64,000 nucleotides of DNA from Pontibacter akesuensis. Lineage in GTDB: Bacteria > Bacteroidota > Bacteroidia > Cytophagales > Hymenobacteraceae. Location: NCBI RefSeq assembly GCF_001611675.1, contig NZ_CP014766.1, forward strand, positions 3,162,001 through 3,226,000, read 5' to 3'. Position 1 is the stretch's first letter. Each line of letters begins with the position of its first letter. The translations under genes were made by a program, and so were the position numbers. This document shows positions 1-64,000 of the stretch, piece by piece. The notes below the pieces were generated by a model, which saw nothing but the letters and a program-made list of their open reading frames with translations, was not told where the DNA came from and searched no databases.

Positions 1-76
1 CAACAATCTTTTTAATATATTTAAACGAATATTTGGTCAGGGGTAGCTCGTGCTGACTCTGCCTTTAGAAGATACT

Positions 77-586
77 ATGTTCAATCAGGCAATAGTAAGG
101 GTTGGAATACGCTACGGCGTGCTTTGTGGCTTGGTGAGCATTGTGCTGGTGGCCGCCATCTACTTTATGGGGTACAATCCCTTCGGAGATATTGGCCGCC
201 TGACGTATGTGCCGATCCCCATTTTTATTGTGCTGGCGATCCGGTACTACAAGCGCTATAACGAGGCGGAGCTAAGTTTTGGCAAGGGCGCCCGTGTGGG
301 ACTTTCGGTGGCATTTTACAATGCCTTGACGGCTGCCATGCTTGTGTTCCTGTTTATACACCTGGTGGGGCCGGAGATTCTGCAGAACCACATCGCCGAA
401 ATGAAGGCGTTGCTGGACGAGACGCGGGAAGAACAAATTCAGATAATCGGGGAAGAGTCGTTCGACAATGTATATAATGCGCTGGGAAGTTTAACACCAT
501 CCATGCAAGCAGCTGATTTTTTTCTTTGGAGGTTGATAGTAGGGAGTCTGTTTTCGGTAGTGGCAGCTGTATTTTACAGAAAATAA
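77..586 (+). CDS. DUF4199 family membrane protein
   Basis: Small integral membrane protein of about 169 residues with an N-terminal pair of hydrophobic segments, a third in the middle, a charged acidic stretch, and a last membrane segment near the C-terminus. The layout matches the DUF4199 family of Bacteroidota, whose function is unknown. The frame is open from a GTG at 50, but the ATG at 77 puts the first membrane segment at the normal distance from the start and is preferred. It is followed 30 bp later by a second DUF4199 gene and then by two glycosyltransferases. This suggests a role around the cell-envelope sugar pathway, but that is only inferred from context. Confidence 0.8.
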   Translation: MFNQAIVRVGIRYGVLCGLVSIVLVAAIYFMGYNPFGDIGRLTYVPIPIFIVLAIRYYKRYNEAELSFGKGARVGLSVAFYNALTAAMLVFLFIHLVGPEILQNHIAEMKALLDETREEQIQIIGEESFDNVYNALGSLTPSMQAADFFLWRLIVGSLFSVVAAVFYRK

Positions 587-616
587 GCATACTTTGAACT
601 TAAAAGCATAACAACC

Positions 617-1138
617 ATGACTGAAAAAGAGCCTTCCATTTGGCCGATTTCCCTGAAGTACGGCGCTCTGACCGGAGTACTTTATATCCTGTACAGCCTC
701 TTTACCTACATATCGGGCAATTTCGGTAACTTCTTTGTTAATCTCTTAATTTCCCTGGCTATTGGCGTAATAGGCATTGTGCTGGCCATGCGGGAGTTTA
801 AGCAGCACAACTTCGGCTACATGTCGTATGGCAAGGGCCTGGGCATAGGCATTGTGGTGATGGTAATTGCCAGCATTATTTCGGGCATATTCTCTTACAT
901 TTACATCGCTTTCATTGATCCTTCCGTTGTCGACAAGATGATTGAGGCTTCTGTCGCACAGATGGCCGGTTTTGGCCTGGATGAGGAGATGCTGGACCAG
1001 CAGCGCGACCAGATGGCAGAAGGTTTTACACCACTGAAGCAGTTGACGAATGCAGTTATCGGTGGGCTCTTCATGGGCCTCCTCCTATCACTTATCATTT
1101 CGGCTATCATGAAGAAAAACCGGCCGGAGTTTGAATAG
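617..1138 (+). CDS. DUF4199 family membrane protein, second copy
   Basis: A 173-residue protein with hydrophobic segments near residues 10-35, 35-60 and 75-105 and a last one near 145-167, with an acidic Asp/Glu/Gln-rich stretch between them. It has the same plan as the preceding gene, so the two are probably old tandem duplicates that have diverged. The pair sits directly upstream of a GT2 gene with only 3 bp between the stop and the next ATG, so co-transcription is likely. No catalytic motif is visible. The family is common in Bacteroidota and uncharacterised. Confidence 0.85.
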   Translation: MTEKEPSIWPISLKYGALTGVLYILYSLFTYISGNFGNFFVNLLISLAIGVIGIVLAMREFKQHNFGYMSYGKGLGIGIVVMVIASIISGIFSYIYIAFIDPSVVDKMIEASVAQMAGFGLDEEMLDQQRDQMAEGFTPLKQLTNAVIGGLFMGLLLSLIISAIMKKNRPEFE

Positions 1139-1141
1139 AAC

Positions 1142-2116
1142 ATGCAATACAATTATGATATTTCGGTAGTAGTTCCTCTTTTCAACGAGGAGGAATCACT
1201 TCCAGAACTCGTTCGCTGGATCAAACGTGTGATGCATGCGAACGAGTTTTCTTATGAGGTTATACTTGTGGACGACGGCAGCACCGATCGTTCCTGGGAC
1301 GTGATAAATACCTTAAGCGCGGAAGACAAAGCGGTTAAGGGCATCAGCTTTAACCGCAACTACGGTAAATCTGCTGCCCTTAACGAGGGCTTTCGCCGCT
1401 GCTCAGGCGAGGTGGTAATTACCATGGACGCCGACCTGCAGGACAGCCCGGAGGAGATTCCGGGGCTTTACGACATGATCAAGAACCAGCGGTTCGACCT
1501 GGTAAGCGGCTGGAAAAAGAAACGCTTTGATCCCCTAAGCAAAACCATTCCCACCAAACTCTTTAATGGGGCCACCCGCAAACTGTCCGGCATACAGCTA
1601 CATGACTTTAACTGCGGCCTGAAAGCTTACCGCCAGTTGCTGGTGAAGAGCATTGAGGTGCACGGCGAGATGCACCGTTACATTCCGGTTATCGCCAAGT
1701 GGAACGGCTTCACCAAAATCGGGGAGAAAGTGGTGCAGCACCAGGAACGCAAGTATGGCACCACCAAATTTGGCCTGGAGCGCTTTGTTTACGGCTTCCT
1801 CGACCTGCTTTCTATCACCTTTGTCAGCCGCTTTAAAAAGCGCCCGATGCACTTCTTCGGTTCTATGGGCACGCTGATGTTTGTGGTGGGCCTGGGTATT
1901 ACCATCTGGCTGATTGCGCAGAAGATGCTCGGGATTTACCAGGGCGTGCGCGTGCGGGACATCGTGGACCAGCCGCTGTTCTTCCTGGCGCTCGTGGCCG
2001 TTATACTTGGCGTGCAGCTGTTTTTGGCCGGTTTTCTGGCCGAGATGATCTCCATGGCTTCCAACAAGCGCAACGAGTACCTGATCCGCGACAGGGTGGG
2101 CGCCCTGAACAGGTAA
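1142..2116 (+). CDS. GT2 family glycosyltransferase, ArnC/DPM1-like, membrane anchored
   Basis: A 324-residue GT-A glycosyltransferase. The nucleotide-sugar site is visible as VDDGSTD at residues 43-49 and the metal-binding DADLQD at 96-101. The C-terminal third has two membrane segments (roughly 233-260 and 278-305). This is the layout of bacterial polyprenyl-phosphate glycosyltransferases (ArnC, GtrB, YkcC-like), which transfer a sugar from UDP or GDP to a lipid phosphate on the cytoplasmic face. Donor and acceptor cannot be read from the sequence. It follows the DUF4199 pair by 3 bp and its stop abuts the next ATG, so the glycosyltransferases are probably made together. Confidence 0.9.
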   Translation: MQYNYDISVVVPLFNEEESLPELVRWIKRVMHANEFSYEVILVDDGSTDRSWDVINTLSAEDKAVKGISFNRNYGKSAALNEGFRRCSGEVVITMDADLQDSPEEIPGLYDMIKNQRFDLVSGWKKKRFDPLSKTIPTKLFNGATRKLSGIQLHDFNCGLKAYRQLLVKSIEVHGEMHRYIPVIAKWNGFTKIGEKVVQHQERKYGTTKFGLERFVYGFLDLLSITFVSRFKKRPMHFFGSMGTLMFVVGLGITIWLIAQKMLGIYQGVRVRDIVDQPLFFLALVAVILGVQLFLAGFLAEMISMASNKRNEYLIRDRVGALNR

Positions 2117-3259
2117 ATGGCAAGGCGGGTAATTATTGTGGGCCCGGCGCACCCGCTACGGGGCGGCGGCATGGCCACGTTTAACGAGCGGCTGGCGCAT
2201 GCTTTCCAGGAAGCCGGCGATGAAGTGGAGATTGTCTCGTTCAGTCTGCAGTACCCCAGCTTTCTTTTTCCGGGCAAAAGCCAGTTCACCACAGAACCCG
2301 CACCGGAAGGCCTGCGCATCCAATCGCTTATTAACTCCGTGAACCCAATCAGCTGGTGGCGCGCCGGGCAGTATATCCGAAAGCAAAAGCCTGATCTGGT
2401 TATTTTCAGGTACTGGCTGCCGTTCATGGGGCCAGCGTTGGGCACGATGGCGCGCATCATCCGGCGAAACAAGTATAGCCGCATCCTTGCCATCACCGAC
2501 AATGTGGTGCCGCATGAGAAGCGCCCCGGCGATGTCCCCTTCACCAAATATTTTCTGGCTGGCTGCCACGGGTTCATCACTATGTCGCGTGCAGTGCAGC
2601 AGGACCTGGAGCGGTTCGAGCCCAAGAAGCCAAGCATTTACCTGCCGCATCCGCTGTACGATAATTTCGGTGAGCCCGAAACAAAAGAGGCTGCCTGTGC
2701 TGCTCTGGGGCTTGATTCCAAGTATAACTACCTGCTCTTTTTCGGCTTTATACGTGCCTACAAAGGGCTTGACCTGCTGCTGCAGGCGATGGCCCGGCCA
2801 GAGGTGCAGGAGCTGCAAAACCTAAAGCTGCTGGTGGCCGGGGAGTTTTACGAGGATGCAGCACCCTACCTGCAACAGATCGAACAGCTGCAACTGCAGG
2901 ACAAACTCATACTTCACACCGAGTTTATTCCGAATGCGGCCGTGCGCCACTACTTCTGCGCCGCCGACCTGGTGGTGCAGCCCTATAAACATGCCACACA
3001 AAGCGGCGTTACTCAGGTGGCCTATCACTTCGATAAGCCCATGGTGGTGACGCGCGTTGGTGGCCTGCCGGAGTTGGTGCCGGATGGGGAAGTGGGCTAT
3101 GTGGTGGAGCCGGAGCCCAAAGCCATTGCCGCAGCCATCAGCCGGTTCTATGTTTCTGGGGCTGGCCCGGTGCTTGCAGCCAATAGCAGCAAGTATAAAA
3201 AGCGCTTTAGCTGGAGCCGTTTTGTGCAGGCGATAGAGGCGCTGGTAGACAAGTTATAG
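2117..3259 (+). CDS. GT4-type glycosyltransferase (GT-B fold)
   Basis: A 380-residue soluble glycosyltransferase with no signal peptide. The N-terminus carries the glycine-rich loop of GT-B enzymes (GPAHPLRGGGMATF, residues 8-21). The C-terminal half has the Glycos_transf_1 domain, including FFGFIRAYKGLDLLLQA near 213-229 and the donor-site region GVTQVAYHFDKPMVVTRVGG followed by LPELVPDGEVGYVV. It begins immediately after the GT2 stop and ends the operon. The sugar and acceptor are unknown. About 200 bp without a gene follows, holding one copy of the TATACTT heptamer and an AT-rich stretch near 3390-3450 that may contain the next promoter. Confidence 0.9.
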   Translation: MARRVIIVGPAHPLRGGGMATFNERLAHAFQEAGDEVEIVSFSLQYPSFLFPGKSQFTTEPAPEGLRIQSLINSVNPISWWRAGQYIRKQKPDLVIFRYWLPFMGPALGTMARIIRRNKYSRILAITDNVVPHEKRPGDVPFTKYFLAGCHGFITMSRAVQQDLERFEPKKPSIYLPHPLYDNFGEPETKEAACAALGLDSKYNYLLFFGFIRAYKGLDLLLQAMARPEVQELQNLKLLVAGEFYEDAAPYLQQIEQLQLQDKLILHTEFIPNAAVRHYFCAADLVVQPYKHATQSGVTQVAYHFDKPMVVTRVGGLPELVPDGEVGYVVEPEPKAIAAAISRFYVSGAGPVLAANSSKYKKRFSWSRFVQAIEALVDKL

Positions 3260-3460
3260 CAGGACAGCCGTTCTTGCCGCTTCTTTCAAAACCAAAGCAC
3301 AGGCTATACTTCCTGCTCAGGCCTCCTTCATAAGCGTTGCCGCTACGTAAGCCGGGAAGGCATCCATGCTTTTCTCCACGGAATAATTGTTATAACATTT
3401 GTGAATATTCGGTATTAAACTTAACTTACTCAAGAATAAATTTAATATAGAATATACTAG

Positions 3461-4237
3461 ATGTGTGGGTTGAAATCAGCGTGTAAGGCCCTGTGGGGCA
3501 TAACGCTATTGCTTTACGTTATTGCTGCTGGCTCAGCCTTTGCACAAGGCGCCGCTGCAGACACTGCTTTTCTGCAAAGCAGCAAAGCACAGGCGGTGGC
3601 AGCGTACAAAAAGGCCCTTGGTGCCCAAACCCAGCTTTACAACGGAACGGAATACGTCGACTACAAACTTCCTTATTTTGAGGGGCACCAGTTCTTTGCT
3701 TCCAACGCCGCTGAGAACGGACACGTTTTTTACGACGGTACCTGGTACACGGACGTGCCCATACTGTATGATCTGGTGCGGGATGAGGTAATAATCCCCT
3801 ACAGTACCACCGGCCTGAAAATGAAGCTGATTGGTTCGAAGATAGATACATTCCAGGTGCACGACCACCTGTACGTGCGGCTCCAGCCGGACAGTGCCGG
3901 GGCAACTGCGCTGCAGCCTGGTTTTTATGATCTGCTTTACAGTGGCGACACACAGTTCCTGATGAAGCGGATTAAACAGATGGAGGATCGGGCGACACAG
4001 GATGGCATGGAGGGCGAATTCAGAAATGTTGACAAATACTTTATCAAGAAAGACGGCGTGTATCACCAGGTAGGCAGCAAGCGGGCTGTGTACAGGGTGC
4101 TTGAAGACAGAAAAAAGGAATTAAAGAAATTTGCCTCTTCGCAGCAGCTGAAGTTCAGGAAAGAAAAAGAAGCCGCCATACTTGCCATCGTCACCTACTA
4201 CGACAGCCTGGCCGCAGCGCAACCGCAGGACAAGTAA
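3461..4237 (+). CDS. secreted protein of unknown function
   Basis: A 258-residue protein with an N-terminal signal peptide ending near AGSAFAQ (about residue 29) and no other membrane segment. The mature part is mixed alpha/beta in character, with Tyr-rich segments and a Lys-rich C-terminal third. I do not recognise a named domain. Proteins of this type recur beside STN-TonB receptor genes in Bacteroidota, and here the receptor start lies 58 bp downstream. A periplasmic partner of the receptor is a guess from position only. Confidence 0.75.
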   Translation: MCGLKSACKALWGITLLLYVIAAGSAFAQGAAADTAFLQSSKAQAVAAYKKALGAQTQLYNGTEYVDYKLPYFEGHQFFASNAAENGHVFYDGTWYTDVPILYDLVRDEVIIPYSTTGLKMKLIGSKIDTFQVHDHLYVRLQPDSAGATALQPGFYDLLYSGDTQFLMKRIKQMEDRATQDGMEGEFRNVDKYFIKKDGVYHQVGSKRAVYRVLEDRKKELKKFASSQQLKFRKEKEAAILAIVTYYDSLAAAQPQDK

Positions 4238-4295
4238 TCTCTATTCTCCTGCCCAACCTAACCCGGCCGGAGTGCCCATTGTAATACAAACCTCT

Positions 4296-7076
4296 ATGAT
4301 TTTCCTGTACCGCACCCTATTAGCTTTCCTGGTTCTATTCTGTTGTTCGTTACAGAGCCAGGCGCAGCAAAACAACCCTTCGCTGATCAGTGGCAACTTT
4401 CAGTCCGCAACCTTTGAGGAGTTTGCCCGGCAGGTGGAAGCCCAGACTGGCTATCATTTTTACTTTGACGCCGCCGCTGTGGATAGCCTTTCCATTACCC
4501 TAAAGGTACAGGAGCAGGCACTGCCTGCTGTGCTGCGGCAGGCTTTTGCGGGAACAGATTTTCAGTTCGCCATTGATGCCAGGCAGCAGGTGTTCGTTTC
4601 AAAGGGCAGGCAGTTGAGTGTAGCGCTGCCGAAAGGATTTTTTGAGCGTGAGGAGGCGACAGCCGAGGGTGAATCCCAACTGGCCGGTGTGCAACTGCGG
4701 GCGGAGGAAAAAGTTACGAAGAAAGCAGCAGGCTCGGAGCTGAAGTTATATGAAATAGGCATAAAAAGAGAAGGCGCCACAGGTAAGGCAAACATAGCGG
4801 GCCACCTGCGCGATGCTAAAACAGGAGAGGCAATTATCGGAGCAGCGGTGTTTGTGGAGTCACCTACCATCGGGACGATCTCCGATGAGTTTGGCTACTA
4901 CTCCCTCACGTTGCCACTTGGTCGCCATGAGTTAAAGGTAAAAGCGATAGGCCTGCAGAACACCCGCCGCCAGATCATGCTCCACTCCAACGGCAAGCTC
5001 GATATCGAGATAGCCGAGGATGTGCGAACCTTGAAGGAAGTACTGGTGGAGGCCGAGAAGGACAAAAACGTTTCGGGGCTGCAGATGGGCGTGGAGAAGC
5101 TAGACATCCGCACCATCAAACAAGTGCCCACAGCCTTCGGTGAGGTAGATATCCTGCGCGTCGTGCTCACGTTGCCGGGCGTGAAATCGGTAGGCGAGGG
5201 CAGTACCGGCATGAACGTGCGCGGCGGTAGCACCGATCAGAACCTGGTGCTTTTCAACGATGCCACCATCTATAACCCATCGCACCTGTTCGGTTTCTTC
5301 TCTGCCTTCAACCCGGATATCCTGAAGACGGTGGAGCTGTACAAAAGCGGCATCCCGGCCAAGTATGGCGGGCGCCTGTCGTCGGTGCTGGAGGTGACAA
5401 GCCGTGAGGGTAACAAGAAGAAAATCTCAGGCGCGGGCGGTATCGGTTTACTGACTAGCAGGCTGACGCTGGAAGGCCCGATCAAAACAGACAAAACCTC
5501 TTTCCTCATCGGTGGCCGCAGCACCTATTCAGACTGGCTGCTGAAGAAGATACCAAATAAGACCTACAGCCAAAGCACCGCCTCTTTCTATGACCTCAAC
5601 GCCCACATCAGCCACGAGGTAAATGACAAAAACACGCTTTACTTAAACGGTTACCTAAGCAAGGACAGGTTTCAGTTAGGCTCCGACACGCTGTACCGCT
5701 TCACAAACCAGGCGGCAAGCCTTAAGTGGAAGCATATTTTCCAGAACAAGCTGTACGGTGTGTTCACGGGGGTGTACAGCCACTACGACTATGACATGGC
5801 TAGTGACAAGAACCCTGTTACAGCCTCCAAACTCACCTTTGGCATAGACCAATCGAACCTGCAGGCGGACTTCAGCTACTTCCCAACCTCCAAGCATACA
5901 GTCGACTTTGGCGCAAGCTCTATACTGTACAATGTGAACTCGGGCACCCTGACGCCAAACAGCGCAGAATCACTTGTGATGCCCGATAAGCTGCAGACAG
6001 AGCGTGCTGTGGAAAGTGCCCTTTACGTATCGGACAGATATGATATCACGCCGCGCTTATCGGTGCTGGTGGGGCTGCGTTACTCGTTCTTCAATGCCAT
6101 GGGGCCGCGAACGGTGAACCAGTATGCGCCGGGAGTGCCTAAAACAGAAGGCACTATTCAGGATACAGCTGTTTACGGGGCAGGCGACTCGTTTGCCACG
6201 TACCATGGCCCTGAGTACAGGCTTTCGGCACGGTATAGTTTAAATGACAACTCCTCGGTAAAACTAAGCTTTAACCGGCTGCGCCAATACATCCACATGC
6301 TTTCCAACACCACCTCCATGTCGCCAACGGATGTGTGGAAGCTCAGCGACTCGAACATCAAGCCCCAGGTGGGCGACCAGGTGGCGTTGGGTTACTACCG
6401 TAACTTCAGGGCCAACACCGTGGAACTCTCGGTGGAGGGATACTACAAGTGGATGCAGGACTTCCTCGACTACAAGAGCGGGGCCTCTCTGATCATGAAC
6501 CACCACATCGAAACAGACGTGGCCAGTGCGGAGGGAAAGGCGTATGGCGTGGAGGTGATGCTGAAAAAGGCAACCGGCAAACTGAATGGCTGGGTGAGCT
6601 ATACTTACTCCCGCACGCTGGTGCGCGTGGACGATGCCCAGACCGGCGAGAAGATCAACGGAGGAAACTTCTACCCAAGCAACTTCGATAAGCCGCATGA
6701 TTTCACCATGATCAGCAACTACCGTTTCAGCCAGCGTTTCAGTACATCCCTAAACTTTACCTACAGCACCGGCCGGCCTATTACGCTGCCCATTGCCAAG
6801 TACACCATGGGCAACAGCCAACGCATTTACTACTCCGACAGAAACGCTTACCGCGTGCCGGACTACCTCCGCATGGACCTGGCGCTGAACATAGAGGGCA
6901 ACCACAAAATCAAAAAGCTTGCGCACAGCTCCTGGACCCTGGCTGTCTACAACCTGACCGGGCGTAAGAACCCTTACTCCATTTACTTTAAGTCGGAGGA
7001 AGGCAGAATCAGGGGGTATAAGATGTCCATCTTCGGGCAGCCTATCCCAACCATCACTTATAACTTTAAATTTTAA
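4296..7076 (+). CDS. TonB-dependent receptor with STN and carboxypeptidase-like domains
   Basis: Outer-membrane TonB-dependent transporter of about 926 residues. The frame is open from 4182, but the ATG at 4296 starts a clean signal peptide (MIFLYRTLLAFLVL...SQAQQ). In order there follow an STN domain, a carboxypeptidase-regulatory-like beta sandwich (GHLRDAKTGEAIIGAAVFVE), a plug domain (VPTAFGEVDILRVVLTLPGV, then GMNVRGGSTDQNLVLFNDA) and a beta barrel ending in Phe (TYNFKF). STN domains usually receive or send signals through FecR-type anti-sigma factors, but no fecI or fecR lies nearby. Its stop overlaps the start of the DUF4249 gene by one base (TAATG), so the two are translationally coupled. 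The substrate is unknown. Confidence 0.93.
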   Translation: MIFLYRTLLAFLVLFCCSLQSQAQQNNPSLISGNFQSATFEEFARQVEAQTGYHFYFDAAAVDSLSITLKVQEQALPAVLRQAFAGTDFQFAIDARQQVFVSKGRQLSVALPKGFFEREEATAEGESQLAGVQLRAEEKVTKKAAGSELKLYEIGIKREGATGKANIAGHLRDAKTGEAIIGAAVFVESPTIGTISDEFGYYSLTLPLGRHELKVKAIGLQNTRRQIMLHSNGKLDIEIAEDVRTLKEVLVEAEKDKNVSGLQMGVEKLDIRTIKQVPTAFGEVDILRVVLTLPGVKSVGEGSTGMNVRGGSTDQNLVLFNDATIYNPSHLFGFFSAFNPDILKTVELYKSGIPAKYGGRLSSVLEVTSREGNKKKISGAGGIGLLTSRLTLEGPIKTDKTSFLIGGRSTYSDWLLKKIPNKTYSQSTASFYDLNAHISHEVNDKNTLYLNGYLSKDRFQLGSDTLYRFTNQAASLKWKHIFQNKLYGVFTGVYSHYDYDMASDKNPVTASKLTFGIDQSNLQADFSYFPTSKHTVDFGASSILYNVNSGTLTPNSAESLVMPDKLQTERAVESALYVSDRYDITPRLSVLVGLRYSFFNAMGPRTVNQYAPGVPKTEGTIQDTAVYGAGDSFATYHGPEYRLSARYSLNDNSSVKLSFNRLRQYIHMLSNTTSMSPTDVWKLSDSNIKPQVGDQVALGYYRNFRANTVELSVEGYYKWMQDFLDYKSGASLIMNHHIETDVASAEGKAYGVEVMLKKATGKLNGWVSYTYSRTLVRVDDAQTGEKINGGNFYPSNFDKPHDFTMISNYRFSQRFSTSLNFTYSTGRPITLPIAKYTMGNSQRIYYSDRNAYRVPDYLRMDLALNIEGNHKIKKLAHSSWTLAVYNLTGRKNPYSIYFKSEEGRIRGYKMSIFGQPIPTITYNFKF

Positions 7077-8245
7077 TGCAGATGCGTATCAGAAGTCTGA
7101 CAAGTATACTTTGCCTTTGCCTGCTGCTGTTTGGCTGTGTGGAGCCCTATGCCCCGGACGTGTTGCAGGCGCCCAACCAGTACCTGGTGGTGGATGGTTT
7201 CATCAACGGTACTGGCGTTACCACCATCAAGCTGTCGCGCACGCAGAACATAGCCGATACAAAAGCACCGCTGCTGGAGTCAGGGGCTACCTTGTTGCTG
7301 GAAGAGGAGCAGGGGGAGCAGTACGTGATGTCGGAGGTTGATTTAGGCACCTACGCCAGCGATAGCCTTCGGCTGAACCTGGACAAAAAATACCGGATCT
7401 ACATCCGTACGGAGAATGGGCGTGAATATGCCTCAGAGTTTGTTGCCATAAAGCGAACACCGCCCATTGATGGCGTGGGTTGGGATGTGGTGAATGAAGG
7501 GCTGCAGATTTATGTCAACACACACGACCCACAGAACGACACGCGCTATTACCGCTGGGAGTATGAGGCAACCTGGGCCTTTACTGCGGCCTACGAGGCC
7601 TTGTATAAGTATGATCCGGCTACAGGAACTGTTGTACTACGCGGTCCCGAAGACGAGCAGACATACCGCTGCTGGCGAACTGACTACTCCACAGCCATAG
7701 AAATAGGCACCTCCACCAGGTTAAGCGAGGATGTGATTTTTGAAGAGCCCATACTGCTGCTGCCTTCCAACTCCGAGAAGCTTCGCATTAAGTACAGCAT
7801 ACTTGTAAAGCAGTATGCGCTTACCCGCGAGGCATACCAGTACTGGGAATCCCTGAAGAAGAACACCGAAAGCATTGGAACACTGTTTGATCCGCTGCCT
7901 TCACAGCTAACAGGTAACGTGCGCAACCTATCCGATGCGGAGGAGCCTGTGATTGGCTATGTGAGTGCCTCCACGATGCAGGATAAACGTATTTTTATCA
8001 GCCGGGAGGAATTGCCGCGGGAGTGGCGGCCACTGCAACCATACTGCCAGTTAGACTCCGTGTTGCCAGCACCTCCGGATGAAACCTTTGGGGATTTGGC
8101 AAGATACTTTGAGAGCGGCTTTTATGTGCCGGTAAATGAAATATATGGAAGCTCTCCTTTCCCTATTGGCTATTTTGGGGCTGCTCTTAGCTGCGTAGAC
8201 TGCCGTTTCCGCGGCACCACCAGAAGACCCCTTTTCTGGCAGTAA
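7076..8245 (+). CDS. DUF4249 family lipoprotein
   Basis: A 389-residue lipoprotein. The signal peptide ends in a lipobox (LLFGC, Cys at residue 21), so the mature protein should be lipid-anchored. The sequence after it (VEPYAPDVLQAPNQYLVVDGFING) is typical of DUF4249, a family found almost only in Bacteroidota and usually encoded right after an STN-TonB receptor, as here. By analogy with SusD-type partners it may act as the surface lipoprotein of the receptor, but this is not proven for the family. The C-terminus has a Cys pair (CVDC). Confidence 0.9.
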   Translation: MQMRIRSLTSILCLCLLLFGCVEPYAPDVLQAPNQYLVVDGFINGTGVTTIKLSRTQNIADTKAPLLESGATLLLEEEQGEQYVMSEVDLGTYASDSLRLNLDKKYRIYIRTENGREYASEFVAIKRTPPIDGVGWDVVNEGLQIYVNTHDPQNDTRYYRWEYEATWAFTAAYEALYKYDPATGTVVLRGPEDEQTYRCWRTDYSTAIEIGTSTRLSEDVIFEEPILLLPSNSEKLRIKYSILVKQYALTREAYQYWESLKKNTESIGTLFDPLPSQLTGNVRNLSDAEEPVIGYVSASTMQDKRIFISREELPREWRPLQPYCQLDSVLPAPPDETFGDLARYFESGFYVPVNEIYGSSPFPIGYFGAALSCVDCRFRGTTRRPLFWQ

Positions 8246-8259
8246 AGCAATACCGACAC

Positions 8260-10716
8260 ATGAGAAGATACCTGATGAATACACGCATACCGGCCACTAC
8301 GGCTGCTTTAAATAGCTGCCGTTTTATGCTGTTGCTTGCGCTGCTTATACTTGCCGCGGGCGGACAGGCAGTGGCGCAGACCGGACTGGGGGAAACCATC
8401 CTGCCGCTGTTCGATGCTTACCGCAGTAAGGCGCTGCAGGAAAAAGTGTACCTGCACCTCGACAGACCGTTTTACGCGTGCGGGGAAACGATGTGGTTTA
8501 AAGTATACACCACCGACGGTACCCTGCACAAGCCGCTGGACATGAGTAAGGTGGCTTATGTAGAAGTGCTGGATGAGGCGCTGCAGCCGGTGTTGCAGGG
8601 TAAGATTGCGTTGAAGAACGGCACGGGGAACGGTTCGCTCATGCTGCCCCTCACACTGAAATCAGGCAACTACAGGGTGCGGGCCTATACAAACTGGATG
8701 AAGAACTTTGATCCGGAATTTTACTTCGATGCGCCCATCACGATTGTCAACTCCTTTAACAAACTCGGGCCGGTACCGGCACAGGCAGTGGCGGCGCACA
8801 GTGTTCAGTTTTTTCCGGAGGGAGGAAATCTTGTGCAGAACATTCCTGCTAAAGTCGCTTTTCAGGCTGTGGATAACAGAACGGGCAAAGGCATCAGCTT
8901 TACGGGGAAAGTAGTGGATGAAGCGGGAAACGAGGTAGCGCAGTTGCGTACACACAAATTCGGCATGGGCAGCTTCACCTTTACACCGGCTGCGGCCACC
9001 ACGTACACGGCCATCATCGAGCTGCCTGGCAGGCAGGTGATGCGGCAGAAGCTACCCCAGGTACAAGACCAGGGCTATAGCTTACACCTGGAGGAACTTA
9101 GCCCGAAGCAGTTAAAAATCACTGTTTCTGCTGTTGGCCTTGGCCCACAGCCGGAGCAGGTATACTTGCTGGGGCACGCCCGGCAAATGATTAGCGTGGC
9201 TGAAGGTATGTGGCTGATGCAAGGGAACGCCACCTTTGTGGTTGACAAAGAAAAACTAGGAGAAGGCATTACGCACCTTACAGTCTTTAACGGCAAAAAG
9301 AAGCCGGTTGCCGAGCGCCTGTACTTTAAGCGCCCGGCGCAGCAGTTGGCCATCGAGGTGCAAAACGATAAGCGCCTGTATGGCACACGCGAAAAGGTAT
9401 CCACGAGCCTCCAGACACAGGCGCAGGCAGGGCAGCCGGTAGCGGCAGACCTTTCGGTTGCCGTGTACAAGCTCGACTCGCTGCAGGCCGCCACGCAAAC
9501 CGGAATTCATACTTTTCTGTGGCTGACTTCTGACCTGAAAGGAACAATAGAGCAGCCGGAGTATTACCTGACAACCACCGGACCCGAGGCAGAAGAAGCA
9601 ACAGAGAACCTGATGCTCACGCACGGCTGGAGCCGGTTTAATTGGGAGAATGTGCTGCAGGAGCAAAATGCCACCTATAAGTACCTGCCTGAGTATGGTG
9701 GCCACGTTATACGGGGCAAGGTTACGGATGCGGCAACAGGCGCCAATGCCCGGGGCATTACCACATACCTCGCTTCTCCCAGTAAGCACATTCGGCTGTA
9801 CCCGGCTATAAGCGACGTGAACGGATGGGTGCAGTTTGAGACGAAGGACCTGTATGGAACCAAGGAACTCATCATGCAGTCCAATTTACAGAGAGACAGC
9901 ACCTATCACTTTGAAATATTCAGCCCTTTTGCAGAAAAGCATGCTTCTACCTCAAAGCTGGGAGCACTTAACCTAACCGAGCGACTGCGGCAGGAACTGA
10001 CACAGCGGCATGTGGGGCTGCAGGTTCCTTATACTTACTACCCGGATAAACTCAATGCGTTTTACGCCCCGGGCATTGATAGCACTGCCTTCTACGGGAA
10101 AGCTAACCAAACCTACCTGCTGGACGATTACATCCGCTTTAAGGTAATGGAGGAAGTGATGCGCGAATACGTGCCGGGTGTGCAGGTACGGCTACGCCAG
10201 GGCAAATTTCATTTTATGGTATTCGATACACCGCACTCCAGCATTTTCAATAGTAACCCGCTCGTGCTGCTGGATGGTGTTCCCATTTTTGATATAGATA
10301 AAATTATGGCTTTCGATCCGTTGAAAGTGCGGAAGCTGGAGGTATTTACAAGCCAGTATTTCCTGGGGCCTCATTCCTATCCGGGCCTCGTGAGCTATAC
10401 TACCTACCAGGGCGATCTGGGCGGGTTCAAGCTGAACCCGCGGGCGCTGCTGGTAGAGTACGAGGGCCTGCAACTGCAGCGTCAGTTTTACGCGCCCACC
10501 TATGATAATGAACAGCAGAAGCTCAGCCGCCTGCCTGATTTCAGAAACCTGCTGCACTGGCAGCCAACAGTCGTGACCGGTGCTGACGGCAAGGCAGCGC
10601 TTAGCTTCTATACTTCTGACCAGGCCGGAAAATACGTAATGGTGGTGCAGGGACTAGCTACCTCTGGTTTGGCAGGCAGCCAGGTCGTTACTTTTGAGGT
10701 GGGGCAATCGTTGTAA
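8260..10716 (+). CDS. large secreted protein with MG2-like and TonB plug-like regions
   Basis: An 818-residue protein with a signal peptide (an alternative ATG at 8278 would shorten it by six residues). After the signal comes the segment EKVYLHLDRPFYACGETMWF, the hallmark of the macroglobulin MG2-like domain in Bacteroidota envelope proteins. Further beta-sandwich segments follow. Residues around 640-720 (VQVRLRQGKFHFMVFD...NPLVLLDGVPIFD) resemble a TonB receptor plug domain, but no beta barrel follows. Such proteins are often encoded with STN-TonB/DUF4249 pairs. The role is unknown; a periplasmic or surface partner of the transporter is a reasonable guess. Confidence 0.8.
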   Translation: MRRYLMNTRIPATTAALNSCRFMLLLALLILAAGGQAVAQTGLGETILPLFDAYRSKALQEKVYLHLDRPFYACGETMWFKVYTTDGTLHKPLDMSKVAYVEVLDEALQPVLQGKIALKNGTGNGSLMLPLTLKSGNYRVRAYTNWMKNFDPEFYFDAPITIVNSFNKLGPVPAQAVAAHSVQFFPEGGNLVQNIPAKVAFQAVDNRTGKGISFTGKVVDEAGNEVAQLRTHKFGMGSFTFTPAAATTYTAIIELPGRQVMRQKLPQVQDQGYSLHLEELSPKQLKITVSAVGLGPQPEQVYLLGHARQMISVAEGMWLMQGNATFVVDKEKLGEGITHLTVFNGKKKPVAERLYFKRPAQQLAIEVQNDKRLYGTREKVSTSLQTQAQAGQPVAADLSVAVYKLDSLQAATQTGIHTFLWLTSDLKGTIEQPEYYLTTTGPEAEEATENLMLTHGWSRFNWENVLQEQNATYKYLPEYGGHVIRGKVTDAATGANARGITTYLASPSKHIRLYPAISDVNGWVQFETKDLYGTKELIMQSNLQRDSTYHFEIFSPFAEKHASTSKLGALNLTERLRQELTQRHVGLQVPYTYYPDKLNAFYAPGIDSTAFYGKANQTYLLDDYIRFKVMEEVMREYVPGVQVRLRQGKFHFMVFDTPHSSIFNSNPLVLLDGVPIFDIDKIMAFDPLKVRKLEVFTSQYFLGPHSYPGLVSYTTYQGDLGGFKLNPRALLVEYEGLQLQRQFYAPTYDNEQQKLSRLPDFRNLLHWQPTVVTGADGKAALSFYTSDQAGKYVMVVQGLATSGLAGSQVVTFEVGQSL

Positions 10717-10801
10717 AATAAGTTTTCGGCGCTTTTTTCTATAAGGTTCCTGATCTAAACTGAAGGTTAAAGAGGCGTAGACCAAAGCTCGTAGTCATCT
10801 T

Positions 10802-10849
10802 AAAAGCACTCCTGAAACGCGGCAAACACGGCATTTCAGGAGTGCTTTT
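10802..10849 (+). terminator. strong intrinsic terminator after the TonB/DUF4249 operon
   Basis: A perfect 16-bp inverted repeat, AAAAGCACTCCTGAAA (10802-10817) and its complement (10834-10849), with a 16-nt loop. The A and T ends give a U-run on the plus strand. It lies 85 bp after the stop of the 818-residue protein and 55 bp before the next start. Confidence 0.85.
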
Positions 10850-10904
10850 ATTTTGAAGTATGATTTTATACTTTGCGCGCATCAACAAGGCGCGAAACAA
10901 TACT

Positions 10905-11693
10905 ATGAAAAAGAAGCACTACACATTAATACTGGGCGCAGGCGGCAACGTGGGCGGAAAAATAGCGGAAGAATTGCTGGAACGCGGTGCGCACGTGGCG
11001 GTAGTTGGCCGCAGCCGTAGCCGTTTGCAGCAGTTTGAAGGCCGCGCAACTTTGTTTGAAGGCGACTTTGATGACGATGCGTTTTTGAAGCAGGCCCTGG
11101 CATACGCCTCCAGCCTCTTTCTAACGGTTCCGGATAATGCCCTCCTAACTCCTGCAGCCACCGCAGCGCGGCTAAAGAACTTGCTGGCGGGCACAGCGGT
11201 AAAGTTTATACTTAACATCAGCAACTGCATCACCAGAAAAGGAGGCGTAGCCACGCGCTTAGTAGCGTTTGAGGAAGCGCTGAATGCCAGCTTGCCGCAG
11301 CACCTGCTGCACCTGCGCTGCGCCAACTTTTTCGAAAACCTGAACTGGGGGCTGCACACGCCCTATCACCCGGACCTGAAACTGCCTTACATCTCGGCAT
11401 ACGAAATAGCCCACGTGGCGGCATCGCACCTGCAGAAGCAGGATACAAAAGGGAAGCAGGTACAGGTGCTGTTGGGAGAGCGCGACTACAGTATGGCCGA
11501 ACTTGCCGCCGCTGCCGGCGTCAGGTACCAGCAGTTGCCTTACACACCGGAGAACGAAGCCTTCTACAGGCCCTTTAACGAAGGCAATTTTGAGGTGGAG
11601 ACGCGCACGAGTCACAACACATCTGCTCCGTCACACGAGAAATTCACGCTGGAATACTTTCTGGAGCACGAGCTTTCTGCGGCTGTTGTTTGA
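10905..11693 (+). CDS. NAD(P)-binding NmrA-like oxidoreductase
   Basis: A 262-residue protein that starts with a Rossmann dinucleotide-binding loop, LILGAGGNVGGKIAEELLERG, as in atypical short-chain dehydrogenases of the NmrA/NAD(P)H quinone reductase group. The frame is open from 10860 but the ATG at 10905 fits the Rossmann start better. There is no clear YxxxK catalytic pair in the usual place, so it may bind a nucleotide for sensing or act on small quinone-like substrates. It appears monocistronic: a terminator precedes it and an antisense gene follows after about 200 bp without recognisable genes. Confidence 0.75.
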   Translation: MKKKHYTLILGAGGNVGGKIAEELLERGAHVAVVGRSRSRLQQFEGRATLFEGDFDDDAFLKQALAYASSLFLTVPDNALLTPAATAARLKNLLAGTAVKFILNISNCITRKGGVATRLVAFEEALNASLPQHLLHLRCANFFENLNWGLHTPYHPDLKLPYISAYEIAHVAASHLQKQDTKGKQVQVLLGERDYSMAELAAAAGVRYQQLPYTPENEAFYRPFNEGNFEVETRTSHNTSAPSHEKFTLEYFLEHELSAAVV

Positions 11694-11902
11694 TGTGTCG
11701 CTGAAGGTGGAAATACTAGGGAGATGAAAATTGCTTGTTGTTCAGTTGCTCTTCCTGGTTAAGTAAAATTGCGTTTTGACTATTGGTGGGGGAAGTGTTC
11801 TCTACCCACAAGACCATTTGCAGAATGCCAAAGCATAAAATGAAACTGCCCCGAGGGGTACACGCGGAGGAATAGCGGCAGTACCAGCAACCGTTCCTTA
11901 CA

Positions 11903-13102
11903 CTATTTGGCCCAGGTAAAGTAGAACGTGGTGCCTTTGCCCAAGTCAGAGTCTATCCAGATTTGGCCACCTTTGTCCTGCACAATTTTTTTTACGGTGG
12001 CCAGGCCGATGCCGGATCCTTTTACTTTGCTGCTGTCGCGGATCAAGCGCTCATACATGCCGAAGATGCGTTCGTGGTGCTGTGGTGCAATGCCTGGTCC
12101 ATCATCCTGCACATAGAAGGTATACTTCTCGTCATTCTCCTCCTGCACTCCTACACGGATGTGGCCTTTGCCGGTATGATGGAATTTGAAGGCATTGGAC
12201 AATATGTTGGTAAATACCTGCTGTAGCAGAATGCGCTCTGTTTCAAAAGAGGGCAAATCAGGGGAAAGCGTTACCTTAAAGTTGTTGGTGCTGTTTAGGC
12301 TGGTCGTGATCTGCTCCACCATTTTCCGCACGTCTACCTGCTCCCGAGGCATATCCTGCACGTGCACCAGTGAGTACTCCAGCAGGCCATACACCAGGTT
12401 TTCCATGGTGGCCGCGCGTTCCTTGAGCAGGTGCAGGTTACTTGCCAGGTTGGCGTAGTCTTTCACCTGCATGTCTTCCTGCAGCCATTCTATCAGGGCC
12501 TGCATGTTCATGATCGGCTCCTTCAGGTCGTGCGACACCATGCTTACAAACTGGTCCAGTTTCTCGTTTGCCTCCTGCAACTGCTGTTTCTCCAGCAGCA
12601 GCCGCCGCCGCTCACGCCGAAGCTCCATATTGGCGATCACCTGTTTTGAGAGTATCTCCAGCGCATATTTTTGCTCCGGGGTTAGCCGCCGCGGAATGGT
12701 ATCGATAACGCAAAGCGTGCCGAGTTTATGGCCCGATGAGCTTATAAGCGGGGAGCCGGCGTAAAAGCGCACCTTTGGTTCGCCTGTAACAAATGGGTTG
12801 GTGTTAAAACGCTTGTCTTCCAGCGTATTCTGTACCTCAAATACAGTGTCGTATTGAATGGCGTGATGGCAAAAGGAAAATCTGCGCGGCGTTTCCGGCA
12901 CTGTCAGGCCCACAGATGATTTAAACCACTGCCGGTCTTCGTCTATCAGGCTGATGAGGGAAATTGGCGTGCCGCATATCTGCGAAGCCAGGCTCGTCAG
13001 TTCATCAAAGTCAACTTCAGCAGGGGTGTCCAGCACCTCGTAGTTTCGGAGTGCTTCCAGGCGTTCCTGTTCTTGTCTTATTTCAAACTTGTCGGCTATC
13101 AT
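11903..13102 (-). CDS. GAF domain sensor histidine kinase
   Basis: About 399 residues from the ATG at 13102; the frame is open upstream to 13165 but MIADKFEIRQEQERLEALR is the usual start of this family. Residues 1-150 form a GAF domain, followed by a coiled-coil linker, a HisKA dimerisation helix with the phospho-accepting His in MVSHDLKEP, and a HATPase domain with the N box (NILSNAFKFH), G1 box (DDGPGIAP) and G2 box (KGSGIGLATVKKI). It has no membrane segment, so it should sense a cytoplasmic signal. No response regulator is adjacent, so the partner is encoded elsewhere. Confidence 0.9.
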   Translation of the reverse strand: MIADKFEIRQEQERLEALRNYEVLDTPAEVDFDELTSLASQICGTPISLISLIDEDRQWFKSSVGLTVPETPRRFSFCHHAIQYDTVFEVQNTLEDKRFNTNPFVTGEPKVRFYAGSPLISSSGHKLGTLCVIDTIPRRLTPEQKYALEILSKQVIANMELRRERRRLLLEKQQLQEANEKLDQFVSMVSHDLKEPIMNMQALIEWLQEDMQVKDYANLASNLHLLKERAATMENLVYGLLEYSLVHVQDMPREQVDVRKMVEQITTSLNSTNNFKVTLSPDLPSFETERILLQQVFTNILSNAFKFHHTGKGHIRVGVQEENDEKYTFYVQDDGPGIAPQHHERIFGMYERLIRDSSKVKGSGIGLATVKKIVQDKGGQIWIDSDLGKGTTFYFTWAK

Positions 13103-13374
13103 GGGCCACAGTAAATCGGGTACTAAGTATAAAATGCGTTGCGTCAAGTATATTACTAAGAACATACTCGCAGGCAGGTCAGAAGTCGTGTTTTCGGCGG
13201 GAGGTTAAGCGTAAATGTAAAAGGCCAGGCTTGTTCACGGCATACATCCCGCCCACTGGCCTATCCTCGTAACGTATCAAAAAGACTTTTCTTATTTATA
13301 CTACTTCCCAAGTGGAAAATATGCTGTTATCACATATTTACGATTCCACCGGGTTTAAGTATAAGTATAGAAGC

Positions 13375-13410
13375 AGAAACACCCGTGAACCATAATCCAC
13401 GGGTGTTTCT
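13375..13410 (-). terminator. intrinsic terminator of purB
   Basis: Perfect 13-bp arms AGAAACACCCGTG (13375-13387) and CACGGGTGTTTCT (13398-13410) with a 10-nt loop, 25 bp beyond the purB stop in its direction of transcription. Just left of it two copies of AAGTATA lie in tandem (13357-13369 region). Confidence 0.75.
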
Positions 13411-13434
13411 ATGCAATCAGTTTGGATGCTATGC

Positions 13435-14787
13435 TTATACCAGGTCTACCCCTGTGTAGTTGAAAGGGGATATCTGCTTTAACTCCTGTTTGATGGCGTC
13501 CGTTACCTGAAGGGTATCGATGAAGTCATGGATACGTGCCTCGGTCATTTTCTCATTCTTGCGCGTTAGCTCCTTCAGCGCCTCATAGGGCTGCGGATAG
13601 CCCTCGCGGCGCAGTACCGTCTGGATGCCCTCGGCCACAACGGCCCAGTTATCCTCCAGGTGCGCATGCAGGGCCGCTTCGTTTAGCTCCAGCTTACCAA
13701 TGCCTTTCTCCAGTGATTTCAACGCAATCAGAGCATGCGCCAGTGGCACGCCAATATTACGCAGTACGGTAGAGTCCGTCAGGTCGCGCTGCAGGCGGGA
13801 GATGGGCAGTTTGGCCGCTAGGTGCTCGAGCAGTGCGTTGGCGATGCCCAGATTGCCTTCCGCGTTCTCGAAGTCGATAGGGTTTACCTTGTGCGGCATG
13901 GCCGATGATCCTACTTCGCCTGCCTTTATCTTCTGCTTAAAGTAACCCATAGATACATACTGCCACACGTCGCGCGAGAAGTCGAGTAGGATCGTGTTCA
14001 GGCGTTTCAGGCCATCAAAATAGGCAGCCAGGTTGTCGTAGTGTTCTATCTGGGTGGTGTACTGGCTGCGGCGCAGGCCCAGCACCTGCTGCACAAAATT
14101 ATTGCCGAAATCAGGCCAGTTTATACTTGGGTAGGCCACATGGTGTGCGTTAAAGTTGCCGGTGGCCCCACCAAACTTGGCCGAGAAGGGCACCTGGCGC
14201 AAAAGCTCCAACTGCAGCTCCAGGCGCTCGGCAAATACCATGATTTCTTTTCCCAAGCGGGTAGGAGAAGCCGGTTGTCCGTGCGTGTGGGCCAGCATAG
14301 GAATGTCTTTCCACTGCTGTGCCAGCGCCACTAGCGTTTGGTGCAGTTGCTCGTAAACAGGCAGCAGCACGCGCTCGTGCGCCTCCCGGAGCGAAAGCGG
14401 AATGGCGGTGTTGTTCACGTCTTGCGACGTTAACCCAAAGTGAATGAACTCTTTGTGGTCTTCCAGGCCCAGTTGGTCAAACCGGTCTTTCAGGAAGTAC
14501 TCCACTGCCTTCACGTCGTGGTTGGTCGTTTTCTCCGTTTCCTTTATCTCCAGGGCATCCGCCTCCGAAAAGTTCTCATACACGGCACGCAGCCTGGTAA
14601 AAACACCTGCCTCCACGCCTTGCAGCTGTGGGAGCGGCAGTTCGCACAAGGCAATAAAGTATTCTACCTCCACCAGCACCCGGTACCGGATCAGGCCAAA
14701 TTCAGAAAAGTAAGCGGAAAGGTCGCCGGTGTGGCGGCGGTAGCGGCCGTCTACCGGCGATATAGCAGTAAGTTGTGTTAAGTTCAT
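13435..14787 (-). CDS. purB: adenylosuccinate lyase
   Basis: A 450-residue enzyme of the fumarase/aspartase superfamily that splits fumarate from adenylosuccinate and from SAICAR in purine synthesis, in the cytoplasm. The signature loop SSAMPHKVNPIDFENAEGN is intact, including the catalytic Ser region, and the N-terminus LTAISPVDGRY is the typical PurB start. Length matches the shorter bacterial PurB type. It is a single gene with its own promoter (14810-14842) and terminator (13375-13410). No other purine genes are in the window. Confidence 0.96.
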   Translation of the reverse strand: MNLTQLTAISPVDGRYRRHTGDLSAYFSEFGLIRYRVLVEVEYFIALCELPLPQLQGVEAGVFTRLRAVYENFSEADALEIKETEKTTNHDVKAVEYFLKDRFDQLGLEDHKEFIHFGLTSQDVNNTAIPLSLREAHERVLLPVYEQLHQTLVALAQQWKDIPMLAHTHGQPASPTRLGKEIMVFAERLELQLELLRQVPFSAKFGGATGNFNAHHVAYPSINWPDFGNNFVQQVLGLRRSQYTTQIEHYDNLAAYFDGLKRLNTILLDFSRDVWQYVSMGYFKQKIKAGEVGSSAMPHKVNPIDFENAEGNLGIANALLEHLAAKLPISRLQRDLTDSTVLRNIGVPLAHALIALKSLEKGIGKLELNEAALHAHLEDNWAVVAEGIQTVLRREGYPQPYEALKELTRKNEKMTEARIHDFIDTLQVTDAIKQELKQISPFNYTGVDLV

Positions 14788-14809
14788 GAGCTGGTATGGT
14801 TCTCCCGTT

Positions 14810-14842
14810 CAAAGATACACAGCTTTGGCGCACTAAGCCAAA
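14810..14842 (-). promoter_or_regulatory. purB promoter, Bacteroidota type
   Basis: On the minus strand TTTG (14842-14839) is followed after 21 nt by TATCTTTG (14817-14810), a perfect TAnnTTTG -7 element. The start of transcription would lie near 14805, giving an 18-nt leader before the purB ATG at 14787. The rest of the 335-bp gap up to 15122 holds one TATACTT near 14860 and no gene that I can see. Confidence 0.6.
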
Positions 14843-15081
14843 AGCGGGTGAGGGGTTTTATACTTTGTGCCAGCTTGAGGCGTGTGGTGGATTAATGGCA
14901 AAATATGTAACCGGTTGATAAGCATATATATAGATGAATATTAAAGTGTTTAAGTGGCAAGGTTTGGCACTATGCTTGCAAGGAAGGCAACCGAAACTAT
15001 ATCCTAACGGGGTTACAACCGTACTAAGTGGGGTATAGCACCTTAGTATGGCGCAGCACTAGTTAAAGGGCGCGCCGCTTT

Positions 15082-15109
15082 TTTGATACAAATCTTATCA
15101 CTTACTTCG
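15082..15109 (+). promoter_or_regulatory. possible promoter of the AsmA-GT51 gene
   Basis: TTTG at 15082-15085 is followed after 17 nt by TACTTCG (15103-15109), a weak match to the -7 element. It would place transcription start just before the TTG start codon at 15123, which supports that unusual start. Spacing and the -7 box both deviate from consensus. Confidence 0.3.
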
Positions 15110-15122
15110 CACCTGTAATATT

Positions 15123-17123
15123 TTGGACCAGCGTTTGAAAAAAAGAATCCTGATAGGAGTTGGCGGCGTGCTGGCTTTCTTTTTACTTCTCATAGTACTG
15201 CTTTTTGTGTTTAGAAGCAGAGTACTGAGCTATACGATAGACCGCGTCATCGCTAAAGTAGAAAACAAGTACCCGGCCGACCTGAACATCGGTAACGCAG
15301 AGTTTGCAGACTGGAATTCCGTGGTGCTGTCTGATATCTCGTTTGTCCCCCACGGCCTCGACACCCTTTTCACCACCGACAGCGTGCACGCCAGCGTGAG
15401 CGTGCGGTCTATCTTCAAGGGCCGCATTGTGTTTAAGCGCCTGGACGTGACCAACGGTTACCTGACGGCGGTAAAAAATGGCGACGTGACCAATTTCGGC
15501 TTTTTGCTGAAAGACGACACCAAGACGGAAGAACAGCCAAAGGATACTGCCACCACCGGCCGAAACTACGGCCAACTGCTGAACCGCCTGATTGAAACCG
15601 CTTTTGACAACGTGCCGGACAAGGTGGACTTCAAGAACCTGAACGCTTCCTATACTTCCCCTAACCGCACGATTGTGGTGCGAATGCCCTACATGCGGAT
15701 GGATGATGGAGACATCGCCTCAGAAGTATACGTGCGCGCCGATTCGCTGGAGAACAGGCTGCGCCTGCACGGCACCATCGACCCGGGCGATTATCGCATT
15801 GCCACCAGCCTCTACGCCGCCGACACCATGGGCATTCGGCTGCCTTACGTTAAGAAAAAGTTTGATGCTCAGGTCGCTTTTGACACCCTGCACTTAAGCC
15901 TGGACAACAAGAAGTTCCGTGATGGCATGCTGACTGTAAGCGGCAACGCCATGGTCGATAACCTGGTGCTGAACCACCCGAAGCTTGCTGACGAAGACAT
16001 ACAGGTTGGCGAGAGTGCGGTGGACTATGTGGTTACGCTGGGGCCAAACCTCTACGTGATCGATAGCCTGACGGAAGTGCGCGTGAACAAGGCCCGCGCC
16101 AACCTTTTCGCATCGTATCAAACCATCGACACCACCAAGATCATCGACCTGAAGGTTACCACAAAGCAGGTGCCGGCCAACGATTTCTTTAGCTCATTGC
16201 CCACTGGCCTGTTCGAGAACCTGGAGGGCATACAGGCAAACGGCTGGCTGCAGTACGACCTCGACTTCCATGTGAACATGGATAGCCTGAGCCAGGTGGT
16301 ATTTAACTCAGACCTGGATGCCTCCGAGGATTTCAAGATCACACAGTGGGGAAATACAAACCTGCAGAAGATAAACGGCTCTTTTACCCATACAGTGTAC
16401 GAGTACGGGAAGCCGGTGCGCACTTTCACGGTAGGGCCTGCCAACGGCTTTTACAGCCCGATTAACCAGATTTCGCCTTACCTGCGCAACGCCATACTTA
16501 CCGCTGAGGATGCCCTTTTTTACAGCCACAACGGTTTTCATGAGGAGGCATTCCGTCAGGCCATCATCAAAAACCTGGAAGAGGGTGAATTTGCCCGGGG
16601 CGGCAGTACCATTTCCATGCAGTTGGTGAAGAACGTGTTCCTGTCGCGTAAGAAAACAGTAGCCCGCAAAGTGGAGGAGGCGATAATCGTATGGCTGATG
16701 GAGAACCTGGACCTGGTATCCAAAAACCGCATGTTTGAAGTATACCTGAACATTATTGAGTGGGGCCCGGATGTATACGGTGCCAAGGATGCCTCGCGCT
16801 TTTACTTTGGCAAGCAGCCGTCTGAGCTAAACCTGGCCGAGGCTATCTTCCTGACCAGCATTATTCCAAGCCCGAAACGCTACCGCTCGTCCTTCGACAG
16901 CTACGGCAACCTGCGCAACTATAAAGCCGGTTACTACCGCATGATCGGGGGCATGATGCGCCGCCGCGGCCTCATCTCTCAGGAGGAGTACGAAAACCTG
17001 TACCCGAACGTGCAGCTCTACGGCCGCGCCCGCGACCTGGTCGTGACCGCGCAGGATACCTCAGCGGTGGAGGAAGATACCACGCGCTATGAACTGGAAA
17101 CAATAGACCTGCTCGATTTTTAA
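15123..17123 (+). CDS. AsmA-like/GT51 peptidoglycan transglycosylase fusion
   Basis: A 666-residue inner-membrane protein. Residues about 10-32 are a membrane anchor; residues about 35-440 resemble AsmA-type repeats (VLSYTIDRVIAKVENKYPADLNIGNAEF), normally found in envelope lipid-transport proteins. The last third is a GT51 peptidoglycan glycosyltransferase: AEDALFYSHNGF near 461-472 with the catalytic Glu, ARGGSTISMQLVKN near 490-503, KVEEAIIVWLMEN, and FEVYLNIIEWG. There is no transpeptidase domain, so it should polymerise lipid II without cross-linking. The start codon appears to be TTG: no ATG lies upstream in frame and the membrane anchor begins ten codons in. It is closed by a perfect terminator. 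Confidence 0.85.
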   Translation: MDQRLKKRILIGVGGVLAFFLLLIVLLFVFRSRVLSYTIDRVIAKVENKYPADLNIGNAEFADWNSVVLSDISFVPHGLDTLFTTDSVHASVSVRSIFKGRIVFKRLDVTNGYLTAVKNGDVTNFGFLLKDDTKTEEQPKDTATTGRNYGQLLNRLIETAFDNVPDKVDFKNLNASYTSPNRTIVVRMPYMRMDDGDIASEVYVRADSLENRLRLHGTIDPGDYRIATSLYAADTMGIRLPYVKKKFDAQVAFDTLHLSLDNKKFRDGMLTVSGNAMVDNLVLNHPKLADEDIQVGESAVDYVVTLGPNLYVIDSLTEVRVNKARANLFASYQTIDTTKIIDLKVTTKQVPANDFFSSLPTGLFENLEGIQANGWLQYDLDFHVNMDSLSQVVFNSDLDASEDFKITQWGNTNLQKINGSFTHTVYEYGKPVRTFTVGPANGFYSPINQISPYLRNAILTAEDALFYSHNGFHEEAFRQAIIKNLEEGEFARGGSTISMQLVKNVFLSRKKTVARKVEEAIIVWLMENLDLVSKNRMFEVYLNIIEWGPDVYGAKDASRFYFGKQPSELNLAEAIFLTSIIPSPKRYRSSFDSYGNLRNYKAGYYRMIGGMMRRRGLISQEEYENLYPNVQLYGRARDLVVTAQDTSAVEEDTTRYELETIDLLDF

Positions 17124-17129
17124 GTGAAA

Positions 17130-17183
17130 CAAGTATGAAAAGAGCCCCTGCAATGTGTGTTGCAGGGGCTCTTTTCATACTTG
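17130..17183. terminator. bidirectional terminator containing the AAGTATG heptamer
   Basis: Perfect inverted repeat of about 23 bp per arm: CAAGTATGAAAAGAGCCCCT plus GCA (17130-17152) against its complement (17161-17183), with an 8-nt loop. It lies between two convergent genes and works in both directions because A and T tracts flank the GC core on both sides. The outer ends of the arms are the AAGTATG/CATACTT variant of the abundant heptamer. Confidence 0.85.
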
Positions 17184-17193
17184 CTTACGGCTG

Positions 17194-18015
17194 TTAGCGG
17201 CACTGTTGCAGCAGGCTCGCAATCTGTGCTTCCTTTACCCCGTGCTGCAGCGCTGTCTCCAGGTCACGTTTGGCGCTGGCTTTATCGCCCTGGCCCAGCT
17301 GCAGTTCCGCCCGTGTTATGTAGGCAATGCCGTAGGCAGGGTCGATTTTAAGGGCAGTCTCAATGTCTGCGAAGCCTTTATCGTAGGCTTTCATCATCAG
17401 GAAAAGATCAGCTCTGTTGTTGTAAAGCAGCGGGTCTTCCGGCCGAGCGGCGATCAACTCATTCAGGTCCTGCAGGGCCTCCTCATACTGGCCCTTTAGC
17501 TTTTTGATATTTACCAGGTTTGATTTTGCCTGATAGTTGGCCGGATTAACGCGAAGCAGTTCCAGTAAATCACTTTCAGCCCCAGCCTGGTCGCCCAAAA
17601 TTTTTCTGGAGTAAGCTCTGTTTAGCAAGGCCTCCTCATTTGCTGGTTCCAGCGTAAGGGAGGTGGTGTAGTCGGCGACAGAGCCCTTATAATCCTCCAG
17701 GTTGCGTTTCAGCGAGGCCCTGTTGTTGTACACGGCCGCCGATTTGTTGTTGAGTTTGATGGCTTTGTCATAACAGGCCATAGCTTCCTTGTTTTTATCG
17801 AGCCTGCGGTACATGGTGCCCAGGTTGGACAGGTGGAGGTGGCTCTTAGGGTTCTTCGGCTCCTTTTTGATTGCTTTCTCCAAGTTTTGGATGGCACAAT
17901 CCATCTCTTTCTGATCGAGGCAAGTATAAGCCTTATTCACCAATTCGTCGTAAGTTTGGGCTGTTACGCCCAGGCTGCAGGCAAGAAGTAAAAGGATAAG
18001 TAAAGAATGCTTCAT
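17194..18015 (-). CDS. TPR repeat protein, exported
   Basis: A 273-residue protein with a signal peptide (MKHSLLILLLLACSLGVTAQ) followed by about six tetratricopeptide repeats covering nearly the whole mature part. Typical TPR positions are visible, for example DKNKEAMACYDKAIKLNNKS. The only cysteines in the mature part (CLDQKEMDC and C-terminal QQC) could form disulfides. TPR proteins mediate protein-protein contacts; no partner can be named. It is convergent with the transglycosylase gene and shares its terminator. Confidence 0.85.
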   Translation of the reverse strand: MKHSLLILLLLACSLGVTAQTYDELVNKAYTCLDQKEMDCAIQNLEKAIKKEPKNPKSHLHLSNLGTMYRRLDKNKEAMACYDKAIKLNNKSAAVYNNRASLKRNLEDYKGSVADYTTSLTLEPANEEALLNRAYSRKILGDQAGAESDLLELLRVNPANYQAKSNLVNIKKLKGQYEEALQDLNELIAARPEDPLLYNNRADLFLMMKAYDKGFADIETALKIDPAYGIAYITRAELQLGQGDKASAKRDLETALQHGVKEAQIASLLQQCR

Positions 18016-18121
18016 GTTTGTTTTCAGTTAAAGGTGTAATGTCGCATAAGTATAGTTAATTATTAATATAAATCAAAAAGGAAAGGCAGGGAAGGGTTTT
18101 CTGGCCTTGCCAAACAGCTGC

Positions 18122-19141
18122 ATGAACAACAAGCAAGAACCCGTTGGGCTTATTCCCCGGGCAGGAGCCCTGGCTGCCCGTGTGGGGCTGGATTGGTTTT
18201 TACTCGCGCTGATCGGGATGATCGTGCTGGCTTACGCGTGGCCACAACTGGGCGTAGACCGGGAACCCGTTTCCTTGGGAGATGTGGCCAATTACGGTGT
18301 GTCGCTCATTTTCTTTTTCTACGGCCTGCGCCTTAGCCCCGAGAAGTTGAAGACCGGCCTGAGCCACTGGCGGCTGCATGCCGTGGTGCAGTTGAGCACG
18401 TTTGTGCTGTTCCCACTGCTCATCCTGCCGCTGCACGGATTTTTTGCCGGTACCCCGCAGGAAATGCTGTGGCTGGGCGTATTTTACCTGGCAGCGCTGC
18501 CCTCTACCGTTTCCTCGTCAGTCGTGATGGTCTCCATTGCGGGAGGCAACATCCCGGGGGCTATTTTCAACGCCAGTATCTCCAGTCTGATGGGCATCTT
18601 CATCACGCCGCTCTGGATGGGCCTGTTCCTGACAACGAGCGGGGAAGGGTTTGATATCTGGAGCGTGATGGGCAAACTAGTGCTGCAGGTGCTGCTGCCG
18701 GTGGTGCTGGGTATTGTACTGCACCGCTTCTGGGGCGGCTTTGCCGAGCGCAATAAGGGCAGACTGCGCGTATTCGACCAACTCATCATTCTACTCATTG
18801 TCTATACTTCTTTCTGCGAATCGTTTGCGCGCAACATGTTCAGCGGTTTCCGGGTTACGGACCTGCTTCTACTCGGCGGGGCGATGATCGGGCTGTTCTT
18901 TCTGGTGTACGGCATCATCTACGGCGTTACCAAACTGCTGGGCTTTAACCGCGAAAATCAAATCACGGCCATTTTCTGCGGCTCTAAAAAATCGCTGGTG
19001 CACGGCACGGTAATGTCGAAGGTGCTTTTTCCGGGCGCTACGGTGGTGGGAATTATTTTGCTGCCGATTATGCTGTACCACGCGCTGCAATTGTTGGCTG
19101 CCAGCATCATCGCACAGCGGGAGGCGCGTAAGGCAGGTTAA
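18122..19141 (+). CDS. SBF-like bile acid:sodium symporter family transporter
   Basis: About 339 residues with nine or ten membrane segments. It matches the SBF-like family (PF13593, YfeH/P7 type), related to bile acid:sodium symporters and to Acr3-type carriers. Segments such as FYGLRLSPEKLKTGLSHW and the late segment GSKKSLVHGTVMSKVLF are typical. The frame is open from a TTG at 18107, but the ATG at 18122 is the better start. Substrate unknown. A terminator at 19215-19253 follows. Confidence 0.85.
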   Translation: MNNKQEPVGLIPRAGALAARVGLDWFLLALIGMIVLAYAWPQLGVDREPVSLGDVANYGVSLIFFFYGLRLSPEKLKTGLSHWRLHAVVQLSTFVLFPLLILPLHGFFAGTPQEMLWLGVFYLAALPSTVSSSVVMVSIAGGNIPGAIFNASISSLMGIFITPLWMGLFLTTSGEGFDIWSVMGKLVLQVLLPVVLGIVLHRFWGGFAERNKGRLRVFDQLIILLIVYTSFCESFARNMFSGFRVTDLLLLGGAMIGLFFLVYGIIYGVTKLLGFNRENQITAIFCGSKKSLVHGTVMSKVLFPGATVVGIILLPIMLYHALQLLAASIIAQREARKAG

Positions 19142-19214
19142 GTGACGGGTTGATTGGTGGGAGTAGAGACGCAAAATTTTGCATCTTACATTCTGGATTT
19201 TATTATGATTAATG

Positions 19215-19253
19215 ACAACGGCCCACCTGCTGCTGTAGCAAATGGGCCGTTGT
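19215..19253. terminator. terminator between convergent genes
   Basis: Eleven-bp arms ACAACGGCCCA (19215-19225) and TGGGCCGTTGT (19243-19253). An AAGTATA heptamer follows directly at 19255. It serves the SBF-like transporter (plus) and possibly the DUF3817 gene (minus). Confidence 0.65.
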
Positions 19254-19273
19254 GAAGTATAAGATAAGGCGAA

Positions 19274-19594
19274 TCAGGCCATCTGCTTTTGAGCCTTTGC
19301 GGCGGCTTCCTCCTTATCCAGTAGCTTCTTGTCAAGTATAAATGGGCCGAAGGGCAGGAGTGAGGCTATTATCCCGGCTGCCACCTTTAGCAGCGACCAG
19401 CGGTGCACCAGCGTTACCTGCAGCAGGGCCACCATGTACAGCACAAACAGCACGCCGTGCGCCCAGCCCACATATTTTACAAACAGCGGCATGTCGAACA
19501 TGTACTTCAGCGGCATGGCAATGCCGAGCAGCAGCAGGTAAGATATTCCTTCGTAGATGCCCACTGTGCGCAGGCGTGAAATTGGAGTTTTCAT
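19274..19594 (-). CDS. DUF3817 family membrane protein
   Basis: About 106 residues from the ATG at 19594. Three hydrophobic segments are visible (ISYLLLLGIAMPLKYMF, AHGVLFVLYMVALLQ, AAGIIASLLPFGPFIL), matching DUF3817, a small integral membrane family sometimes found fused or next to transporters. The open frame extends to 19681, but MKTPISRLRTVGIYEGISY is the usual family start. Function unknown. The last residues are charged and Ala/Lys-rich. Confidence 0.85.
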   Translation of the reverse strand: MKTPISRLRTVGIYEGISYLLLLGIAMPLKYMFDMPLFVKYVGWAHGVLFVLYMVALLQVTLVHRWSLLKVAAGIIASLLPFGPFILDKKLLDKEEAAAKAQKQMA

Positions 19595-19739
19595 GAAAGC
19601 TATGGTTCTTGGTAAACGTTGCTGCCTTGCAACATTGCAAAGGTATAAAACGTGCCCTGCAAAAGGTTCATATTTCGACAAATAGCACCTCCCTATTGCT
19701 GTACAACATAAGTGCCCGCCACCAGTTAAAAGCAGTGTG

Positions 19740-20858
19740 CTACTTCTGAACTACAGCTTTGTTGGTAGCCTCAGCTGCAAATAATTCGTTTTGAATACCA
19801 AGCGAAAAACTGTGGATGGAATCAAAAATGGCTCTCACAAAATCCTCGTCCAGGCCGGTTTCACTTGCTGTCTTAAGCCTGTCCGTCAGCAGTTGCTGCC
19901 AGCGGTTGGCCTGGTAAATGTCCAGCCCGTTGGCGCGCTTGTACTCCCCGATGCGCTTCGAAACATCGGAGCGCAGGAACAGCACGTTCAGCAGTTCGCT
20001 GTCGAGGCGGTCAATCAGCGTGCGCAGGTCCTGCAGCTGCTCCGGCTGTGCCACCCGCTCCGTTTCCAGGTCCAGGGCCGTCAGCAGCTTGTCAAGGCCA
20101 GCCGGGGTTACCTGCTGCGACGCATCGCTGAGCGCCACATCTGGGTTAATATGCGTTTCAATCATCAGCCCGTCCACACCCAGGTGCAGCGCCTGCTGGC
20201 TTACCGTTTCCAGTAAATCGCGCCGGCCGGCAATGTGGCTTGGGTCACAAAGAAGCGGAATGCCGGGAGCCAGGTTTCGGATCTCCTGAATGGTCTGCCA
20301 CTTGGGGTGGTTGCGGTACGGCTTGTTATTTGGTGTGGAGAAGCCGCGGTGAATCAGCCCAAGATCCGTAATACCTGCACGGTTCAGGCGCTCGAGCGCA
20401 CCCAGCCACAGCTGAATGTCCGGGTTCACCGGGTTTTTAACCAGCACCGGTATGTCCACGCCCTGCAGGGCATCGGCTATCTCCTGCACCGAGAAAGGGT
20501 TTACCGTAGTGCGTGCCCCTACCCAAAGAATATCCACTCCGTGCTGCAGGGCCTCTTCCACGTGCTGTGTGTTAGCCACTTCCACAGCGGTGAGCATGCC
20601 TGTTTCCTGCTTCACCGTTGTCAGCCACTCCAGACCGACTTTGCCCACGCCCTCGAACAAACCCGGGCGGGTGCGGGGTTTCCAGATGCCAGCCCGGAAA
20701 ATGGACACGCGGTGATCTTTTTTCAGTTCCAGCGCCGTTTGCAGCATTTGCGCCTCCGTCTCTGCACTGCAGGGCCCGGCAATTACGGTAGGCAGCGGGC
20801 CGCCATTCAGGATGTTCGTTTTAGCAACTATTTTCAAGGTTGAGGATGATGCGTTCAT
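19740..20858 (-). CDS. bifunctional DAHP synthase / chorismate mutase (copy 1, intact)
   Basis: About 372 residues from the ATG at 20858. The N-terminal part is a type I-beta DAHP synthase that joins phosphoenolpyruvate and erythrose 4-phosphate; it keeps GPCSAE (metal Cys), KPRT, LVKNP (active Lys), DPSH (metal His) and LSD (metal Asp). The C-terminal part, from about residue 275, is an AroQ chorismate mutase with LRTLIDRLDSELL, IGEYKRAN and IHSFSLGIQNE. Its ATG overlaps the stop of the upstream aminotransferase gene (ATGA), so it is the last gene of the pheA-aminotransferase operon. It feeds the shikimate pathway and makes prephenate for the first gene of the same operon. Confidence 0.92.
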   Translation of the reverse strand: MNASSSTLKIVAKTNILNGGPLPTVIAGPCSAETEAQMLQTALELKKDHRVSIFRAGIWKPRTRPGLFEGVGKVGLEWLTTVKQETGMLTAVEVANTQHVEEALQHGVDILWVGARTTVNPFSVQEIADALQGVDIPVLVKNPVNPDIQLWLGALERLNRAGITDLGLIHRGFSTPNNKPYRNHPKWQTIQEIRNLAPGIPLLCDPSHIAGRRDLLETVSQQALHLGVDGLMIETHINPDVALSDASQQVTPAGLDKLLTALDLETERVAQPEQLQDLRTLIDRLDSELLNVLFLRSDVSKRIGEYKRANGLDIYQANRWQQLLTDRLKTASETGLDEDFVRAIFDSIHSFSLGIQNELFAAEATNKAVVQK

Positions 20859-22042
20859 AAGTATACTTGTGTTAAAGTTTCTTTGGATGATTTGATTCTG
20901 TTGATGGCTTCGCTGATTTGCGCGGCAGGCGCACACAACGATACGCGGATATAGCGCTCGCCCTGGCTGCCGAAGATGTTGCCAGGTGTCAGGAAGAGGC
21001 CCTGTTTATGAAGCAGCGTGTCCAGGTATGCTTCTACATCGGCAATACTTTCCGGCACCCGTGCCCAGAGGAACATGCCCACCTGGTTTGGCTGATAGAC
21101 ACATTCCAGCTCATCTAGCAGCAGTTGTGCCAGCTGCTTTCGCTCCGCGTAGACTGCATTGCGATCCGCATGCCACGCAGTATTGTTCTGCAGCGCAGCA
21201 ATGGCGGCCTCCTGCACCGGCAGCAGTTGGCCGGAGTCGAGGTTGCTTTTCACGGCAAGTATGGCGGCTAAATATACCTGCTGGCCCAGCACCATGCCTA
21301 CACGCCAGCCCGCCATGTTGTGCGATTTGCTAAGCGAGTTCAGCTCCAGGCAATTAGATTTGGCTCCGGCCATACTTAGCAGGCTAATCGGCTCCTGTTG
21401 CTGCAACACCAGGCTATAAGGGTTATCGTTGAGGAGCAGCAGGCCGTGTTTTTGCGTGAATGCCACAAGCTCCTGTAAAGTATGGCTTGCGGCTGCTTTG
21501 CCCGTAGGCATGTGCGGGTAGTTGATCCACATCATTTTATACCCGCCCTGCGTCACCAGTTGCTCCAGTTCCGCCTCCTGGGGCAGCCAATCGTTAGCCG
21601 CCTCCAATGTATAATTCACCGCTTCCGCGCCAGCCAGACGTGCCGCGGCCGCATACGCCGGATAACCCGGATTTGGCACCAGCACTTTATCGCCCGGATT
21701 CAGAAAGGCCATGGAAATGTGAAAGATGCCTTCCTTCGATCCGGCCAAAGGCAGCACTTCCTGCTCCGTTAGCGCAACACCGTACTGTTGCTGGTACCAC
21801 TGCTGCATGGCTTGGCGCAAGCGGGCAGTGCCGTTGTAAGGCTGGTAACCGTGTGTGGTGGTTTGTTGCGCCGATTGAGTCAAAGCTTCCACGGTCGCCG
21901 CGGAAGGCGCCATATCCGGACTGCCGATGCCAAGATTGATGATGCTTTTTCCCTGTGCCTGCAGTGCCCTTACTTCGGCTAATTTGCGCGAGAAGAAATA
22001 TTCCTGCACGTGCTCCAGCCTGTTTGCTTTAGGTATGATCAT
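20855..22042 (-). CDS. class I/II PLP-dependent aminotransferase (aromatic/aspartate type)
   Basis: A 395-residue fold-type I aminotransferase. The PLP lysine is in NSLSKSHNMAGWRVG and the cofactor-binding Asn/Tyr in LLNDNPYSLV. Both ends overlap the neighbouring genes by four bases (ATGA), so translation is coupled with pheA before it and DAHP synthase-chorismate mutase after it. In this operon the likely job is transamination of phenylpyruvate or prephenate in the last step to phenylalanine or tyrosine. The sequence alone does not separate an aromatic from an aspartate or LL-diaminopimelate enzyme. Confidence 0.88.
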   Translation of the reverse strand: MIIPKANRLEHVQEYFFSRKLAEVRALQAQGKSIINLGIGSPDMAPSAATVEALTQSAQQTTTHGYQPYNGTARLRQAMQQWYQQQYGVALTEQEVLPLAGSKEGIFHISMAFLNPGDKVLVPNPGYPAYAAAARLAGAEAVNYTLEAANDWLPQEAELEQLVTQGGYKMMWINYPHMPTGKAAASHTLQELVAFTQKHGLLLLNDNPYSLVLQQQEPISLLSMAGAKSNCLELNSLSKSHNMAGWRVGMVLGQQVYLAAILAVKSNLDSGQLLPVQEAAIAALQNNTAWHADRNAVYAERKQLAQLLLDELECVYQPNQVGMFLWARVPESIADVEAYLDTLLHKQGLFLTPGNIFGSQGERYIRVSLCAPAAQISEAINRIKSSKETLTQVYL

Positions 22043-22911
22043 GCTGTTGGAAGTATAGCTTTGTGCTGTCTTGTATTGGCTGTTGTAGGCAGCGCCGCTT
22101 TCTGCAGCGGCCCCAGCACCTGCATCTTCTCCACTAGCGGCTTTACCTGCGCGATGGCCTCCTGCAACTGCAGCAAATCAGCGGCTTCCAGTTCCATTAC
22201 CAGAAAGCCACGAGCATCCGTGGAGGGCAGTGTCTGCAGTAGCTTTACTTCCACCTGGTGCTTCTGCAACAGGCTGAGCAGTAAAGTAAGAGTGGAAGTA
22301 TGGAGCGGCTTCCGGAACAGCAGGATGGCTTTGTCGGCCGTGGCCGGAATCTCAGTTTTTTCGCGCTGAAGCAGCAGGAAACGAGTGAAGTTGTTGGTTG
22401 AGTCGGCGACGTTTGCCTCCAGCACCTCCAGGTTGTAAAGCGCAGCCGCCGCCGCGCCCGCAATGGCTGCCACGCCCTTTAGCTGCTGCTCCTGTATGGC
22501 CTTGGCGCTGTCGGCGGTATCGTGGGCTTCCTGTGCCTGCAGGTGGGGGTGCTGCAGAAAAAAGTTGCTGCACTGGGCCAGCGCCACTGGATGCGATAGC
22601 ACCGTGCGGATATCCTCCAGCTTTTGCCCCGGCAGCGCCATCAGGTTCTGGTCTATCGGCAGCCATGCTTCCGCTGTAACGTGCAGGTGGTGCTCCTGCA
22701 GCAAGCTGTAGTTCGGGAGCAGGCTTCCGGCCAGTGTGTTCTCAATGGCCATTACAGCGGCATCTACCGCTCCCCCGGCCAAGGCGGTGCTCAGGCTGCG
22801 GAAAGTGGTGCAGGGCACGGTTTCTATCAAGTGATCGTGGTGCAGCTGCCTCGCAGCGGCATCGTGGAAAGAGGCGGGGCCTCCCTGTATGGCAATTCTG
22901 ATGCTGTTCAT
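22039..22911 (-). CDS. pheA: prephenate dehydratase
   Basis: A 290-residue prephenate dehydratase, which makes phenylpyruvate for phenylalanine synthesis. The catalytic domain shows GGPASFHDAAA, the conserved AVMAIENTLAGSLLPNY and DSTNNFTRFLLL, with the catalytic Thr. The C-terminal 85 residues form an ACT domain, but the Phe-binding motifs GALV and ESRP of the family are not recognisable (STLTLLL and LQTLPS instead), so feedback by Phe may be weak or absent. It is the first gene of a three-gene operon and lies directly behind a leader peptide and terminator (22936-23063), which fits control by attenuation. Confidence 0.93.
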   Translation of the reverse strand: MNSIRIAIQGGPASFHDAAARQLHHDHLIETVPCTTFRSLSTALAGGAVDAAVMAIENTLAGSLLPNYSLLQEHHLHVTAEAWLPIDQNLMALPGQKLEDIRTVLSHPVALAQCSNFFLQHPHLQAQEAHDTADSAKAIQEQQLKGVAAIAGAAAAALYNLEVLEANVADSTNNFTRFLLLQREKTEIPATADKAILLFRKPLHTSTLTLLLSLLQKHQVEVKLLQTLPSTDARGFLVMELEAADLLQLQEAIAQVKPLVEKMQVLGPLQKAALPTTANTRQHKAILPTA

Positions 22912-22935
22912 GGTTGATATAGGCTTAAAAAGAAA

Positions 22936-22958
22936 AAGCCCCGCTTGTGGCGGGGCTT
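22936..22958 (-). terminator. attenuator terminator of the pheA operon
   Basis: Nine-bp GC-rich stem AAGCCCCGC (22936-22944) / GCGGGGCTT (22950-22958) with loop TTGTG. On the minus strand it is followed by CTTTTTCTTTTT and then, 25 bp from the hairpin, the pheA ATG. A terminator placed between promoter and first gene is the mark of attenuation. The competing strand CGGGGCT lies in the leader peptide's last codons (complement at 23008-23014). Confidence 0.85.
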
Positions 22959-22997
22959 CTCTGGTTTATACTTGTGGTGTTCGCAAACACAATAGCA

Positions 22998-23063
22998 TTA
23001 CCTGTGGAGCCCCGGCGGAGAACCAAAAAAGTAATAGCTATAATAAAAGGTGCTGTGCGACAT
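22998..23063 (-). CDS. Phe/Tyr-rich leader peptide of the pheA operon
   Basis: A 21-codon reading frame that starts at the ATG at 23063, about 17 nt after the predicted transcription start, and ends with TAA at 22998-23000. It begins MSHSTFYYSYYFF, so eight of codons 6-13 are Phe or Tyr (TTT TAT TAT AGC TAT TAC TTT TTT). The last codons (PPGLHR) contain CCGGGGCTCC, which can pair with the 5' arm of the terminator at 22936-22958. A ribosome stalled for lack of charged Phe or Tyr tRNA would leave that strand free and prevent termination; a ribosome reaching the stop would cover it. This is the classical peptide-leader design, as in enterobacterial pheL. Confidence 0.85.
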   Translation of the reverse strand: MSHSTFYYSYYFFGSPPGLHR

Positions 23064-23084
23064 CGTTCTATGCGTTCTGTTTTT

Positions 23085-23115
23085 CTAATGTAAGCTGTAT
23101 TAAATGAAAATCAAA
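23085..23115 (-). promoter_or_regulatory. promoter of the pheA leader
   Basis: TTTG (23115-23112, minus strand), exactly 19 nt, then TACATTAG (23092-23085), a six-of-six fit at the conserved positions except T to A at one of the TTTG bases. Transcription would start near 23080, 17 nt before the leader ATG. It sits 20 bp after the stop of the upstream DAHP synthase copy, so pheA has its own promoter. Confidence 0.6.
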
Positions 23116-23134
23116 TAATTATCGGTTATACTTT

Positions 23135-24241
23135 CTAAGCAACCGCCGAGGAGGCTATACTTCCCAGCGGGCCTTTGCGGTGCTGCTGCAACGCCTCCAT
23201 CAGCGATTTCACAAAGCTGCTGTCTGTCTGGGTGTAGTCATCGCGCTTGAGCCAGGCATCCAGTTCCTGTTGCCAACGGTTTACCTGCAGGCTCTCCTGC
23301 ACATCGCCCATCTGGTGCAGGCTTATTTTCTGCGATACCTCGCGGCGGCGCAGCAGCAGGTCTACAAGAGCCTTGTCTACATTATCCATTTGCTGGCTCA
23401 GGTCGTCGAGCTGCTCTACCAGGTGGTTGGTACCGTCCAGTTTCACCTTTGTCTCGATGGCGTTGATGAGCAAATCCAGTTCCTGTGGCATCAGTTGCTG
23501 CTGTGGGCTGCTCAGGGCTGCCGCAGGGTTGGTGTGCGACTCAAACAGCAAACCCTCCACTCCCAAATCCACCGCTTTCTGGCTCACCGGGTACAAGAGG
23601 CTGCGGCGTCCGGCTATGTGTGCGGCATCGCAGAACACCGGCAGTTCCGGGTGCATCTCGCGCAGTTGCAGCATGTGGTCCCAGCGCGGGTGGCTGCGGT
23701 ACGGGTACTGCTCATCGGCCGCGAAGCCCCGGTTTATCAATCCCAGATCCGTGATGCCGGCCTCATTCAGGCGCTCCAGGGCGCCCAGCCATAGGCCAAG
23801 GTCCGGGTAAACCGGGTTGTTTACGAGCACCGGCTTATCAGTTCCTTTCAGAGCAGCCGCAATCTCCTCCATGGCAAAAGGATTTACTGTGGCGCGTCCG
23901 CTGATGGTCAGGATGTCCACGCCATACTTCACGGCCTCTTCAGCGTGCTGCGCATTGGCTACCTCGCAGGAAGTTTGCAAGCCAGTTTCTTTCTTTACCG
24001 TTTCGAGCCAAGTTAACCCCACCGTACCGACACCCTTGAACGAATTAGGGCGTGTGCGCGACTTCCAGATACCCGCCCTGAACACCGTAATGCCCTTGAT
24101 GGCTTTCAATTGTTGGGCTGTCTTCAGCATTTGTTCTTCGCTTTCGGCACTGCATGGTCCCGCAATCAGCACCAGTTTACCGCCAGTGTGTCGGAAACTG
24201 CTTTTCTGTGCTACATCGATGGGTGTTCTACTTGCTCTCAT
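23135..24241 (-). CDS. DAHP synthase / chorismate mutase paralogue (copy 2, degenerate active sites)
   Basis: A 368-residue protein colinear with copy 1 over its whole length. It keeps GPCSAE and FRAGIWK, but several key positions have changed relative to copy 1 and the family: KPRT is KSRT, the active-site Lys in LVKNP is Asn (LVNNP), DPSH is DAAH, and the metal Asp in LSD is Ser (LSS). In the chorismate mutase part IGEYK is ISLHQ and the terminal IHSFSLGIQ is LQQHRKGPL. Catalysis by either domain therefore looks doubtful. It has its own promoter, leader and attenuator (24301-24497). It could be a regulatory subunit, a repurposed enzyme or a decaying copy; the long intact frame argues against simple decay. 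Confidence 0.85.
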   Translation of the reverse strand: MRASRTPIDVAQKSSFRHTGGKLVLIAGPCSAESEEQMLKTAQQLKAIKGITVFRAGIWKSRTRPNSFKGVGTVGLTWLETVKKETGLQTSCEVANAQHAEEAVKYGVDILTISGRATVNPFAMEEIAAALKGTDKPVLVNNPVYPDLGLWLGALERLNEAGITDLGLINRGFAADEQYPYRSHPRWDHMLQLREMHPELPVFCDAAHIAGRRSLLYPVSQKAVDLGVEGLLFESHTNPAAALSSPQQQLMPQELDLLINAIETKVKLDGTNHLVEQLDDLSQQMDNVDKALVDLLLRRREVSQKISLHQMGDVQESLQVNRWQQELDAWLKRDDYTQTDSSFVKSLMEALQQHRKGPLGSIASSAVA

Positions 24242-24300
24242 GGTTACGGCATGTTTAATTAGCTGCTTTTGGTTTAGTTTGACAATGGCCTTAAAAAAAA

Positions 24301-24323
24301 GAGCCCCGCTTGTGGCGGGGCTC
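24301..24323 (-). terminator. attenuator terminator before DAHP synthase copy 2
   Basis: Nine-bp stem GAGCCCCGC (24301-24309) / GCGGGGCTC (24315-24323) with loop TTGTG, followed on the minus strand by eight Ts and then, about 50 nt later, the gene start at 24241. The hairpin is almost identical to the pheA attenuator, including the loop. The competing strand has its complement AGCCCCG at 24377-24383. Confidence 0.82.
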
Positions 24324-24366
24324 CCTTGGTGGTTTATGTTTACAACTTTATTCGCTGCACAATATA

Positions 24367-24435
24367 CTACCTCAGAAGCCCCGGATGGAGCACCTTAAAG
24401 GAATTCGTATAAATGCAGGCTAGCAGTTGTGGCAT
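24367..24435 (-). CDS. short leader peptide before DAHP synthase copy 2
   Basis: A 22-codon frame from the ATG at 24435 to a TAG at 24367-24369. The peptide starts MPQLLACIYTNSF and ends HPGLLR. It has only one Tyr (codon 9) and one Phe (codon 13), far fewer than the pheA leader, but the final codons, the stop position and the sequence after it (AGGTAGTATATTGTG against AGGTAATGCTATTGTG) match the pheA leader. The regulatory amino acid is therefore unclear; a weaker Phe/Tyr response or a leader that has lost its codons is possible. Translation is inferred from the shared layout, not shown. Confidence 0.6.
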   Translation of the reverse strand: MPQLLACIYTNSFKVLHPGLLR

Positions 24436-24465
24436 GTCTTTGTGTTTATCTCTGGCAATTTTGAG

Positions 24466-24497
24466 TATAAATATGCAGAAATGCAAATTATATCAAA
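24466..24497 (-). promoter_or_regulatory. promoter of the copy 2 leader
   Basis: TTTG (24497-24494, minus strand), 20 nt, then TATTTATA (24473-24466), a partial match to TAnnTTTG. Transcription would start near 24461, about 26 nt before the leader ATG. The surrounding 24440-24550 is strongly AT-rich. Confidence 0.45.
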
Positions 24498-24566
24498 TAA
24501 ATATTTTTTGCTGATTAAAAATATGCAGCTTATAACCCTAAGATATTCAATAGGTTGTAAACGGTG

Positions 24567-25511
24567 CTATTCCTTGATCGGAGGCTCTGGCAACTCACTT
24601 TCTTTTTTAGGGAAGAGGAGCGAGGCGATGATGGAGATCGCCAGCACACCCCCAACTCCCAGCAGGGCGTAGCGCATGTCGATGTGGATAATATCGCTAA
24701 GCATCAGCTTTGCCCCAATAAACACCAGGATCACCGACAGCCCGTAGTGCAGGTAATGGAACAGCTGCATGATGCCGGCCAGGGCAAAGTACAAAGCCCG
24801 CAGGCCCAGCAGCGCAAACACGTTGGACGTGTACACGATAAACGGATCTTTGGAAATGGCCAGGATAGCCGGAATGGAGTCGGCGGCGAAAACCACGTCG
24901 GTACTCTCCACCATGATCAGCACCAGGAACAGCGGCGTAGCAAACCACTTGCCGTCTATCTTGGTAAAGAACTTGCCCCCAACCGGTGTTTTAGTGATGC
25001 GCATGTGCCTGCTCACCCACTTGATCAGCGGATTGTTCTCGGGGTGCACCTCCTCATCGCCATGCGAAAAGGCCATTTTGATACCCGTGAATATCAGGAA
25101 CGCGCCCAGTATATAGATGATGAAGTGGAACTTGGCAATCAGGGCCACGCCCACCAATATAAAGATGGCCCGCAGCACGAGCGCCCCAATAATTCCCCAG
25201 AAAAGGATCTTGTGCTGGTACTTAAGCGGCACCTTAAAGAAGTTGAAGATCATGATGAAGACAAACAGGTTGTCGACGCTCAAAGATTTCTCGATCAGGT
25301 AGCCAGTCAGGAATTCGAGGGCAGGAGCGGGGCCGCGCCAGAAGTAAATCAAGGCGTTGAAGCCAAGCGACAGCACGATCCAGAACAAGCTCCAAAGCAA
25401 GGCCTCCTTAATCTTTACCTCATGCTCTTTGCGGTGAAATACAAACAGGTCGAGGCCCAGGAGCAGGAGCACAAACGCGTTAAATATGATCCAGAAATAA
25501 ATATTATCCAT
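24567..25511 (-). CDS. TerC family membrane protein
   Basis: A 314-residue protein with about eight membrane segments. The family motifs LIEKSLSVDNLFVFIMIF and MVESTDVVFAADSIPAILA are intact, with the paired acidic residues in the membrane that are thought to bind metal. TerC/Alx proteins are linked to tellurite resistance and, in several bacteria, to manganese export. The gene is single. A possible structured RNA lies about 100 bp upstream (25610-25740), but it does not match the yybP-ykoY manganese riboswitch that often precedes terC genes. Confidence 0.92.
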   Translation of the reverse strand: MDNIYFWIIFNAFVLLLLGLDLFVFHRKEHEVKIKEALLWSLFWIVLSLGFNALIYFWRGPAPALEFLTGYLIEKSLSVDNLFVFIMIFNFFKVPLKYQHKILFWGIIGALVLRAIFILVGVALIAKFHFIIYILGAFLIFTGIKMAFSHGDEEVHPENNPLIKWVSRHMRITKTPVGGKFFTKIDGKWFATPLFLVLIMVESTDVVFAADSIPAILAISKDPFIVYTSNVFALLGLRALYFALAGIMQLFHYLHYGLSVILVFIGAKLMLSDIIHIDMRYALLGVGGVLAISIIASLLFPKKESELPEPPIKE

Positions 25512-25609
25512 ACAGGTTAGGGTGAATGGTCTTACTCAGCGGTATGCAAGTACATTATGCGATACCTTAGCCTGTAAAATTAGTCGGTAATACCATTGCT
25601 TGTATACCC

Positions 25610-25740
25610 GGTGCAAAAGGAATAGCAGGGATATTGCAAAATGAAGCCAGAGCTGCCGGGAGAGGCAATTAGGTTCTCAACCTGTGCACGTGGGATGAGC
25701 ACAGGTTGCTCTGGATAGAAGGTCCCGCTGCACCTTTTGC
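25610..25740. ncRNA. candidate structured RNA of unknown class
   Basis: The 278-bp gap between the terC and glycosyltransferase genes holds nested, perfect helices: an outer stem GCAAAAGG/CCTTTTGC (25613-25620/25733-25740) extended inward by AGC/GCT and GGGA/TCCC; CCAGAG/CTCTGG (25647-25652/25709-25714); a small hairpin TGCC/GGCA (25654-25657/25664-25667); and a 10-bp terminal stem CAACCTGTGC/GCACAGGTTG (25678-25687/25699-25708). The overall shape, a rod with a bulged middle, recalls 6S-type RNAs, but I cannot assign a class or a strand. GGTGCA (25610) can also pair with TGCACC (25729), giving an alternative outer stem. Only a weak -7-like TACCATTG (25591-25598) precedes it on the plus strand. 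Confidence 0.4.
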
Positions 25741-25789
25741 GATAGTCGACTTAAAATGAGGGAAATGATGAACCGGTAAGTATAGCTGT

Positions 25790-26524
25790 CTAGTAGCGGT
25801 CGAAGTGGCGGAAGTAGCTGCCGATCTTCATCTTGAAAACACCCAGGATAGCCTCCTTAAAGATACCAGACGACATTTTGGACGTGCCTTTGGTACGGTC
25901 GGTGAAAATGATGGGCACCTCTTTTATCTTGAAGCCATACTTGTAGCTCAGGAATTTCATCTCGATCTGGAAGGCATAGCCCACAAAGCGGATCTTGTTG
26001 AGCTGAATGGTTTCGAGCACTTTGCGGCGGTAGCACTTGAAGCCCGCGGTGGTGTCATGAATGGGCATGCCGGTAATCAGGCGTACGTAGGAGCTGGCGA
26101 AGTAAGACATCAGCACGCGGCTCATGGGCCAGTTTACCACGTTTACGCCCTGCACGTATCGGCTGCCAATGGCCATGTCGTAGCCGTCGGCGGCGCAGGC
26201 CAGGTACAGGCGGATGAGGTCGTCGGGGTTGTGCGAGAAATCGGCGTCCATCTCGAATATAAACTCATACCCGTTGCGGAGCGCATACTTAAAGCCGTGG
26301 ATATAGGCGGTGCCAAGCCCGAGTTTACCCTGGCGGGTCTCCAGGTGCAGCCTGCCAGCAAACTCCAGTTGCATTTGCCGCACAATGTCGGCGGTGCCAT
26401 CCGGAGAACCATCATCAATGATCAGCAGCTCAAACGGGTGGTCCAGCGACATCACTTTGCGAACCATCGCCTCAATATTCTCCCGTTCGTTGTAGGTTGG
26501 GATGATGACCAACGAGTCTTTCAT
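25790..26524 (-). CDS. polyprenol monophosphomannose synthase-like GT2
   Basis: A 244-residue GT2 glycosyltransferase of the DPM1 type. It shows LVIIPTYNERENIEAMV, IDDGSPDGTADIV and FEMDADFSHNP (DxD), then GSRYVQGVNVVNWPMSRVLMS and the C-terminal VPIIFTDRTKGTSKMSSGI typical of dolichol/polyprenol-phosphate mannosyltransferases. No C-terminal membrane segments are present, as in the short bacterial Ppm1-like forms. It would load mannose or a related sugar on a lipid carrier on the inner side of the membrane. It ends 17 bp before the PPO gene begins to be read, both on the minus strand, so the two may share a transcript. Confidence 0.9.
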   Translation of the reverse strand: MKDSLVIIPTYNERENIEAMVRKVMSLDHPFELLIIDDGSPDGTADIVRQMQLEFAGRLHLETRQGKLGLGTAYIHGFKYALRNGYEFIFEMDADFSHNPDDLIRLYLACAADGYDMAIGSRYVQGVNVVNWPMSRVLMSYFASSYVRLITGMPIHDTTAGFKCYRRKVLETIQLNKIRFVGYAFQIEMKFLSYKYGFKIKEVPIIFTDRTKGTSKMSSGIFKEAILGVFKMKIGSYFRHFDRY

Positions 26525-26541
26525 GCCCCAAATATAGCTAA

Positions 26542-27888
26542 TCAGCTATTGTGGGCATGCCGCAACTTTAAATTAATTTTATGGGCCAGCTCCTTGGCGT
26601 GCCTAATGCAGCTGGGCACCGACACCCCCGACAGCCAGTTAGCTCCGATATACAGCCCCTCGGCCTCCAGTTCCCTGGCCATCAGGTGGGCATCCTCAAT
26701 GTGCATGTCGTACTGCGGAATGGACTGCTTCCACAAATGTGCGTGCTGGAAGTTGGGTTTGTCAGCGTCAATGCCATGGTGCTTTTTGAGTTCCTGATGC
26801 ACCTGCTGCAAAAGCTCCTCCGGCTCGGCAAGCGCATGCTGCTCGGACTGCACACCGCCAACGAAGGTGGTAAACAGCACCTCGTGCGGCCTGCAGCGGC
26901 CCTCAAACAGCGAACTGCTCCAGATAGTACCCGCCGCAAAGGCAGCCTCGGCTTTGGGGTGCAGCACACCGAAGCCGTTGAGTTTATTCGCCACATCGCG
27001 GCGGTTGTAGGCGGTGTGCACCACAGCCATGGGCGGGTATTGCACATTCTGCATCGCTGCGGCCATGCCCGGAAAGGTGTACTGCAGCAAGTCCACAGCT
27101 TTTGGGGCAGGCAATGCCAGTACCAACGTGCTGTATTCTTCGGTATCGTGGTCGCCGGGGGAGGAGCAGCTTAAGATATACTTGCCCTGGCTGCGGGTTA
27201 CCATCTCCACGGGGTGCTCCAGGTGCAGCGAAATAAGCTTCCCGGCAATCGCATCGGGAAGCGTCTGCATTCCCTTTACAAAAGAGAATACCTCCTTGCG
27301 GCGGGCGTTCCTGGCCTCCAGTACCATCCCCTTCAGCACAGAGCCATGCGCCTGCTCCAGCTCTTTCAGGAGTGGGAACGTTTTGTGTACCAGTAGTTTG
27401 TCTGGGTCGCCGGCGTAGATTCCCCGCACAAATGGGTTGACGGCATAATCTACTACATCGCGGCCAAAGCGACGCTCGAAGAACTGGGAAATGGTTTCGT
27501 AGGCATGGCCTGATGGTGGTACCTTCTTTTCCTGCAGGATGCGGTACTTCGCCTTCCAGGAGAAAAAGTTATTGGAGAGCAGCGTGAGCGGGGAAGAGGG
27601 GAGCCGCTGATAAGTGCCTTTACGCAGCACATAGCGGTTCTCACTCACAGGAGAGGCGGGCAGCACCTCCTGCTCCAGCTTCAGGTCGCGGATCAGTTCC
27701 TCCAGTTCAGGCGAGTGGTGTAGCGAGTTAGGTCCCATTTCCAGCAGGTAGTCGCCCGCCTGCACCGTGCGGATGTTACCGCCTACGTGAGGGCCCGCTT
27801 CAAACAGGTCGTACGGTACCCCTAGCTTCTGCAAGTGATAAGCCAATGCCAAACCCGATATGCCCGCTCCTACTATCGCTACTCTCAT
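26542..27888 (-). CDS. hemG: protoporphyrinogen oxidase (oxygen-dependent type)
   Basis: About 448 residues from the ATG at 27888 (the frame is open to 27933). The start VAIVGAGISGLALAYHLQKLG is the FAD-binding Rossmann motif, followed by FEAGPHVGGNIRT and MGPNSLHHSPEL as in PPO enzymes. Near the C-terminus LYIGANWLSGVSVPSCI is the second FAD-binding region. It oxidises protoporphyrinogen IX to protoporphyrin IX in heme synthesis, peripheral to the membrane. The family symbol hemG or hemY is used in different groups. No other heme genes are in the window. Confidence 0.9.
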   Translation of the reverse strand: MRVAIVGAGISGLALAYHLQKLGVPYDLFEAGPHVGGNIRTVQAGDYLLEMGPNSLHHSPELEELIRDLKLEQEVLPASPVSENRYVLRKGTYQRLPSSPLTLLSNNFFSWKAKYRILQEKKVPPSGHAYETISQFFERRFGRDVVDYAVNPFVRGIYAGDPDKLLVHKTFPLLKELEQAHGSVLKGMVLEARNARRKEVFSFVKGMQTLPDAIAGKLISLHLEHPVEMVTRSQGKYILSCSSPGDHDTEEYSTLVLALPAPKAVDLLQYTFPGMAAAMQNVQYPPMAVVHTAYNRRDVANKLNGFGVLHPKAEAAFAAGTIWSSSLFEGRCRPHEVLFTTFVGGVQSEQHALAEPEELLQQVHQELKKHHGIDADKPNFQHAHLWKQSIPQYDMHIEDAHLMARELEAEGLYIGANWLSGVSVPSCIRHAKELAHKINLKLRHAHNS

Positions 27889-28027
27889 CGCTACTGTTCG
27901 TGTGGTGCTCCGTTGTACGGCCTCCGTGCCCAAAATGTGGTTTAACTGTGATTATGGTACTCTGCTACTGCAGCAGCCGCTGGTTTAACGTTTAAATTTG
28001 TATTTTAGCGCCTCAACTAGTTGAACT

Positions 28028-28564
28028 ATGCATAAGCCAGTGCAAAAATGCGTTTTCCTCGACCGCGACGGCGTACTGAACCGCGAACGGGGAAATTATA
28101 CCTATACGTTAGAAGATTTTGAAGTGCTGCCGCGCGTGCCCAAAGCCCTGAAGCTGTTGAAGAGGAACGGCTATTTGCTGGTTGTTGTTACAAACCAGGC
28201 AGGTATCGCCAAGGGGCTTTACAAAGGTAGTGATGTGGCGGCCTGCCACCAGAAACTGCAGGACAGTTGCGAAGGCCTGATCGACGCCATTTACTACGCC
28301 CCGAACCACCCTGATTTTTCGGCCTCGCTCTCCCGCAAACCAGATAGCCTGATGCTGGAAAAGGCCATCGCGAAGTACAATTTAGACCCGGCGGCCTCGT
28401 GGATGGTAGGCGACTCGCTGCGCGACCTGGAGGCAGCTACGAAAGTGGGTGTGAGAGGAATACTCGTTGGGGACAAATACCCACCCGATACGCATGCCTG
28501 GCAAGTGCAGGACCTGTGGGAGGCAAGCCAGTTTATACTTGCTGAAACAAAAAAACCGGCCTGA
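28028..28564 (+). CDS. HAD-IIIA phosphatase, GmhB-like
   Basis: A 178-residue HAD hydrolase with the catalytic FLDRDGVLNRE at the N-terminus, VTNQAGIAKG, SRKPDSLML and VGDSLRDLEAA, in the order seen in D-glycero-D-manno-heptose 1,7-bisphosphate 7-phosphatase and histidinol phosphatase. The zinc-binding Cys/His cluster normally found before the RKP motif is absent: the segment reads YYAPNHPDFSASLSRKP with no Cys. The substrate is therefore uncertain. The stop codon lies inside the loop of its own terminator (28552-28574). Confidence 0.85.
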   Translation: MHKPVQKCVFLDRDGVLNRERGNYTYTLEDFEVLPRVPKALKLLKRNGYLLVVVTNQAGIAKGLYKGSDVAACHQKLQDSCEGLIDAIYYAPNHPDFSASLSRKPDSLMLEKAIAKYNLDPAASWMVGDSLRDLEAATKVGVRGILVGDKYPPDTHAWQVQDLWEASQFILAETKKPA

Positions 28565-28574
28565 AGCCGGTTTT
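28552..28574 (+). terminator. terminator overlapping the HAD gene stop
   Basis: AAAACCGGC (28552-28560) and GCCGGTTTT (28566-28574) with the TGA stop codon of the phosphatase in the loop. TATACTT lies 20 bp upstream, still inside the gene. The A-rich left side means it can also act on the minus-strand small lipoprotein gene. Confidence 0.75.
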
Positions 28575-28599
28575 ATATGTCATTCTGTGAAGCAACGCT

Positions 28600-28767
28600 T
28601 TAGCTGCTCGCGCGGTCAGTAGCCTTCTCAGCAGCGGTAGCTACAACCGTTGTTTGCTCTACCTTTTGGGTCTCTGTTTTCTCATAACCGTAAGCCGGGC
28701 AGTACGTTTTGCAGGAGGCCATGCCCAATGCCAGGCATACAGCGCCTACTAAAATTCCTTTTTTCAT
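28600..28767 (-). CDS. small lipoprotein, 55 residues
   Basis: A short gene starting MKKGILVGAVCLALGMASC, a clear signal peptide with lipobox and the acylated Cys at residue 19. The mature part is only 37 residues: CKTYCPAYGYE followed by a Thr/Val/Ala-rich charged tail. The four-residue spacing of the two Cys (CKTYC) and the Pro-Ala-Tyr that follows look conserved in design, but I do not know the family. It would sit on the inner or outer membrane facing the periplasm. It is convergent with the phosphatase gene and shares its terminator region. Confidence 0.75.
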   Translation of the reverse strand: MKKGILVGAVCLALGMASCKTYCPAYGYEKTETQKVEQTTVVATAAEKATDRASS

Positions 28768-28858
28768 GATCGTCATAAGTTTAGGGGGATCTGCATCAAA
28801 AATAGCTGATTTTCACCAACTTCAAAATGAATTCACCAAATCCTTCGTTTGAATCAAA

Positions 28859-30253
28859 TTATACTTCGTAACCTAATATTTTCAGCATGGCATCACTGGT
28901 TTGTTCCGGTGCGAACTGCCATGTTTTCAGCTCCCCGTTCTCATCACGGTCTACCAGTATGTGCTGTGGCGAGGGGATCAGGCAGTGCTTGATGCCGCCG
29001 TAGCCACTCAGCTGCTCCTGGTAGGCACCCGTGTGGAAGAAACCAATATAAAGGGGCTCCCCTTTTGGGATCTTTGGCAGGAAAACCTGGAACGAGTGCA
29101 TTTCAGAATTGTAGTAATCCTGGCTGTCGCACGTCATGCCGCCTAATTGTATTTTACGGTAATCCTTGTCCCAATGGTTTACGGAAAGTAGCGGCCAACG
29201 TTGGTTCAAAGCCCAGGCATCCGGTAAATTTGTTATAAACGAGCCATCAATCATGTACCACAGCTCTTTATCGTTCTGCAGTTTCTCATCCAGAATGGAG
29301 TAAATGTTGGCTGCGCTCTCGCCCACCGTAAAGATTCCGAACTCGGTGAAGATGTTCGGCTCCGGCACGCCCTCCTCGTTGCAGATGCGCTTGATGGTGC
29401 GCAGCACTTCCTCCACCATGTACTTGTAATCGTAATCGGCCTGTATAGAGGTTTTGATCGGGAAGCCGCCGCCAATGTCAATCGTGTCCAATTCAGGGCA
29501 CACCTTCTTCACCTCGGCATACTTGCGCACAAAGCGCGTAAGCTCCGACCAGTAGTAAGACGTGTCTTTAATGCCGGTGTTGATGAAGTAATGCAGCATT
29601 TTCAGCTCAAAGTTCGGGTTCGGCTTAATCTGCTGCTCGTACAGGTCAATCACATCGTTGTAGCGCACGCCCAGGCGCGAAGTATAAAACTCGAACTTCG
29701 GCTCCTCGTCCGAGGCCAGGCGGATGCCCACTTTTGTCTTCGTTTTGATGTGCTCCTTGTAGTACTCTATCTCACCGAGGTGGTCAAGTATGGGCATGCA
29801 GTTCACAAACCCGTCGTTCACCAGCTCGGATATCCACTGGCGGTACCGCTCGCGCTTAAAGCCGTTGCAGATAATGTAGGTGCCTTTGCTTATCTTGCCC
29901 TTTTTGTACAACGCCTTGATAATCTGCATATCATAACCCGAAGAGGTTTCGATATGGATATCGTTCTTCAGCGCCTCCTCCAGCACAAACGAGAAGTGCG
30001 AGGCCTTGGTGCAGTAGCAGTACGTGTAGGTGCCCTTGTAATCCAGCTTTTCCATGCTCTCCTTAAAGAACAATTTGGCACGCTGTATCTGCGAGCTGAT
30101 CTTGGGTAAGTATGTTAATTTAAGCGGGGTGCCATATTGTTTGATGAGGTCCATCAACGGAATGCCGTTGAATAGCAACTCATTATTTTCTACCTGAAAT
30201 TCTTCTGTCGGAAAGTCGAATGTTTGATGTATGAGGTCGGTGTATTTGTCCAT
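28859..30253 (-). CDS. speA: arginine decarboxylase (PLP, fold type III)
   Basis: A 464-residue PLP enzyme of the alanine racemase-like decarboxylase fold. The PLP Lys lies in TYCYCTKASH, and HYFINTGIKDTSYYW, IDIGGGFP and FTEFGIFTVGESA are the family motifs. The shape is that of the short arginine decarboxylases of Bacteroidota, which make agmatine for polyamine synthesis. It is much shorter than the 630-residue E. coli SpeA. It is divergently arranged with an arginase gene whose ATG lies 180 bp away. No Bacteroidota promoter is clear in the gap. Confidence 0.88.
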   Translation of the reverse strand: MDKYTDLIHQTFDFPTEEFQVENNELLFNGIPLMDLIKQYGTPLKLTYLPKISSQIQRAKLFFKESMEKLDYKGTYTYCYCTKASHFSFVLEEALKNDIHIETSSGYDMQIIKALYKKGKISKGTYIICNGFKRERYRQWISELVNDGFVNCMPILDHLGEIEYYKEHIKTKTKVGIRLASDEEPKFEFYTSRLGVRYNDVIDLYEQQIKPNPNFELKMLHYFINTGIKDTSYYWSELTRFVRKYAEVKKVCPELDTIDIGGGFPIKTSIQADYDYKYMVEEVLRTIKRICNEEGVPEPNIFTEFGIFTVGESAANIYSILDEKLQNDKELWYMIDGSFITNLPDAWALNQRWPLLSVNHWDKDYRKIQLGGMTCDSQDYYNSEMHSFQVFLPKIPKGEPLYIGFFHTGAYQEQLSGYGGIKHCLIPSPQHILVDRDENGELKTWQFAPEQTSDAMLKILGYEV

Positions 30254-30431
30254 CTAGGATACTTGAGAATTAAGAAAACATGCAATATTGATGGTTATTT
30301 ACCATCTTTGCAAAAACTTTGTTCAATTTTAGGTCAACGTAAACTGATTTCTTTTAATTCAGAATCAGTAGCGTGGGGTATAAATTCCTGTGTTGCGTTG
30401 CCTGTGGTACAAGAGAGGAAGCTGCTGCCAT

Positions 30432-31403
30432 ATGAAAAAAATAAAACTAATCGAAGTAAGGTCCGAACTAGGCGCCGGTACACGCGGAGCCAGTATGGGC
30501 ATCGAGGCGCTGAGGGTTGCTTGCTGGGACAAAGGATCCGATTATTTCAAGCGTTTCAATTCTGTTAGCGTACCCGATCTAAACTATACTTTATTTGATC
30601 CGGACGTTTTCCCGAACGCCCACCGCATCGACAGTATTCTGACTGTTCAGAAAAACATTGCCAGGGCCGTAGAGCAAACCATCGCCCAGGACATGTTTCC
30701 TCTGGTGTTGGCCGGTGACCATTCTAACGCACACGGAACCATTGCTGGTATAAAAGCGGCCTATCCGGATAAAACTTTAGGTGTAATCTGGATAGATGCG
30801 CACGCGGATATCCACTCGCCCTATACATCGCCGTCGGGCAACGTGCACGGCATGCCGCTGGCCATGGCCCTAAACGTAGACAACCTCGACCGGCAGATAA
30901 ACGACCCTGCGCCGGAGACGGTGTTCTTCTGGAACTCACTCAAGAAACTGGGCTACGACGGCCCAAAACTGAAGCCCGAGCACCTGGTGTACATCGTGGT
31001 GCGCGATACTGAGGAGCCCGAAGATCACTTTATCAGTAAGAACGGCATCAAGAACTTTACCTATGCCGAGTTCACGCTGAAAGGAGCCGAGCAAGTGGCG
31101 CGCGAAGCGCTGGAGCGCCTGAAGGACTGCGACATACTCTACATCTCGTTTGATGTGGACAGCCTGGACTCCAAGTTCTCCAAAGGAACAGGTACGCCGG
31201 TAGAGGTGGGCCTGACGGTGCAGGAGGCAAAAGACCTGAACTACTTCCTGCTGCAGGACCCGCGCGTGGTGTGCTACGAGATGACGGAGATTAACCCCAC
31301 GCTCGACACAGAGAACACGATGGCCGAAAACGCGTTCGATATACTCGAAACAGCCACGGAGGCCATCTTACAAAAAGAATCTAAAAGTACAGCTATACAT
31401 TAA
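30432..31403 (+). CDS. arginase family protein
   Basis: About 323 residues from the ATG at 30432 (the frame is open from 30390). It is a ureohydrolase with the manganese ligands in AGDHSNAHGT, IDAHADIHS and SFDVDSLDS. The segment TSPSGNVHGMPLA is the arginase form and not the agmatinase form, so arginine is the likely substrate, giving ornithine and urea. It starts close to the divergent arginine decarboxylase and its stop overlaps the argS start by one base (TAATG). Three arginine-using enzymes are thus side by side. Confidence 0.85.
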   Translation: MKKIKLIEVRSELGAGTRGASMGIEALRVACWDKGSDYFKRFNSVSVPDLNYTLFDPDVFPNAHRIDSILTVQKNIARAVEQTIAQDMFPLVLAGDHSNAHGTIAGIKAAYPDKTLGVIWIDAHADIHSPYTSPSGNVHGMPLAMALNVDNLDRQINDPAPETVFFWNSLKKLGYDGPKLKPEHLVYIVVRDTEEPEDHFISKNGIKNFTYAEFTLKGAEQVAREALERLKDCDILYISFDVDSLDSKFSKGTGTPVEVGLTVQEAKDLNYFLLQDPRVVCYEMTEINPTLDTENTMAENAFDILETATEAILQKESKSTAIH

Positions 31404-33193
31404 TGCAACTTCAAAACGCCATTAGCCAGCGCATCAGCCAGGCCCTGCAGGCCGTGTTCCAGATTTCTGTGGATGCCGCACAAATCGCCCTGCAGCCTAC
31501 CCGCAAAGAGTTTGCCGGCTCGTTTACCTTCGTCACGTTCCCATACACCAAGCAGGTGGGCAAAGGCCCTGAGCAAATTGGCCAGGCGCTGGGCGAGTAC
31601 CTGAAGGAGAACGCCAGCGAGATCCGGGATTTTAATGTAGTGAAAGGTTTCCTGAACCTGGAGGTAGAGGAGGCCGAGTGGCTGCAGCTGTTCCGTGGCA
31701 TTATGGGCAATACAAATTACGGGCAGGCCGAGGCAAGCGGCCGCAAGGTGATGGTGGAGTATTCCTCGCCGAACACCAATAAGCCGCTGCACCTGGGCCA
31801 CCTGCGCAACAACTTCCTGGGCTACTCTGTTTCCGAAATTCTGAAGGCGAATGGCCACGAGGTGATGAAGGTGAACCTGGTGAACGACCGGGGCATTCAC
31901 ATCTGCAAGTCGATGCTGGCCTACGAGAAAATGGGCAGCGGCGAGACACCGGAAAGCAGCGGGCTGAAAGGCGACCACCTGGTGGGCAAGTACTACGTGC
32001 TGTTCGACAAGGCCTACAAAGAGCAGGTAGAGGAGCTGGTGGCCAACGGCATGGAAAAAGAGGAAGCCAAGAAGAAGGCGCCCCTCATGCTCGAGGCGCA
32101 GGATATGCTGCTGAAGTGGGAGCAGGGCGACGAGCAGGTGGTGAACCTCTGGAAAAAGATGAACACCTGGGTATACGCCGGCTTCGATCAGACCTACCGC
32201 ACCATCGGCGTTGACTTCGATAAATATTACTACGAGTCGCAGACTTATACATTAGGGAAAGAGCGCGTGGAGGAAGGCCTGCAGAAAGGCGTTTTCTTTA
32301 ACAAAGACAACGGCTCTGTCTGGGTTGACCTGACGGAGGAGGGGCTGGATGAGAAGCTGCTTTTAAGAGCCGACGGCACCTCAGTGTACATCACGCAGGA
32401 CCTGGGCACGGCTGAACTGAAGTATAACGACTTCCCGTACGACCAGTCGGTGTACGTAGTGGCCGATGAGCAGAACTACCATTTCCAGGTGCTGAAGGCC
32501 GCACTGAAGAAACTGGGCAAGCCATACGCCGAAGGCATCTACCACCTGTCCTACGGCATGGTGGATCTGCCTTCCGGTAAAATGAAATCCCGTGAAGGCA
32601 CGGTGGTAGATGCAGACGAACTGGTGCAGGAGATGATCGACACGGCACGCCAGCAGACAGAGGAACTGGGCAAGATAGAAGGCTTCACTGAGGCACAGGC
32701 GCAGGAGCTGTACCATACCCTGGCAATGGGCGCACTGAAGTACTTTCTGCTGAAAGTGGACCCGAAAAAGCGCATGCTGTTCAACCCGCAGGAGTCAATC
32801 GACTTCCGGGGTAACACCGGTCCATTCATCCAGTACACGCACGCACGCATCTCGGCCATACTTCGCAAAGCAGGCGAGATGGGTATCAGTGTAGATGCCG
32901 CCTCGTTCGGGAATTTTGAGAAGCTGCACGAAACGGAGCAGGAGGTGATCATACAGTTAGTGAACTTCCCGGCAGTGGTGAAGGAGGCTGGTAACCTGTT
33001 TGCCCCATCGGTTATCGCCAGTTATGCTTATGAGCTGGCAAAGGCGTACAACCGCTTTTACCAGGAGGTTTCCATCTTTAATGAGACGGACGAACAGGCG
33101 CGCAGTTTCCGCATTGCCCTCTCGGCGATGGTGGCGCGTTTCGTGCGCGAAAGTATGAAGCTGCTGGGTATTGAGGTGCCTGAGCGTATGTAA
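31403..33193 (+). CDS. argS: arginyl-tRNA synthetase
   Basis: A 596-residue class I synthetase. The N-terminal tRNA-binding domain is followed by the HIGH motif in its ArgRS form (SPNTNKPLHLGHLRN, residues about 129-143) and the DALR anticodon-binding domain at the end (ASYAYELAKAYNRFYQEV, LSAMVARFVRESMKLLGIEVPERM). The KMSKS loop is replaced by MKSREGT, a common ArgRS variation. It is translationally coupled to the upstream arginase gene. Confidence 0.96.
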   Translation: MQLQNAISQRISQALQAVFQISVDAAQIALQPTRKEFAGSFTFVTFPYTKQVGKGPEQIGQALGEYLKENASEIRDFNVVKGFLNLEVEEAEWLQLFRGIMGNTNYGQAEASGRKVMVEYSSPNTNKPLHLGHLRNNFLGYSVSEILKANGHEVMKVNLVNDRGIHICKSMLAYEKMGSGETPESSGLKGDHLVGKYYVLFDKAYKEQVEELVANGMEKEEAKKKAPLMLEAQDMLLKWEQGDEQVVNLWKKMNTWVYAGFDQTYRTIGVDFDKYYYESQTYTLGKERVEEGLQKGVFFNKDNGSVWVDLTEEGLDEKLLLRADGTSVYITQDLGTAELKYNDFPYDQSVYVVADEQNYHFQVLKAALKKLGKPYAEGIYHLSYGMVDLPSGKMKSREGTVVDADELVQEMIDTARQQTEELGKIEGFTEAQAQELYHTLAMGALKYFLLKVDPKKRMLFNPQESIDFRGNTGPFIQYTHARISAILRKAGEMGISVDAASFGNFEKLHETEQEVIIQLVNFPAVVKEAGNLFAPSVIASYAYELAKAYNRFYQEVSIFNETDEQARSFRIALSAMVARFVRESMKLLGIEVPERM

Positions 33194-33298
33194 GGCATCA
33201 CACGAATATAAATTTGTGAGGCCGGCGAACAAAGTATAGTGTTTTCGGTTGTACCTGCACTTGCTATATTTCATAACAAGACGTTACCAAAAATACGT

Positions 33299-33910
33299 AT
33301 GCTTAAAAAGTTTACATACCCTGTTCAACTCATTTTTCTGCTAGGGCTGCTAAGTATAGCCGTGTCTTGCAAGCAGGGGAATGACGCGAACCTTAACCAA
33401 GAAGCAATGGCAACAGCAACTACCTCAAATCCCAATGCCCAGTCGAGCGATTTTTATGGCTTTAACATGAAAACGCTGGATGGCAAAAGTGTTGATTTCT
33501 CGCAGTACAAAGGCAAAAAAGTGCTGCTCGTGAACACCGCCTCAGAGTGCGGCTACACGCATCAATACGAAGACCTGCAGAAGCTGCACGAAGCCCACGG
33601 CGAGGACGTGGTGGTGCTGGGTTTTCCGGCGAATAACTTTGGGGGGCAGGAGCCCGGCTCAAATGAGCAGATCGCTTCTTTCTGCCAGAAGAACTATGGC
33701 GTGAGTTTCCCGATGTTCGAGAAGATTTCGGTGAAGGGCGAGGATCGGCACCCGCTTTACGTGTGGCTCTCGAAAAACGCACCAAACAACCAGGAGCCGG
33801 ACTGGAACTTCTGCAAGTACCTGGTAAACGAGCAGGGGCAGGTTGAGGCGTTCTACCCATCGAAAGTGAAGCCGATGGACGAGCAGCTGCTGACGGCTAT
33901 CGCCGACTAA
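33299..33910 (+). CDS. glutathione peroxidase family lipoprotein
   Basis: About 203 residues from the ATG at 33299. The signal peptide ends at LLSIAVSC, a likely lipobox, so the enzyme is anchored outside the cytoplasm. The peroxidase core shows LLVNTASECGYTHQY with a Cys in place of selenocysteine, the segment FPANNFGGQEPGSN, and WNFCKYLVNEQGQ with the conserved Trp-Asn. It should reduce peroxides using thioredoxin-like donors in the periplasm. The first AAGTATA heptamer after it begins on the last base of the stop codon, and three copies occur within 80 bp. Confidence 0.88.
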   Translation: MLKKFTYPVQLIFLLGLLSIAVSCKQGNDANLNQEAMATATTSNPNAQSSDFYGFNMKTLDGKSVDFSQYKGKKVLLVNTASECGYTHQYEDLQKLHEAHGEDVVVLGFPANNFGGQEPGSNEQIASFCQKNYGVSFPMFEKISVKGEDRHPLYVWLSKNAPNNQEPDWNFCKYLVNEQGQVEAFYPSKVKPMDEQLLTAIAD

Positions 33911-33997
33911 AGTATAGCGGAAAGTATAACCGCCGAGTTAACACCGCACCTGGCCCAGGCAGATGCTTGTGCCAGTAGTTAAGTATAACATCCTGTT

Positions 33998-34933
33998 TTG
34001 AATACAACACATCACACAGATACACCGAATCCAGGCCTTGTGAAGGCCTGGATTTCGGCTTTTAGGCCCCGCACACTGCCGCTGGCGCTCTCCTGCATTG
34101 GCATGGGCGCGTTTATGGCGGCGGCAAACGGCTACTTCAGCGCAACGGTGGTGGGCCTTTGTGTGCTCACCACACTCTTTCTGCAGATACTCTCGAACCT
34201 GGCCAACGACTACGGCGACTCCAAGCATGGAGCCGACAGTGTGCACCGGGAGGGACCGATGCGGGCCGTGCAGGCGGGGCACATACAAGCAAGGCACATG
34301 AAGAAGGGCATGCTGGTATTCAGTTTGCTGTCGCTGGTGTCGGGGTTGCTGTTGCTGTGGGTGGCGTTTGGTACCGAGGGGCTCATGCTGTTCCTGGTGT
34401 TCCTGGCGCTGGGGCTGGCCTCCATTTGGGCTGCCATTAACTACACCGCCGGCGACAAACCCTATGGTTATGCTGGCCTTGGTGATGTGTTCGTGTTTGT
34501 CTTTTTCGGGTTAGTGGGCGTGCTGGGTACTTATTTTCTGCAGGCGCAGGAGTTGCAGCCGCTGGTTATACTTCCGGCGCTGGTATGCGGCTTTTTCTCC
34601 ACGGCTGTGCTCAACGTCAACAACATCCGCGACATCAATTCTGATAAACTGGCAGGCAAGCATTCCATACCCGTAAGGCTGGGGCCGAAGAAAGCACGCA
34701 TTTACCACCTGCTGCTTTTGCTGGGTGGCGTGCTGTGTGCCTTCGCCTATGTGCTGCTTACTTATGAGAGCCCTTGGCAGTTCCTGTTTATACTTGCTCT
34801 GCCGCTGGTAGCGGTAAACGGACTGAACGTATGGCGCAAGCAAACTTCAAAAGAACTCGACCCCTACCTGAAGCAAATGGCCATCACCACGCTGCTGTTC
34901 GTGCTGCTGTTCGGGATCGGGCAGGTGGTGTAG
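33998..34933 (+). CDS. menA: 1,4-dihydroxy-2-naphthoate polyprenyltransferase
   Basis: A 311-residue UbiA-superfamily membrane enzyme with about nine membrane segments. The first prenyl-diphosphate motif is LANDYGDSKHGADS and the second is the region NNIRDINSDKLAGKHSIPV. FRPRTLPLAL near the start is typical of MenA. It attaches the isoprenoid tail in menaquinone synthesis, the quinone used by the Nuo complex in this window. The only in-frame start that keeps the N-terminus is a TTG at 33998. A perfect terminator follows. Confidence 0.92.
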   Translation: MNTTHHTDTPNPGLVKAWISAFRPRTLPLALSCIGMGAFMAAANGYFSATVVGLCVLTTLFLQILSNLANDYGDSKHGADSVHREGPMRAVQAGHIQARHMKKGMLVFSLLSLVSGLLLLWVAFGTEGLMLFLVFLALGLASIWAAINYTAGDKPYGYAGLGDVFVFVFFGLVGVLGTYFLQAQELQPLVILPALVCGFFSTAVLNVNNIRDINSDKLAGKHSIPVRLGPKKARIYHLLLLLGGVLCAFAYVLLTYESPWQFLFILALPLVAVNGLNVWRKQTSKELDPYLKQMAITTLLFVLLFGIGQVV

Positions 34934-34943
34934 CTTAATCTAA

Positions 34944-34992
34944 GTATAAAAAGGGCCGCTGGTGCTTTACACGCTGGCGGCCCTTTTTATAC
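34944..34992. terminator. bidirectional terminator with the heptamer at its base
   Basis: Perfect 16-bp arms GTATAAAAAGGGCCGC (34944-34959) and its complement (34977-34992), between convergent menA and the S41 peptidase gene. The left arm is part of a full AAGTATA (34942-34948). Confidence 0.85.
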
Positions 34993-34995
34993 CGG

Positions 34996-36405
34996 TTACT
35001 GTTGTAGCTTCTTCAAGGTATAGGAGAGGATTTCGTCTTCCTCATCGAGCAGGTGGTCTCTTACCTTGTGATCCGGTATCACACCGGTCAGCTTTTCATC
35101 TCCATTAGGTCGAACGATGTAGCTTTTGGGCACTTTTACCGCGATACCTGTTTGGGGTAAGGCAAAAGAAAACACAGAACCATAGAGCGTCGGCACATCC
35201 CCGGTTTCCTCGCCTATGATTTCCCCAAACCCGTAGTCCTGGATTAACGCAGCGCTTACGGCGGCCATGGAGTAGGTGTGCCGGTTCACTAAAACATATA
35301 CTTTTCCTGTAAACCGTTTGTCCTCGGGCATCGGGTGCTGAATGGGTAAATCATAGGCAAAGGCTTCTCCGTCCGGGTGATCAAGTATGGCCTTGGAATA
35401 CGCATCTAAAGGTGAGTTTGAAGGCTGCTTCCTTGTTTGTTCTTTTAAGGCGGCGCTGGTTTTTATACTGAATTTAGAATACCACCGGAAAGGCTCGTCT
35501 GCAAAGTATGCAATCAGGTAGTCGCTAAAGGCGTTGTGCCCGCCAGCGTTGTTTCTTAAGTCAATAACCAACTGCTTTGCATGTTTTGATTTTATGTCTG
35601 TAAAAGCGGAATCTACAAAAGCCTTAAATGTTGCTTCGCCATCTGCCGCTGCTGAGCTGAAGGAACCGGGATGCAGGTAGGCCACATCACCATAAAATTT
35701 ATAGAAGCGGTCATTCTTTACGATCTCCCCATTCCGTTGGGATTCAGAGTCCATTACCGGAATGGCGTCTATAGTATGCGTGGCTACTTTTCCGTCAGCG
35801 CCTTTCACGCTTACCGAAAAAGCTTTTTTCTCCCCGAACACAGCCCAGCAATACCTCGGGAAGGACCAGAACTCCAGCTTCACATTCTTATAGTATGGCC
35901 TTTCTGCTGAGATGTAAGGGTGTATTTGGCCGATAATCTTACCGATAGGCACTTTGTTTATACTTAGCACCTGATCCCCCGCTTTGATGGCTGGGTGACT
36001 GGCATAGCTTTTCCGGACATAAGCCAACTCATCTTCAAAGGCTACCTCTAAGGGAAAAACGGTGCCGCCGTTTCTGGCGAATGTAATGTAAGATGGAGCC
36101 GGGAAATCGATCTCGCTATGCCCCGTGTTTCCGACGGCAGCAAGTTTTTGGAACAGCATACTTGTCTCCAGCAAACTCAGCGAGTCTTTGCGAATAGAGG
36201 TGCGGATCTTCGTGTAGGCGCCATTATACTGCTTCTTGCTTACATACGCGTACAGGTTATAATGCGCGGCCTGCAATGTCCGGTACAAATAATCCAGATC
36301 AGCCTTTACAGCAGCCCCGGAGAACATCGGGTCCGTATGCTGGGCAGATGAGCTTAGCACTGTAAGGAGGAACAGCCAGATAGAAACGTAAAGTCTTCTC
36401 TTCAT
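34996..36405 (-). CDS. S41 family peptidase, exported
   Basis: A 469-residue protein with a signal peptide (MKRRLYVSIWLFLLTVLSSSAQ) and the tail-specific protease fold. A PDZ-like part precedes LVIDLRNNAGGHNAF, and VNRHTYSMAAVSAALIQDYG contains the expected nucleophilic Ser near residue 377. The last part, TGIAVKVPKSYIVRPNGDEKLTGVIPDHKV, is the usual S41 C-terminal strand region. It probably cleaves peptides or proteins in the periplasm or at the surface; the target is unknown. A single gene between two terminators. Confidence 0.9.
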   Translation of the reverse strand: MKRRLYVSIWLFLLTVLSSSAQHTDPMFSGAAVKADLDYLYRTLQAAHYNLYAYVSKKQYNGAYTKIRTSIRKDSLSLLETSMLFQKLAAVGNTGHSEIDFPAPSYITFARNGGTVFPLEVAFEDELAYVRKSYASHPAIKAGDQVLSINKVPIGKIIGQIHPYISAERPYYKNVKLEFWSFPRYCWAVFGEKKAFSVSVKGADGKVATHTIDAIPVMDSESQRNGEIVKNDRFYKFYGDVAYLHPGSFSSAAADGEATFKAFVDSAFTDIKSKHAKQLVIDLRNNAGGHNAFSDYLIAYFADEPFRWYSKFSIKTSAALKEQTRKQPSNSPLDAYSKAILDHPDGEAFAYDLPIQHPMPEDKRFTGKVYVLVNRHTYSMAAVSAALIQDYGFGEIIGEETGDVPTLYGSVFSFALPQTGIAVKVPKSYIVRPNGDEKLTGVIPDHKVRDHLLDEEDEILSYTLKKLQQ

Positions 36406-36424
36406 TTAATTTGTTCAGTATAAA

Positions 36425-36461
36425 AGAAGCCCCAAAGCAGCGCAACTGCTTTGGGGCTTCT
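36425..36461 (-). terminator. terminator of the OMP_b-brl_3 receptor gene
   Basis: Perfect 16-bp arms AGAAGCCCCAAAGCAG (36425-36440) and CTGCTTTGGGGCTTCT (36446-36461), loop CGCAA, four bases from the receptor stop codon. Confidence 0.85.
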
Positions 36462-36464
36462 CTG

Positions 36465-38924
36465 CTAATTTCCGCTGCTGCCTTTGCTTTCGCCGCCTTT
36501 CAGGTCGTCATTTTTGATGCCACGCCTGGTGCGTTTGATGTCCTCTTTCAGCTTGCCGAATTTGTAGCTGAAGCCGATGCTCACGCGGCGGCGCTGGTTG
36601 CGGTACTCGCTGCGCTGGTAAAAATCCTCACCGCTCACCTCGTTATAGGTAGTGATGTACTTGGACAGCGGGTTCTGCATCGAAAGGCTAATGCTGGCCT
36701 TCTCATCCTTCAGGAAACTCTTGCTCACTGAAAAACCGCTCCAGAACTGCCCCGACGACTCGCCCTGCAGCAACACGCGTGGCGCATAATAGCCCAGGTT
36801 AACGCTGGCACGCCAGTTCTTTTCAAACTTGTAGCTGCCGTAGCTATACATGTACCCGCTCACGCCGCTGTTTTCCCGGTTCTCGCCGTTAATGTTGCCG
36901 CTAAGCTGGCTATACGAAAGGGAGCCGTTTACGCTAAGGCTAAGCTTCTTAAAAAGCGTGCTGTTGCCGTTCAGCGACAGCGTGGTGGTGGCGTTTTTGC
37001 CGATGTTGCCGTAGGTGGTGCTGCTTACTGAGTCGGCAGGGTTGTAGGTGGTGTAGCTCTGGATGGCGTTGCTGGTGAAGGCGTGAGTAAGCGTGCTGTT
37101 CAAAGAGTTGCTGCCCTTGAAAAAGCTGTGTGCCAGGCTGAACACATGGCTGGTGGCCGCCTCCAGTTTGGGGTTGCCAAAGGAGATGTTCTTCTCGTTC
37201 TGGCGGTCCACATACGGGTTCAGGTAGTATAAACTGGGGCGTTCGATGCGCTGCGTGTACGATGCCTTCAGGCTGGCCATGTTCTTCAGCGTGCGTGATA
37301 GCGTCACACTCGGAATCAGGTTAAAATAGTCCTGCTCTGCCACTGGGTAGGAGGTCCTGAAGTCGGCATCCACCACCGTCTGCTCCAGGCGTGTACCCAT
37401 GCGCAGTCCCCATTTGTCAAAGCGAAGACTGGCCGAAGTATAGGCGGCGTAAATATTCTGGCTGTAGTCGAACTCGTTGGTTAGCTCAGGCACCTCCACA
37501 TAGGTGTCGGTTTCGGAGTTGTAGTTGCGGTAAAAATAGTCGCTGCCGTTTTCACGCAGGATGGATTTGGCGCCAATCTCCAGGGTGTGCTTTTTAATGG
37601 GATGGACGTAGTCCGCCTGAAAGGTTTGCTCGACAGAATTTCCGTCGTTCTGGGTGCGGGTTTCAGCCACGCCGTTGTAGTTCAGTATATTCTCAAAAAG
37701 GAGGTCCGACTCACTTGCGTTTTCCTCGTTTCCGATCTTGTAAGAAAGCGTCAGCAACTGCTCTTTGTTGCGCTTAAAAGTATGCTGGTAGTCCATCCCC
37801 AACTCATAGTTGTACCAGTGGCCTGTATTGGGGCTGATGCGCCTGAATGCCTGTGTCAGTGCCCCGAGTCCATTGAACTGCTCTACTATTTGGGCGCTCC
37901 TGGATTCATAATTGCTCCCGTTCAGGCTGAACTTGGCCGAGATCAGGTTCATGGTGTCGAGTTCGTAACTCATCTCACCGTCCACATAGGTAAAGTCATT
38001 CTCGCTGTCGCCGCTACCGGACTGCAGCATCCTGGAGCCAGTGGCCGTGTTCGTGCGATCGAAGGTGGAAATATAGCCAGGGCTGGTAAACTTGTTGATG
38101 CCGCCGTAGGCCGAGAGCCCAAACTTGCCCATTTTGGCAGTTACGCTGGCAGAGACATACCGGCTGTCGGGGGTGCTCTGCGACAGGTAGATGCTGCCGT
38201 TGTAGCCATTGGCCGGGGCGTTGTGGGTGATCACGTTGATGATGCCTCCGATTCCCTCTGCATCATACTTGGCAGGCGGGTCCGTAATCACTTCAATGCG
38301 CTTGATGGTGTTGGCGGGCATGCTGCGGAACACATCCTTGGGGTTGCGGGCAAAGAGGGTGGAGGCCTTACCGTTTACGAGCACCCGGTAGCTGCTGCTG
38401 CCGTTCAATTTGATGTTCTCCTCCGAGTCAAGGCTTAGCATGGGCACTTTGCGCAGCATGTCGAGGGCGGTGAGCGTTTTGCTTTCCGGGTCAAACTCCA
38501 CGTTGTAGCTGATCTTGTCGATGTCCTGGGTGATAAGCATCTTCTCGGCTGTCACCTCCACTTCCTGCAGTTGCTTCGCTGAGGAGGCCAGGCTGATCTT
38601 GCCGACGTTCGCCACGGGTTTACCGGCTTCCAAAGTAGAAACCTGCTGAGAGAAAGACTTGTAGCCCACAATTGTTAGGATAAGCTTGTACGGTGCGAGC
38701 GGCAGGCCACTGATTTCAAAGCTGCCATCGTCTTTGGAAAAAGTTGTTTTAACTGGCTCGTCCTTATCAGGCAAACTAACCACCACCGTGACGTAGGAAA
38801 GCGGCTGCTGGTTGGTAGAGTCTACAACGACTCCTTTGATGGTGCCGGGGGCGGAAGGAGGAACCTGCGCCCAGGAAAATGCGGATGCCAGCAGGCAGAG
38901 AGCCAGCAAAAAAGTTTGTTTCAT
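36465..38924 (-). CDS. outer-membrane beta-barrel protein, TonB-receptor-like (OMP_b-brl_3)
   Basis: An 819-residue outer-membrane protein. It has a signal peptide (MKQTFLLALCLLASAFSWAQ), a carboxypeptidase-regulatory-like domain (GTIKGVVVDSTNQQPLSYVTVVV), a plug-like region (LRKVPMLSLDSEENIKLNGSS, then IKRIEVITDPPAKYDAEGIG) and a long barrel. The barrel matches the OMP_b-brl_3 type rather than a SusC. The C-terminus is unusual for a barrel protein: a basic, Gly/Ser/Lys-rich tail (RRGIKNDDLKGGESKGSSGN) instead of a terminal aromatic residue. Substrate unknown. The 339-bp gap upstream holds a palindrome (39119-39130) and a terminator. Confidence 0.9.
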   Translation of the reverse strand: MKQTFLLALCLLASAFSWAQVPPSAPGTIKGVVVDSTNQQPLSYVTVVVSLPDKDEPVKTTFSKDDGSFEISGLPLAPYKLILTIVGYKSFSQQVSTLEAGKPVANVGKISLASSAKQLQEVEVTAEKMLITQDIDKISYNVEFDPESKTLTALDMLRKVPMLSLDSEENIKLNGSSSYRVLVNGKASTLFARNPKDVFRSMPANTIKRIEVITDPPAKYDAEGIGGIINVITHNAPANGYNGSIYLSQSTPDSRYVSASVTAKMGKFGLSAYGGINKFTSPGYISTFDRTNTATGSRMLQSGSGDSENDFTYVDGEMSYELDTMNLISAKFSLNGSNYESRSAQIVEQFNGLGALTQAFRRISPNTGHWYNYELGMDYQHTFKRNKEQLLTLSYKIGNEENASESDLLFENILNYNGVAETRTQNDGNSVEQTFQADYVHPIKKHTLEIGAKSILRENGSDYFYRNYNSETDTYVEVPELTNEFDYSQNIYAAYTSASLRFDKWGLRMGTRLEQTVVDADFRTSYPVAEQDYFNLIPSVTLSRTLKNMASLKASYTQRIERPSLYYLNPYVDRQNEKNISFGNPKLEAATSHVFSLAHSFFKGSNSLNSTLTHAFTSNAIQSYTTYNPADSVSSTTYGNIGKNATTTLSLNGNSTLFKKLSLSVNGSLSYSQLSGNINGENRENSGVSGYMYSYGSYKFEKNWRASVNLGYYAPRVLLQGESSGQFWSGFSVSKSFLKDEKASISLSMQNPLSKYITTYNEVSGEDFYQRSEYRNQRRRVSIGFSYKFGKLKEDIKRTRRGIKNDDLKGGESKGSSGN

Positions 38925-39118
38925 GTATAAAGGGTTAAGGTGTAAGCGCGTAATACTCCCGCTGCAGCCTAAGCTGAACAGTTTTGCTCCAGGGCTCCCC
39001 CTATTCCTCTACACAACCGGCTACCATACCGACCTCAGTCCCAAAAGGCACATTGGAGATGCACCCCCACAACATATTTGGGTTAGCACGGCTAAATAAC
39101 AATTTTTATATCTAACTA

Positions 39119-39130
39119 TAACTATAGTTA
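39119..39130. promoter_or_regulatory. 12-bp palindrome, possible operator
   Basis: TAACTATAGTTA is a perfect palindrome, preceded by a further TAACTA half (39113-39118), in the AT-rich gap about 190 bp upstream of the barrel gene start at 38924. It could bind a dimeric regulator. No regulator gene is adjacent. The rest of the gap (38925-39210) shows nothing I can name. Confidence 0.3.
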
Positions 39131-39210
39131 CACAAACTTATTTTACCAATTCATCAAAATAAAGTCATAGATGCCGCTATTGCAGCGTATAGTGCATCAT
39201 GGTATAAATA

Positions 39211-39242
39211 AAGAAGCCGCTCCATGGTTGGGGCGGCTTCTT
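39211..39242 (-). terminator. terminator after the nicotinamidase gene
   Basis: Ten-bp arms AAGAAGCCGC (39211-39220) and GCGGCTTCTT (39233-39242) with a 12-nt loop, 22 bp beyond the stop. A TATACTT begins on the right arm (39241) and a second one follows at 39255. Confidence 0.75.
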
Positions 39243-39263
39243 ATACTTTGATGCTATACTTGC

Positions 39264-39875
39264 TTAAGCGTGCAGGTTGTGGCTTTGGATGATGTGGCCA
39301 CCCTTGGCCAGCAGGTCAGCCTTGGCTTTCTCAAAGCCATCACCGTTGATGGCGCGCACGGCGTCTTCCAGGTAGTATACTTCAAAAAGCTCCTGTAGTG
39401 CATCTAGGGCAGAGAAGTACACGCAGTAATCCGCTGCCAGCCCAACCAGGTACACCTCCGTCACGCCTTTGCCACGCAGATAGTCTGCCAGGCCCGTTGA
39501 TTTCAGGTGTCCGTTGTCGTAAAAGCCGCTGTAGCTGTCTATCTCGGGGTTGGTGCCTTTCCGGAAGATCGCCTCTATCCGGTTTTGCGCCAGTTCCGCC
39601 GAAAGTTCGGCGCCTGCTGTGCCCTGTATGCAATGGTCTGGCCACAGCACCTGGGGCATCCCATTTAGATCGATCACCTCAAACACATTTTTACCCGCGT
39701 GGCTGGAGGCAAAGCTCTTGTGCTGCGGCGGGTGCCAGTCCTGTGTCGCCACTACCAGGTCGAACTGCTCCTGCAGTTTGTTTACCACAGGCAGAATGGC
39801 ATTTCCCTCGGGTACAGCGAGCGCACCGCCAGGCAAAAAGTCATTTTGGATGTCAATCAGTAGCAAAGCGCGCAT
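39264..39875 (-). CDS. pncA: nicotinamidase (isochorismatase family)
   Basis: A 203-residue cysteine hydrolase that converts nicotinamide to nicotinic acid for NAD salvage. The catalytic triad is visible as Asp in DIQNDF, Lys in FRKGTN and Cys in LAADYCVYFS, and the metal site as TQDWHPPQHKSF. Length and motifs are those of PncA. It lies 10 bp after the stop of the DEAD-box helicase gene, both on the minus strand, so they may be co-transcribed. Confidence 0.93.
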   Translation of the reverse strand: MRALLLIDIQNDFLPGGALAVPEGNAILPVVNKLQEQFDLVVATQDWHPPQHKSFASSHAGKNVFEVIDLNGMPQVLWPDHCIQGTAGAELSAELAQNRIEAIFRKGTNPEIDSYSGFYDNGHLKSTGLADYLRGKGVTEVYLVGLAADYCVYFSALDALQELFEVYYLEDAVRAINGDGFEKAKADLLAKGGHIIQSHNLHA

Positions 39876-39884
39876 GGCTATCCT

Positions 39885-41336
39885 TTATTCTTGCGGTGAG
39901 GCAGCAGGAGCGCTTGCACCACCTGCGTTTTTGTCTCTGTTGCGGTTGTTATTACGGTTACGGTTGCGGTTGTTGTTATTTTTGCGCGGGCGCTGTGCTC
40001 CCGGCTCTCCCGCCTGTGCCTGTGGTGCTGCCGTGGCAGTCGTGCCCTCGGCGTTGGCTGCAGGCCTTGGGCCACTTCGCCCACGGTTACGGTCGCCACC
40101 GCTGCGGCTCCTGTTGCGGTCTCCGCCGCCCGATCCGGTTCTGGCGCCCCCTCTGGAGCGGTTGCCGCCGCTGTGGCCGTCGATGCGGGTAGGGTTGTAA
40201 GCAGGTCCGTCGCCCAGATCTTCCGGCAACGGTAGCTTCGGAAGCTCGCGCTCAATCAGGCGCTCCACTTTCTGCACCCGGTACATGTCCTTTTCGTTTA
40301 CAAATGTGATGGCCATACCTGTAGAGGCGGCACGGGCCGTACGGCCAACGCGGTGCACATAATCCTCTGCGTCCTGCGGCATGTCAAAATTCACCACGTG
40401 GCTCAGGCTGTCGATATCGATACCCCTGGAAAGGATGTCGGTGGCCACCACGATCTGGTACTGCTTGTTTTTAAAGCCTTGCAGCGCCTTTTCGCGTTCG
40501 TCCTGCGTCATGTCAGAGGAGATGCCCTGTGCCGTGAACTTCATTTTCTGCAGCGAGCGCACAATCTGGTTCACGTTAGACTTGCGGGAAGTAAAGATGA
40601 TCATGTTCTGTACGTCCAGGCTGCGCAGGAGGTGCTCCAGCAGAGGCAGCTTCTGGTTGTCGTAGGTCAGGTACAGGCGCTGGTCAATGCCCTCGGCAGG
40701 CTTGGAAATAGCCAGGTTTACCTCTGCCGGGTCCTGCAGGATCTGCTGTGCCAGGTCACGGATCTTGCGTGGCATGGTGGCCGAGAATAGAAGCGTCTGC
40801 CGTTTCTTAGGCAGCTGCTGAATGATTTTCAGCAGGTCGTCCATAAAGCCCATGTCCAGCATCTTGTCAGCCTCATCCAGCACCAGGTGGTTCAGCTGGT
40901 CGAGCTTTACGTAGCCCATGGCCATGTGCGAGATCAGGCGACCCGGTGTGGCGATGATAATATCGGCGCCGGTGGTGAGGGCGCGTTTCTGCTGTTCCCA
41001 GTCGTCGCCTTTGTTGCCGCCATAGATGGCAATGGAGGAGGCGGAGGCAAAGTAGCCGAAGCCCTCCACCTGTTCGTCTATCTGTTTGGCCAACTCGCGG
41101 GTCGGTACCAGGATCAGGGTGCTGGTGTGGTCAAAGTTTCCGTGCGAAATGCGGTCGATGAGGGGCAGCAGGTAGGCTGCGGTTTTGCCAGTGCCGGTCT
41201 GGGCGCAGGCTATCATGTCGCGTTGCTCCAATATAAGTGGGATGGCTTGCTCCTGCACAGGAGTGGGCTGGTTGTAGCCCATCGAGTCGATTCCGGTTAG
41301 AACGTCTTCGTGTAGGTTAAAAGAATGGAAGTCCAA
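39885..41336 (-). CDS. DEAD-box RNA helicase, RhlE-like, with Arg/Asn/Gly-rich tail
   Basis: A 483-residue helicase. All core motifs are present: Q motif (NQPTPVQEQAIP), motif I (AQTGTGKTA), PTRELAKQ, DEAD in LVLDEADKML, SAT, and the C-terminal YVHRVGRTARA. After about residue 385 comes a low-complexity tail rich in Gly, Arg, Ser and Asn, then a run of Asn-Arg repeats (KNNNNRNRNRNNNRNRDK) and an Ala/Pro end, likely an RNA-binding disordered region. It probably unwinds structured RNA in ribosome assembly, RNA decay or cold adaptation. A possible -7-like TATCTTTA lies upstream at 41404-41411 on the minus strand. Confidence 0.93.
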   Translation of the reverse strand: MDFHSFNLHEDVLTGIDSMGYNQPTPVQEQAIPLILEQRDMIACAQTGTGKTAAYLLPLIDRISHGNFDHTSTLILVPTRELAKQIDEQVEGFGYFASASSIAIYGGNKGDDWEQQKRALTTGADIIIATPGRLISHMAMGYVKLDQLNHLVLDEADKMLDMGFMDDLLKIIQQLPKKRQTLLFSATMPRKIRDLAQQILQDPAEVNLAISKPAEGIDQRLYLTYDNQKLPLLEHLLRSLDVQNMIIFTSRKSNVNQIVRSLQKMKFTAQGISSDMTQDEREKALQGFKNKQYQIVVATDILSRGIDIDSLSHVVNFDMPQDAEDYVHRVGRTARAASTGMAITFVNEKDMYRVQKVERLIERELPKLPLPEDLGDGPAYNPTRIDGHSGGNRSRGGARTGSGGGDRNRSRSGGDRNRGRSGPRPAANAEGTTATAAPQAQAGEPGAQRPRKNNNNRNRNRNNNRNRDKNAGGASAPAASPQE

Positions 41337-41745
41337 TGTTTCTAAAAATTACGGTTCAATTACATGGCGGCCATCTTTTCCATCAGCCGCTTTTTACATC
41401 CTAAAGATACGATAAATATAGCTATGGTTAATAATGTGAAATTAATTGACAATTTGTTGTAGAATATTTGGAATATAAAATATTATGCATTAATCTTGTA
41501 TCGGATTGTATGAATAAGGTGTGCGGGTGATATCAAAATATAAGAATCATCCACTAAAAGCAGCCGGTTCTAAAAGGAAAAGAAGAGCAAGTTGGATATC
41601 GAATAGAACGACATATTTATATATTCTAATATTTACCTGGAAAGTGAAAATTATTCGCAACTAAAAGAAAACCCCAGCGTAAATGTTTTCAAGAAAAGTG
41701 ATACAAAAAATAAGAAACAATATATAAAAACACATATATACACTC
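41337..41745. other. AT-rich intergenic region
   Basis: About 410 bp between the divergent helicase gene and a 27-residue peptide gene. It is much more AT-rich than the genes and probably contains both promoters, but no clear TTTG-N19-TAnnTTTG pair was found. No repeat, tRNA or AAGTATA heptamer was seen in it. Confidence 0.5.
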
Positions 41746-41829
41746 ATGAAAAAAGCAATCAAAAAGTCGCCTAACTTCTACCTTCTTTTAGGCCTTAACA
41801 TTGTTAATGCGATCTTTATCCTGTTGTAG
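41746..41829 (+). CDS. 27-residue hydrophobic peptide
   Basis: A short frame starting MKKAIKKSPNFYLLLGLNIV and ending in a hydrophobic NAIFILL. Two basic clusters followed by one membrane-length hydrophobic stretch suggest a single-pass membrane microprotein. It stands alone in an AT-rich region and is followed 30 bp later by its own terminator (41858-41892), so it is probably a separate transcription unit. I do not recognise a family. The alternative is a small RNA in which the frame is accidental. Confidence 0.5.
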   Translation: MKKAIKKSPNFYLLLGLNIVNAIFILL

Positions 41830-41857
41830 TTTTAACAGACTAGATTAAAGATTCCAT

Positions 41858-41896
41858 TGAAAGGAGCGGTTCTGCCAAAAGCGGAGCCGCTCTTTT
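41858..41896 (+). terminator. terminator after the 27-residue peptide gene
   Basis: GAAAGGAGCGGTTCTGCC is followed by AAAAGCGGAGCCGCTC and then six Ts. The arms pair with two G-U pairs (GAGCGGTTCTGC against GCGGAGCCGCTC). It ends about 90 bp before the yebC start and isolates the peptide gene from it. Confidence 0.65.
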
Positions 41897-41983
41897 TTAT
41901 GCAGCGTACTCAAAAAATAAGTTATTTTGTTCTGTTACCGTTCCTGGGTAATTCCGTTTGTAAAGTTAAAAACAGCATTTCGT

Positions 41984-42742
41984 ATGTCCGGACACAGTAA
42001 GTGGTCAACCATAAAGCGTAAAAAGGGAGCCTTGGATGCCAAGCGCTCCAAAATCTTCACCAAGCTTATCAAAGAAATTACGGTGGCTGTAAAAGAGGGT
42101 GGGGGAGCCGATCCAGACGGTAACCCGCGCCTGCGGCTGGCTATTCAGGCGAGCAAGGCGGCCAACATGCCCAAAGACAACATTGAGCGCGCCATCAAAA
42201 AAGGGGAGGGCAGCGATGCCGGCGACTATACCGAGGTAACTTACGAGGGCTACGGCCCTAACGGTGTGGCGGTGTTCGTGGAGTGCCTGACCGACAACAT
42301 AAACAGAACGGTGCAGAACCTGCGCACCATCTTTAACAAGAGCGGCGGCAGCCTGGGCGTAAACGGCTCCGTGGAATTCCTGTTTGACAGAAAAGGGGTT
42401 TTTGTGGCCAGGCGAAATCCGGAGCAGCTGATAGCTGAAGACGATCTGCTGCTGGAACTGGCAGACGGCGGAGCCGAGGAAGTGGAAGTTGAGGAGGAGT
42501 TCATCACCATTTACAGCGCCATGGAGGATTTCGGGGCCTTGCAGAAGAAAGTGGAGGAGCTGCACCTGGACCTGGAAAGCGCCGAACTGCAGCGCCTGTC
42601 CACCACCACCGTAAAAGTGGAGGACCCGGACGATGTGCGCAGAATCCTTAAACTGATAGATGCCCTGGAAGACGACGATGATGTGCAGCAGGTGTACCAT
42701 AACCTGGAGCTGAGCGAGGAAGTAATGGCCGAGCTGGGGTAA
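41984..42742 (+). CDS. yebC: YebC/PmpR family protein
   Basis: About 252 residues from the ATG at 41984, where the family start MSGHSKWSTIKRKKGALDAKR begins; the frame is open from 41927. YebC-family proteins (mitochondrial TACO1) act on translation of proline-rich stretches, and some members have been described as transcription regulators. The three-domain layout, with the acidic VEVEEEFITIYSAMEDFG segment, is intact. The gene is followed by 60 bp holding two AAGTATA copies and then a CoA-transferase gene. Confidence 0.95.
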   Translation: MSGHSKWSTIKRKKGALDAKRSKIFTKLIKEITVAVKEGGGADPDGNPRLRLAIQASKAANMPKDNIERAIKKGEGSDAGDYTEVTYEGYGPNGVAVFVECLTDNINRTVQNLRTIFNKSGGSLGVNGSVEFLFDRKGVFVARRNPEQLIAEDDLLLELADGGAEEVEVEEEFITIYSAMEDFGALQKKVEELHLDLESAELQRLSTTTVKVEDPDDVRRILKLIDALEDDDDVQQVYHNLELSEEVMAELG

Positions 42743-42802
42743 GCGGAGCAAGTATAAGCGAGACACAAGTATAAATTTACATAACCATGCCGGGGGCAAA
42801 CG

Positions 42803-43918
42803 ATGCAGGAGCCGATTTTCAAAGACATGCTGGTGCTGGAACTGGCGAGCGTGCTGGCAGGGCCAAGTGTGGGGCAGTTCTTCGCTGAGCTGGGCGCCAG
42901 GGTGCTGAAAGTAGAAAACACCGCCACACACGGCGACGTGACGCGCAGCTGGAAGCTTTCCACCGAACCGGCCGATACCGACACGCCTGCCTATTTCTCG
43001 GCTGCCAACTGGGGCAAAAGCTCACTGGCGCTCAACCTCACGGAGCTTGGGCAACTGCAGCAACTTCATGAACTGGTAAAGCAGGCAGATGTGGTGGTGG
43101 CCAGCTACAAACCCGGCGATGCCGAAAAGCTGAAGGTCGATTACCGTACGCTGGCAAGTATAAACCCGCGCCTGGTATACGGCCACATTACAGGCTACGG
43201 CGCGGCTGATAACCGGGCAGGCTACGATGCGGTGGTGCAGGCGGAAAGCGGCTTTATGCACCTGAACGGCGAGGCAAACGGTGGGCCCGTAAAAATGCCG
43301 ATCGCGCTGATGGACATTCTGACGGCGCACCAGCTGAAGGAGGGCCTGCTGGTGGCCCTGCTGCAGCGGGAGCGGACAGGACAGGGGCAACTGGTGGAAG
43401 TGTCGCTGCTGCAGGCCGCCGTGTCGGCACTTGCCAACCAGGCTACTAACTACCTGGTGGCGGGCCACGAGCCGCAGCGCATGGGCTCCGAGCACCCGAA
43501 CATTGTTCCCTATGGTGCAGCTTATACTTGTAACTGCGGCAAGCAACTGGTGCTGGCCATTGGCGATGACAGGCAGTTCCGGAAACTATGCGCTATACTT
43601 GGCGCTGCACGTATGGCCGACGACCCGAAGTATAAAACCAATTACGCGCGGGTGCAGCACCGGCAGGAAATAAATCAAAAGTTGCGGGAACTGCTCTTGC
43701 ATCAGGATCGCGAAGTATGGCTGCAGGCGCTACAGGAACAGCATGTGCCGGCGGGTGCCATTCATTCTATTCCGGAGGTATTTGCGCAGCCACAGGCTCA
43801 GGACATGCTCTTGCAGCAACCACACGTGAAGCCGGGGCTGCGCCAGGTGGCGTTTAAACTGCAAAACCAGGAGCCGCTGCAGCTAAGCCCGCCGCCAAAG
43901 TATAACAATCATACTTGA
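42803..43918 (+). CDS. CaiB/BaiF family CoA transferase
   Basis: A 371-residue family III CoA transferase. The N-terminal LVLELASVLAGPSVGQFFAELGARVLKVEN, the hinge region around NWGKSSLALNLTE and LVYGHITGYG are typical, and MPIALMDILTAHQLKEGLLVALL contains the expected catalytic Asp. These enzymes move CoA between carboxylic acids without a metal. The acids used here are unknown. The gene has six copies of the AAGTATA/TATACTT heptamer or its AAGTATG variant in about 1.1 kb, one of the densest places in the window. Confidence 0.9.
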   Translation: MQEPIFKDMLVLELASVLAGPSVGQFFAELGARVLKVENTATHGDVTRSWKLSTEPADTDTPAYFSAANWGKSSLALNLTELGQLQQLHELVKQADVVVASYKPGDAEKLKVDYRTLASINPRLVYGHITGYGAADNRAGYDAVVQAESGFMHLNGEANGGPVKMPIALMDILTAHQLKEGLLVALLQRERTGQGQLVEVSLLQAAVSALANQATNYLVAGHEPQRMGSEHPNIVPYGAAYTCNCGKQLVLAIGDDRQFRKLCAILGAARMADDPKYKTNYARVQHRQEINQKLRELLLHQDREVWLQALQEQHVPAGAIHSIPEVFAQPQAQDMLLQQPHVKPGLRQVAFKLQNQEPLQLSPPPKYNNHT

Positions 43919-44051
43919 TGACCGGACTTTGGGTATTTGCCTGATGTACAGTATTCTTGCTGCTCTATAAGAGAGCGGGTACAGCGGTAGAAACAGCATT
44001 GGCAGGGCCATTCGGTAACAAACAGGGGCTATACCGGGTAAAACACTAGTT

Positions 44052-44762
44052 GTGACAGCACTACAAAAGGCATTGACAACCATGGAAGATAGATTAGACG
44101 ATATCATCAACGGGCTTCACCACAAGTCCAAGACAAAGCAGCTCATTTACCGCAACACCAAGGCAACGTTCGAGCGCATGAAGGAAATTGCTCAGGAACT
44201 GGTGGACGAACTAACGGACCGGGTAACGCAACAGGATGCAAACGTGTTGCTGGAGTTCCGAAATGTGGGGGAGCATGAGTTCCAGATTAAGTTTTCGGGC
44301 GATCTGCTCGTGTTTGTGATGCACACCAACATCATCACTTTCCCGGATGATTATGAAATCATGCGGAGCGCCTATGTGGAGGAGGATTTCAGGAGAAGGT
44401 TCTTCGGCAACGTGCTGGCTTACAACTTTATGGCTGATACCATAAAGTATAACAGGCTCGATGACCCCGGTTACCTGATCGGGCGCATGCTCGTGAACAT
44501 CGAAAACCATTTTTGCATTGAGGGAGTGAAGCAACTGGACCTGCCGCTGGACAAAGTGACTAATTTCGAGAAGAACAAGCTAAACGACAAGGTGCTCAGG
44601 ATCATTATAGAAAGCGCGATGGTGGCCTCCGTAAACAACGACCTGATGGGCCAGGATGTGAGCGACATCGAGCGCATCACCTATAAGCAGAAGCTCGAGA
44701 ACATGCACCTGGTGCGCCCCAGCAAGCTGGGTTTCCAGATCAGCCATGCCCTTACCAACTAA
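44052..44762 (+). CDS. conserved hypothetical protein of Bacteroidota
   Basis: A 236-residue soluble protein, read from a GTG at 44052; an ATG at 44082 (MEDRLDD) is an alternative start. The first 60 residues are charged and helical, the middle has alternating hydrophobic residues (HEFQIKFSGDLLVFVMHTNIITF), and the remainder is alpha-helical. I recognise no domain or catalytic motif. It has no signal peptide and no membrane segment. It stands alone, with a terminator at 44796-44828. Confidence 0.75.
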   Translation: MTALQKALTTMEDRLDDIINGLHHKSKTKQLIYRNTKATFERMKEIAQELVDELTDRVTQQDANVLLEFRNVGEHEFQIKFSGDLLVFVMHTNIITFPDDYEIMRSAYVEEDFRRRFFGNVLAYNFMADTIKYNRLDDPGYLIGRMLVNIENHFCIEGVKQLDLPLDKVTNFEKNKLNDKVLRIIIESAMVASVNNDLMGQDVSDIERITYKQKLENMHLVRPSKLGFQISHALTN

Positions 44763-44795
44763 AAGTATCTACAGAAGCTAAAAAGTACCTGAAGA

Positions 44796-44828
44796 AAAAA
44801 CGGCCTGCGCATAGCACAGGCCGTTTTT
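44796..44828. terminator. bidirectional terminator
   Basis: Twelve-bp arms AAAAACGGCCTG (44796-44807) and CAGGCCGTTTTT (44817-44828) between the convergent hypothetical and phhA genes. Confidence 0.8.
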
Positions 44829-44866
44829 GGTATATAACTCACTTAAAAATCTATCTTAAGCCGGGG

Positions 44867-45613
44867 CTAGAGCGTCTCCTCCACCGGCTCTTCTCTTAGC
44901 TTCTCAATGGCCTCGCTGATAGCCGGCAGGCTGTGCAGCAACTGCTCAAAGCTCTCGATGCAGAAGTACTGGCTCTGGAAAGTCTCTTTGATGTAAGATG
45001 TGTCCAGGATGTGCTGCACGTCAAAATCATACTTCACGCTCTCATCCGACACCGAAAGCTTACTCTCGCCTACCGATGAAAGTATGCCAGCACCGTAAAT
45101 CTTCGCTTTCCCTCCCGGCTTGCGGAACAGGCCAAACTCAATGGTGTACCAGTAAATGCGTGTCAGGCGGTCAATGATATCGGGCCTGTCGATGTGCTGC
45201 AGGGCCATGGCAGAAAGCTGCGCCAGGAAATCGCAGTACACGGGAATGGTCAGCAGGGGCACGTGGCCGAACACGTCATGAAACATGTCGGGCTCCTCCA
45301 GGTAATCCAGCTGGTCCATGCGGCGCACCCAAACCGTGGCCGGAAACTGCTTGTTGGCAATCAGCTGGAAAAACAGGGCATCATCCACAATTCCGGGTGC
45401 GGCCACCACCTCGAACCCTGTCAGGGGGCGCAGCTTTTGGTTTACTTCGTTGAAGTTTGGAATGCGCTCGCGGCTAAAGCCAACCTTTTTCAGGCCTTCC
45501 ATAAATTCCGGAATGGCCTTATCCGGTAGGTTCTCCACCTGGCGGTCAAAAAGGATAGACCATACATTATGATTTTCTTCTGTGTAGCTGCTGTAGTTCT
45601 GAATTAAGCTCAT
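44867..45613 (-). CDS. phhA: phenylalanine 4-monooxygenase
   Basis: A 248-residue pterin-dependent aromatic amino acid hydroxylase that converts phenylalanine to tyrosine. The iron ligands are seen in EPDMFHDVFGHVPLL (two His) and YWYTIEFGL (Glu), and GAGILSSVGE follows as in the family. There is no N-terminal regulatory ACT domain, as usual for bacterial forms. The gene is preceded by a promoter, a 60-codon Tyr-rich leader and a terminator (45666-45956), so its expression should rise when charged Tyr-tRNA is scarce. That fits a biosynthetic role in making tyrosine more than a purely catabolic one. Confidence 0.95.
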   Translation of the reverse strand: MSLIQNYSSYTEENHNVWSILFDRQVENLPDKAIPEFMEGLKKVGFSRERIPNFNEVNQKLRPLTGFEVVAAPGIVDDALFFQLIANKQFPATVWVRRMDQLDYLEEPDMFHDVFGHVPLLTIPVYCDFLAQLSAMALQHIDRPDIIDRLTRIYWYTIEFGLFRKPGGKAKIYGAGILSSVGESKLSVSDESVKYDFDVQHILDTSYIKETFQSQYFCIESFEQLLHSLPAISEAIEKLREEPVEETL

Positions 45614-45665
45614 GGGTATGAAAGTTTATTTTTATCTGAATAGTTCGAATGGGTATAAAATAAAA

Positions 45666-45689
45666 AAAGCAGGGCTTTCGCTCTGCTTT
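45666..45689 (-). terminator. attenuator terminator of phhA
   Basis: Ten-bp stem with one G-U pair, AAAGCAGGGC (45666-45675) / GCTCTGCTTT (45680-45689), loop TTTC. On the minus strand it is followed by seven Ts. It lies between the leader peptide and the phhA start at 45613. The competing strand CGCTCTCTTTG (complement at 45759-45769) pairs with the 5' arm through 6 + 5 bp and one bulged base. Confidence 0.82.
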
Positions 45690-45732
45690 GCTGTATCACT
45701 GAAGATTGGCCTTATGATGGACCTTTCTGTTT

Positions 45733-45915
45733 TTACGATAGAATATCGGTGTGACTGCCAAAGAGAGCGCGGTACGTACGGTAATAATAATAGCCGTAAT
45801 AATAGCTGCAATAGCTATAAACGCTCAGGCAATAAGAAGAAATGGCAGGCAGCAGCGCTACACCAAAAGGGGTAGAGGAGGAATGATTTGTCGCTATGGC
45901 TGCTGTTTGTTGCAT
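45733..45915 (-). CDS. Tyr-rich leader peptide of phhA
   Basis: A 60-codon frame from the ATG at 45915 to a TAA. Codons 28-48 hold eleven Tyr codons, including SYYYG and YYYYRTY. Directly after the last Tyr come the codons for RALFG (CGC GCT CTC TTT GGC), whose RNA can pair with the 5' arm of the terminator at 45666-45689. Ribosomes held at the Tyr codons would expose this strand and let transcription run on into phhA. The peptide is long for a leader, so its first 25 codons may have another role, or translation may start later. The gap from 45916 to 46057 shows only the promoter. Confidence 0.82.
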   Translation of the reverse strand: MQQTAAIATNHSSSTPFGVALLPAISSYCLSVYSYCSYYYGYYYYRTYRALFGSHTDILS

Positions 45916-45925
45916 GTTATGGTTA

Positions 45926-45956
45926 CAATAATACGAACTTCTGCTTTAAACGCAAG
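45926..45956 (-). promoter_or_regulatory. promoter of the phhA leader
   Basis: CTTG (45956-45953, minus strand), exactly 19 nt, then TATTATTG (45933-45926), each one base from the Bacteroidota consensus. Transcription would start near 45921, only a few bases before the leader ATG at 45915, so the leader RNA would be almost leaderless. Confidence 0.5.
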
Positions 45957-46057
45957 TTTTATTTTGTTGTTTTTGATTTGGTTAAATACCTCCCGTTCTA
46001 GCAGTGTCGGATACTTACATGGTTTAAAAGCATACAAATCACCTTAAAAATAAGGTT

Positions 46058-47182
46058 ATGCGTATAATAAGTAGAGGTATTCGTGGATTAAGCGGTGCCG
46101 CCAGTATGATACAGTTCCTGCTTTTCATTGCCCGTGCTTTCACTTACAGGACAAGCCAACTGTGGGGCATCAGTTTGCTAGCTTCTGCTTGTGGCGTACA
46201 TACCCCGGATAGCGGAGATGTGGAGCCGCTGCGCACCGAGCATGTGATTCTGGTGGTTATAGACGGCCCTCGCTATTCTGAGTTGTGGGCCGACAGTGCC
46301 GAGCTTGCCCCCAACCTTAGCGGCAAGCTGATGCAGGAGGGTGTTTTCGCTTCTGATTTCTATAACGATGGCTATACTTACACAAACGCGGGCCATGCGG
46401 CCCTTACCACCGGCGTAAACCAGGCCATCGACAACTATGGGAATGAACTGCCTGCTAACCCATCTATCTTTCAGTATTACCTGAAAGCCTCGGGAAAGCC
46501 TGCCACAGCCGCCTGGGTGGTGGCCAGCAAAGACAAACTGGACATTCTCGGCGATACCCGGCACCCGGAGTGGCAGGGAACTTACCAGCCATCGCTGAAC
46601 TGCGGTGTGAACGGCCCAAACACAGGCTACCGGATGGACTCGCTTACCTTAATGGAGGCAAAAAGGATTTTAGCTACGCACCGGCCCAGTTTGATGCTGC
46701 TAAATTTTATGGAACCGGACGGCTACGCGCATGCAGGCAACTGGGCAAACTACGTCCGGGGCATTGCCCGAAACGACAGGTATATCAAACAGCTTTGGGA
46801 CTTCCTGAAAAAGGATCCTTTTTATAAAGATAAAACCACGCTGCTGGTTACCAGCGACCATGGGCGCCACCTTGACGGCGTAGCCGAAGGCTGGCCGGAG
46901 CACGGCGACCACTGTGCCGGCTGTGAGCACATTGGCCTGCTGGCCATTGGACCAGACTTTAAGAAAGGCAGAAAGCTTAAAAGCCGCTACACGTTGGTTG
47001 ATATTGCACCCACGGTGGCGTACCTGCTCCAGTTCAGAATGGATTCAGTCGTGTTCGAACCAGTTCCCGTGGCGGCTGTGGCAGGCATTGCCGCAGATAC
47101 TGTAGCCGTCGGCGTGCAGCAAAAAACGCTGCTAAAAGGCGCCACCCGAAAAGGCAATGTGATAAGTGAGCTGTTCAGGTAA
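46058..47182 (+). CDS. alkaline phosphatase superfamily lipoprotein
   Basis: A 374-residue protein of the sulfatase/phosphodiesterase superfamily. The metal-binding start is HVILVVIDGPRYSELWAD, followed by the nucleophile region DGYTYTNAGHAALTTG, and the C-terminal metal ligands in LLVTSDHGRH and GDHCAGCEHIG. A lipobox-like LLASACG near residue 45 suggests a surface or periplasmic lipoprotein, in which case the true start may be the internal ATG at 46106. The substrate (phosphate monoester, diester or sulfate) cannot be told. The C-terminal 50 residues lie outside the core. Confidence 0.8.
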   Translation: MRIISRGIRGLSGAASMIQFLLFIARAFTYRTSQLWGISLLASACGVHTPDSGDVEPLRTEHVILVVIDGPRYSELWADSAELAPNLSGKLMQEGVFASDFYNDGYTYTNAGHAALTTGVNQAIDNYGNELPANPSIFQYYLKASGKPATAAWVVASKDKLDILGDTRHPEWQGTYQPSLNCGVNGPNTGYRMDSLTLMEAKRILATHRPSLMLLNFMEPDGYAHAGNWANYVRGIARNDRYIKQLWDFLKKDPFYKDKTTLLVTSDHGRHLDGVAEGWPEHGDHCAGCEHIGLLAIGPDFKKGRKLKSRYTLVDIAPTVAYLLQFRMDSVVFEPVPVAAVAGIAADTVAVGVQQKTLLKGATRKGNVISELFR

Positions 47183-47304
47183 GCTAAAAGCGCCTGTGCA
47201 ACAGCTGCCATACTTCCGCTCCAGACCCGTAGCGTCTGGTTATCATTTCGTTACCTCCCCTGCGGGAACCCACGGCGGTTCTTCAAAATTTCCTGGCACA
47301 ACGT

Positions 47305-48405
47305 ATGAAAAAGTGTCTTCTTTCTTTTCTTGCAACGCTGGTGTTGCTTCAGTTGCCCTGTATCGCTCAGGCGCAACCTGTGCAGAAACTGCCTGCTGCT
47401 TCTGCCGTTGAAGTACGGCAGGTAAAGGAAAACCCGCTTTTCCTGGAGGAGGAGGTGCTGCACCTGAAGCTCTCCATGGACATGAAAACCGTGCTGAAAG
47501 ACCGCGGCGACGATAGGGTGTACCACCCGGCAACCATCTGGTACAAAGACAGCACCGGCACCCGGGTAGCGCAGGCGTTAAAAGTTAAAGTGCGGGGAAA
47601 TCGCCGCCGCGACCCCTCCGTATGTGGTTTTCCGCCCCTCATGCTGAACTTCTCCCGCAGTACGGTGGAAAACACAGTTTTCGGAAAGGTAAACAAGCTG
47701 AAACTGGTGACCCACTGCACCGGTGAGGAGTATGTGCTGAGGGAATACCTGGCATATAAAATGTACAACATTTTAACGGATAGTAGCTTTAGGGTAAGGC
47801 TATGCCAGGTGACTTATGAAGATGTGCAGGGAAAGAAGAAGTCGGAGACGAAGTATGCTTTCCTGGTTGAAGACGAAGATGCCTTGGCTGAGCGGCTTAA
47901 CGCCACTGTTTTGCCGGATGAACTTGTGGTTGGGATGCGCGGTACACACCTTCCTTCCACGGCTGTGCTGACGTTTTTTCAGTACATGATCGGCAACACC
48001 GACTGGTCTGTTCCTTACCGCCACAACATCAAGGTGCTCAATATAAATGCCTTTGCCATCCCCGTGCCCTATGACTTTGATTATGCGGGCTGCGTGAGTG
48101 CGCCATATGCCGCGCCGCCGCCCGAGTTAGAGATCAGTTCGGTGAAGGAGCGGTTATTTCGCGGATATAGTTACCCGGACACGGTGTATGCACAGGTCCG
48201 AAATTTGTTTAACCTGCGCAAAGCGGCGCTTTATGGGTTGTATCAAAATGCTGATTTACTGGAGGAAAAGAGCAGCAAGAGCACCCTGAAGTACCTGGAT
48301 GAATTTTACACGACGCTAAACAACGCCAAAAAATTTGAGCGTTCTTTTGTGGAGGCAGGGCAGCGGAATGAGAGAGGAGGAGTTGCGGTAAAAGGGCTGG
48401 ATTAA
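47305..48405 (+). CDS. exported protein with CotH-like features
   Basis: A 366-residue protein with a signal peptide (MKKCLLSFLATLVLLQLPCIAQAQ). Segments such as LKVKVRGNRRRDPSVCGFPPLMLNF, YVLREYLAYKMYNILTDSSFRVRL and FFQYMIGNTDWSVPYRHNI, followed by PVPYDFDYAG, resemble the order of motifs in CotH-type atypical kinases (VRGxGN, an arginine/lysine site, and an N-x-D-W / DxD metal site). The match is partial and remote. The function is unknown; secreted protein phosphorylation is a hypothesis. A terminator overlaps its stop codon. Confidence 0.65.
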   Translation: MKKCLLSFLATLVLLQLPCIAQAQPVQKLPAASAVEVRQVKENPLFLEEEVLHLKLSMDMKTVLKDRGDDRVYHPATIWYKDSTGTRVAQALKVKVRGNRRRDPSVCGFPPLMLNFSRSTVENTVFGKVNKLKLVTHCTGEEYVLREYLAYKMYNILTDSSFRVRLCQVTYEDVQGKKKSETKYAFLVEDEDALAERLNATVLPDELVVGMRGTHLPSTAVLTFFQYMIGNTDWSVPYRHNIKVLNINAFAIPVPYDFDYAGCVSAPYAAPPPELEISSVKERLFRGYSYPDTVYAQVRNLFNLRKAALYGLYQNADLLEEKSSKSTLKYLDEFYTTLNNAKKFERSFVEAGQRNERGGVAVKGLD

Positions 48406-48443
48406 AGCAAAAGCCCCTCCTAAAGTGGAGGGGCCTTTGCTTT
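48404..48443. terminator. bidirectional terminator
   Basis: Seventeen-bp arms, AAAGCAAAAGCCCCTCC (48404-48420) against GGAGGGGCCTTTGCTTT (48427-48443), with one mismatch. The left arm starts inside the stop codon of the CotH-like gene and the right arm ends 8 bp from the convergent ABC-F gene. Confidence 0.8.
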
Positions 48444-48450
48444 AAGTTAT

Positions 48451-50325
48451 TTACATCAGTTCCGCCAGCTCCAGCCAACGGAATTCTTTTTCCTCTAACT
48501 GCTCGTTTATACTTTCCAGCTCGCGGGCCAGCTTAGTGAGTTCCTCATGGTCGGTGAGCGTGTTGCTGCTCATAGTTTCCACAATTTCGCTTTTGCGCCC
48601 CTCCAGCTTGCGGATTTCCTGCTCCAGCACTTCGTATTCCCTTTTCTCATTGTAGGACAGCTTGCGCTTGGCATTAGGCTGCTCCTCTTTTCTGGCTGCT
48701 GGTGCCGGCGCAGCGGCTTTTACTTCCTGCTGCACTTTTTCCTGCTCCTTCTGCCACTCCCGGTAGTCGCTGTAGTTGCCGGCAAAGTTGCGGATATGGC
48801 CTTCGCCCTCAAACACAAACAGGTGCTCCACTAGCCGGTCCATAAAGTAACGGTCGTGCGATACGATGAGCAGGCAGCCACCGAAGTTCAGCAGGAAGTC
48901 CTCCAGAATATTCAGCGTGATGATGTCCAGGTCGTTTGTAGGCTCATCGAGAATGAGGAAGTTCGGGTTCTTGATCAGCACGCGCAGCAGTTGCAGACGG
49001 CGCTTCTCGCCTCCGCTTAGCTTGCTGACAAACGTATATTGCTGTGCCGGCGGAAACTGAAAGTGCTGCAGAAACTGACTGGCGGTAATCACCTCGCCAT
49101 TGGCCATCTCCACCACCTCGGCAATCTCCTTCACAATGTCAATCACGCGCTGGTCGTCCTTAAACTCCAGTTCATCCTGTGTGTAGTAGCCAAACACCGT
49201 TGTCTGTCCCGGGTCTATGTAGCCGGAGTCTGGCTTCAGTTTGCCCGTGAGCATGTTCAGGAACGTAGACTTTCCGGCTCCGTTAGGGCCTACTACGCCA
49301 ATGCGGTCCTTTTTCTTGAACACATAGCTGAAGTCGTCTACGATTTTTTTCTGGCCAAAAGATTTAGAGATGTGCTCCACCTCGATAATTTTGCCGCCCT
49401 GGCGCGTCGTCTTAACTGACAGTTCCAGTTGCGGCGCGGCGGTTTTCTTGGATGCCTTTTCTTTCAACTCTTCAAAGGCATCCACTCTATACTTGGCTTT
49501 GGTGCCCCGGGCCTTGGGCATGCGGCGTATCCACTCCAGCTCCTTGCGCATCAGGTTGCGCGCTTTCTCTGTTTCGGCGGCGGCATTCAGCTCGCGCTCG
49601 GCCTTCTTTTCCAGGAAATAGCTGTAGTTGCCTTTGTATGTATAAAGCTCGCCATTGTCAAGTTCGGCCATTTCGTTCGCCACTTTATCAAGGAAGTAGC
49701 GGTCGTGGGTTACCATCAGCAGGGTGGTGTTCTGAGTGCTCAGCAGGCCCTCCAGCCACTCAATCGTTTCCAGGTCCAAATGGTTGGTAGGCTCATCCAG
49801 TATCAGCATATCCGGCTCCTCAATCAGCACGCGGGCCATGGCCACACGTTTGCGCTGGCCTCCCGAAAGCTGGTTCACCGGTACATCCAGGTTGTTGATG
49901 CCTAGTTTCGACAATACCTGCTTTACCTTCACTTCAAAATCCCAGGCTTGCAACTCGTCCATGCGCTCCATCAGGTGCTGCATTTTCTCGCCGCTGGTAT
50001 TGGGGTTCTCCATGGCAGCCTCGTAATCCTGTATCAGGTCCAGCGTTTCGTTCTGCATAGCGAAAATGTTGTCTTTCACCGTCAGTTCTTCCTGGAACTC
50101 GGGGTTCTGGCCAAGGTAGCCAATGCTGATCTCCTTGCGCAGGCTTACGCTGCCGCTGTCCGGCGGTAACTTGCCCGCCAGCACATTGAGTAAAGTAGTT
50201 TTGCCGGAGCCGTTTACGCCCACCAGGGCCACACGCTGCCCCTGGCTGATGCCAAAATTAAGGTTTTTAAAAAGCCAGCGATCGCTGAAGCTTTTGGAAA
50301 TATTTTCTGCCGAGAGGTAATTCAT
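48451..50325 (-). CDS. ABC-F family ATP-binding protein, Uup-like
   Basis: A 624-residue protein with two ABC ATPase domains and no membrane part. Walker A motifs GVNGSGKTTLL and GPNGAGKSTFLN, signatures LSGGQRKRVAMARVL and LSGGEKRRLQLLRVL, and Walker B ILDEPTNHLD and ILDEPTNDLD are all intact. Between the domains lies the ABC-F linker (ELEWIRRMPKARGTKAKYR), and the C-terminus is a charged coiled-coil as in Uup. ABC-F proteins act on the ribosome. The Uup type is linked to translation and genome stability, not to transport or typical antibiotic protection. Confidence 0.93.
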   Translation of the reverse strand: MNYLSAENISKSFSDRWLFKNLNFGISQGQRVALVGVNGSGKTTLLNVLAGKLPPDSGSVSLRKEISIGYLGQNPEFQEELTVKDNIFAMQNETLDLIQDYEAAMENPNTSGEKMQHLMERMDELQAWDFEVKVKQVLSKLGINNLDVPVNQLSGGQRKRVAMARVLIEEPDMLILDEPTNHLDLETIEWLEGLLSTQNTTLLMVTHDRYFLDKVANEMAELDNGELYTYKGNYSYFLEKKAERELNAAAETEKARNLMRKELEWIRRMPKARGTKAKYRVDAFEELKEKASKKTAAPQLELSVKTTRQGGKIIEVEHISKSFGQKKIVDDFSYVFKKKDRIGVVGPNGAGKSTFLNMLTGKLKPDSGYIDPGQTTVFGYYTQDELEFKDDQRVIDIVKEIAEVVEMANGEVITASQFLQHFQFPPAQQYTFVSKLSGGEKRRLQLLRVLIKNPNFLILDEPTNDLDIITLNILEDFLLNFGGCLLIVSHDRYFMDRLVEHLFVFEGEGHIRNFAGNYSDYREWQKEQEKVQQEVKAAAPAPAARKEEQPNAKRKLSYNEKREYEVLEQEIRKLEGRKSEIVETMSSNTLTDHEELTKLARELESINEQLEEKEFRWLELAELM

Positions 50326-50419
50326 GAGACAAATTTAGCGATGCTCCGACACAAAAGATAATGCCGGCTGCATAAAAGGCAAACAAACCAAGTGCACCGG
50401 AAAGTTTACGACACAAAAA

Positions 50420-50443
50420 AAGGCTGGCCAATTGGCCAGCCTT
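50420..50443 (-). terminator. terminator of the SPW gene
   Basis: A perfect 24-bp palindrome centred on AATT (AAGGCTGGCCAA then its complement), followed on the minus strand by a run of seven Ts, 27 bp beyond the SPW stop codon. Confidence 0.7.
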
Positions 50444-50470
50444 CTGCTTTCTACTATCGTACGCCCGTGC

Positions 50471-50863
50471 TTACACATCGGTGTGGCGGTGCGTAGCGTG
50501 TGATGTCGTGTAAGACCTGCTAGGGGTTCTGTGCGTGGTAAGTGACGCTATTATGGCAAAGATACCAGCTATCAGGTGCGGCATGTACACACGGTCATCG
50601 AAGTTGAACATCCAGGGCGACAGGGCCAGGATCACACCCAGGCCAAAATCCATCATCAGGTGCGTCTTCATCGGGATTTTGTGCACAAGGCCAACCTCAA
50701 AGTCAGTAAGTATAGTTTGTATCAGGATAATGACACCGGCTATCACCATAGTCCAGGTGGCCCAGCTCACATCCGAAAAATCAAAGATCCATGGTGAAAT
50801 GATCAGCAACGGACCTACAATATAATCTAGTATCCCGTGGAATCGGGTTGGAATAAATCTCAT
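50471..50863 (-). CDS. SPW repeat membrane protein
   Basis: A 130-residue membrane protein with two SPW repeats: LLIISPWIFDFSD near the start and ILALSPWMFNFDD in the second half. Each SPW motif begins a membrane segment pair, giving four segments in all. The C-terminus is a short His/Thr/Ser-rich tail. The family is found in many bacteria and has no known function. It is a single gene with an AG-rich possible ribosome site (AGGAGGATTATT, minus strand 50875-50864) just before the ATG, unusual in this window. Confidence 0.88.
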   Translation of the reverse strand: MRFIPTRFHGILDYIVGPLLIISPWIFDFSDVSWATWTMVIAGVIILIQTILTDFEVGLVHKIPMKTHLMMDFGLGVILALSPWMFNFDDRVYMPHLIAGIFAIIASLTTHRTPSRSYTTSHATHRHTDV

Positions 50864-50953
50864 AATAATCCTCCTTTCTAATTGTTGATATGGTGTTTTA
50901 TACGGAAGTGAGGATGTTGTGTTGAAAAGTAGTGCAATTTTTATGGTGAACGG

Positions 50954-51457
50954 CTAATCAGCCACGACCAAGGCCCGTGCAATGTAGTCGTGCAGCATTT
51001 GGTGACGGCGAGAAGAAAGAATGAGCAGGAAGCCCAAGCCAAGCAGCAAGACAGACAGGAATTTGGCGAAATAGCGCAGGTTAGCCTGCAGAAAACCAAT
51101 GCGTCGCCCGCGTAAATCGGTCACTTTCAGGCCCAGCGTAAACTTGCCAATTGTTGCCTGCTTTAGCGACGACTCCAGAAAAGTATAGTAGGCCCAGTGC
51201 AAAACAGCAAAGATGGGGTTAATGAAAATAGATTTGCACACGAGCCAGAGTTCCACCATGTCAATGCCGCCTTTCAGAAGGTCGTCCCAGGTGTAGAGCT
51301 GCTCCTGAGAGCCACTGATGCCGTACAGTACGAAGGTGTACGAAAACACGATCAGGGTAGTATCTACCAGAAAGGATACAAGACGGGCTGTCAGGCTTCC
51401 ATAAAGCGCAGACCGCTTAATGGTTGGGGGAGCATGTACTGTAAAGGCTGCCTGCAT
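50954..51457 (-). CDS. RDD family membrane protein
   Basis: A 167-residue membrane protein with RDD-type features: Arg in the first segment (GSLTARLVSFLVDTTLIV), and the motif FTLGLKVTDLRGRRIGFLQANLRYFAK. Four hydrophobic segments are visible. RDD proteins are small envelope proteins of mostly unknown function; a few are ion transporters. The 346 bp upstream (51458-51803) contain four heptamer copies and AT-rich sequence, with no gene or clear promoter pair that I can see. Confidence 0.88.
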   Translation of the reverse strand: MQAAFTVHAPPTIKRSALYGSLTARLVSFLVDTTLIVFSYTFVLYGISGSQEQLYTWDDLLKGGIDMVELWLVCKSIFINPIFAVLHWAYYTFLESSLKQATIGKFTLGLKVTDLRGRRIGFLQANLRYFAKFLSVLLLGLGFLLILSSRRHQMLHDYIARALVVAD

Positions 51458-51803
51458 AGCGTAAAAGTTAAGGGTTTGCTGCTCTAAGCAGCTCTCAGGC
51501 TAAGTATAGCGCGCAGAGGCGCTTATGCCTTAGGGATATTCCGTCGTCATGGGGGCCACCTTTGGTAAGGTTAGCTTTCAGGTAGAAAGCCATGTGAAGC
51601 TTTGATAATATAAAAATAGCGAATTGTTTAAAAGCAACAAATATTTTAATATTATTTATCTGTGAAATCTAAATATGGAATATACCTATGTCTGTATATA
51701 CTTTTAGAAGAAAGGAGAAGCTGTTGAAGTGGTTTTCATTCAAAGGGACAAGTATAAATGGGCGATAGACAAGCCAATTGTCCGGATTTAGTTAATTTCG
51801 CTT

Positions 51804-52622
51804 ATGATGAATATGGAAAAGAAGGACGGGCCCATTGGTATATTCGACAGTGGCATCGGTGGGCTAACTGTGGCACAGGCGATTATAAATGTGCTGCCTC
51901 ATGAGCGGCTGATATACTTCGGCGACACAGCGCATTTGCCTTATGGCGATAAATCTACGGCTGCCATTCAGGCCTATGCCGTGAAGATATGCGACCTGCT
52001 GATCCGGCAGCAGTGCAAGGTGATTCTGATTGCGTGTAACTCTGCCTCCGCGGCGGCTTACGAACTGGTGAAGGAGTACGTGGGCAGCAAGGCAAAGGTG
52101 CTGAACGTGATTGATCCGATTGTGCGGTATATTGGAGAATCGTACCCAGACAAGCACGTAGGCCTTATCGGAACAAAGCAGACGGTGAACTCAAACGTGT
52201 ACCGCAAGAAGGTGGACGAACTGGACCGGAACATCAAACTGCAGTCGCTGGCGACGCCGCTGCTGGCCGCCATGATAGAGGAGGGCTTTTTCAATGACTC
52301 CATCTCCGAAAGCGTTATACATGCCTACCTCTCGGACCCGCACCTGCACGACATCGAGGCACTTATACTTGGCTGTACGCACTACCCGCTCATCAAAAAG
52401 CAGATTGAACAGTACTACGAGGGCCAGGTGGATGTGCTGGATGCAAGCCAGATTGTGGCCCAGCACGTGAAAGCCTACCTCGAGCAAAACAACCTGGCCG
52501 CCGATAAGCTCTCCGGCGACCACACATTCTATGTGTCGGACTTCACCCGCTCCTTCGAGGAGAGCACCCGCATCTTCTTCAAGCGCCAGGTACACCTGGA
52601 GCACTACCCGCTCTGGGAGTAA
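51804..52622 (+). CDS. murI: glutamate racemase
   Basis: A 272-residue cofactor-independent racemase that makes D-glutamate for peptidoglycan. The two catalytic Cys are in LIACNSASAAAYE and LILGCTHYPLIKK, and the start GPIGIFDSGIGGLTVAQ is typical of MurI. Three ATG codons lie close together (51804, 51807, 51813), so the exact start is open by three codons. It stands alone, with repeats in the gap after it. Confidence 0.96.
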   Translation: MMNMEKKDGPIGIFDSGIGGLTVAQAIINVLPHERLIYFGDTAHLPYGDKSTAAIQAYAVKICDLLIRQQCKVILIACNSASAAAYELVKEYVGSKAKVLNVIDPIVRYIGESYPDKHVGLIGTKQTVNSNVYRKKVDELDRNIKLQSLATPLLAAMIEEGFFNDSISESVIHAYLSDPHLHDIEALILGCTHYPLIKKQIEQYYEGQVDVLDASQIVAQHVKAYLEQNNLAADKLSGDHTFYVSDFTRSFEESTRIFFKRQVHLEHYPLWE

Positions 52623-52630
52623 GGCGCGTT

Positions 52631-52662
52631 GCGCCAGTTAGAAATTGCGCCAGTTAGAAATT
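52631..52662. repeat. 16-bp tandem repeat
   Basis: TGCGCCAGTTAGAAAT occurs twice, head to tail and without change (52631-52646, 52647-52662). It is followed by AT-rich near-repeats of the form ATTAAGAATTAGGAATTAG up to 52683. It lies just after the murI stop. Confidence 0.7.
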
Positions 52663-52736
52663 AAGAATTAGGAATTAGAAATGGGAGCAGCCTTGTAGCG
52701 CAGGAGGCTTGGTGGGTCTTCTCTAACTTATGAGAC

Positions 52737-52777
52737 AAAATCCCCCTCCTTAGACAAGGAGGGGCTAGGGGTGGTTT
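52737..52777. repeat. hairpin element, possible interspersed repeat
   Basis: AAAATCCCCCTCCTT, AGAC, AAGGAGGGG followed by CTAGGGGTGGTTT. The hairpin arms CCCCTCCTT (52743-52751) and AAGGAGGGG (52756-52764) are perfect. Elements of this general look recur between genes in Cytophagales as far as I recall, but only one copy is in this window, so its repeat nature is an inference. It has no long T-run. Confidence 0.4.
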
Positions 52778-52892
52778 GACACACTGGCGCAAAACAATCC
52801 CTTCAAAATCTATCCTTACGAATCAAAACCGGCCATTCAGTTATATTTCCCCGTAAAAAGGGTTATCTTTATACTATACCTACCTTATCAAG

Positions 52893-53441
52893 ATGAAGAA
52901 AAAATACCTGACCATAGGCGACCTGAAGCGCAATGCCTTTATCGTGGCGGCTGCCGCATGCATGGGCCTTACCGGTTGCGGGTCTAATAACCAAAGTGAG
53001 GAGTGGAATGCGGAGGAGGAGGTGGCTGTACCGGATGGCGTGATCACAGAAATGACAGAAGAGGCCCCGGATCAGTGGAAAATAACGGATGAGCAAACTA
53101 CGGCTCCCGGCCAAAGTATGGCCATCCTGAAGTATAGCGACGGTCGCGTGGATACGCTGAAAGGGCTGGAGCTCGAGAACCAACTGAAGAACATTGCCAA
53201 CAACCAACAGCAGTACCAGCAGGGCGGCTTTGGGATGGGCAACGTGCTGTGGTGGAGCGCTCTGGGATATATGGCAGGCCGCAACATGGCTCCGCGCGCT
53301 GGCTATTACGCCAATCCCGGCCTTATTAACAACACGAATGCCTGGCGCCAGAATGTGCAAACCTACCGCCAGCGTGCCACAGCCCCCAGTTCAGGCCGGA
53401 GCGGTTTCTTCAGGGGCCGCAGTGGAGGAGCAGGAGCCTAG
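52893..53441 (+). CDS. UPF0323-like lipoprotein
   Basis: A 182-residue lipoprotein with lipobox MGLTGC (Cys near residue 28). The mature part has an acidic start, a KYSDGRVDTL segment, a Gln-rich stretch (NNQQQYQQGGFGMGN) and an Arg/Gly/Ser-rich C-terminus. This layout, and the position directly before a glutathionylspermidine synthase-like gene, resembles the UPF0323 lipoprotein pairs of epsilonproteobacteria and the YgiB-YgiC pair of enterobacteria. Function unknown. The gap to the next gene is 15 bp. Confidence 0.75.
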   Translation: MKKKYLTIGDLKRNAFIVAAAACMGLTGCGSNNQSEEWNAEEEVAVPDGVITEMTEEAPDQWKITDEQTTAPGQSMAILKYSDGRVDTLKGLELENQLKNIANNQQQYQQGGFGMGNVLWWSALGYMAGRNMAPRAGYYANPGLINNTNAWRQNVQTYRQRATAPSSGRSGFFRGRSGGAGA

Positions 53442-53456
53442 CAACTAAATAAATAC

Positions 53457-54635
53457 ATGCAAGATAAAAGTAAGATCCGCCTGCAGTCGCACACGGGTGA
53501 TGTGGAAAAAGCTGTGCGCGGCCTTGGCTGGGAGTGGTGCGTGGAGGATGGCTGTGCCAATTATGTGCCGGGTGAGGCCGTGGTGCTGCCCGAGCAACAG
53601 GCCGACGCGCTGCTGGAGGCAGCAGACACGCTGTACGAAATGATGGTAAACGCTATCCCCGACAGCCTGCCCGATGAATTTCTGAACGTGCTGGGCATAC
53701 CCGAGAACCTTTGGAAACTGGTGCGCCACTCCTGGAATGATGAGCGCCACTGGCACCTCTATGGCCGCTTTGACCTGGTGCAGACGCCGGAAGGACCGAA
53801 GCTGCTGGAGTTTAACGCCGACACGGCCACCTCTGTACCCGAAACAGCCGTGGTGCAGTGGGCCAGTCTGGCAGCGGCCGGAAAAAAGGAGGCAAAGCAG
53901 TACTCAGGTCTGTATGAGCAGCTGGTGGAGCAGTTCAGGACCTGGCGCATGCTGAACGACGAGCTGGCGCCGGCGCTGTTGCTGACTTATATTGGCGCAA
54001 GCGCCGAAGACGAGGCCAACTGCGCCGTACTGGCCCAGGCCGCCGCCGAAGCCGGCTTCGACCCGCACCTGTGCCCGGTAGAGGCTATGAGCGTGTCTAC
54101 GGAAGGAGCGGAGCGAGGCGTGTGGGCGCAGCTGGACAATGAGCAGTGGCAGCAATTTCCGTTTCTGTTTAAGCTGCTGCCCTGGGAGCAGATTGCCTGG
54201 GAGGAGCCCGAACTTTGCCGCAGCCTCGCCGAGTTGTCTGCCGCCCGAAACGTAGTAATCGCCAATCCCGCGTATTCCCTGCTGTTCCAAAGCAAGGGTA
54301 TGCTGGCCTGGCTCTGGAAAGCGTACCCGTACCACCCGCTGCTGCTTGAAACGGACCTGGTGCCCATCAGCGGCAAGTATATCCGCAAGCCACACTTCGG
54401 CCGCGAGGGGCAAAGCGTGGAAGTGATAGACCGCGTGCGGGTAACAAAGGTAGAAGGCGAGTACGATGCGCAACAGCAAGTATACCAGCGCTGGGTTGAG
54501 CTGCCCGAAGATGACAAGGGCTACCAGTACCAGGCCGGCGTGTTCTGGGCAGGCGAGGGCTGCGCCATCGGGTACCGCCGCGAGAAAGGCATCATCACTA
54601 ACCTGTCGCAGTTCGTGCCGCATTTGGTGGAGTAG
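53457..54635 (+). CDS. glutathionylspermidine synthase-like ATP-grasp protein
   Basis: A 392-residue protein of the GSP_synth family (YgiC/YjfC type). It shows LYGRFDLVQTPEGPKLLEFNADTATSVPE, the metal and ATP-binding part of the C-C ligase fold, and KYIRKPHFGREGQSVEVI near the C-terminus. It lacks the amidase domain of the two-domain enzyme. Members of this subfamily have not clearly been shown to make glutathionylspermidine, so the product may be a different amide or ester. It is paired with the upstream lipoprotein, which suggests a shared envelope-related role. Confidence 0.88.
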   Translation: MQDKSKIRLQSHTGDVEKAVRGLGWEWCVEDGCANYVPGEAVVLPEQQADALLEAADTLYEMMVNAIPDSLPDEFLNVLGIPENLWKLVRHSWNDERHWHLYGRFDLVQTPEGPKLLEFNADTATSVPETAVVQWASLAAAGKKEAKQYSGLYEQLVEQFRTWRMLNDELAPALLLTYIGASAEDEANCAVLAQAAAEAGFDPHLCPVEAMSVSTEGAERGVWAQLDNEQWQQFPFLFKLLPWEQIAWEEPELCRSLAELSAARNVVIANPAYSLLFQSKGMLAWLWKAYPYHPLLLETDLVPISGKYIRKPHFGREGQSVEVIDRVRVTKVEGEYDAQQQVYQRWVELPEDDKGYQYQAGVFWAGEGCAIGYRREKGIITNLSQFVPHLVE

Positions 54636-54662
54636 CTCACCTAAGGAAATCAATAAGTCAAC

Positions 54663-55421
54663 ATGATAGTAGCTTCAGAAGAAGACCTGGAAGGAATAAA
54701 AAAAGTGAGCGAAGCCGTAGCCGTTACGCTCCGGAAAATGAGGGAATACACCAAAGCAGGTATCACCACCAAAGAGCTTGATGCGTACGGGAATAAAATA
54801 TTGGAAGAGTTTGGAGCGCGCTCTGCACCAAAAACCACGTATGACTTCCCCGGCTATACTTGCATTAGCGTGAATAATGAAGCTGCCCATGGCATCCCCT
54901 CGGAGAGTACTGTTCTAAAAGAAGGGGATCTGGTAAACATTGATGTGTCGGCGGAACTGAACGGCTTTTATGCTGACAATGGCGGCTCGTTTATACTTGG
55001 CGAAGACATACATGGGCTGAACAAACTTGTTGATGCCTCTGTAACGGCCCTGCATAAAGCGCTGAAGGAAATAAAAGGCGGAAAGAAAATAGCGGAGGTT
55101 GGCCGCACCATCGAGCAGGAAGCCAAAAAACATGGGTTCAAGGTAATCAGGAATCTGGTGGGACACGGTGTTGGTCGCAGTTTACACGAGGACCCGGATG
55201 AGATTCCGAATTACTACGACAAAGATAACACGCAGCGCTTCCGGAAAAACAGCGTGGTAGCCGTAGAAACGTTTATCTCCACCAAAGGAAATTATACCCG
55301 CGAGAAAGGCGATGGCTGGACACTGCTGGCCGATGAGGGTGCCTATGTGGCGCAGCACGAGCACACCATACTTGTAACAGACGGCGAGCCAATCATCCTG
55401 ACGAAGGAAAATGGGATTTGA
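54663..55421 (+). CDS. map: type I methionine aminopeptidase
   Basis: A 252-residue enzyme that removes N-terminal methionine from new proteins. The metal ligands are Asp in VNIDVSAELNGFYADNG, His in LVGHGVGRSLHEDP, and Glu in VAVETFISTK and near the end. The usual type I core is present without the zinc-finger extension. It follows the GSP-synthase-like gene by 27 bp and may be on the same transcript. Confidence 0.95.
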   Translation: MIVASEEDLEGIKKVSEAVAVTLRKMREYTKAGITTKELDAYGNKILEEFGARSAPKTTYDFPGYTCISVNNEAAHGIPSESTVLKEGDLVNIDVSAELNGFYADNGGSFILGEDIHGLNKLVDASVTALHKALKEIKGGKKIAEVGRTIEQEAKKHGFKVIRNLVGHGVGRSLHEDPDEIPNYYDKDNTQRFRKNSVVAVETFISTKGNYTREKGDGWTLLADEGAYVAQHEHTILVTDGEPIILTKENGI

Positions 55422-55535
55422 TCAAATAGCTGCTGCCTCAAATAGCGTTTAGGTATGTTAGTTTTCGCGCAGCTAAGGCTAACTTAGTGAACCTTTAAAG
55501 GTATAAAAGTCCGTTTCAGCTCATAAGCAACAAGT

Positions 55536-56018
55536 ATGAGAAAAGCAGTAAGTACAGTTTACTTTTTGCTGATAGCCTGTTGTACAGCTACAGTGGCTGC
55601 GCTCGTACTGGGGTTTTACCTTAAACTTGAACCCGCTAATGCTGCTTTGGAAGAGGAAGAACTATTGTACTGCGGCACAACAGGCTATATGGAAAGCTAC
55701 CTGGCAGCAGACATCGATCCTGTGCTGTTGCTGGAGGTTGAAGGAGGTAAAAGATTGTTCGATACTAACTGTAGCCCTTGCCACGACATGACGTCTGTGG
55801 TTGTAGGGCCGCCGCTGGCAGGTATAATTGAAAGGAGAGATAGTGCGTGGGTGTACAGCTTTATCAAGAATTCGCAGAAGATGGTAGAGGCAGGTGATTC
55901 TACGGCGGTACAGCTTTACAATGAATTCAGTAAGATGCAAATGCCTGCATTTGATTTTACTGATGAGCAGATAGACTCCATTGTTTCCTATATCAGCCTT
56001 TACCCCAATAGACCGTAG
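55536..56018 (+). CDS. membrane-anchored c-type cytochrome
   Basis: A 160-residue protein with one N-terminal membrane segment (VYFLLIACCTATVAALVLGFYL) and one heme-binding motif, CSPCH in LFDTNCSPCHDM. The likely distal Met ligand is in KMQMPAFDF. The class I cytochrome c fold continues to VSYISLYP. It should carry electrons on the outer side of the inner membrane. It lies about 100 bp upstream of nuoH, with a separate promoter-like element between, so it may not be part of the nuo operon. Confidence 0.9.
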   Translation: MRKAVSTVYFLLIACCTATVAALVLGFYLKLEPANAALEEEELLYCGTTGYMESYLAADIDPVLLLEVEGGKRLFDTNCSPCHDMTSVVVGPPLAGIIERRDSAWVYSFIKNSQKMVEAGDSTAVQLYNEFSKMQMPAFDFTDEQIDSIVSYISLYPNRP

Positions 56019-56092
56019 CAATTGCCTGAAGCTAAGACAGCCCCCCTAATGCATAATTCATCATTCTGAATTAATAATTCTCAATTAAGCCC

Positions 56093-56100
56093 TACCTTTG
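56093..56100 (+). promoter_or_regulatory. possible nuoH promoter -7 element
   Basis: TACCTTTG is a perfect TAnnTTTG, 20 bp before the nuoH ATG. No TTTG was found 19-21 nt upstream, so only the -7 half is supported. Confidence 0.4.
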
Positions 56101-56120
56101 TCTCAACAAATCAAACACGT

Positions 56121-57224
56121 ATGCTTGCTTTTCTGCTGACATTAGGGGCTTTGCTGGGGGTGGTGATTGTGCTGGCGTATGCCGAGCGCAAGGTAGCCGC
56201 CTTTATGCAGGATCGCATGGGGCCGACTGAGGCAGGTCCGCAGGGCTCGCTGCAGGCGGTGGCCGATGTGCTCAAGCTATTGCAGAAAGAAGATATTGTG
56301 CCCGCCGCTGCGGATAAACCCCTCTTCAAGCTGGCGCCCATCATCATTTTTGCCGCTGTGTTCGCAGGCTTTGCCGTTATTCCGTTTGCGCCCGCCGTGG
56401 TGCCGGCGGGCATCGGCATCGGCGTGTTTTACCTGCTGGCCATTATATCGCTGGATGTGGTGGGGCTGCTGATGGCGGGTTGGGGCTCGAATAACAAGTA
56501 TGCCATGCTGGGAGCGATGCGCTCCGTGGCCCAGATCGTGTCCTATGAGATTCCGGCCGGGCTGGCCATACTTTCGGCGGTGATGATCTGCCAGTCGCTG
56601 GATTTTCAGGAGATAAGCTATCAGCAGGGCGTGCTCATGAACCTGCTTCCAGGCTTGGAATACGACAGAAACTGGTTGTTCGGCATCCGTGGGCTGGGCA
56701 TCGACACCACCACTATAGGCGGCATCACCACTTGGAACATTTTTCGCGCCCCCATACTTCTGGTGAGCTTTGTGATTTACTTTATCGCCTCGCTGGCCGA
56801 GAGCAATCGCGCCCCGTTCGACATTCCGGAAGCGGAATCTGAACTGGTGGCGGGCTTCCATGTGGAGTACTCCGGCTTCCGTTTTGCGGCGCTCTTCCTG
56901 GCTGAGTATAGCATGATGGTGCTGGTTTGCCTGGTAGCGGTGGTCCTGTTTTTGGGCTCCTGGAACACGCCATTGCCAAACATTGGGCCGGTTTACATGG
57001 CAAACTGGACCACCGGAACACCCGGAGAAGTTTTAGGTGTACTTTGGGGAATTTTCTGGCTGCTAAGCAAAACCTTTGTGCTGCTGTTTCTGCAGTTACA
57101 AATACGTTGGACCTATCCGCGCCTGCGCGTAGACCAGCTGATGCACCTGTGCTGGAAAGTGCTGACGCCGATAGCGCTTGGGATTGTGCTGCTGGCAGGC
57201 ATCTGGCGGTTGTTGATGGTATAA
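56121..57224 (+). CDS. nuoH: NADH-quinone oxidoreductase subunit H
   Basis: A 367-residue membrane subunit of complex I that forms part of the quinone site. AERKVAAFMQDRMGPTEAGP and the conserved cytoplasmic loop ESNRAPFDIPEAESELVAGFHVEYSG are present, with about eight membrane segments. The N-terminus is slightly shorter than in E. coli. It is the first nuo gene in the window; nuoA-G are not here, so the complex is encoded in at least two places or the order is unusual. Confidence 0.95.
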   Translation: MLAFLLTLGALLGVVIVLAYAERKVAAFMQDRMGPTEAGPQGSLQAVADVLKLLQKEDIVPAAADKPLFKLAPIIIFAAVFAGFAVIPFAPAVVPAGIGIGVFYLLAIISLDVVGLLMAGWGSNNKYAMLGAMRSVAQIVSYEIPAGLAILSAVMICQSLDFQEISYQQGVLMNLLPGLEYDRNWLFGIRGLGIDTTTIGGITTWNIFRAPILLVSFVIYFIASLAESNRAPFDIPEAESELVAGFHVEYSGFRFAALFLAEYSMMVLVCLVAVVLFLGSWNTPLPNIGPVYMANWTTGTPGEVLGVLWGIFWLLSKTFVLLFLQLQIRWTYPRLRVDQLMHLCWKVLTPIALGIVLLAGIWRLLMV

Positions 57225-57272
57225 ATTAGACACAAGTATAAGGACATAAGACAGAATTACTTTATACTATAC

Positions 57273-57378
57273 TGTCATCCTGAAAGGATCTTGTGGGCGG
57301 ACGAGAACAGCTTTAATTGGCGCTTTACCGCTCTCGGGGGTAGGGGCCCTCTTTAACTAAGATACTCTCAGGATGACA
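57273..57378. repeat. 106-bp element with 11-bp inverted ends, MITE-like
   Basis: The gap after nuoH contains TGTCATCCTGA (57273-57283) and its complement TCAGGATGACA (57368-57378) around a GC-richer core. There is no coding capacity. Such TGTCATCCTGA-bounded elements look like interspersed repeats, though a second copy is not present in this window. It interrupts the nuo gene run together with the NUDIX gene that follows. Confidence 0.5.
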
Positions 57379-57421
57379 ACAAAAAAATAGGTTAAAACTA
57401 ATTTAGTCTCCATACTTAGCA

Positions 57422-58066
57422 ATGCTCAAATTCATAGAAGCCCTTAGGAAAAGACTGCAGGAGCCCTTACCTGGCGAAGCAGCGCATAACCTGATGGCAA
57501 GTGTGACCAGAAGTAATATTAAATTCAAAACGAAACCTGATAGCCAAACAAAGGAGAGTGCAGTATTGCTGTTGTTCTATCAGGATGAGGACAAAATAAA
57601 GCTGCCCCTTATTTTGAGACCTGTTTATGTGGGGGTGCACAGTGGCCAGATAGGATTGCCTGGCGGCAGAATGGAAGAAGGAGATAAAGATTTCTTTGAA
57701 ACAGCCTTAAGAGAAGCGAATGAAGAAATAGGCATCAACCCGGCAGACGTTACAGTTATTGGCCACCTAAGCGATCTCTTTGTGTTTGCCAGCAACTATA
57801 TGGTGCATCCGGTGGTTGGCTATATGAAGCACAGGCCTACGTTTCTGACTGACCCAAGGGAAGTAGACCAACTGATAGAAGTACCGCTCTCAACGCTGCT
57901 TGATAAAAGCAGCAGGGGCATCACCAACATCGTCGTATCAGGTAATATGGAGGTTTCTGCGCCTTATTTTGATGTAGATGGTCACACGGTCTGGGGAGCC
58001 ACCGCTATGATGTTGAGTGAGCTACTAAGCGTAATTGATGACCTGGAGTTTCCATTTGAAAAATAA
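57422..58066 (+). CDS. NUDIX hydrolase, CoA pyrophosphatase-like
   Basis: A 214-residue NUDIX protein. The motif region HSGQIGLPGGRMEEGD followed by TALREANEEIGI has the UPF0035/CoA pyrophosphatase form, which cleaves CoA to 3',5'-ADP and phosphopantetheine. It lies between nuoH and nuoI, where complex I operons normally have no such gene. Its codon use is more AT-rich (many AAA, ATA, GAA) than the nuo genes on either side, and an inverted-repeat element lies just upstream, both hints of insertion. Confidence 0.88.
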   Translation: MLKFIEALRKRLQEPLPGEAAHNLMASVTRSNIKFKTKPDSQTKESAVLLLFYQDEDKIKLPLILRPVYVGVHSGQIGLPGGRMEEGDKDFFETALREANEEIGINPADVTVIGHLSDLFVFASNYMVHPVVGYMKHRPTFLTDPREVDQLIEVPLSTLLDKSSRGITNIVVSGNMEVSAPYFDVDGHTVWGATAMMLSELLSVIDDLEFPFEK

Positions 58067-58119
58067 ATCCATGCTTGTTTAACTGCGCTATGAGCATTTA
58101 AATATTTTAACTTTAAAGG

Positions 58120-58722
58120 ATGAAAGAAGCCATTCGAACTAATGCCGGATTTTGGGGCGTGGTAAAGTCGCTGCTGAGTGGCCTTAGCCTGACCTGGCGG
58201 CACTTTTTGAGTGCCAGGAATCGCCGCACGCCCGAATACGTGTCGGATGCAAACTATTTTAAGCAGGCCGATGGGCAGGCTACGCTGAAATACCCACACG
58301 AAGCCCTGCCTATACCCGACAACGGCCGTTACCGCCTGCACAACGAGATCGACGATTGCATTGTCTGCGACCTTTGCGCCAAGATCTGCCCGGTTAACTG
58401 CATCACCATCGAGTCGGTGAAGGCCACGGAAGAGATTGGCATGACATCAGACGGCACCAAAAAGCGCCTTTACGCGCCAACCTTCGATATCGACCTGGCA
58501 CAGTGTTGCTACTGCGGCCTCTGCACCACCGTTTGCCCTACCGACTGCCTCACCATGACGCCCGTGTATGATTTCTCCGAAGTCAACATCAAGAACATGG
58601 TGTACCACTTCACTGACCTTACGCCGGAGCAGGCAGAGGAAAAGAAGCAGCTGTACGCGAAGCAGCAGGAGGAAATGGCAGCGGCCAAAGCGGCGGCGCT
58701 GGCGGCAAGAAAACAAGCATAA
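58120..58722 (+). CDS. nuoI: NADH-quinone oxidoreductase subunit I
   Basis: A 200-residue subunit with two [4Fe-4S] ferredoxin motifs: CIVCDLCAKICPVNC and CCYCGLCTTVCPTDC. It passes electrons from the peripheral arm towards quinone. The C-terminal tail is an Ala/Lys/Glu-rich helix longer than in E. coli. A near match to the -7 element (TAACTTTA, 58108-58115) lies just before the start, so transcription may restart here after the NUDIX insertion. Confidence 0.95.
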   Translation: MKEAIRTNAGFWGVVKSLLSGLSLTWRHFLSARNRRTPEYVSDANYFKQADGQATLKYPHEALPIPDNGRYRLHNEIDDCIVCDLCAKICPVNCITIESVKATEEIGMTSDGTKKRLYAPTFDIDLAQCCYCGLCTTVCPTDCLTMTPVYDFSEVNIKNMVYHFTDLTPEQAEEKKQLYAKQQEEMAAAKAAALAARKQA

Positions 58723-58729
58723 ACGCGCA

Positions 58730-58826
58730 AAGACCTCGCGGCGTGCGCAGCTCCTGCAAGTGTCTTGCCTGCTACGAAGCGAATAGCTCCAGACGCTCGC
58801 AGGACCTTCGGACACTGCGAGGTCTT
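58730..58826. repeat. structured intergenic element inside the nuo operon
   Basis: Between nuoI and nuoJ lie nested inverted repeats: AAGACCTCGC / GCGAGGTCTT (58730-58739 / 58817-58826), AGTGTC / GACACT and CCTGC / GCAGG further in. The RNA could fold into a branched hairpin. It has no reading frame and no T-run. It may be an interspersed repeat or an RNA-processing site. Confidence 0.5.
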
Positions 58827-58876
58827 CCAAGGAAATCATATTGATAATTGATCAATGTTAACTGATAACTGAAAAA

Positions 58877-59389
58877 ATGCTTTTCTACATCTTCGCTGTA
58901 CTGGCCATACTTTCCGCAGGGTACATGGTGCTGACGCGCAACCTGCTGTATGCGGGTTTTTCGCTGCTGATCACGCTGCTGAGTGTGGCCGGTATTTATG
59001 TGCTGCTGTTCGCTGATTTTGTAGCGGTGGTGCAGCTGATGGTGTATGTGGGCGGTGTGCTGGTGCTGATTCTCTTTGGCATCATGTTGAGCAGCCGCGT
59101 GCGCGACAAATCGGTACTGTCGGAGAGCGGAAACAAAGTATGGGGCACGCTGGTAGGTGGGCTTATACTTATGGGACTGTGCTACACCATTCTTCATGCC
59201 AACATCAGCGCGTTACCCTGGCTGCAAACCACGGAGCTAAACGTGCTGGGCCTGCAGAAAAGCACGGTACAAAGTATAGGCATTAAGCTGATGACGGATG
59301 TGGTGGTACCTTTTGAACTGGCGTCGCTGCTGCTGCTGATTGCGCTGATGGGCGCTGCCTACATTGCCACTGATAAACCCAAAGCCTAA
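58877..59389 (+). CDS. nuoJ: NADH-quinone oxidoreductase subunit J
   Basis: A 170-residue membrane subunit with five segments. AVVQLMVYVGGVLVLILFGIML contains the conserved piece of the third segment, and the C-terminal PFELASLLLLIALMGAAYIA is typical of NuoJ. It belongs to the proton-pumping arm. Its stop is 2 bp from the nuoK start. Confidence 0.95.
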   Translation: MLFYIFAVLAILSAGYMVLTRNLLYAGFSLLITLLSVAGIYVLLFADFVAVVQLMVYVGGVLVLILFGIMLSSRVRDKSVLSESGNKVWGTLVGGLILMGLCYTILHANISALPWLQTTELNVLGLQKSTVQSIGIKLMTDVVVPFELASLLLLIALMGAAYIATDKPKA

Positions 59390-59391
59390 AT

Positions 59392-59706
59392 ATGGAAGCC
59401 ATTCCGTTAGAACATATCCTGCTGTTGGGCGCCGTGCTGTTCAGCATTGGTATACTTGCTGTCATCACCAAACGCCATGCGGTGGTGGTGCTGATGGGTA
59501 TAGAGCTGATATTCAACGCGGCCAACCTCAACCTGATCGCCTTTAGCCGCTACGACCCGTCGCTGCTGCAAGGGCAGCTGTTTTCGCTGTTTGTGATTGT
59601 AGTGGCCGCCGCCGAGGCAGCCGTGGCGCTGGCCATTGTTTTGCGGGTGTACCAGCATTTCCATACCGCCAATCTTCCCGACATCGTGAGCAAGGAAAAC
59701 AGTTGA
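59392..59706 (+). CDS. nuoK: NADH-quinone oxidoreductase subunit K
   Basis: A 104-residue membrane subunit of three segments. The conserved membrane Glu residues are in LMGIELIFNAANLNLIAF and VVAAAEAAVALAIVLRVYQ. It is an MrpC-like component of the proton-pumping arm. The start is 2 bp from the nuoJ stop. A gap of about 100 bp before nuoL holds one AAGTATA and a perfect -7 element. Confidence 0.95.
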   Translation: MEAIPLEHILLLGAVLFSIGILAVITKRHAVVVLMGIELIFNAANLNLIAFSRYDPSLLQGQLFSLFVIVVAAAEAAVALAIVLRVYQHFHTANLPDIVSKENS

Positions 59707-59760
59707 ATTCAAGCCTTGTCTTTACCAGCAGGCAGGGTAAGTATAAATTAAAATTCTATT

Positions 59761-59768
59761 TAACTTTG
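59761..59768 (+). promoter_or_regulatory. possible internal promoter -7 element before nuoL
   Basis: TAACTTTG is a perfect TAnnTTTG in the nuoK-nuoL gap, 42 bp before the nuoL start. No -33 TTTG is found at the right distance. Confidence 0.3.
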
Positions 59769-59809
59769 GCGGCAGAAAAGCCACACAACCCGAAACCAGA
59801 ACCGCTACT

Positions 59810-61981
59810 TTGGAGCTATCCGACCTCTTAAAGCCATTAGCCGCCACAACCGAGACCACAGCCGCACTGGTTGTGCTGTTGCTGCCGCTGCTGGGCTTCC
59901 TGGTCTTGTTTTTCCTGGGAAAACGCCTGCCACGCCGCGGTGATTGGTTGAGCATCGGGCTCACGCTAGGGAGTTTTATACTTTCCGGATGGCTGTTTTT
60001 GCAAACCTGGAACACCGCCACTTTCCATTGCCGCACCACCTGGTTCAATCTGCCAGCCAGTTCCTTAACAGATTTCACAGCCGGCATTCTGCTCGATAAC
60101 CTCACGGTGCTGATGCTGGTGATTGTCACCTTTATATCACTGCTGGTGCAGCTGTTCTCAGTTGGTTATATGCACGGCGACAAAGGTTACAGCCGCTATT
60201 TTGCCTACCTAGGCCTGTTTACCTTCAGCATGATCGGTATTGTGGTGGTAGATAATTTGCTGCTGCTGTTCATGTTCTGGGAACTCGTGGGGCTATCGTC
60301 TTACCTGCTCATCGGTTTCTGGATACAAAAGCCGGCTGCGGTGGCCGCGAATAAAAAAGCATTTCTATTCAACCGTGTGGGCGATATAGGCCTGCTGCTC
60401 GGGCTGTTCGCCTTTTATACTTATTTCCGCACTTTTGACCTGGAGGCGCTGCGCACGTTGGTTGGCAGTGGCAACTGGGAAAGCGGCAGTTTTGTTTCCT
60501 CCTATACTTTAAATGCCCAGGGCTGGATCGTAGAACTGGGGCCAATTTTTCTGACACTGGCGGGCCTTGGACTGTTTATGGGCTGCGTGGGCAAGTCGGC
60601 GCAATTCCCTTTGCAGGTGTGGCTCCCTGATGCCATGCAAGGCCCAACACCCGTTTCGGCACTCATTCACGCGGCTACGATGGTGGCTGCCGGTGTATAC
60701 TTAGTCGCCCGCTGCTATGCTTTTTTCACGCCGCCCGCGCTGGTGGTGATTGCCTTTGTAGGGGCTCTTACTGCACTGATCGGGGCACTGGCCGCGCTCA
60801 ACCAGAACGATATCAAAGCGGTACTTGCTTTCTCAACCATTTCACAGTTGGGTTATATGGTAATGGGAATGGGCACGGGCGCGCATGATGCCGCGCTTTT
60901 TCACCTGGCCACGCACGCATTTTTCAAGGCGACCCTGTTCCTGAATGCGGGCATCATCATCCATGCCATGCACCGTGGGCTGCACCGCCACCACCTGCAC
61001 CTCGATGCGCAGGATATCCGCCACATGGGCGGCCTGCGGAAGGCACTGCCGCTCACGTTTTATATCTATATTACCGCCACTGCCGCACTGGTTGGGCTGC
61101 CGCTGTTTTCGGGTTTCCTTTCTAAGGATGCTATACTTTCCGGTAGCTGGGCCTGGGCGCAAACCATGAGCGCCAACGGCAGCAGTTTATACTTTGTAGT
61201 GCCGATCATCGGCTTTTCGGTGGTGCTGCTCACTGCTTTTTACATGGCGCGGCACATGTGGTTCATCTTCTTTGGGGAGTTCAGAGCCTCTTTCCGCGTG
61301 CAGGATTTGCGGCTGAAGGCAGGGCTGGAGGTGGAGCGCGTGATGGCGCTGCCGGTCATTTTGCTGGCCATACTTTCACTCGGGATCTTTTTCTCGCTCA
61401 ACCCGCTAAACTTCAGCAGCAGCTGGCTTTTGCAGGGCATCAGCTTGAGCAGGCTAAGTAACTCGGCCATACTTTCGGAAGGCTTGCTGCAGGCGGTGCG
61501 GGCGCAGGATGAGGCAAACCATACCTTGCATATCATCTTCGGCGTGTTGTCGACGCTGCTGGCGTTGGTGGGTATTAGCTGGGCTGTTCTCAAGTATAAA
61601 AACAGTACATCACAGCAGTTGCTGCAGGTCAGGCCAAAGTATAAACTGGCACAGCTGTCGCATAACCAGTTTCAGCTGAACGAATTTTATCAAAGAGCCT
61701 TTGTGCAGCCGTCGCTGCTGCTGGCCAAAGGCCTTTACCGCACCGACAAGCGCGTGATCGATTACACCTTGAACAACGGCAGCAAAGCGCTGGTGATCTT
61801 TGCTAAAATCGTCGCCTGGTTCGACCGTTGGGTGGTAGACGGGTTGGTGTGGCTGGTAGGGGCGCTGTCTAAAGTGCTGGGACGTGTGGGGCGTGGCCTG
61901 CAGAATGGTAAAGTGCAGAGTTACTACGCCTACTCCTTATTTGGTTTTATTTTACTAATGCTATATATCATCCTGTTTTGA
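59810..61981 (+). CDS. nuoL: NADH-quinone oxidoreductase subunit L
   Basis: A 723-residue antiporter-like subunit at the end of the membrane arm. FMFWELVGLSSYLLIGFW, GKSAQFPLQVWLPDAMQGPTPVSALIHAATMVAAGVYL (read in parts) and the later LxHxxTHAFFKATLF region carry the conserved Glu, Lys and His residues of the proton channel. The lateral helix and C-terminal extension are present. The only suitable start is a TTG at 59810. The gene is one of the richest in the TATACTT heptamer, mostly as Ile-Leu or Tyr-Thr codons. Confidence 0.95.
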   Translation: MELSDLLKPLAATTETTAALVVLLLPLLGFLVLFFLGKRLPRRGDWLSIGLTLGSFILSGWLFLQTWNTATFHCRTTWFNLPASSLTDFTAGILLDNLTVLMLVIVTFISLLVQLFSVGYMHGDKGYSRYFAYLGLFTFSMIGIVVVDNLLLLFMFWELVGLSSYLLIGFWIQKPAAVAANKKAFLFNRVGDIGLLLGLFAFYTYFRTFDLEALRTLVGSGNWESGSFVSSYTLNAQGWIVELGPIFLTLAGLGLFMGCVGKSAQFPLQVWLPDAMQGPTPVSALIHAATMVAAGVYLVARCYAFFTPPALVVIAFVGALTALIGALAALNQNDIKAVLAFSTISQLGYMVMGMGTGAHDAALFHLATHAFFKATLFLNAGIIIHAMHRGLHRHHLHLDAQDIRHMGGLRKALPLTFYIYITATAALVGLPLFSGFLSKDAILSGSWAWAQTMSANGSSLYFVVPIIGFSVVLLTAFYMARHMWFIFFGEFRASFRVQDLRLKAGLEVERVMALPVILLAILSLGIFFSLNPLNFSSSWLLQGISLSRLSNSAILSEGLLQAVRAQDEANHTLHIIFGVLSTLLALVGISWAVLKYKNSTSQQLLQVRPKYKLAQLSHNQFQLNEFYQRAFVQPSLLLAKGLYRTDKRVIDYTLNNGSKALVIFAKIVAWFDRWVVDGLVWLVGALSKVLGRVGRGLQNGKVQSYYAYSLFGFILLMLYIILF

Positions 61982-62162
61982 TGTTAATTTCGCGAGCAGG
62001 AATTTAAGGATGTGAGGATGGGCAAGATTTGGAAATTTGAAGATGTGAGAATTTTCAAATTCGAGACGTTTTCATCGGGGCGAATTCAAAACCATAAAGA
62101 AGTAGTCATCAAAAGAAAAAGTCTTGTGTCTTGCTACCTGATACTTGTGTCTAAATAAAGAA

Positions 62163-63905
62163 ATGAATTTTATACTTAGCAGCCTTATTTTTACACCCTT
62201 GTTGGCGGCACTTTTCGTGCTGCTGCTGCCTGCGCGTCTCCACAAGCTAATAAAAGCGGTGGCGTTGCTGGGGGCGCTGGTGCAAATGGGGCTGGCCATA
62301 CTTGTATACTTCTGGTTTGATGGCGCCGCCGCCGCCAACGGGCAGCAGGGCTACCAGTTTGTGGAGAAGGTGAACTGGATTGGCTTCACGTTGGGCAGCC
62401 TGGGCCGTTTCCAGATCGACTATTTCGTAGGGGTAGACGGCATCAGCATCAGCATGGTGCTGCTCACCGGCATTATCGGCGTAATCGGCCTCATCTCCTC
62501 CTGGACCATCACCCAAAACATAAAGGGCTATTTCCTGCTCCTGCTCCTGTTGCTCACGAGCGTAATGGGCTGTTTCCTGGCCCTTGACTTCTTCCTGTTC
62601 TACCTGTTCTTCGAGTTCATGCTGCTGCCGATGTACTTTTTGATCGGTATCTGGGGCGGCCCGAAACGTGAATACGCGGCCATCAAGTTCTTTATCTACA
62701 CGCTGGTTGGCTCGCTGTTCATTTTGCTGGTGATGATTGGGCTTTATACTTCTGTGATCGATCCTGCCGCCACGGCCGTGCAGATGGGACTCCTGGAGCG
62801 AGGCACCGTGCCCGGCACAGAGGTGCTGGCGCAGGTACAGCAGATGCTGCAACGCAACCAGGTGAGCAATTATAACCTGGTGCGCACCTTCAGTATTCCG
62901 GCCATGATGGAGCCGGCCAACTTCATTCCAGATAGCCTGCTCCATGTGTTGTCTGATTCAAGGCTTTGGGATTTGCCGCTGCGCTTTATCGCGTTTCTGC
63001 TGCTGTTTGCCGGTTTTGCCATCAAGGTGCCGTCGGTGCCGGTGCATACGTGGCTGCCCGATGCGCACGTAGAGGCGCCTACGCCTATTTCGGTGCTGCT
63101 GGCGGCCATACTGCTGAAAGTAGGAGGGTACGGTCTGATCCGCATCGTGTACCCGATCTTCCCGGATGCCGGTGCCTACTTTGCCATACTTGTCGGAGGG
63201 CTGGGCGTGCTCTCTATCATTTATGGGGCAATGAACGCGCTGGCCATGAACGACTTGAAAAAGCTGATCGCCTACTCCTCGGTATCGCATATGGGCTTTG
63301 TGCTGCTGGGGCTGGCTTCGCTTACGATTGAGGGCGTGAATGGCGCCATTTACATGATGTTCAGCCACGGCATTATCTCTGCCATGCTGTTCCTGGTGGT
63401 CGGTATTATCTACGACCGCGCCCACGACCGCATGATCCAAAACTTCAGGGGACTTGCCAACGTGATGCCTGCTTATACCGCCTTTGTGGTGATTGCTTTC
63501 TTTGCCTCGCTGGGCTTGCCTGGCTTCTCCGGCTTTATTGCGGAGCTGCTGGTGCTGGTAGGTGGCTTTGGTGCGCCGGAGGCAACGGGTTTGCTGCCGC
63601 GCTGGCTTACCGTGGTGGCTGTGTTTGGTTTGCTGCTCTCGGCTGCTTACTACCTGTGGGCACTGCAGCGCATGTTCTTCGGCAAGTATTGGATTTTCCC
63701 GGAGCTGCGCGCTAACGCCATCATCACTGACCTGACAAAGAGAGAATACCTGATGCTGGTGCCGCTGGCGGTGCTGGCGCTGCTTTTCGGCATCTTCCCG
63801 CACCTGCTCCTCGACAAAATAGGCCTTACGGTCACAGGTTTTACCGAACTGGTGCTACAACGCGGTCAGGAGCAGTTGGGATTAATTTTATCAACGCTTA
63901 AGTAA
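62163..63905 (+). CDS. nuoM: NADH-quinone oxidoreductase subunit M
   Basis: A 580-residue antiporter-like subunit from the ATG at 62163. Conserved parts include FEFMLLPMYFLIGIWGG, AIKVPSVPVHTWLPDAHVEAPTPISVLLAAILLKVGGYG (read in parts) and YSSVSHMGFVLLG, with the key Glu and Lys residues. The stop codon is directly followed by the GTG start of nuoN. The 180 bp before it hold no gene. Confidence 0.95.
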   Translation: MNFILSSLIFTPLLAALFVLLLPARLHKLIKAVALLGALVQMGLAILVYFWFDGAAAANGQQGYQFVEKVNWIGFTLGSLGRFQIDYFVGVDGISISMVLLTGIIGVIGLISSWTITQNIKGYFLLLLLLLTSVMGCFLALDFFLFYLFFEFMLLPMYFLIGIWGGPKREYAAIKFFIYTLVGSLFILLVMIGLYTSVIDPAATAVQMGLLERGTVPGTEVLAQVQQMLQRNQVSNYNLVRTFSIPAMMEPANFIPDSLLHVLSDSRLWDLPLRFIAFLLLFAGFAIKVPSVPVHTWLPDAHVEAPTPISVLLAAILLKVGGYGLIRIVYPIFPDAGAYFAILVGGLGVLSIIYGAMNALAMNDLKKLIAYSSVSHMGFVLLGLASLTIEGVNGAIYMMFSHGIISAMLFLVVGIIYDRAHDRMIQNFRGLANVMPAYTAFVVIAFFASLGLPGFSGFIAELLVLVGGFGAPEATGLLPRWLTVVAVFGLLLSAAYYLWALQRMFFGKYWIFPELRANAIITDLTKREYLMLVPLAVLALLFGIFPHLLLDKIGLTVTGFTELVLQRGQEQLGLILSTLK

Positions 63906-64000
63906 GTGAACGAGCAGGCAGTAAACTTATCGCAGACGCTGGACGCCATCATGGGCGGGGCAGGCATGCTGCTGCCCGAGTTTCTGCTGGCGTTCTTCTT
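63906..64000 (+). CDS. nuoN: NADH-quinone oxidoreductase subunit N, N-terminal part
   Basis: The frame opens with GTG at 63906, immediately after the nuoM stop, and runs to the window edge. The residues near the edge, MLLPEFLLAFF, match the start of the first NuoN membrane segment. An ATG at 63951 is an alternative start. The gene is cut by the end of the window. Confidence 0.75.
   Translation, partial: MNEQAVNLSQTLDAIMGGAGMLLPEFLLAFF

Follow-up and report, generated by a model that had tools for sequence, protein, structure and literature searches.

The amino acid operons trp, his, pheA, and thr of Escherichia coli are controlled by ribosome-mediated peptide-leader attenuators, and the trp system in addition shows superattenuation. 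Another solution is provided by T-box tyrosine riboswitches, which sense the charging of tRNA-Tyr and control termination by binding the tRNA directly, with no leader peptide. In the phylum of the locus described here, leader-peptide attenuation was proposed before amino acid biosynthesis operons of Flavobacterium psychrophilum (PMC9723704), and leader-like small open reading frames were reported in Bacteroides thetaiotaomicron (PMC7366714); unlike the present case, the accessible parts of these two papers name neither phhA nor a Tyr leader. Biosynthetic phenylalanine hydroxylases have been described in Echinicola vietnamensis, Dyella japonica, and Legionella pneumophila (PMC7311316), where the accessible part of the paper argues from mutant fitness and growth and describes no regulation.

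The locus considered here lies in a 64,000-nucleotide stretch of the Pontibacter akesuensis genome (the window), and all coordinates without a genome prefix are window positions. Like the E. coli attenuators, it combines a leader rich in codons for the end product, protector, antiterminator, and terminator strands, and an intrinsic terminator 5' of the structural gene; unlike them, its leader reads Tyr and stands before a gene for phenylalanine hydroxylase, which is not a classical attenuated operon. It resembles the T-box riboswitches in that tRNA-Tyr charging would decide on termination, and differs from them in having a leader peptide and in the absence of any match to Rfam families at gathering score in the window, the T-box included. 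As in the cases of PMC7311316, as far as its accessible part describes them, the hydroxylase would serve as a source of tyrosine, and Echinicola belongs to the same phylum. Very probably the locus carries a ribosome-mediated attenuator that senses charged tRNA-Tyr and sets the expression of a PhhA whose role is mainly biosynthetic; its regulatory response is what we infer from this arrangement.

The putative regulated gene, phhA (44867..45613, minus strand), encodes a phenylalanine 4-monooxygenase of 248 amino acids, as assigned from its frame and from family and structure matches. Its product matched PF00351 at 1e-43 in the profile search and passed the curated family NF008877 (267.3 bits, cut-off 247), while TIGR01267, one of the two bacterial equivalog models, gave 257 bits, slightly below its cut-off of 264.75; the nearest solved chain is 3tk2_A, a phenylalanine-4-hydroxylase. 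The neighbouring frames are divergent upstream (46058-47182, plus strand) and convergent downstream (44052-44762, plus strand), so that leader and phhA make up a separate unit, in which phhA appears to stand single behind its leader with no partner gene.

For comparison within the genus 60 Pontibacter loci were pooled into 40 distinct upstream regions, the more divergent same-genus copies in G045 and G041 (L123, L124) being kept outside this count; in L071, on a contig equal in length to that of G045, the leader has six Tyr in 12 codons. The promoter-like element CTTG-N19-TATTATTG (45926..45956, minus strand), which we take to be of the Bacteroidetes promoter type, has its -33 TTG at 45955-45953 and its -7 TATTATTG at 45933-45926. 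The motif TTGCGTT is found at most 75 nt 5' of the leader ATG in 32 of the 40 regions, and a TTGC..TTG pair with a spacing of 24-30 nt in 38 of them, one of these (L089) resembling chance pairing beside the ATG. In the window 10 nt separate the -7-like element from the ATG (45915-45926), the distance in nearly all relatives being 15-17 nt, and because of this short distance the window's leader mRNA may be nearly leaderless.

The leader frame, MQQTAAIATNHSSSTPFGVALLPAISSYCLSVYSYCSYYYGYYYYRTYRALFGSHTDILS, of 60 amino acids (45733..45915, minus strand, stop codon included), contains in its codons 28-48 a segment with 11 Tyr among 21 codons, 8 of them TAT and 3 TAC (45772..45834, minus strand). 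When the 400 bases upstream were shuffled 2000 times with dinucleotides preserved, no shuffle attained 7 Tyr in 10 codons. The 4.83 Mb genome contains the pattern TAYTAYTAYN{0,9}TAYTAY twice, once in the phhA leader; a His-run pattern gave 130 matches over the whole genome, too many to be of use. Matching Tyr-rich frames followed by a terminator are present in all 40 Pontibacter regions, and the ATG frame likewise has six or more Tyr within 10 codons in each of the 40, where shuffles predict 0.01 regions and the other strand gives 0. Orthologous regions without a Tyr-rich frame or without a terminator had been named in the initial annotation as the observation that would contradict an attenuator, and no such region was encountered in this set. 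The 40 leaders contain 281 TAT and 84 TAC codons, six genes of the window 33 and 51, respectively; an excess of synonymous changes was not seen in the leader peptide among the 40 sequences.

Between leader and phhA lies the intrinsic terminator AAAGCAG-A-GC-GAAA-GC-C-CTGCTTT with seven Ts (45662..45689, minus strand), identified by folding, the hairpin occupying 45689-45666 and the Ts 45668-45662. Folding of 45775-45655 to minimum energy (z -2.76; 2 of 200 shuffles equally good) pairs the RALFG codons directly 3' of the last Tyr with the 5' strand of this terminator. Three further strands can be named on the minus strand: the putative protector strand 1 (45821..45833, limits approximate), which is known from the model only as the partner of strand 2 with a ribosome on the stop codon; strand 2, the 5' antiterminator strand inside the codons RALFG-S-H (45751..45769), drawn from the fold and from a C-G/G-C exchange in the GTCAC:GTGAT helix; and strand 3, the 3' antiterminator strand (45679..45699), drawn from folds and pair counting, which overlaps the 5' arm of the terminator. 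Owing to this overlap in sequence the antiterminator excludes the terminator, with a pairing specific to each class of regions, although one partner exchange and one slide control described below speak against it. Thus the promoter-like element, the leader with 11 Tyr codons, the terminator with seven Ts, and the antiterminator strand encoded by RALFG that had been noticed initially are all present on the minus strand. A generic scanner run over 44800-46100 called neither the terminator nor the promoter, because its targets are promoters of the E. coli type and hairpins with a loop of 3-8 and a stem free of interruptions, whereas the stem found here contains an A.C mismatch.

A hairpin ending in CTGCTTTTTT is found in 40 of 40 Pontibacter regions with energies from -8.0 to -18.0 kcal/mol in 42-nt folds, whereas the antiterminator is divided into the classes A1 (9 regions), A2 (12), and B (16), 37 regions in all, with L012, L013, and L015 outside every class. 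Class A1, which includes the window, has a strand 2 composed of CGCTCTCTTTG and GTCAC or ATCAC; class A2 has CTCAG for CTTTG and ATCAG for ATCAC, with strand 3 altered to match; and in class B the leader stop codon TAA falls inside strand 2. Because of this division a consensus fold of all 40 regions yielded hardly any common structure and was replaced by class-wise alignments and duplex tests. Mean duplex energies with the own partner are -17.0 (A1), -18.6 (A2), and -23.4 kcal/mol (B), and five of six exchanges of partners between classes gave weaker duplexes (-8.4 to -15.2 kcal/mol), the exception being strand 2 of A1 paired with strand 3 of B at -22.2 against -17.1 kcal/mol with its own partner.

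The covariation which the initial annotation had proposed to look for is present but thin. Pair counting on the class-wise alignment of A1 and A2 (21 rows) revealed one antiterminator pair that is G-C in 12 rows and C-G in 9, the only doubly changed pair of the antiterminator, and this exchange may be a single event; the terminator is nearly invariant and has no such pair. Paired cells make up 89.5% in the antiterminator and fall to 28-37% when the partners are slid along each other; a slide by -1 gives a higher covariation score (0.100 against 0.074 unslid) and raises the doubly changed cells from 9 to 14, with only 35.5% of cells paired. Taken together, the leader frame, its Tyr codons, the terminator, the class-specific antiterminator pairing, their conservation, and the lack of a detectable TyrA described below are shown by the sequences and their comparison.

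From these features we infer promoter use, translation of the leader, ribosome stalling, termination, and a response to tyrosine in the following order. With plentiful tyrosine the ribosome would pass the Tyr codons fast and arrive at the stop codon, where strand 2 would pair back on strand 1, leaving strand 3 free for the terminator, and transcription would stop 5' of phhA. When charged tRNA-Tyr is scarce, the ribosome would stall on the Tyr codons, over and just 3' of strand 1, and the exposed strand 2 would pair with strand 3; the terminator would not form, phhA would be transcribed, and PhhA would convert phenylalanine to tyrosine. An enzyme acting in this way under tyrosine shortage would be a mainly biosynthetic one.

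The modelled effect of ribosome position on pairing was obtained with transcripts cut directly 5' of the 3' arm of the terminator and a ribosome placed at a given codon. In the window the expected number of pairs between strands 2 and 3 is 15.9-16.1 at 10 of the 11 Tyr codons and 0.3 at the stop codon, the last Tyr codon not favouring the antiterminator (2.8 pairs), while pairs between strands 1 and 2 number 11.4 at the stop codon, 0-0.6 at the same 10 of 11 Tyr codons, and 4.1 at the last one. The Tyr-codon mean of the pairing of strands 2 and 3 exceeds the stop-codon value in 36 of 37 classed regions, and with other ribosome footprints the stalled state exceeds the stop state in 33 of 37 (13/9) and 34 of 37 (19/14). 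With the ribosome modelled at the stop codon the protector forms in class A and strand 2 is covered in class B. Cut-transcript models thereby reproduce the classical 1-2-3-4 logic in most classed regions. In the same model of the window the antiterminator also forms on the untranslated leader (15.7 pairs), so that, unlike in trp superattenuation, an untranslated phhA leader is predicted to read through. When complete leaders of seven regions were folded to equilibrium, the terminator was favoured at nearly all ribosome positions, and in the window the antiterminator was favoured at the first Tyr codon only; the modelled case for ribosome position depends on folding a transcript cut before the 3' arm of the terminator.

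The enzymatic background of Pontibacter agrees with a biosynthetic role to a large extent. Prephenate dehydrogenase TyrA (PF02153) was not detected in the window's genome (G000), while the same search found it in 14 of 14 control genomes; PF02153 is over cut-off in 27 of 50 Pontibacter genomes. PhhA matches were obtained in 43 of the 50, over most of the length in 42 and over 31 residues in one (G027). All 23 TyrA-negative genomes have PhhA, and of the 27 TyrA-positive ones 19 have a full PhhA and 8 are without (p 0.005, uncorrected for kinship). A gene for pterin-4a-carbinolamine dehydratase, which serves cofactor recycling, is present in 49 of the 50 genomes, G000 included. At the same time 4-hydroxyphenylpyruvate dioxygenase (HPPD) is over cut-off in 48 of the 50, G000 among them (G000:C1:476252-477316), and the HmgA_N model, run on G000 only, found a gene with this domain there (G000:C1:2235773-2236468). 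With these two genes at hand the result for HgmA_C (0 of 50) was dropped as proof that tyrosine breakdown is missing, since for G000 at least this negative is probably false; gene content there makes tyrosine breakdown likely to be possible, and PhhA may therefore also feed breakdown. The reading of PhhA as biosynthetic in the initial annotation is thus supported by the undetected TyrA and by the 23 TyrA-negative genomes, and is tempered by HPPD and the HmgA_N gene.

Some Pontibacter tyrA genes have a leader of their own. A Tyr-rich leader with a terminator, often containing Phe codons as well (for example, MTTKLNNYFTFYYYYFYRRKQAGFLW), precedes tyrA or aminotransferase-tyrA in 10 of 21 loci checked from the 27 TyrA-positive genomes (L111, L112, L253, L255, L257, L259, L261, L264, L266, and L267). 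No tyrA leader was found in the 8 Pontibacter genomes without full PhhA. In L258 a Tyr-rich frame is located 629-746 nt upstream of tyrA.

Outside Pontibacter, Hymenobacter, which the proposed comparative test had named, and other Cytophagales have shorter Tyr-run leaders and then terminators. The 60 non-Pontibacter phhA loci (L021-L080) were sorted by whether 12 codons of a leader contain four or more Tyr or His: 37 loci have such a leader, and 23 have none by this criterion. Behind 34 of the 37 leaders stands a terminator (it was not found for L050, L066, and L078), L066 and L078 being doubtful leaders. When Tyr alone is counted, 19 of the 60 loci come up to 4 Tyr in 10 codons; shuffles give 0.23 and the opposite strand 0. 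Many of the loci have phhA in a cluster where it stands behind trpA and aroF and is followed by hisH, hisA, and hisF (Algoriphagus, Roseivirga, Cecembia, and others) or by aminotransferase-tyrA (Fulvivirga), leader and phhA being placed within trpA-aroF-phhA-hisHAF or trpA-aroF-phhA-aminotransferase-tyrA clusters, whose gene families were verified on one example each; Cecembia has the phhA-his cluster with no leader by the Tyr-or-His criterion. In the sister genus g5 of the window's family (e.g., L129 and L130) many genomes have two adjacent phhA-like genes.

Leaders with interleaved Tyr and His codons, such as MNPTPRTYVHHSYHLLH, precede phhA-hisH-hisA-hisF in L021, L023-L025, L032, L037, L041, and others and are possible dual Tyr/His attenuators. 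Queuosine is common to Tyr, His, and Asn tRNAs, but a reading of these codons in terms of queuosine was put aside because the His codons accompany his genes. In the first set of 37 leaders those with at least 2 His and those with fewer number 26 and 1 with his genes downstream and 0 and 10 without. A fresh set of 90 loci, 12 of them identical to earlier ones, left 78, of which 49 are without a leader under the loose criterion, and the phhA switch is accordingly not universal in Cytophagales; at the same His threshold the association there is weaker (10 and 3 with his genes, 6 and 10 without, p 0.061; with a terminator required, 8 and 2 against 3 and 9, p 0.030). Under a stricter rule, set after the rows had been seen, which demands a terminator and either five or more Tyr plus His in 12 codons or four or more Tyr, and which removed L050, L055, L066, and L078 from the first 37, the leader codons agree with operon content in 57 of 60 confident rows. 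The three exceptions are L207 and L211, with hisH and a Tyr-only leader, and L223, with a Tyr and His leader and no his gene within 2.5 kb. On the tree the confident rows show only five changes, for which reason the kinship-corrected test (3 pairs, median p 0.25) is unable to reach significance. Apart from these three rows the control codons match the regulated product, and outside Pontibacter they seem largely to track the operon, Tyr without his genes and Tyr plus His with hisHAF, over few independent events. It is somewhat more likely than not that one old attenuator design has been rewritten as Cytophagales operons change, with Tyr for phhA alone, Tyr plus His for phhA-hisHAF, and Tyr or Tyr/Phe for aminotransferase-tyrA, the Tyr plus His leaders being dual sensors.

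Against this background other readings of the window's leader can be weighed. That a TAT/TAC run has merely arisen in an intergenic region near an unrelated terminator is scarcely credible: the stretch is simple in composition, and the generic scanner and the Rfam gathering scores give nothing, but the shuffles never reproduced the run, the codon content largely tracks operon content in relatives, and conservation in all 40 orthologous regions already contradicts chance. An action of the leader on translation, or through a nascent-peptide stall, in place of ribosome-mediated control of termination, is very improbable. The non-Tyr parts of the peptide are indeed similar over the 40 leaders, with a common start M-H/Q-x-P-A-A-I-A; yet a T-tract terminator stands in each of the regions, the antiterminators are largely matched to their partners, and the C-terminal parts of the leader vary by class together with the RNA pairing.

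Slightly less improbable, though still unlikely, is a tyrosine-reading attenuator whose PhhA serves mainly to start phenylalanine breakdown, continued by HPPD and homogentisate, as the wide occurrence of HPPD and the HmgA_N-domain gene of G000 would allow. For a breakdown enzyme, however, antitermination at tyrosine shortage would have the wrong sign, TyrA is not detectable in G000, PhhA is kept by every TyrA-negative genome, and phhA lies within trp/aro/tyr/his biosynthetic clusters in many relatives. The attenuator with a mainly biosynthetic PhhA, as proposed initially, is upheld by the leaders and terminators of the 40 Pontibacter regions, as far as sequence comparison and folding models can carry it.

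In the literature searched, which covers few subscription journals, neither an attenuator on phhA nor Tyr plus His leaders were found, in line with the earlier remark that no attenuator on a phenylalanine hydroxylase gene is described. The class of mechanism is an old and classical one; what is new is which gene and which amino acid are involved, and that the leaders track operon content. If the proposed control is true, it would provide regulatory evidence for a biosynthetic bacterial phenylalanine hydroxylase, a role for which the arguments to date, in the accessible part of PMC7311316, come from growth and from the fitness of mutants, and a biosynthetic PhhA could be recognised elsewhere from sequence alone. 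The phhA and tyrA leaders, read as a record of operon products, would offer simple tests of attenuator evolution, and the same leaders allow testing whether one leader reads two unrelated amino acids. If it does, the Tyr plus His leaders of Cytophagales would couple the hydroxylase-based tyrosine route to histidine synthesis via one ribosome race.
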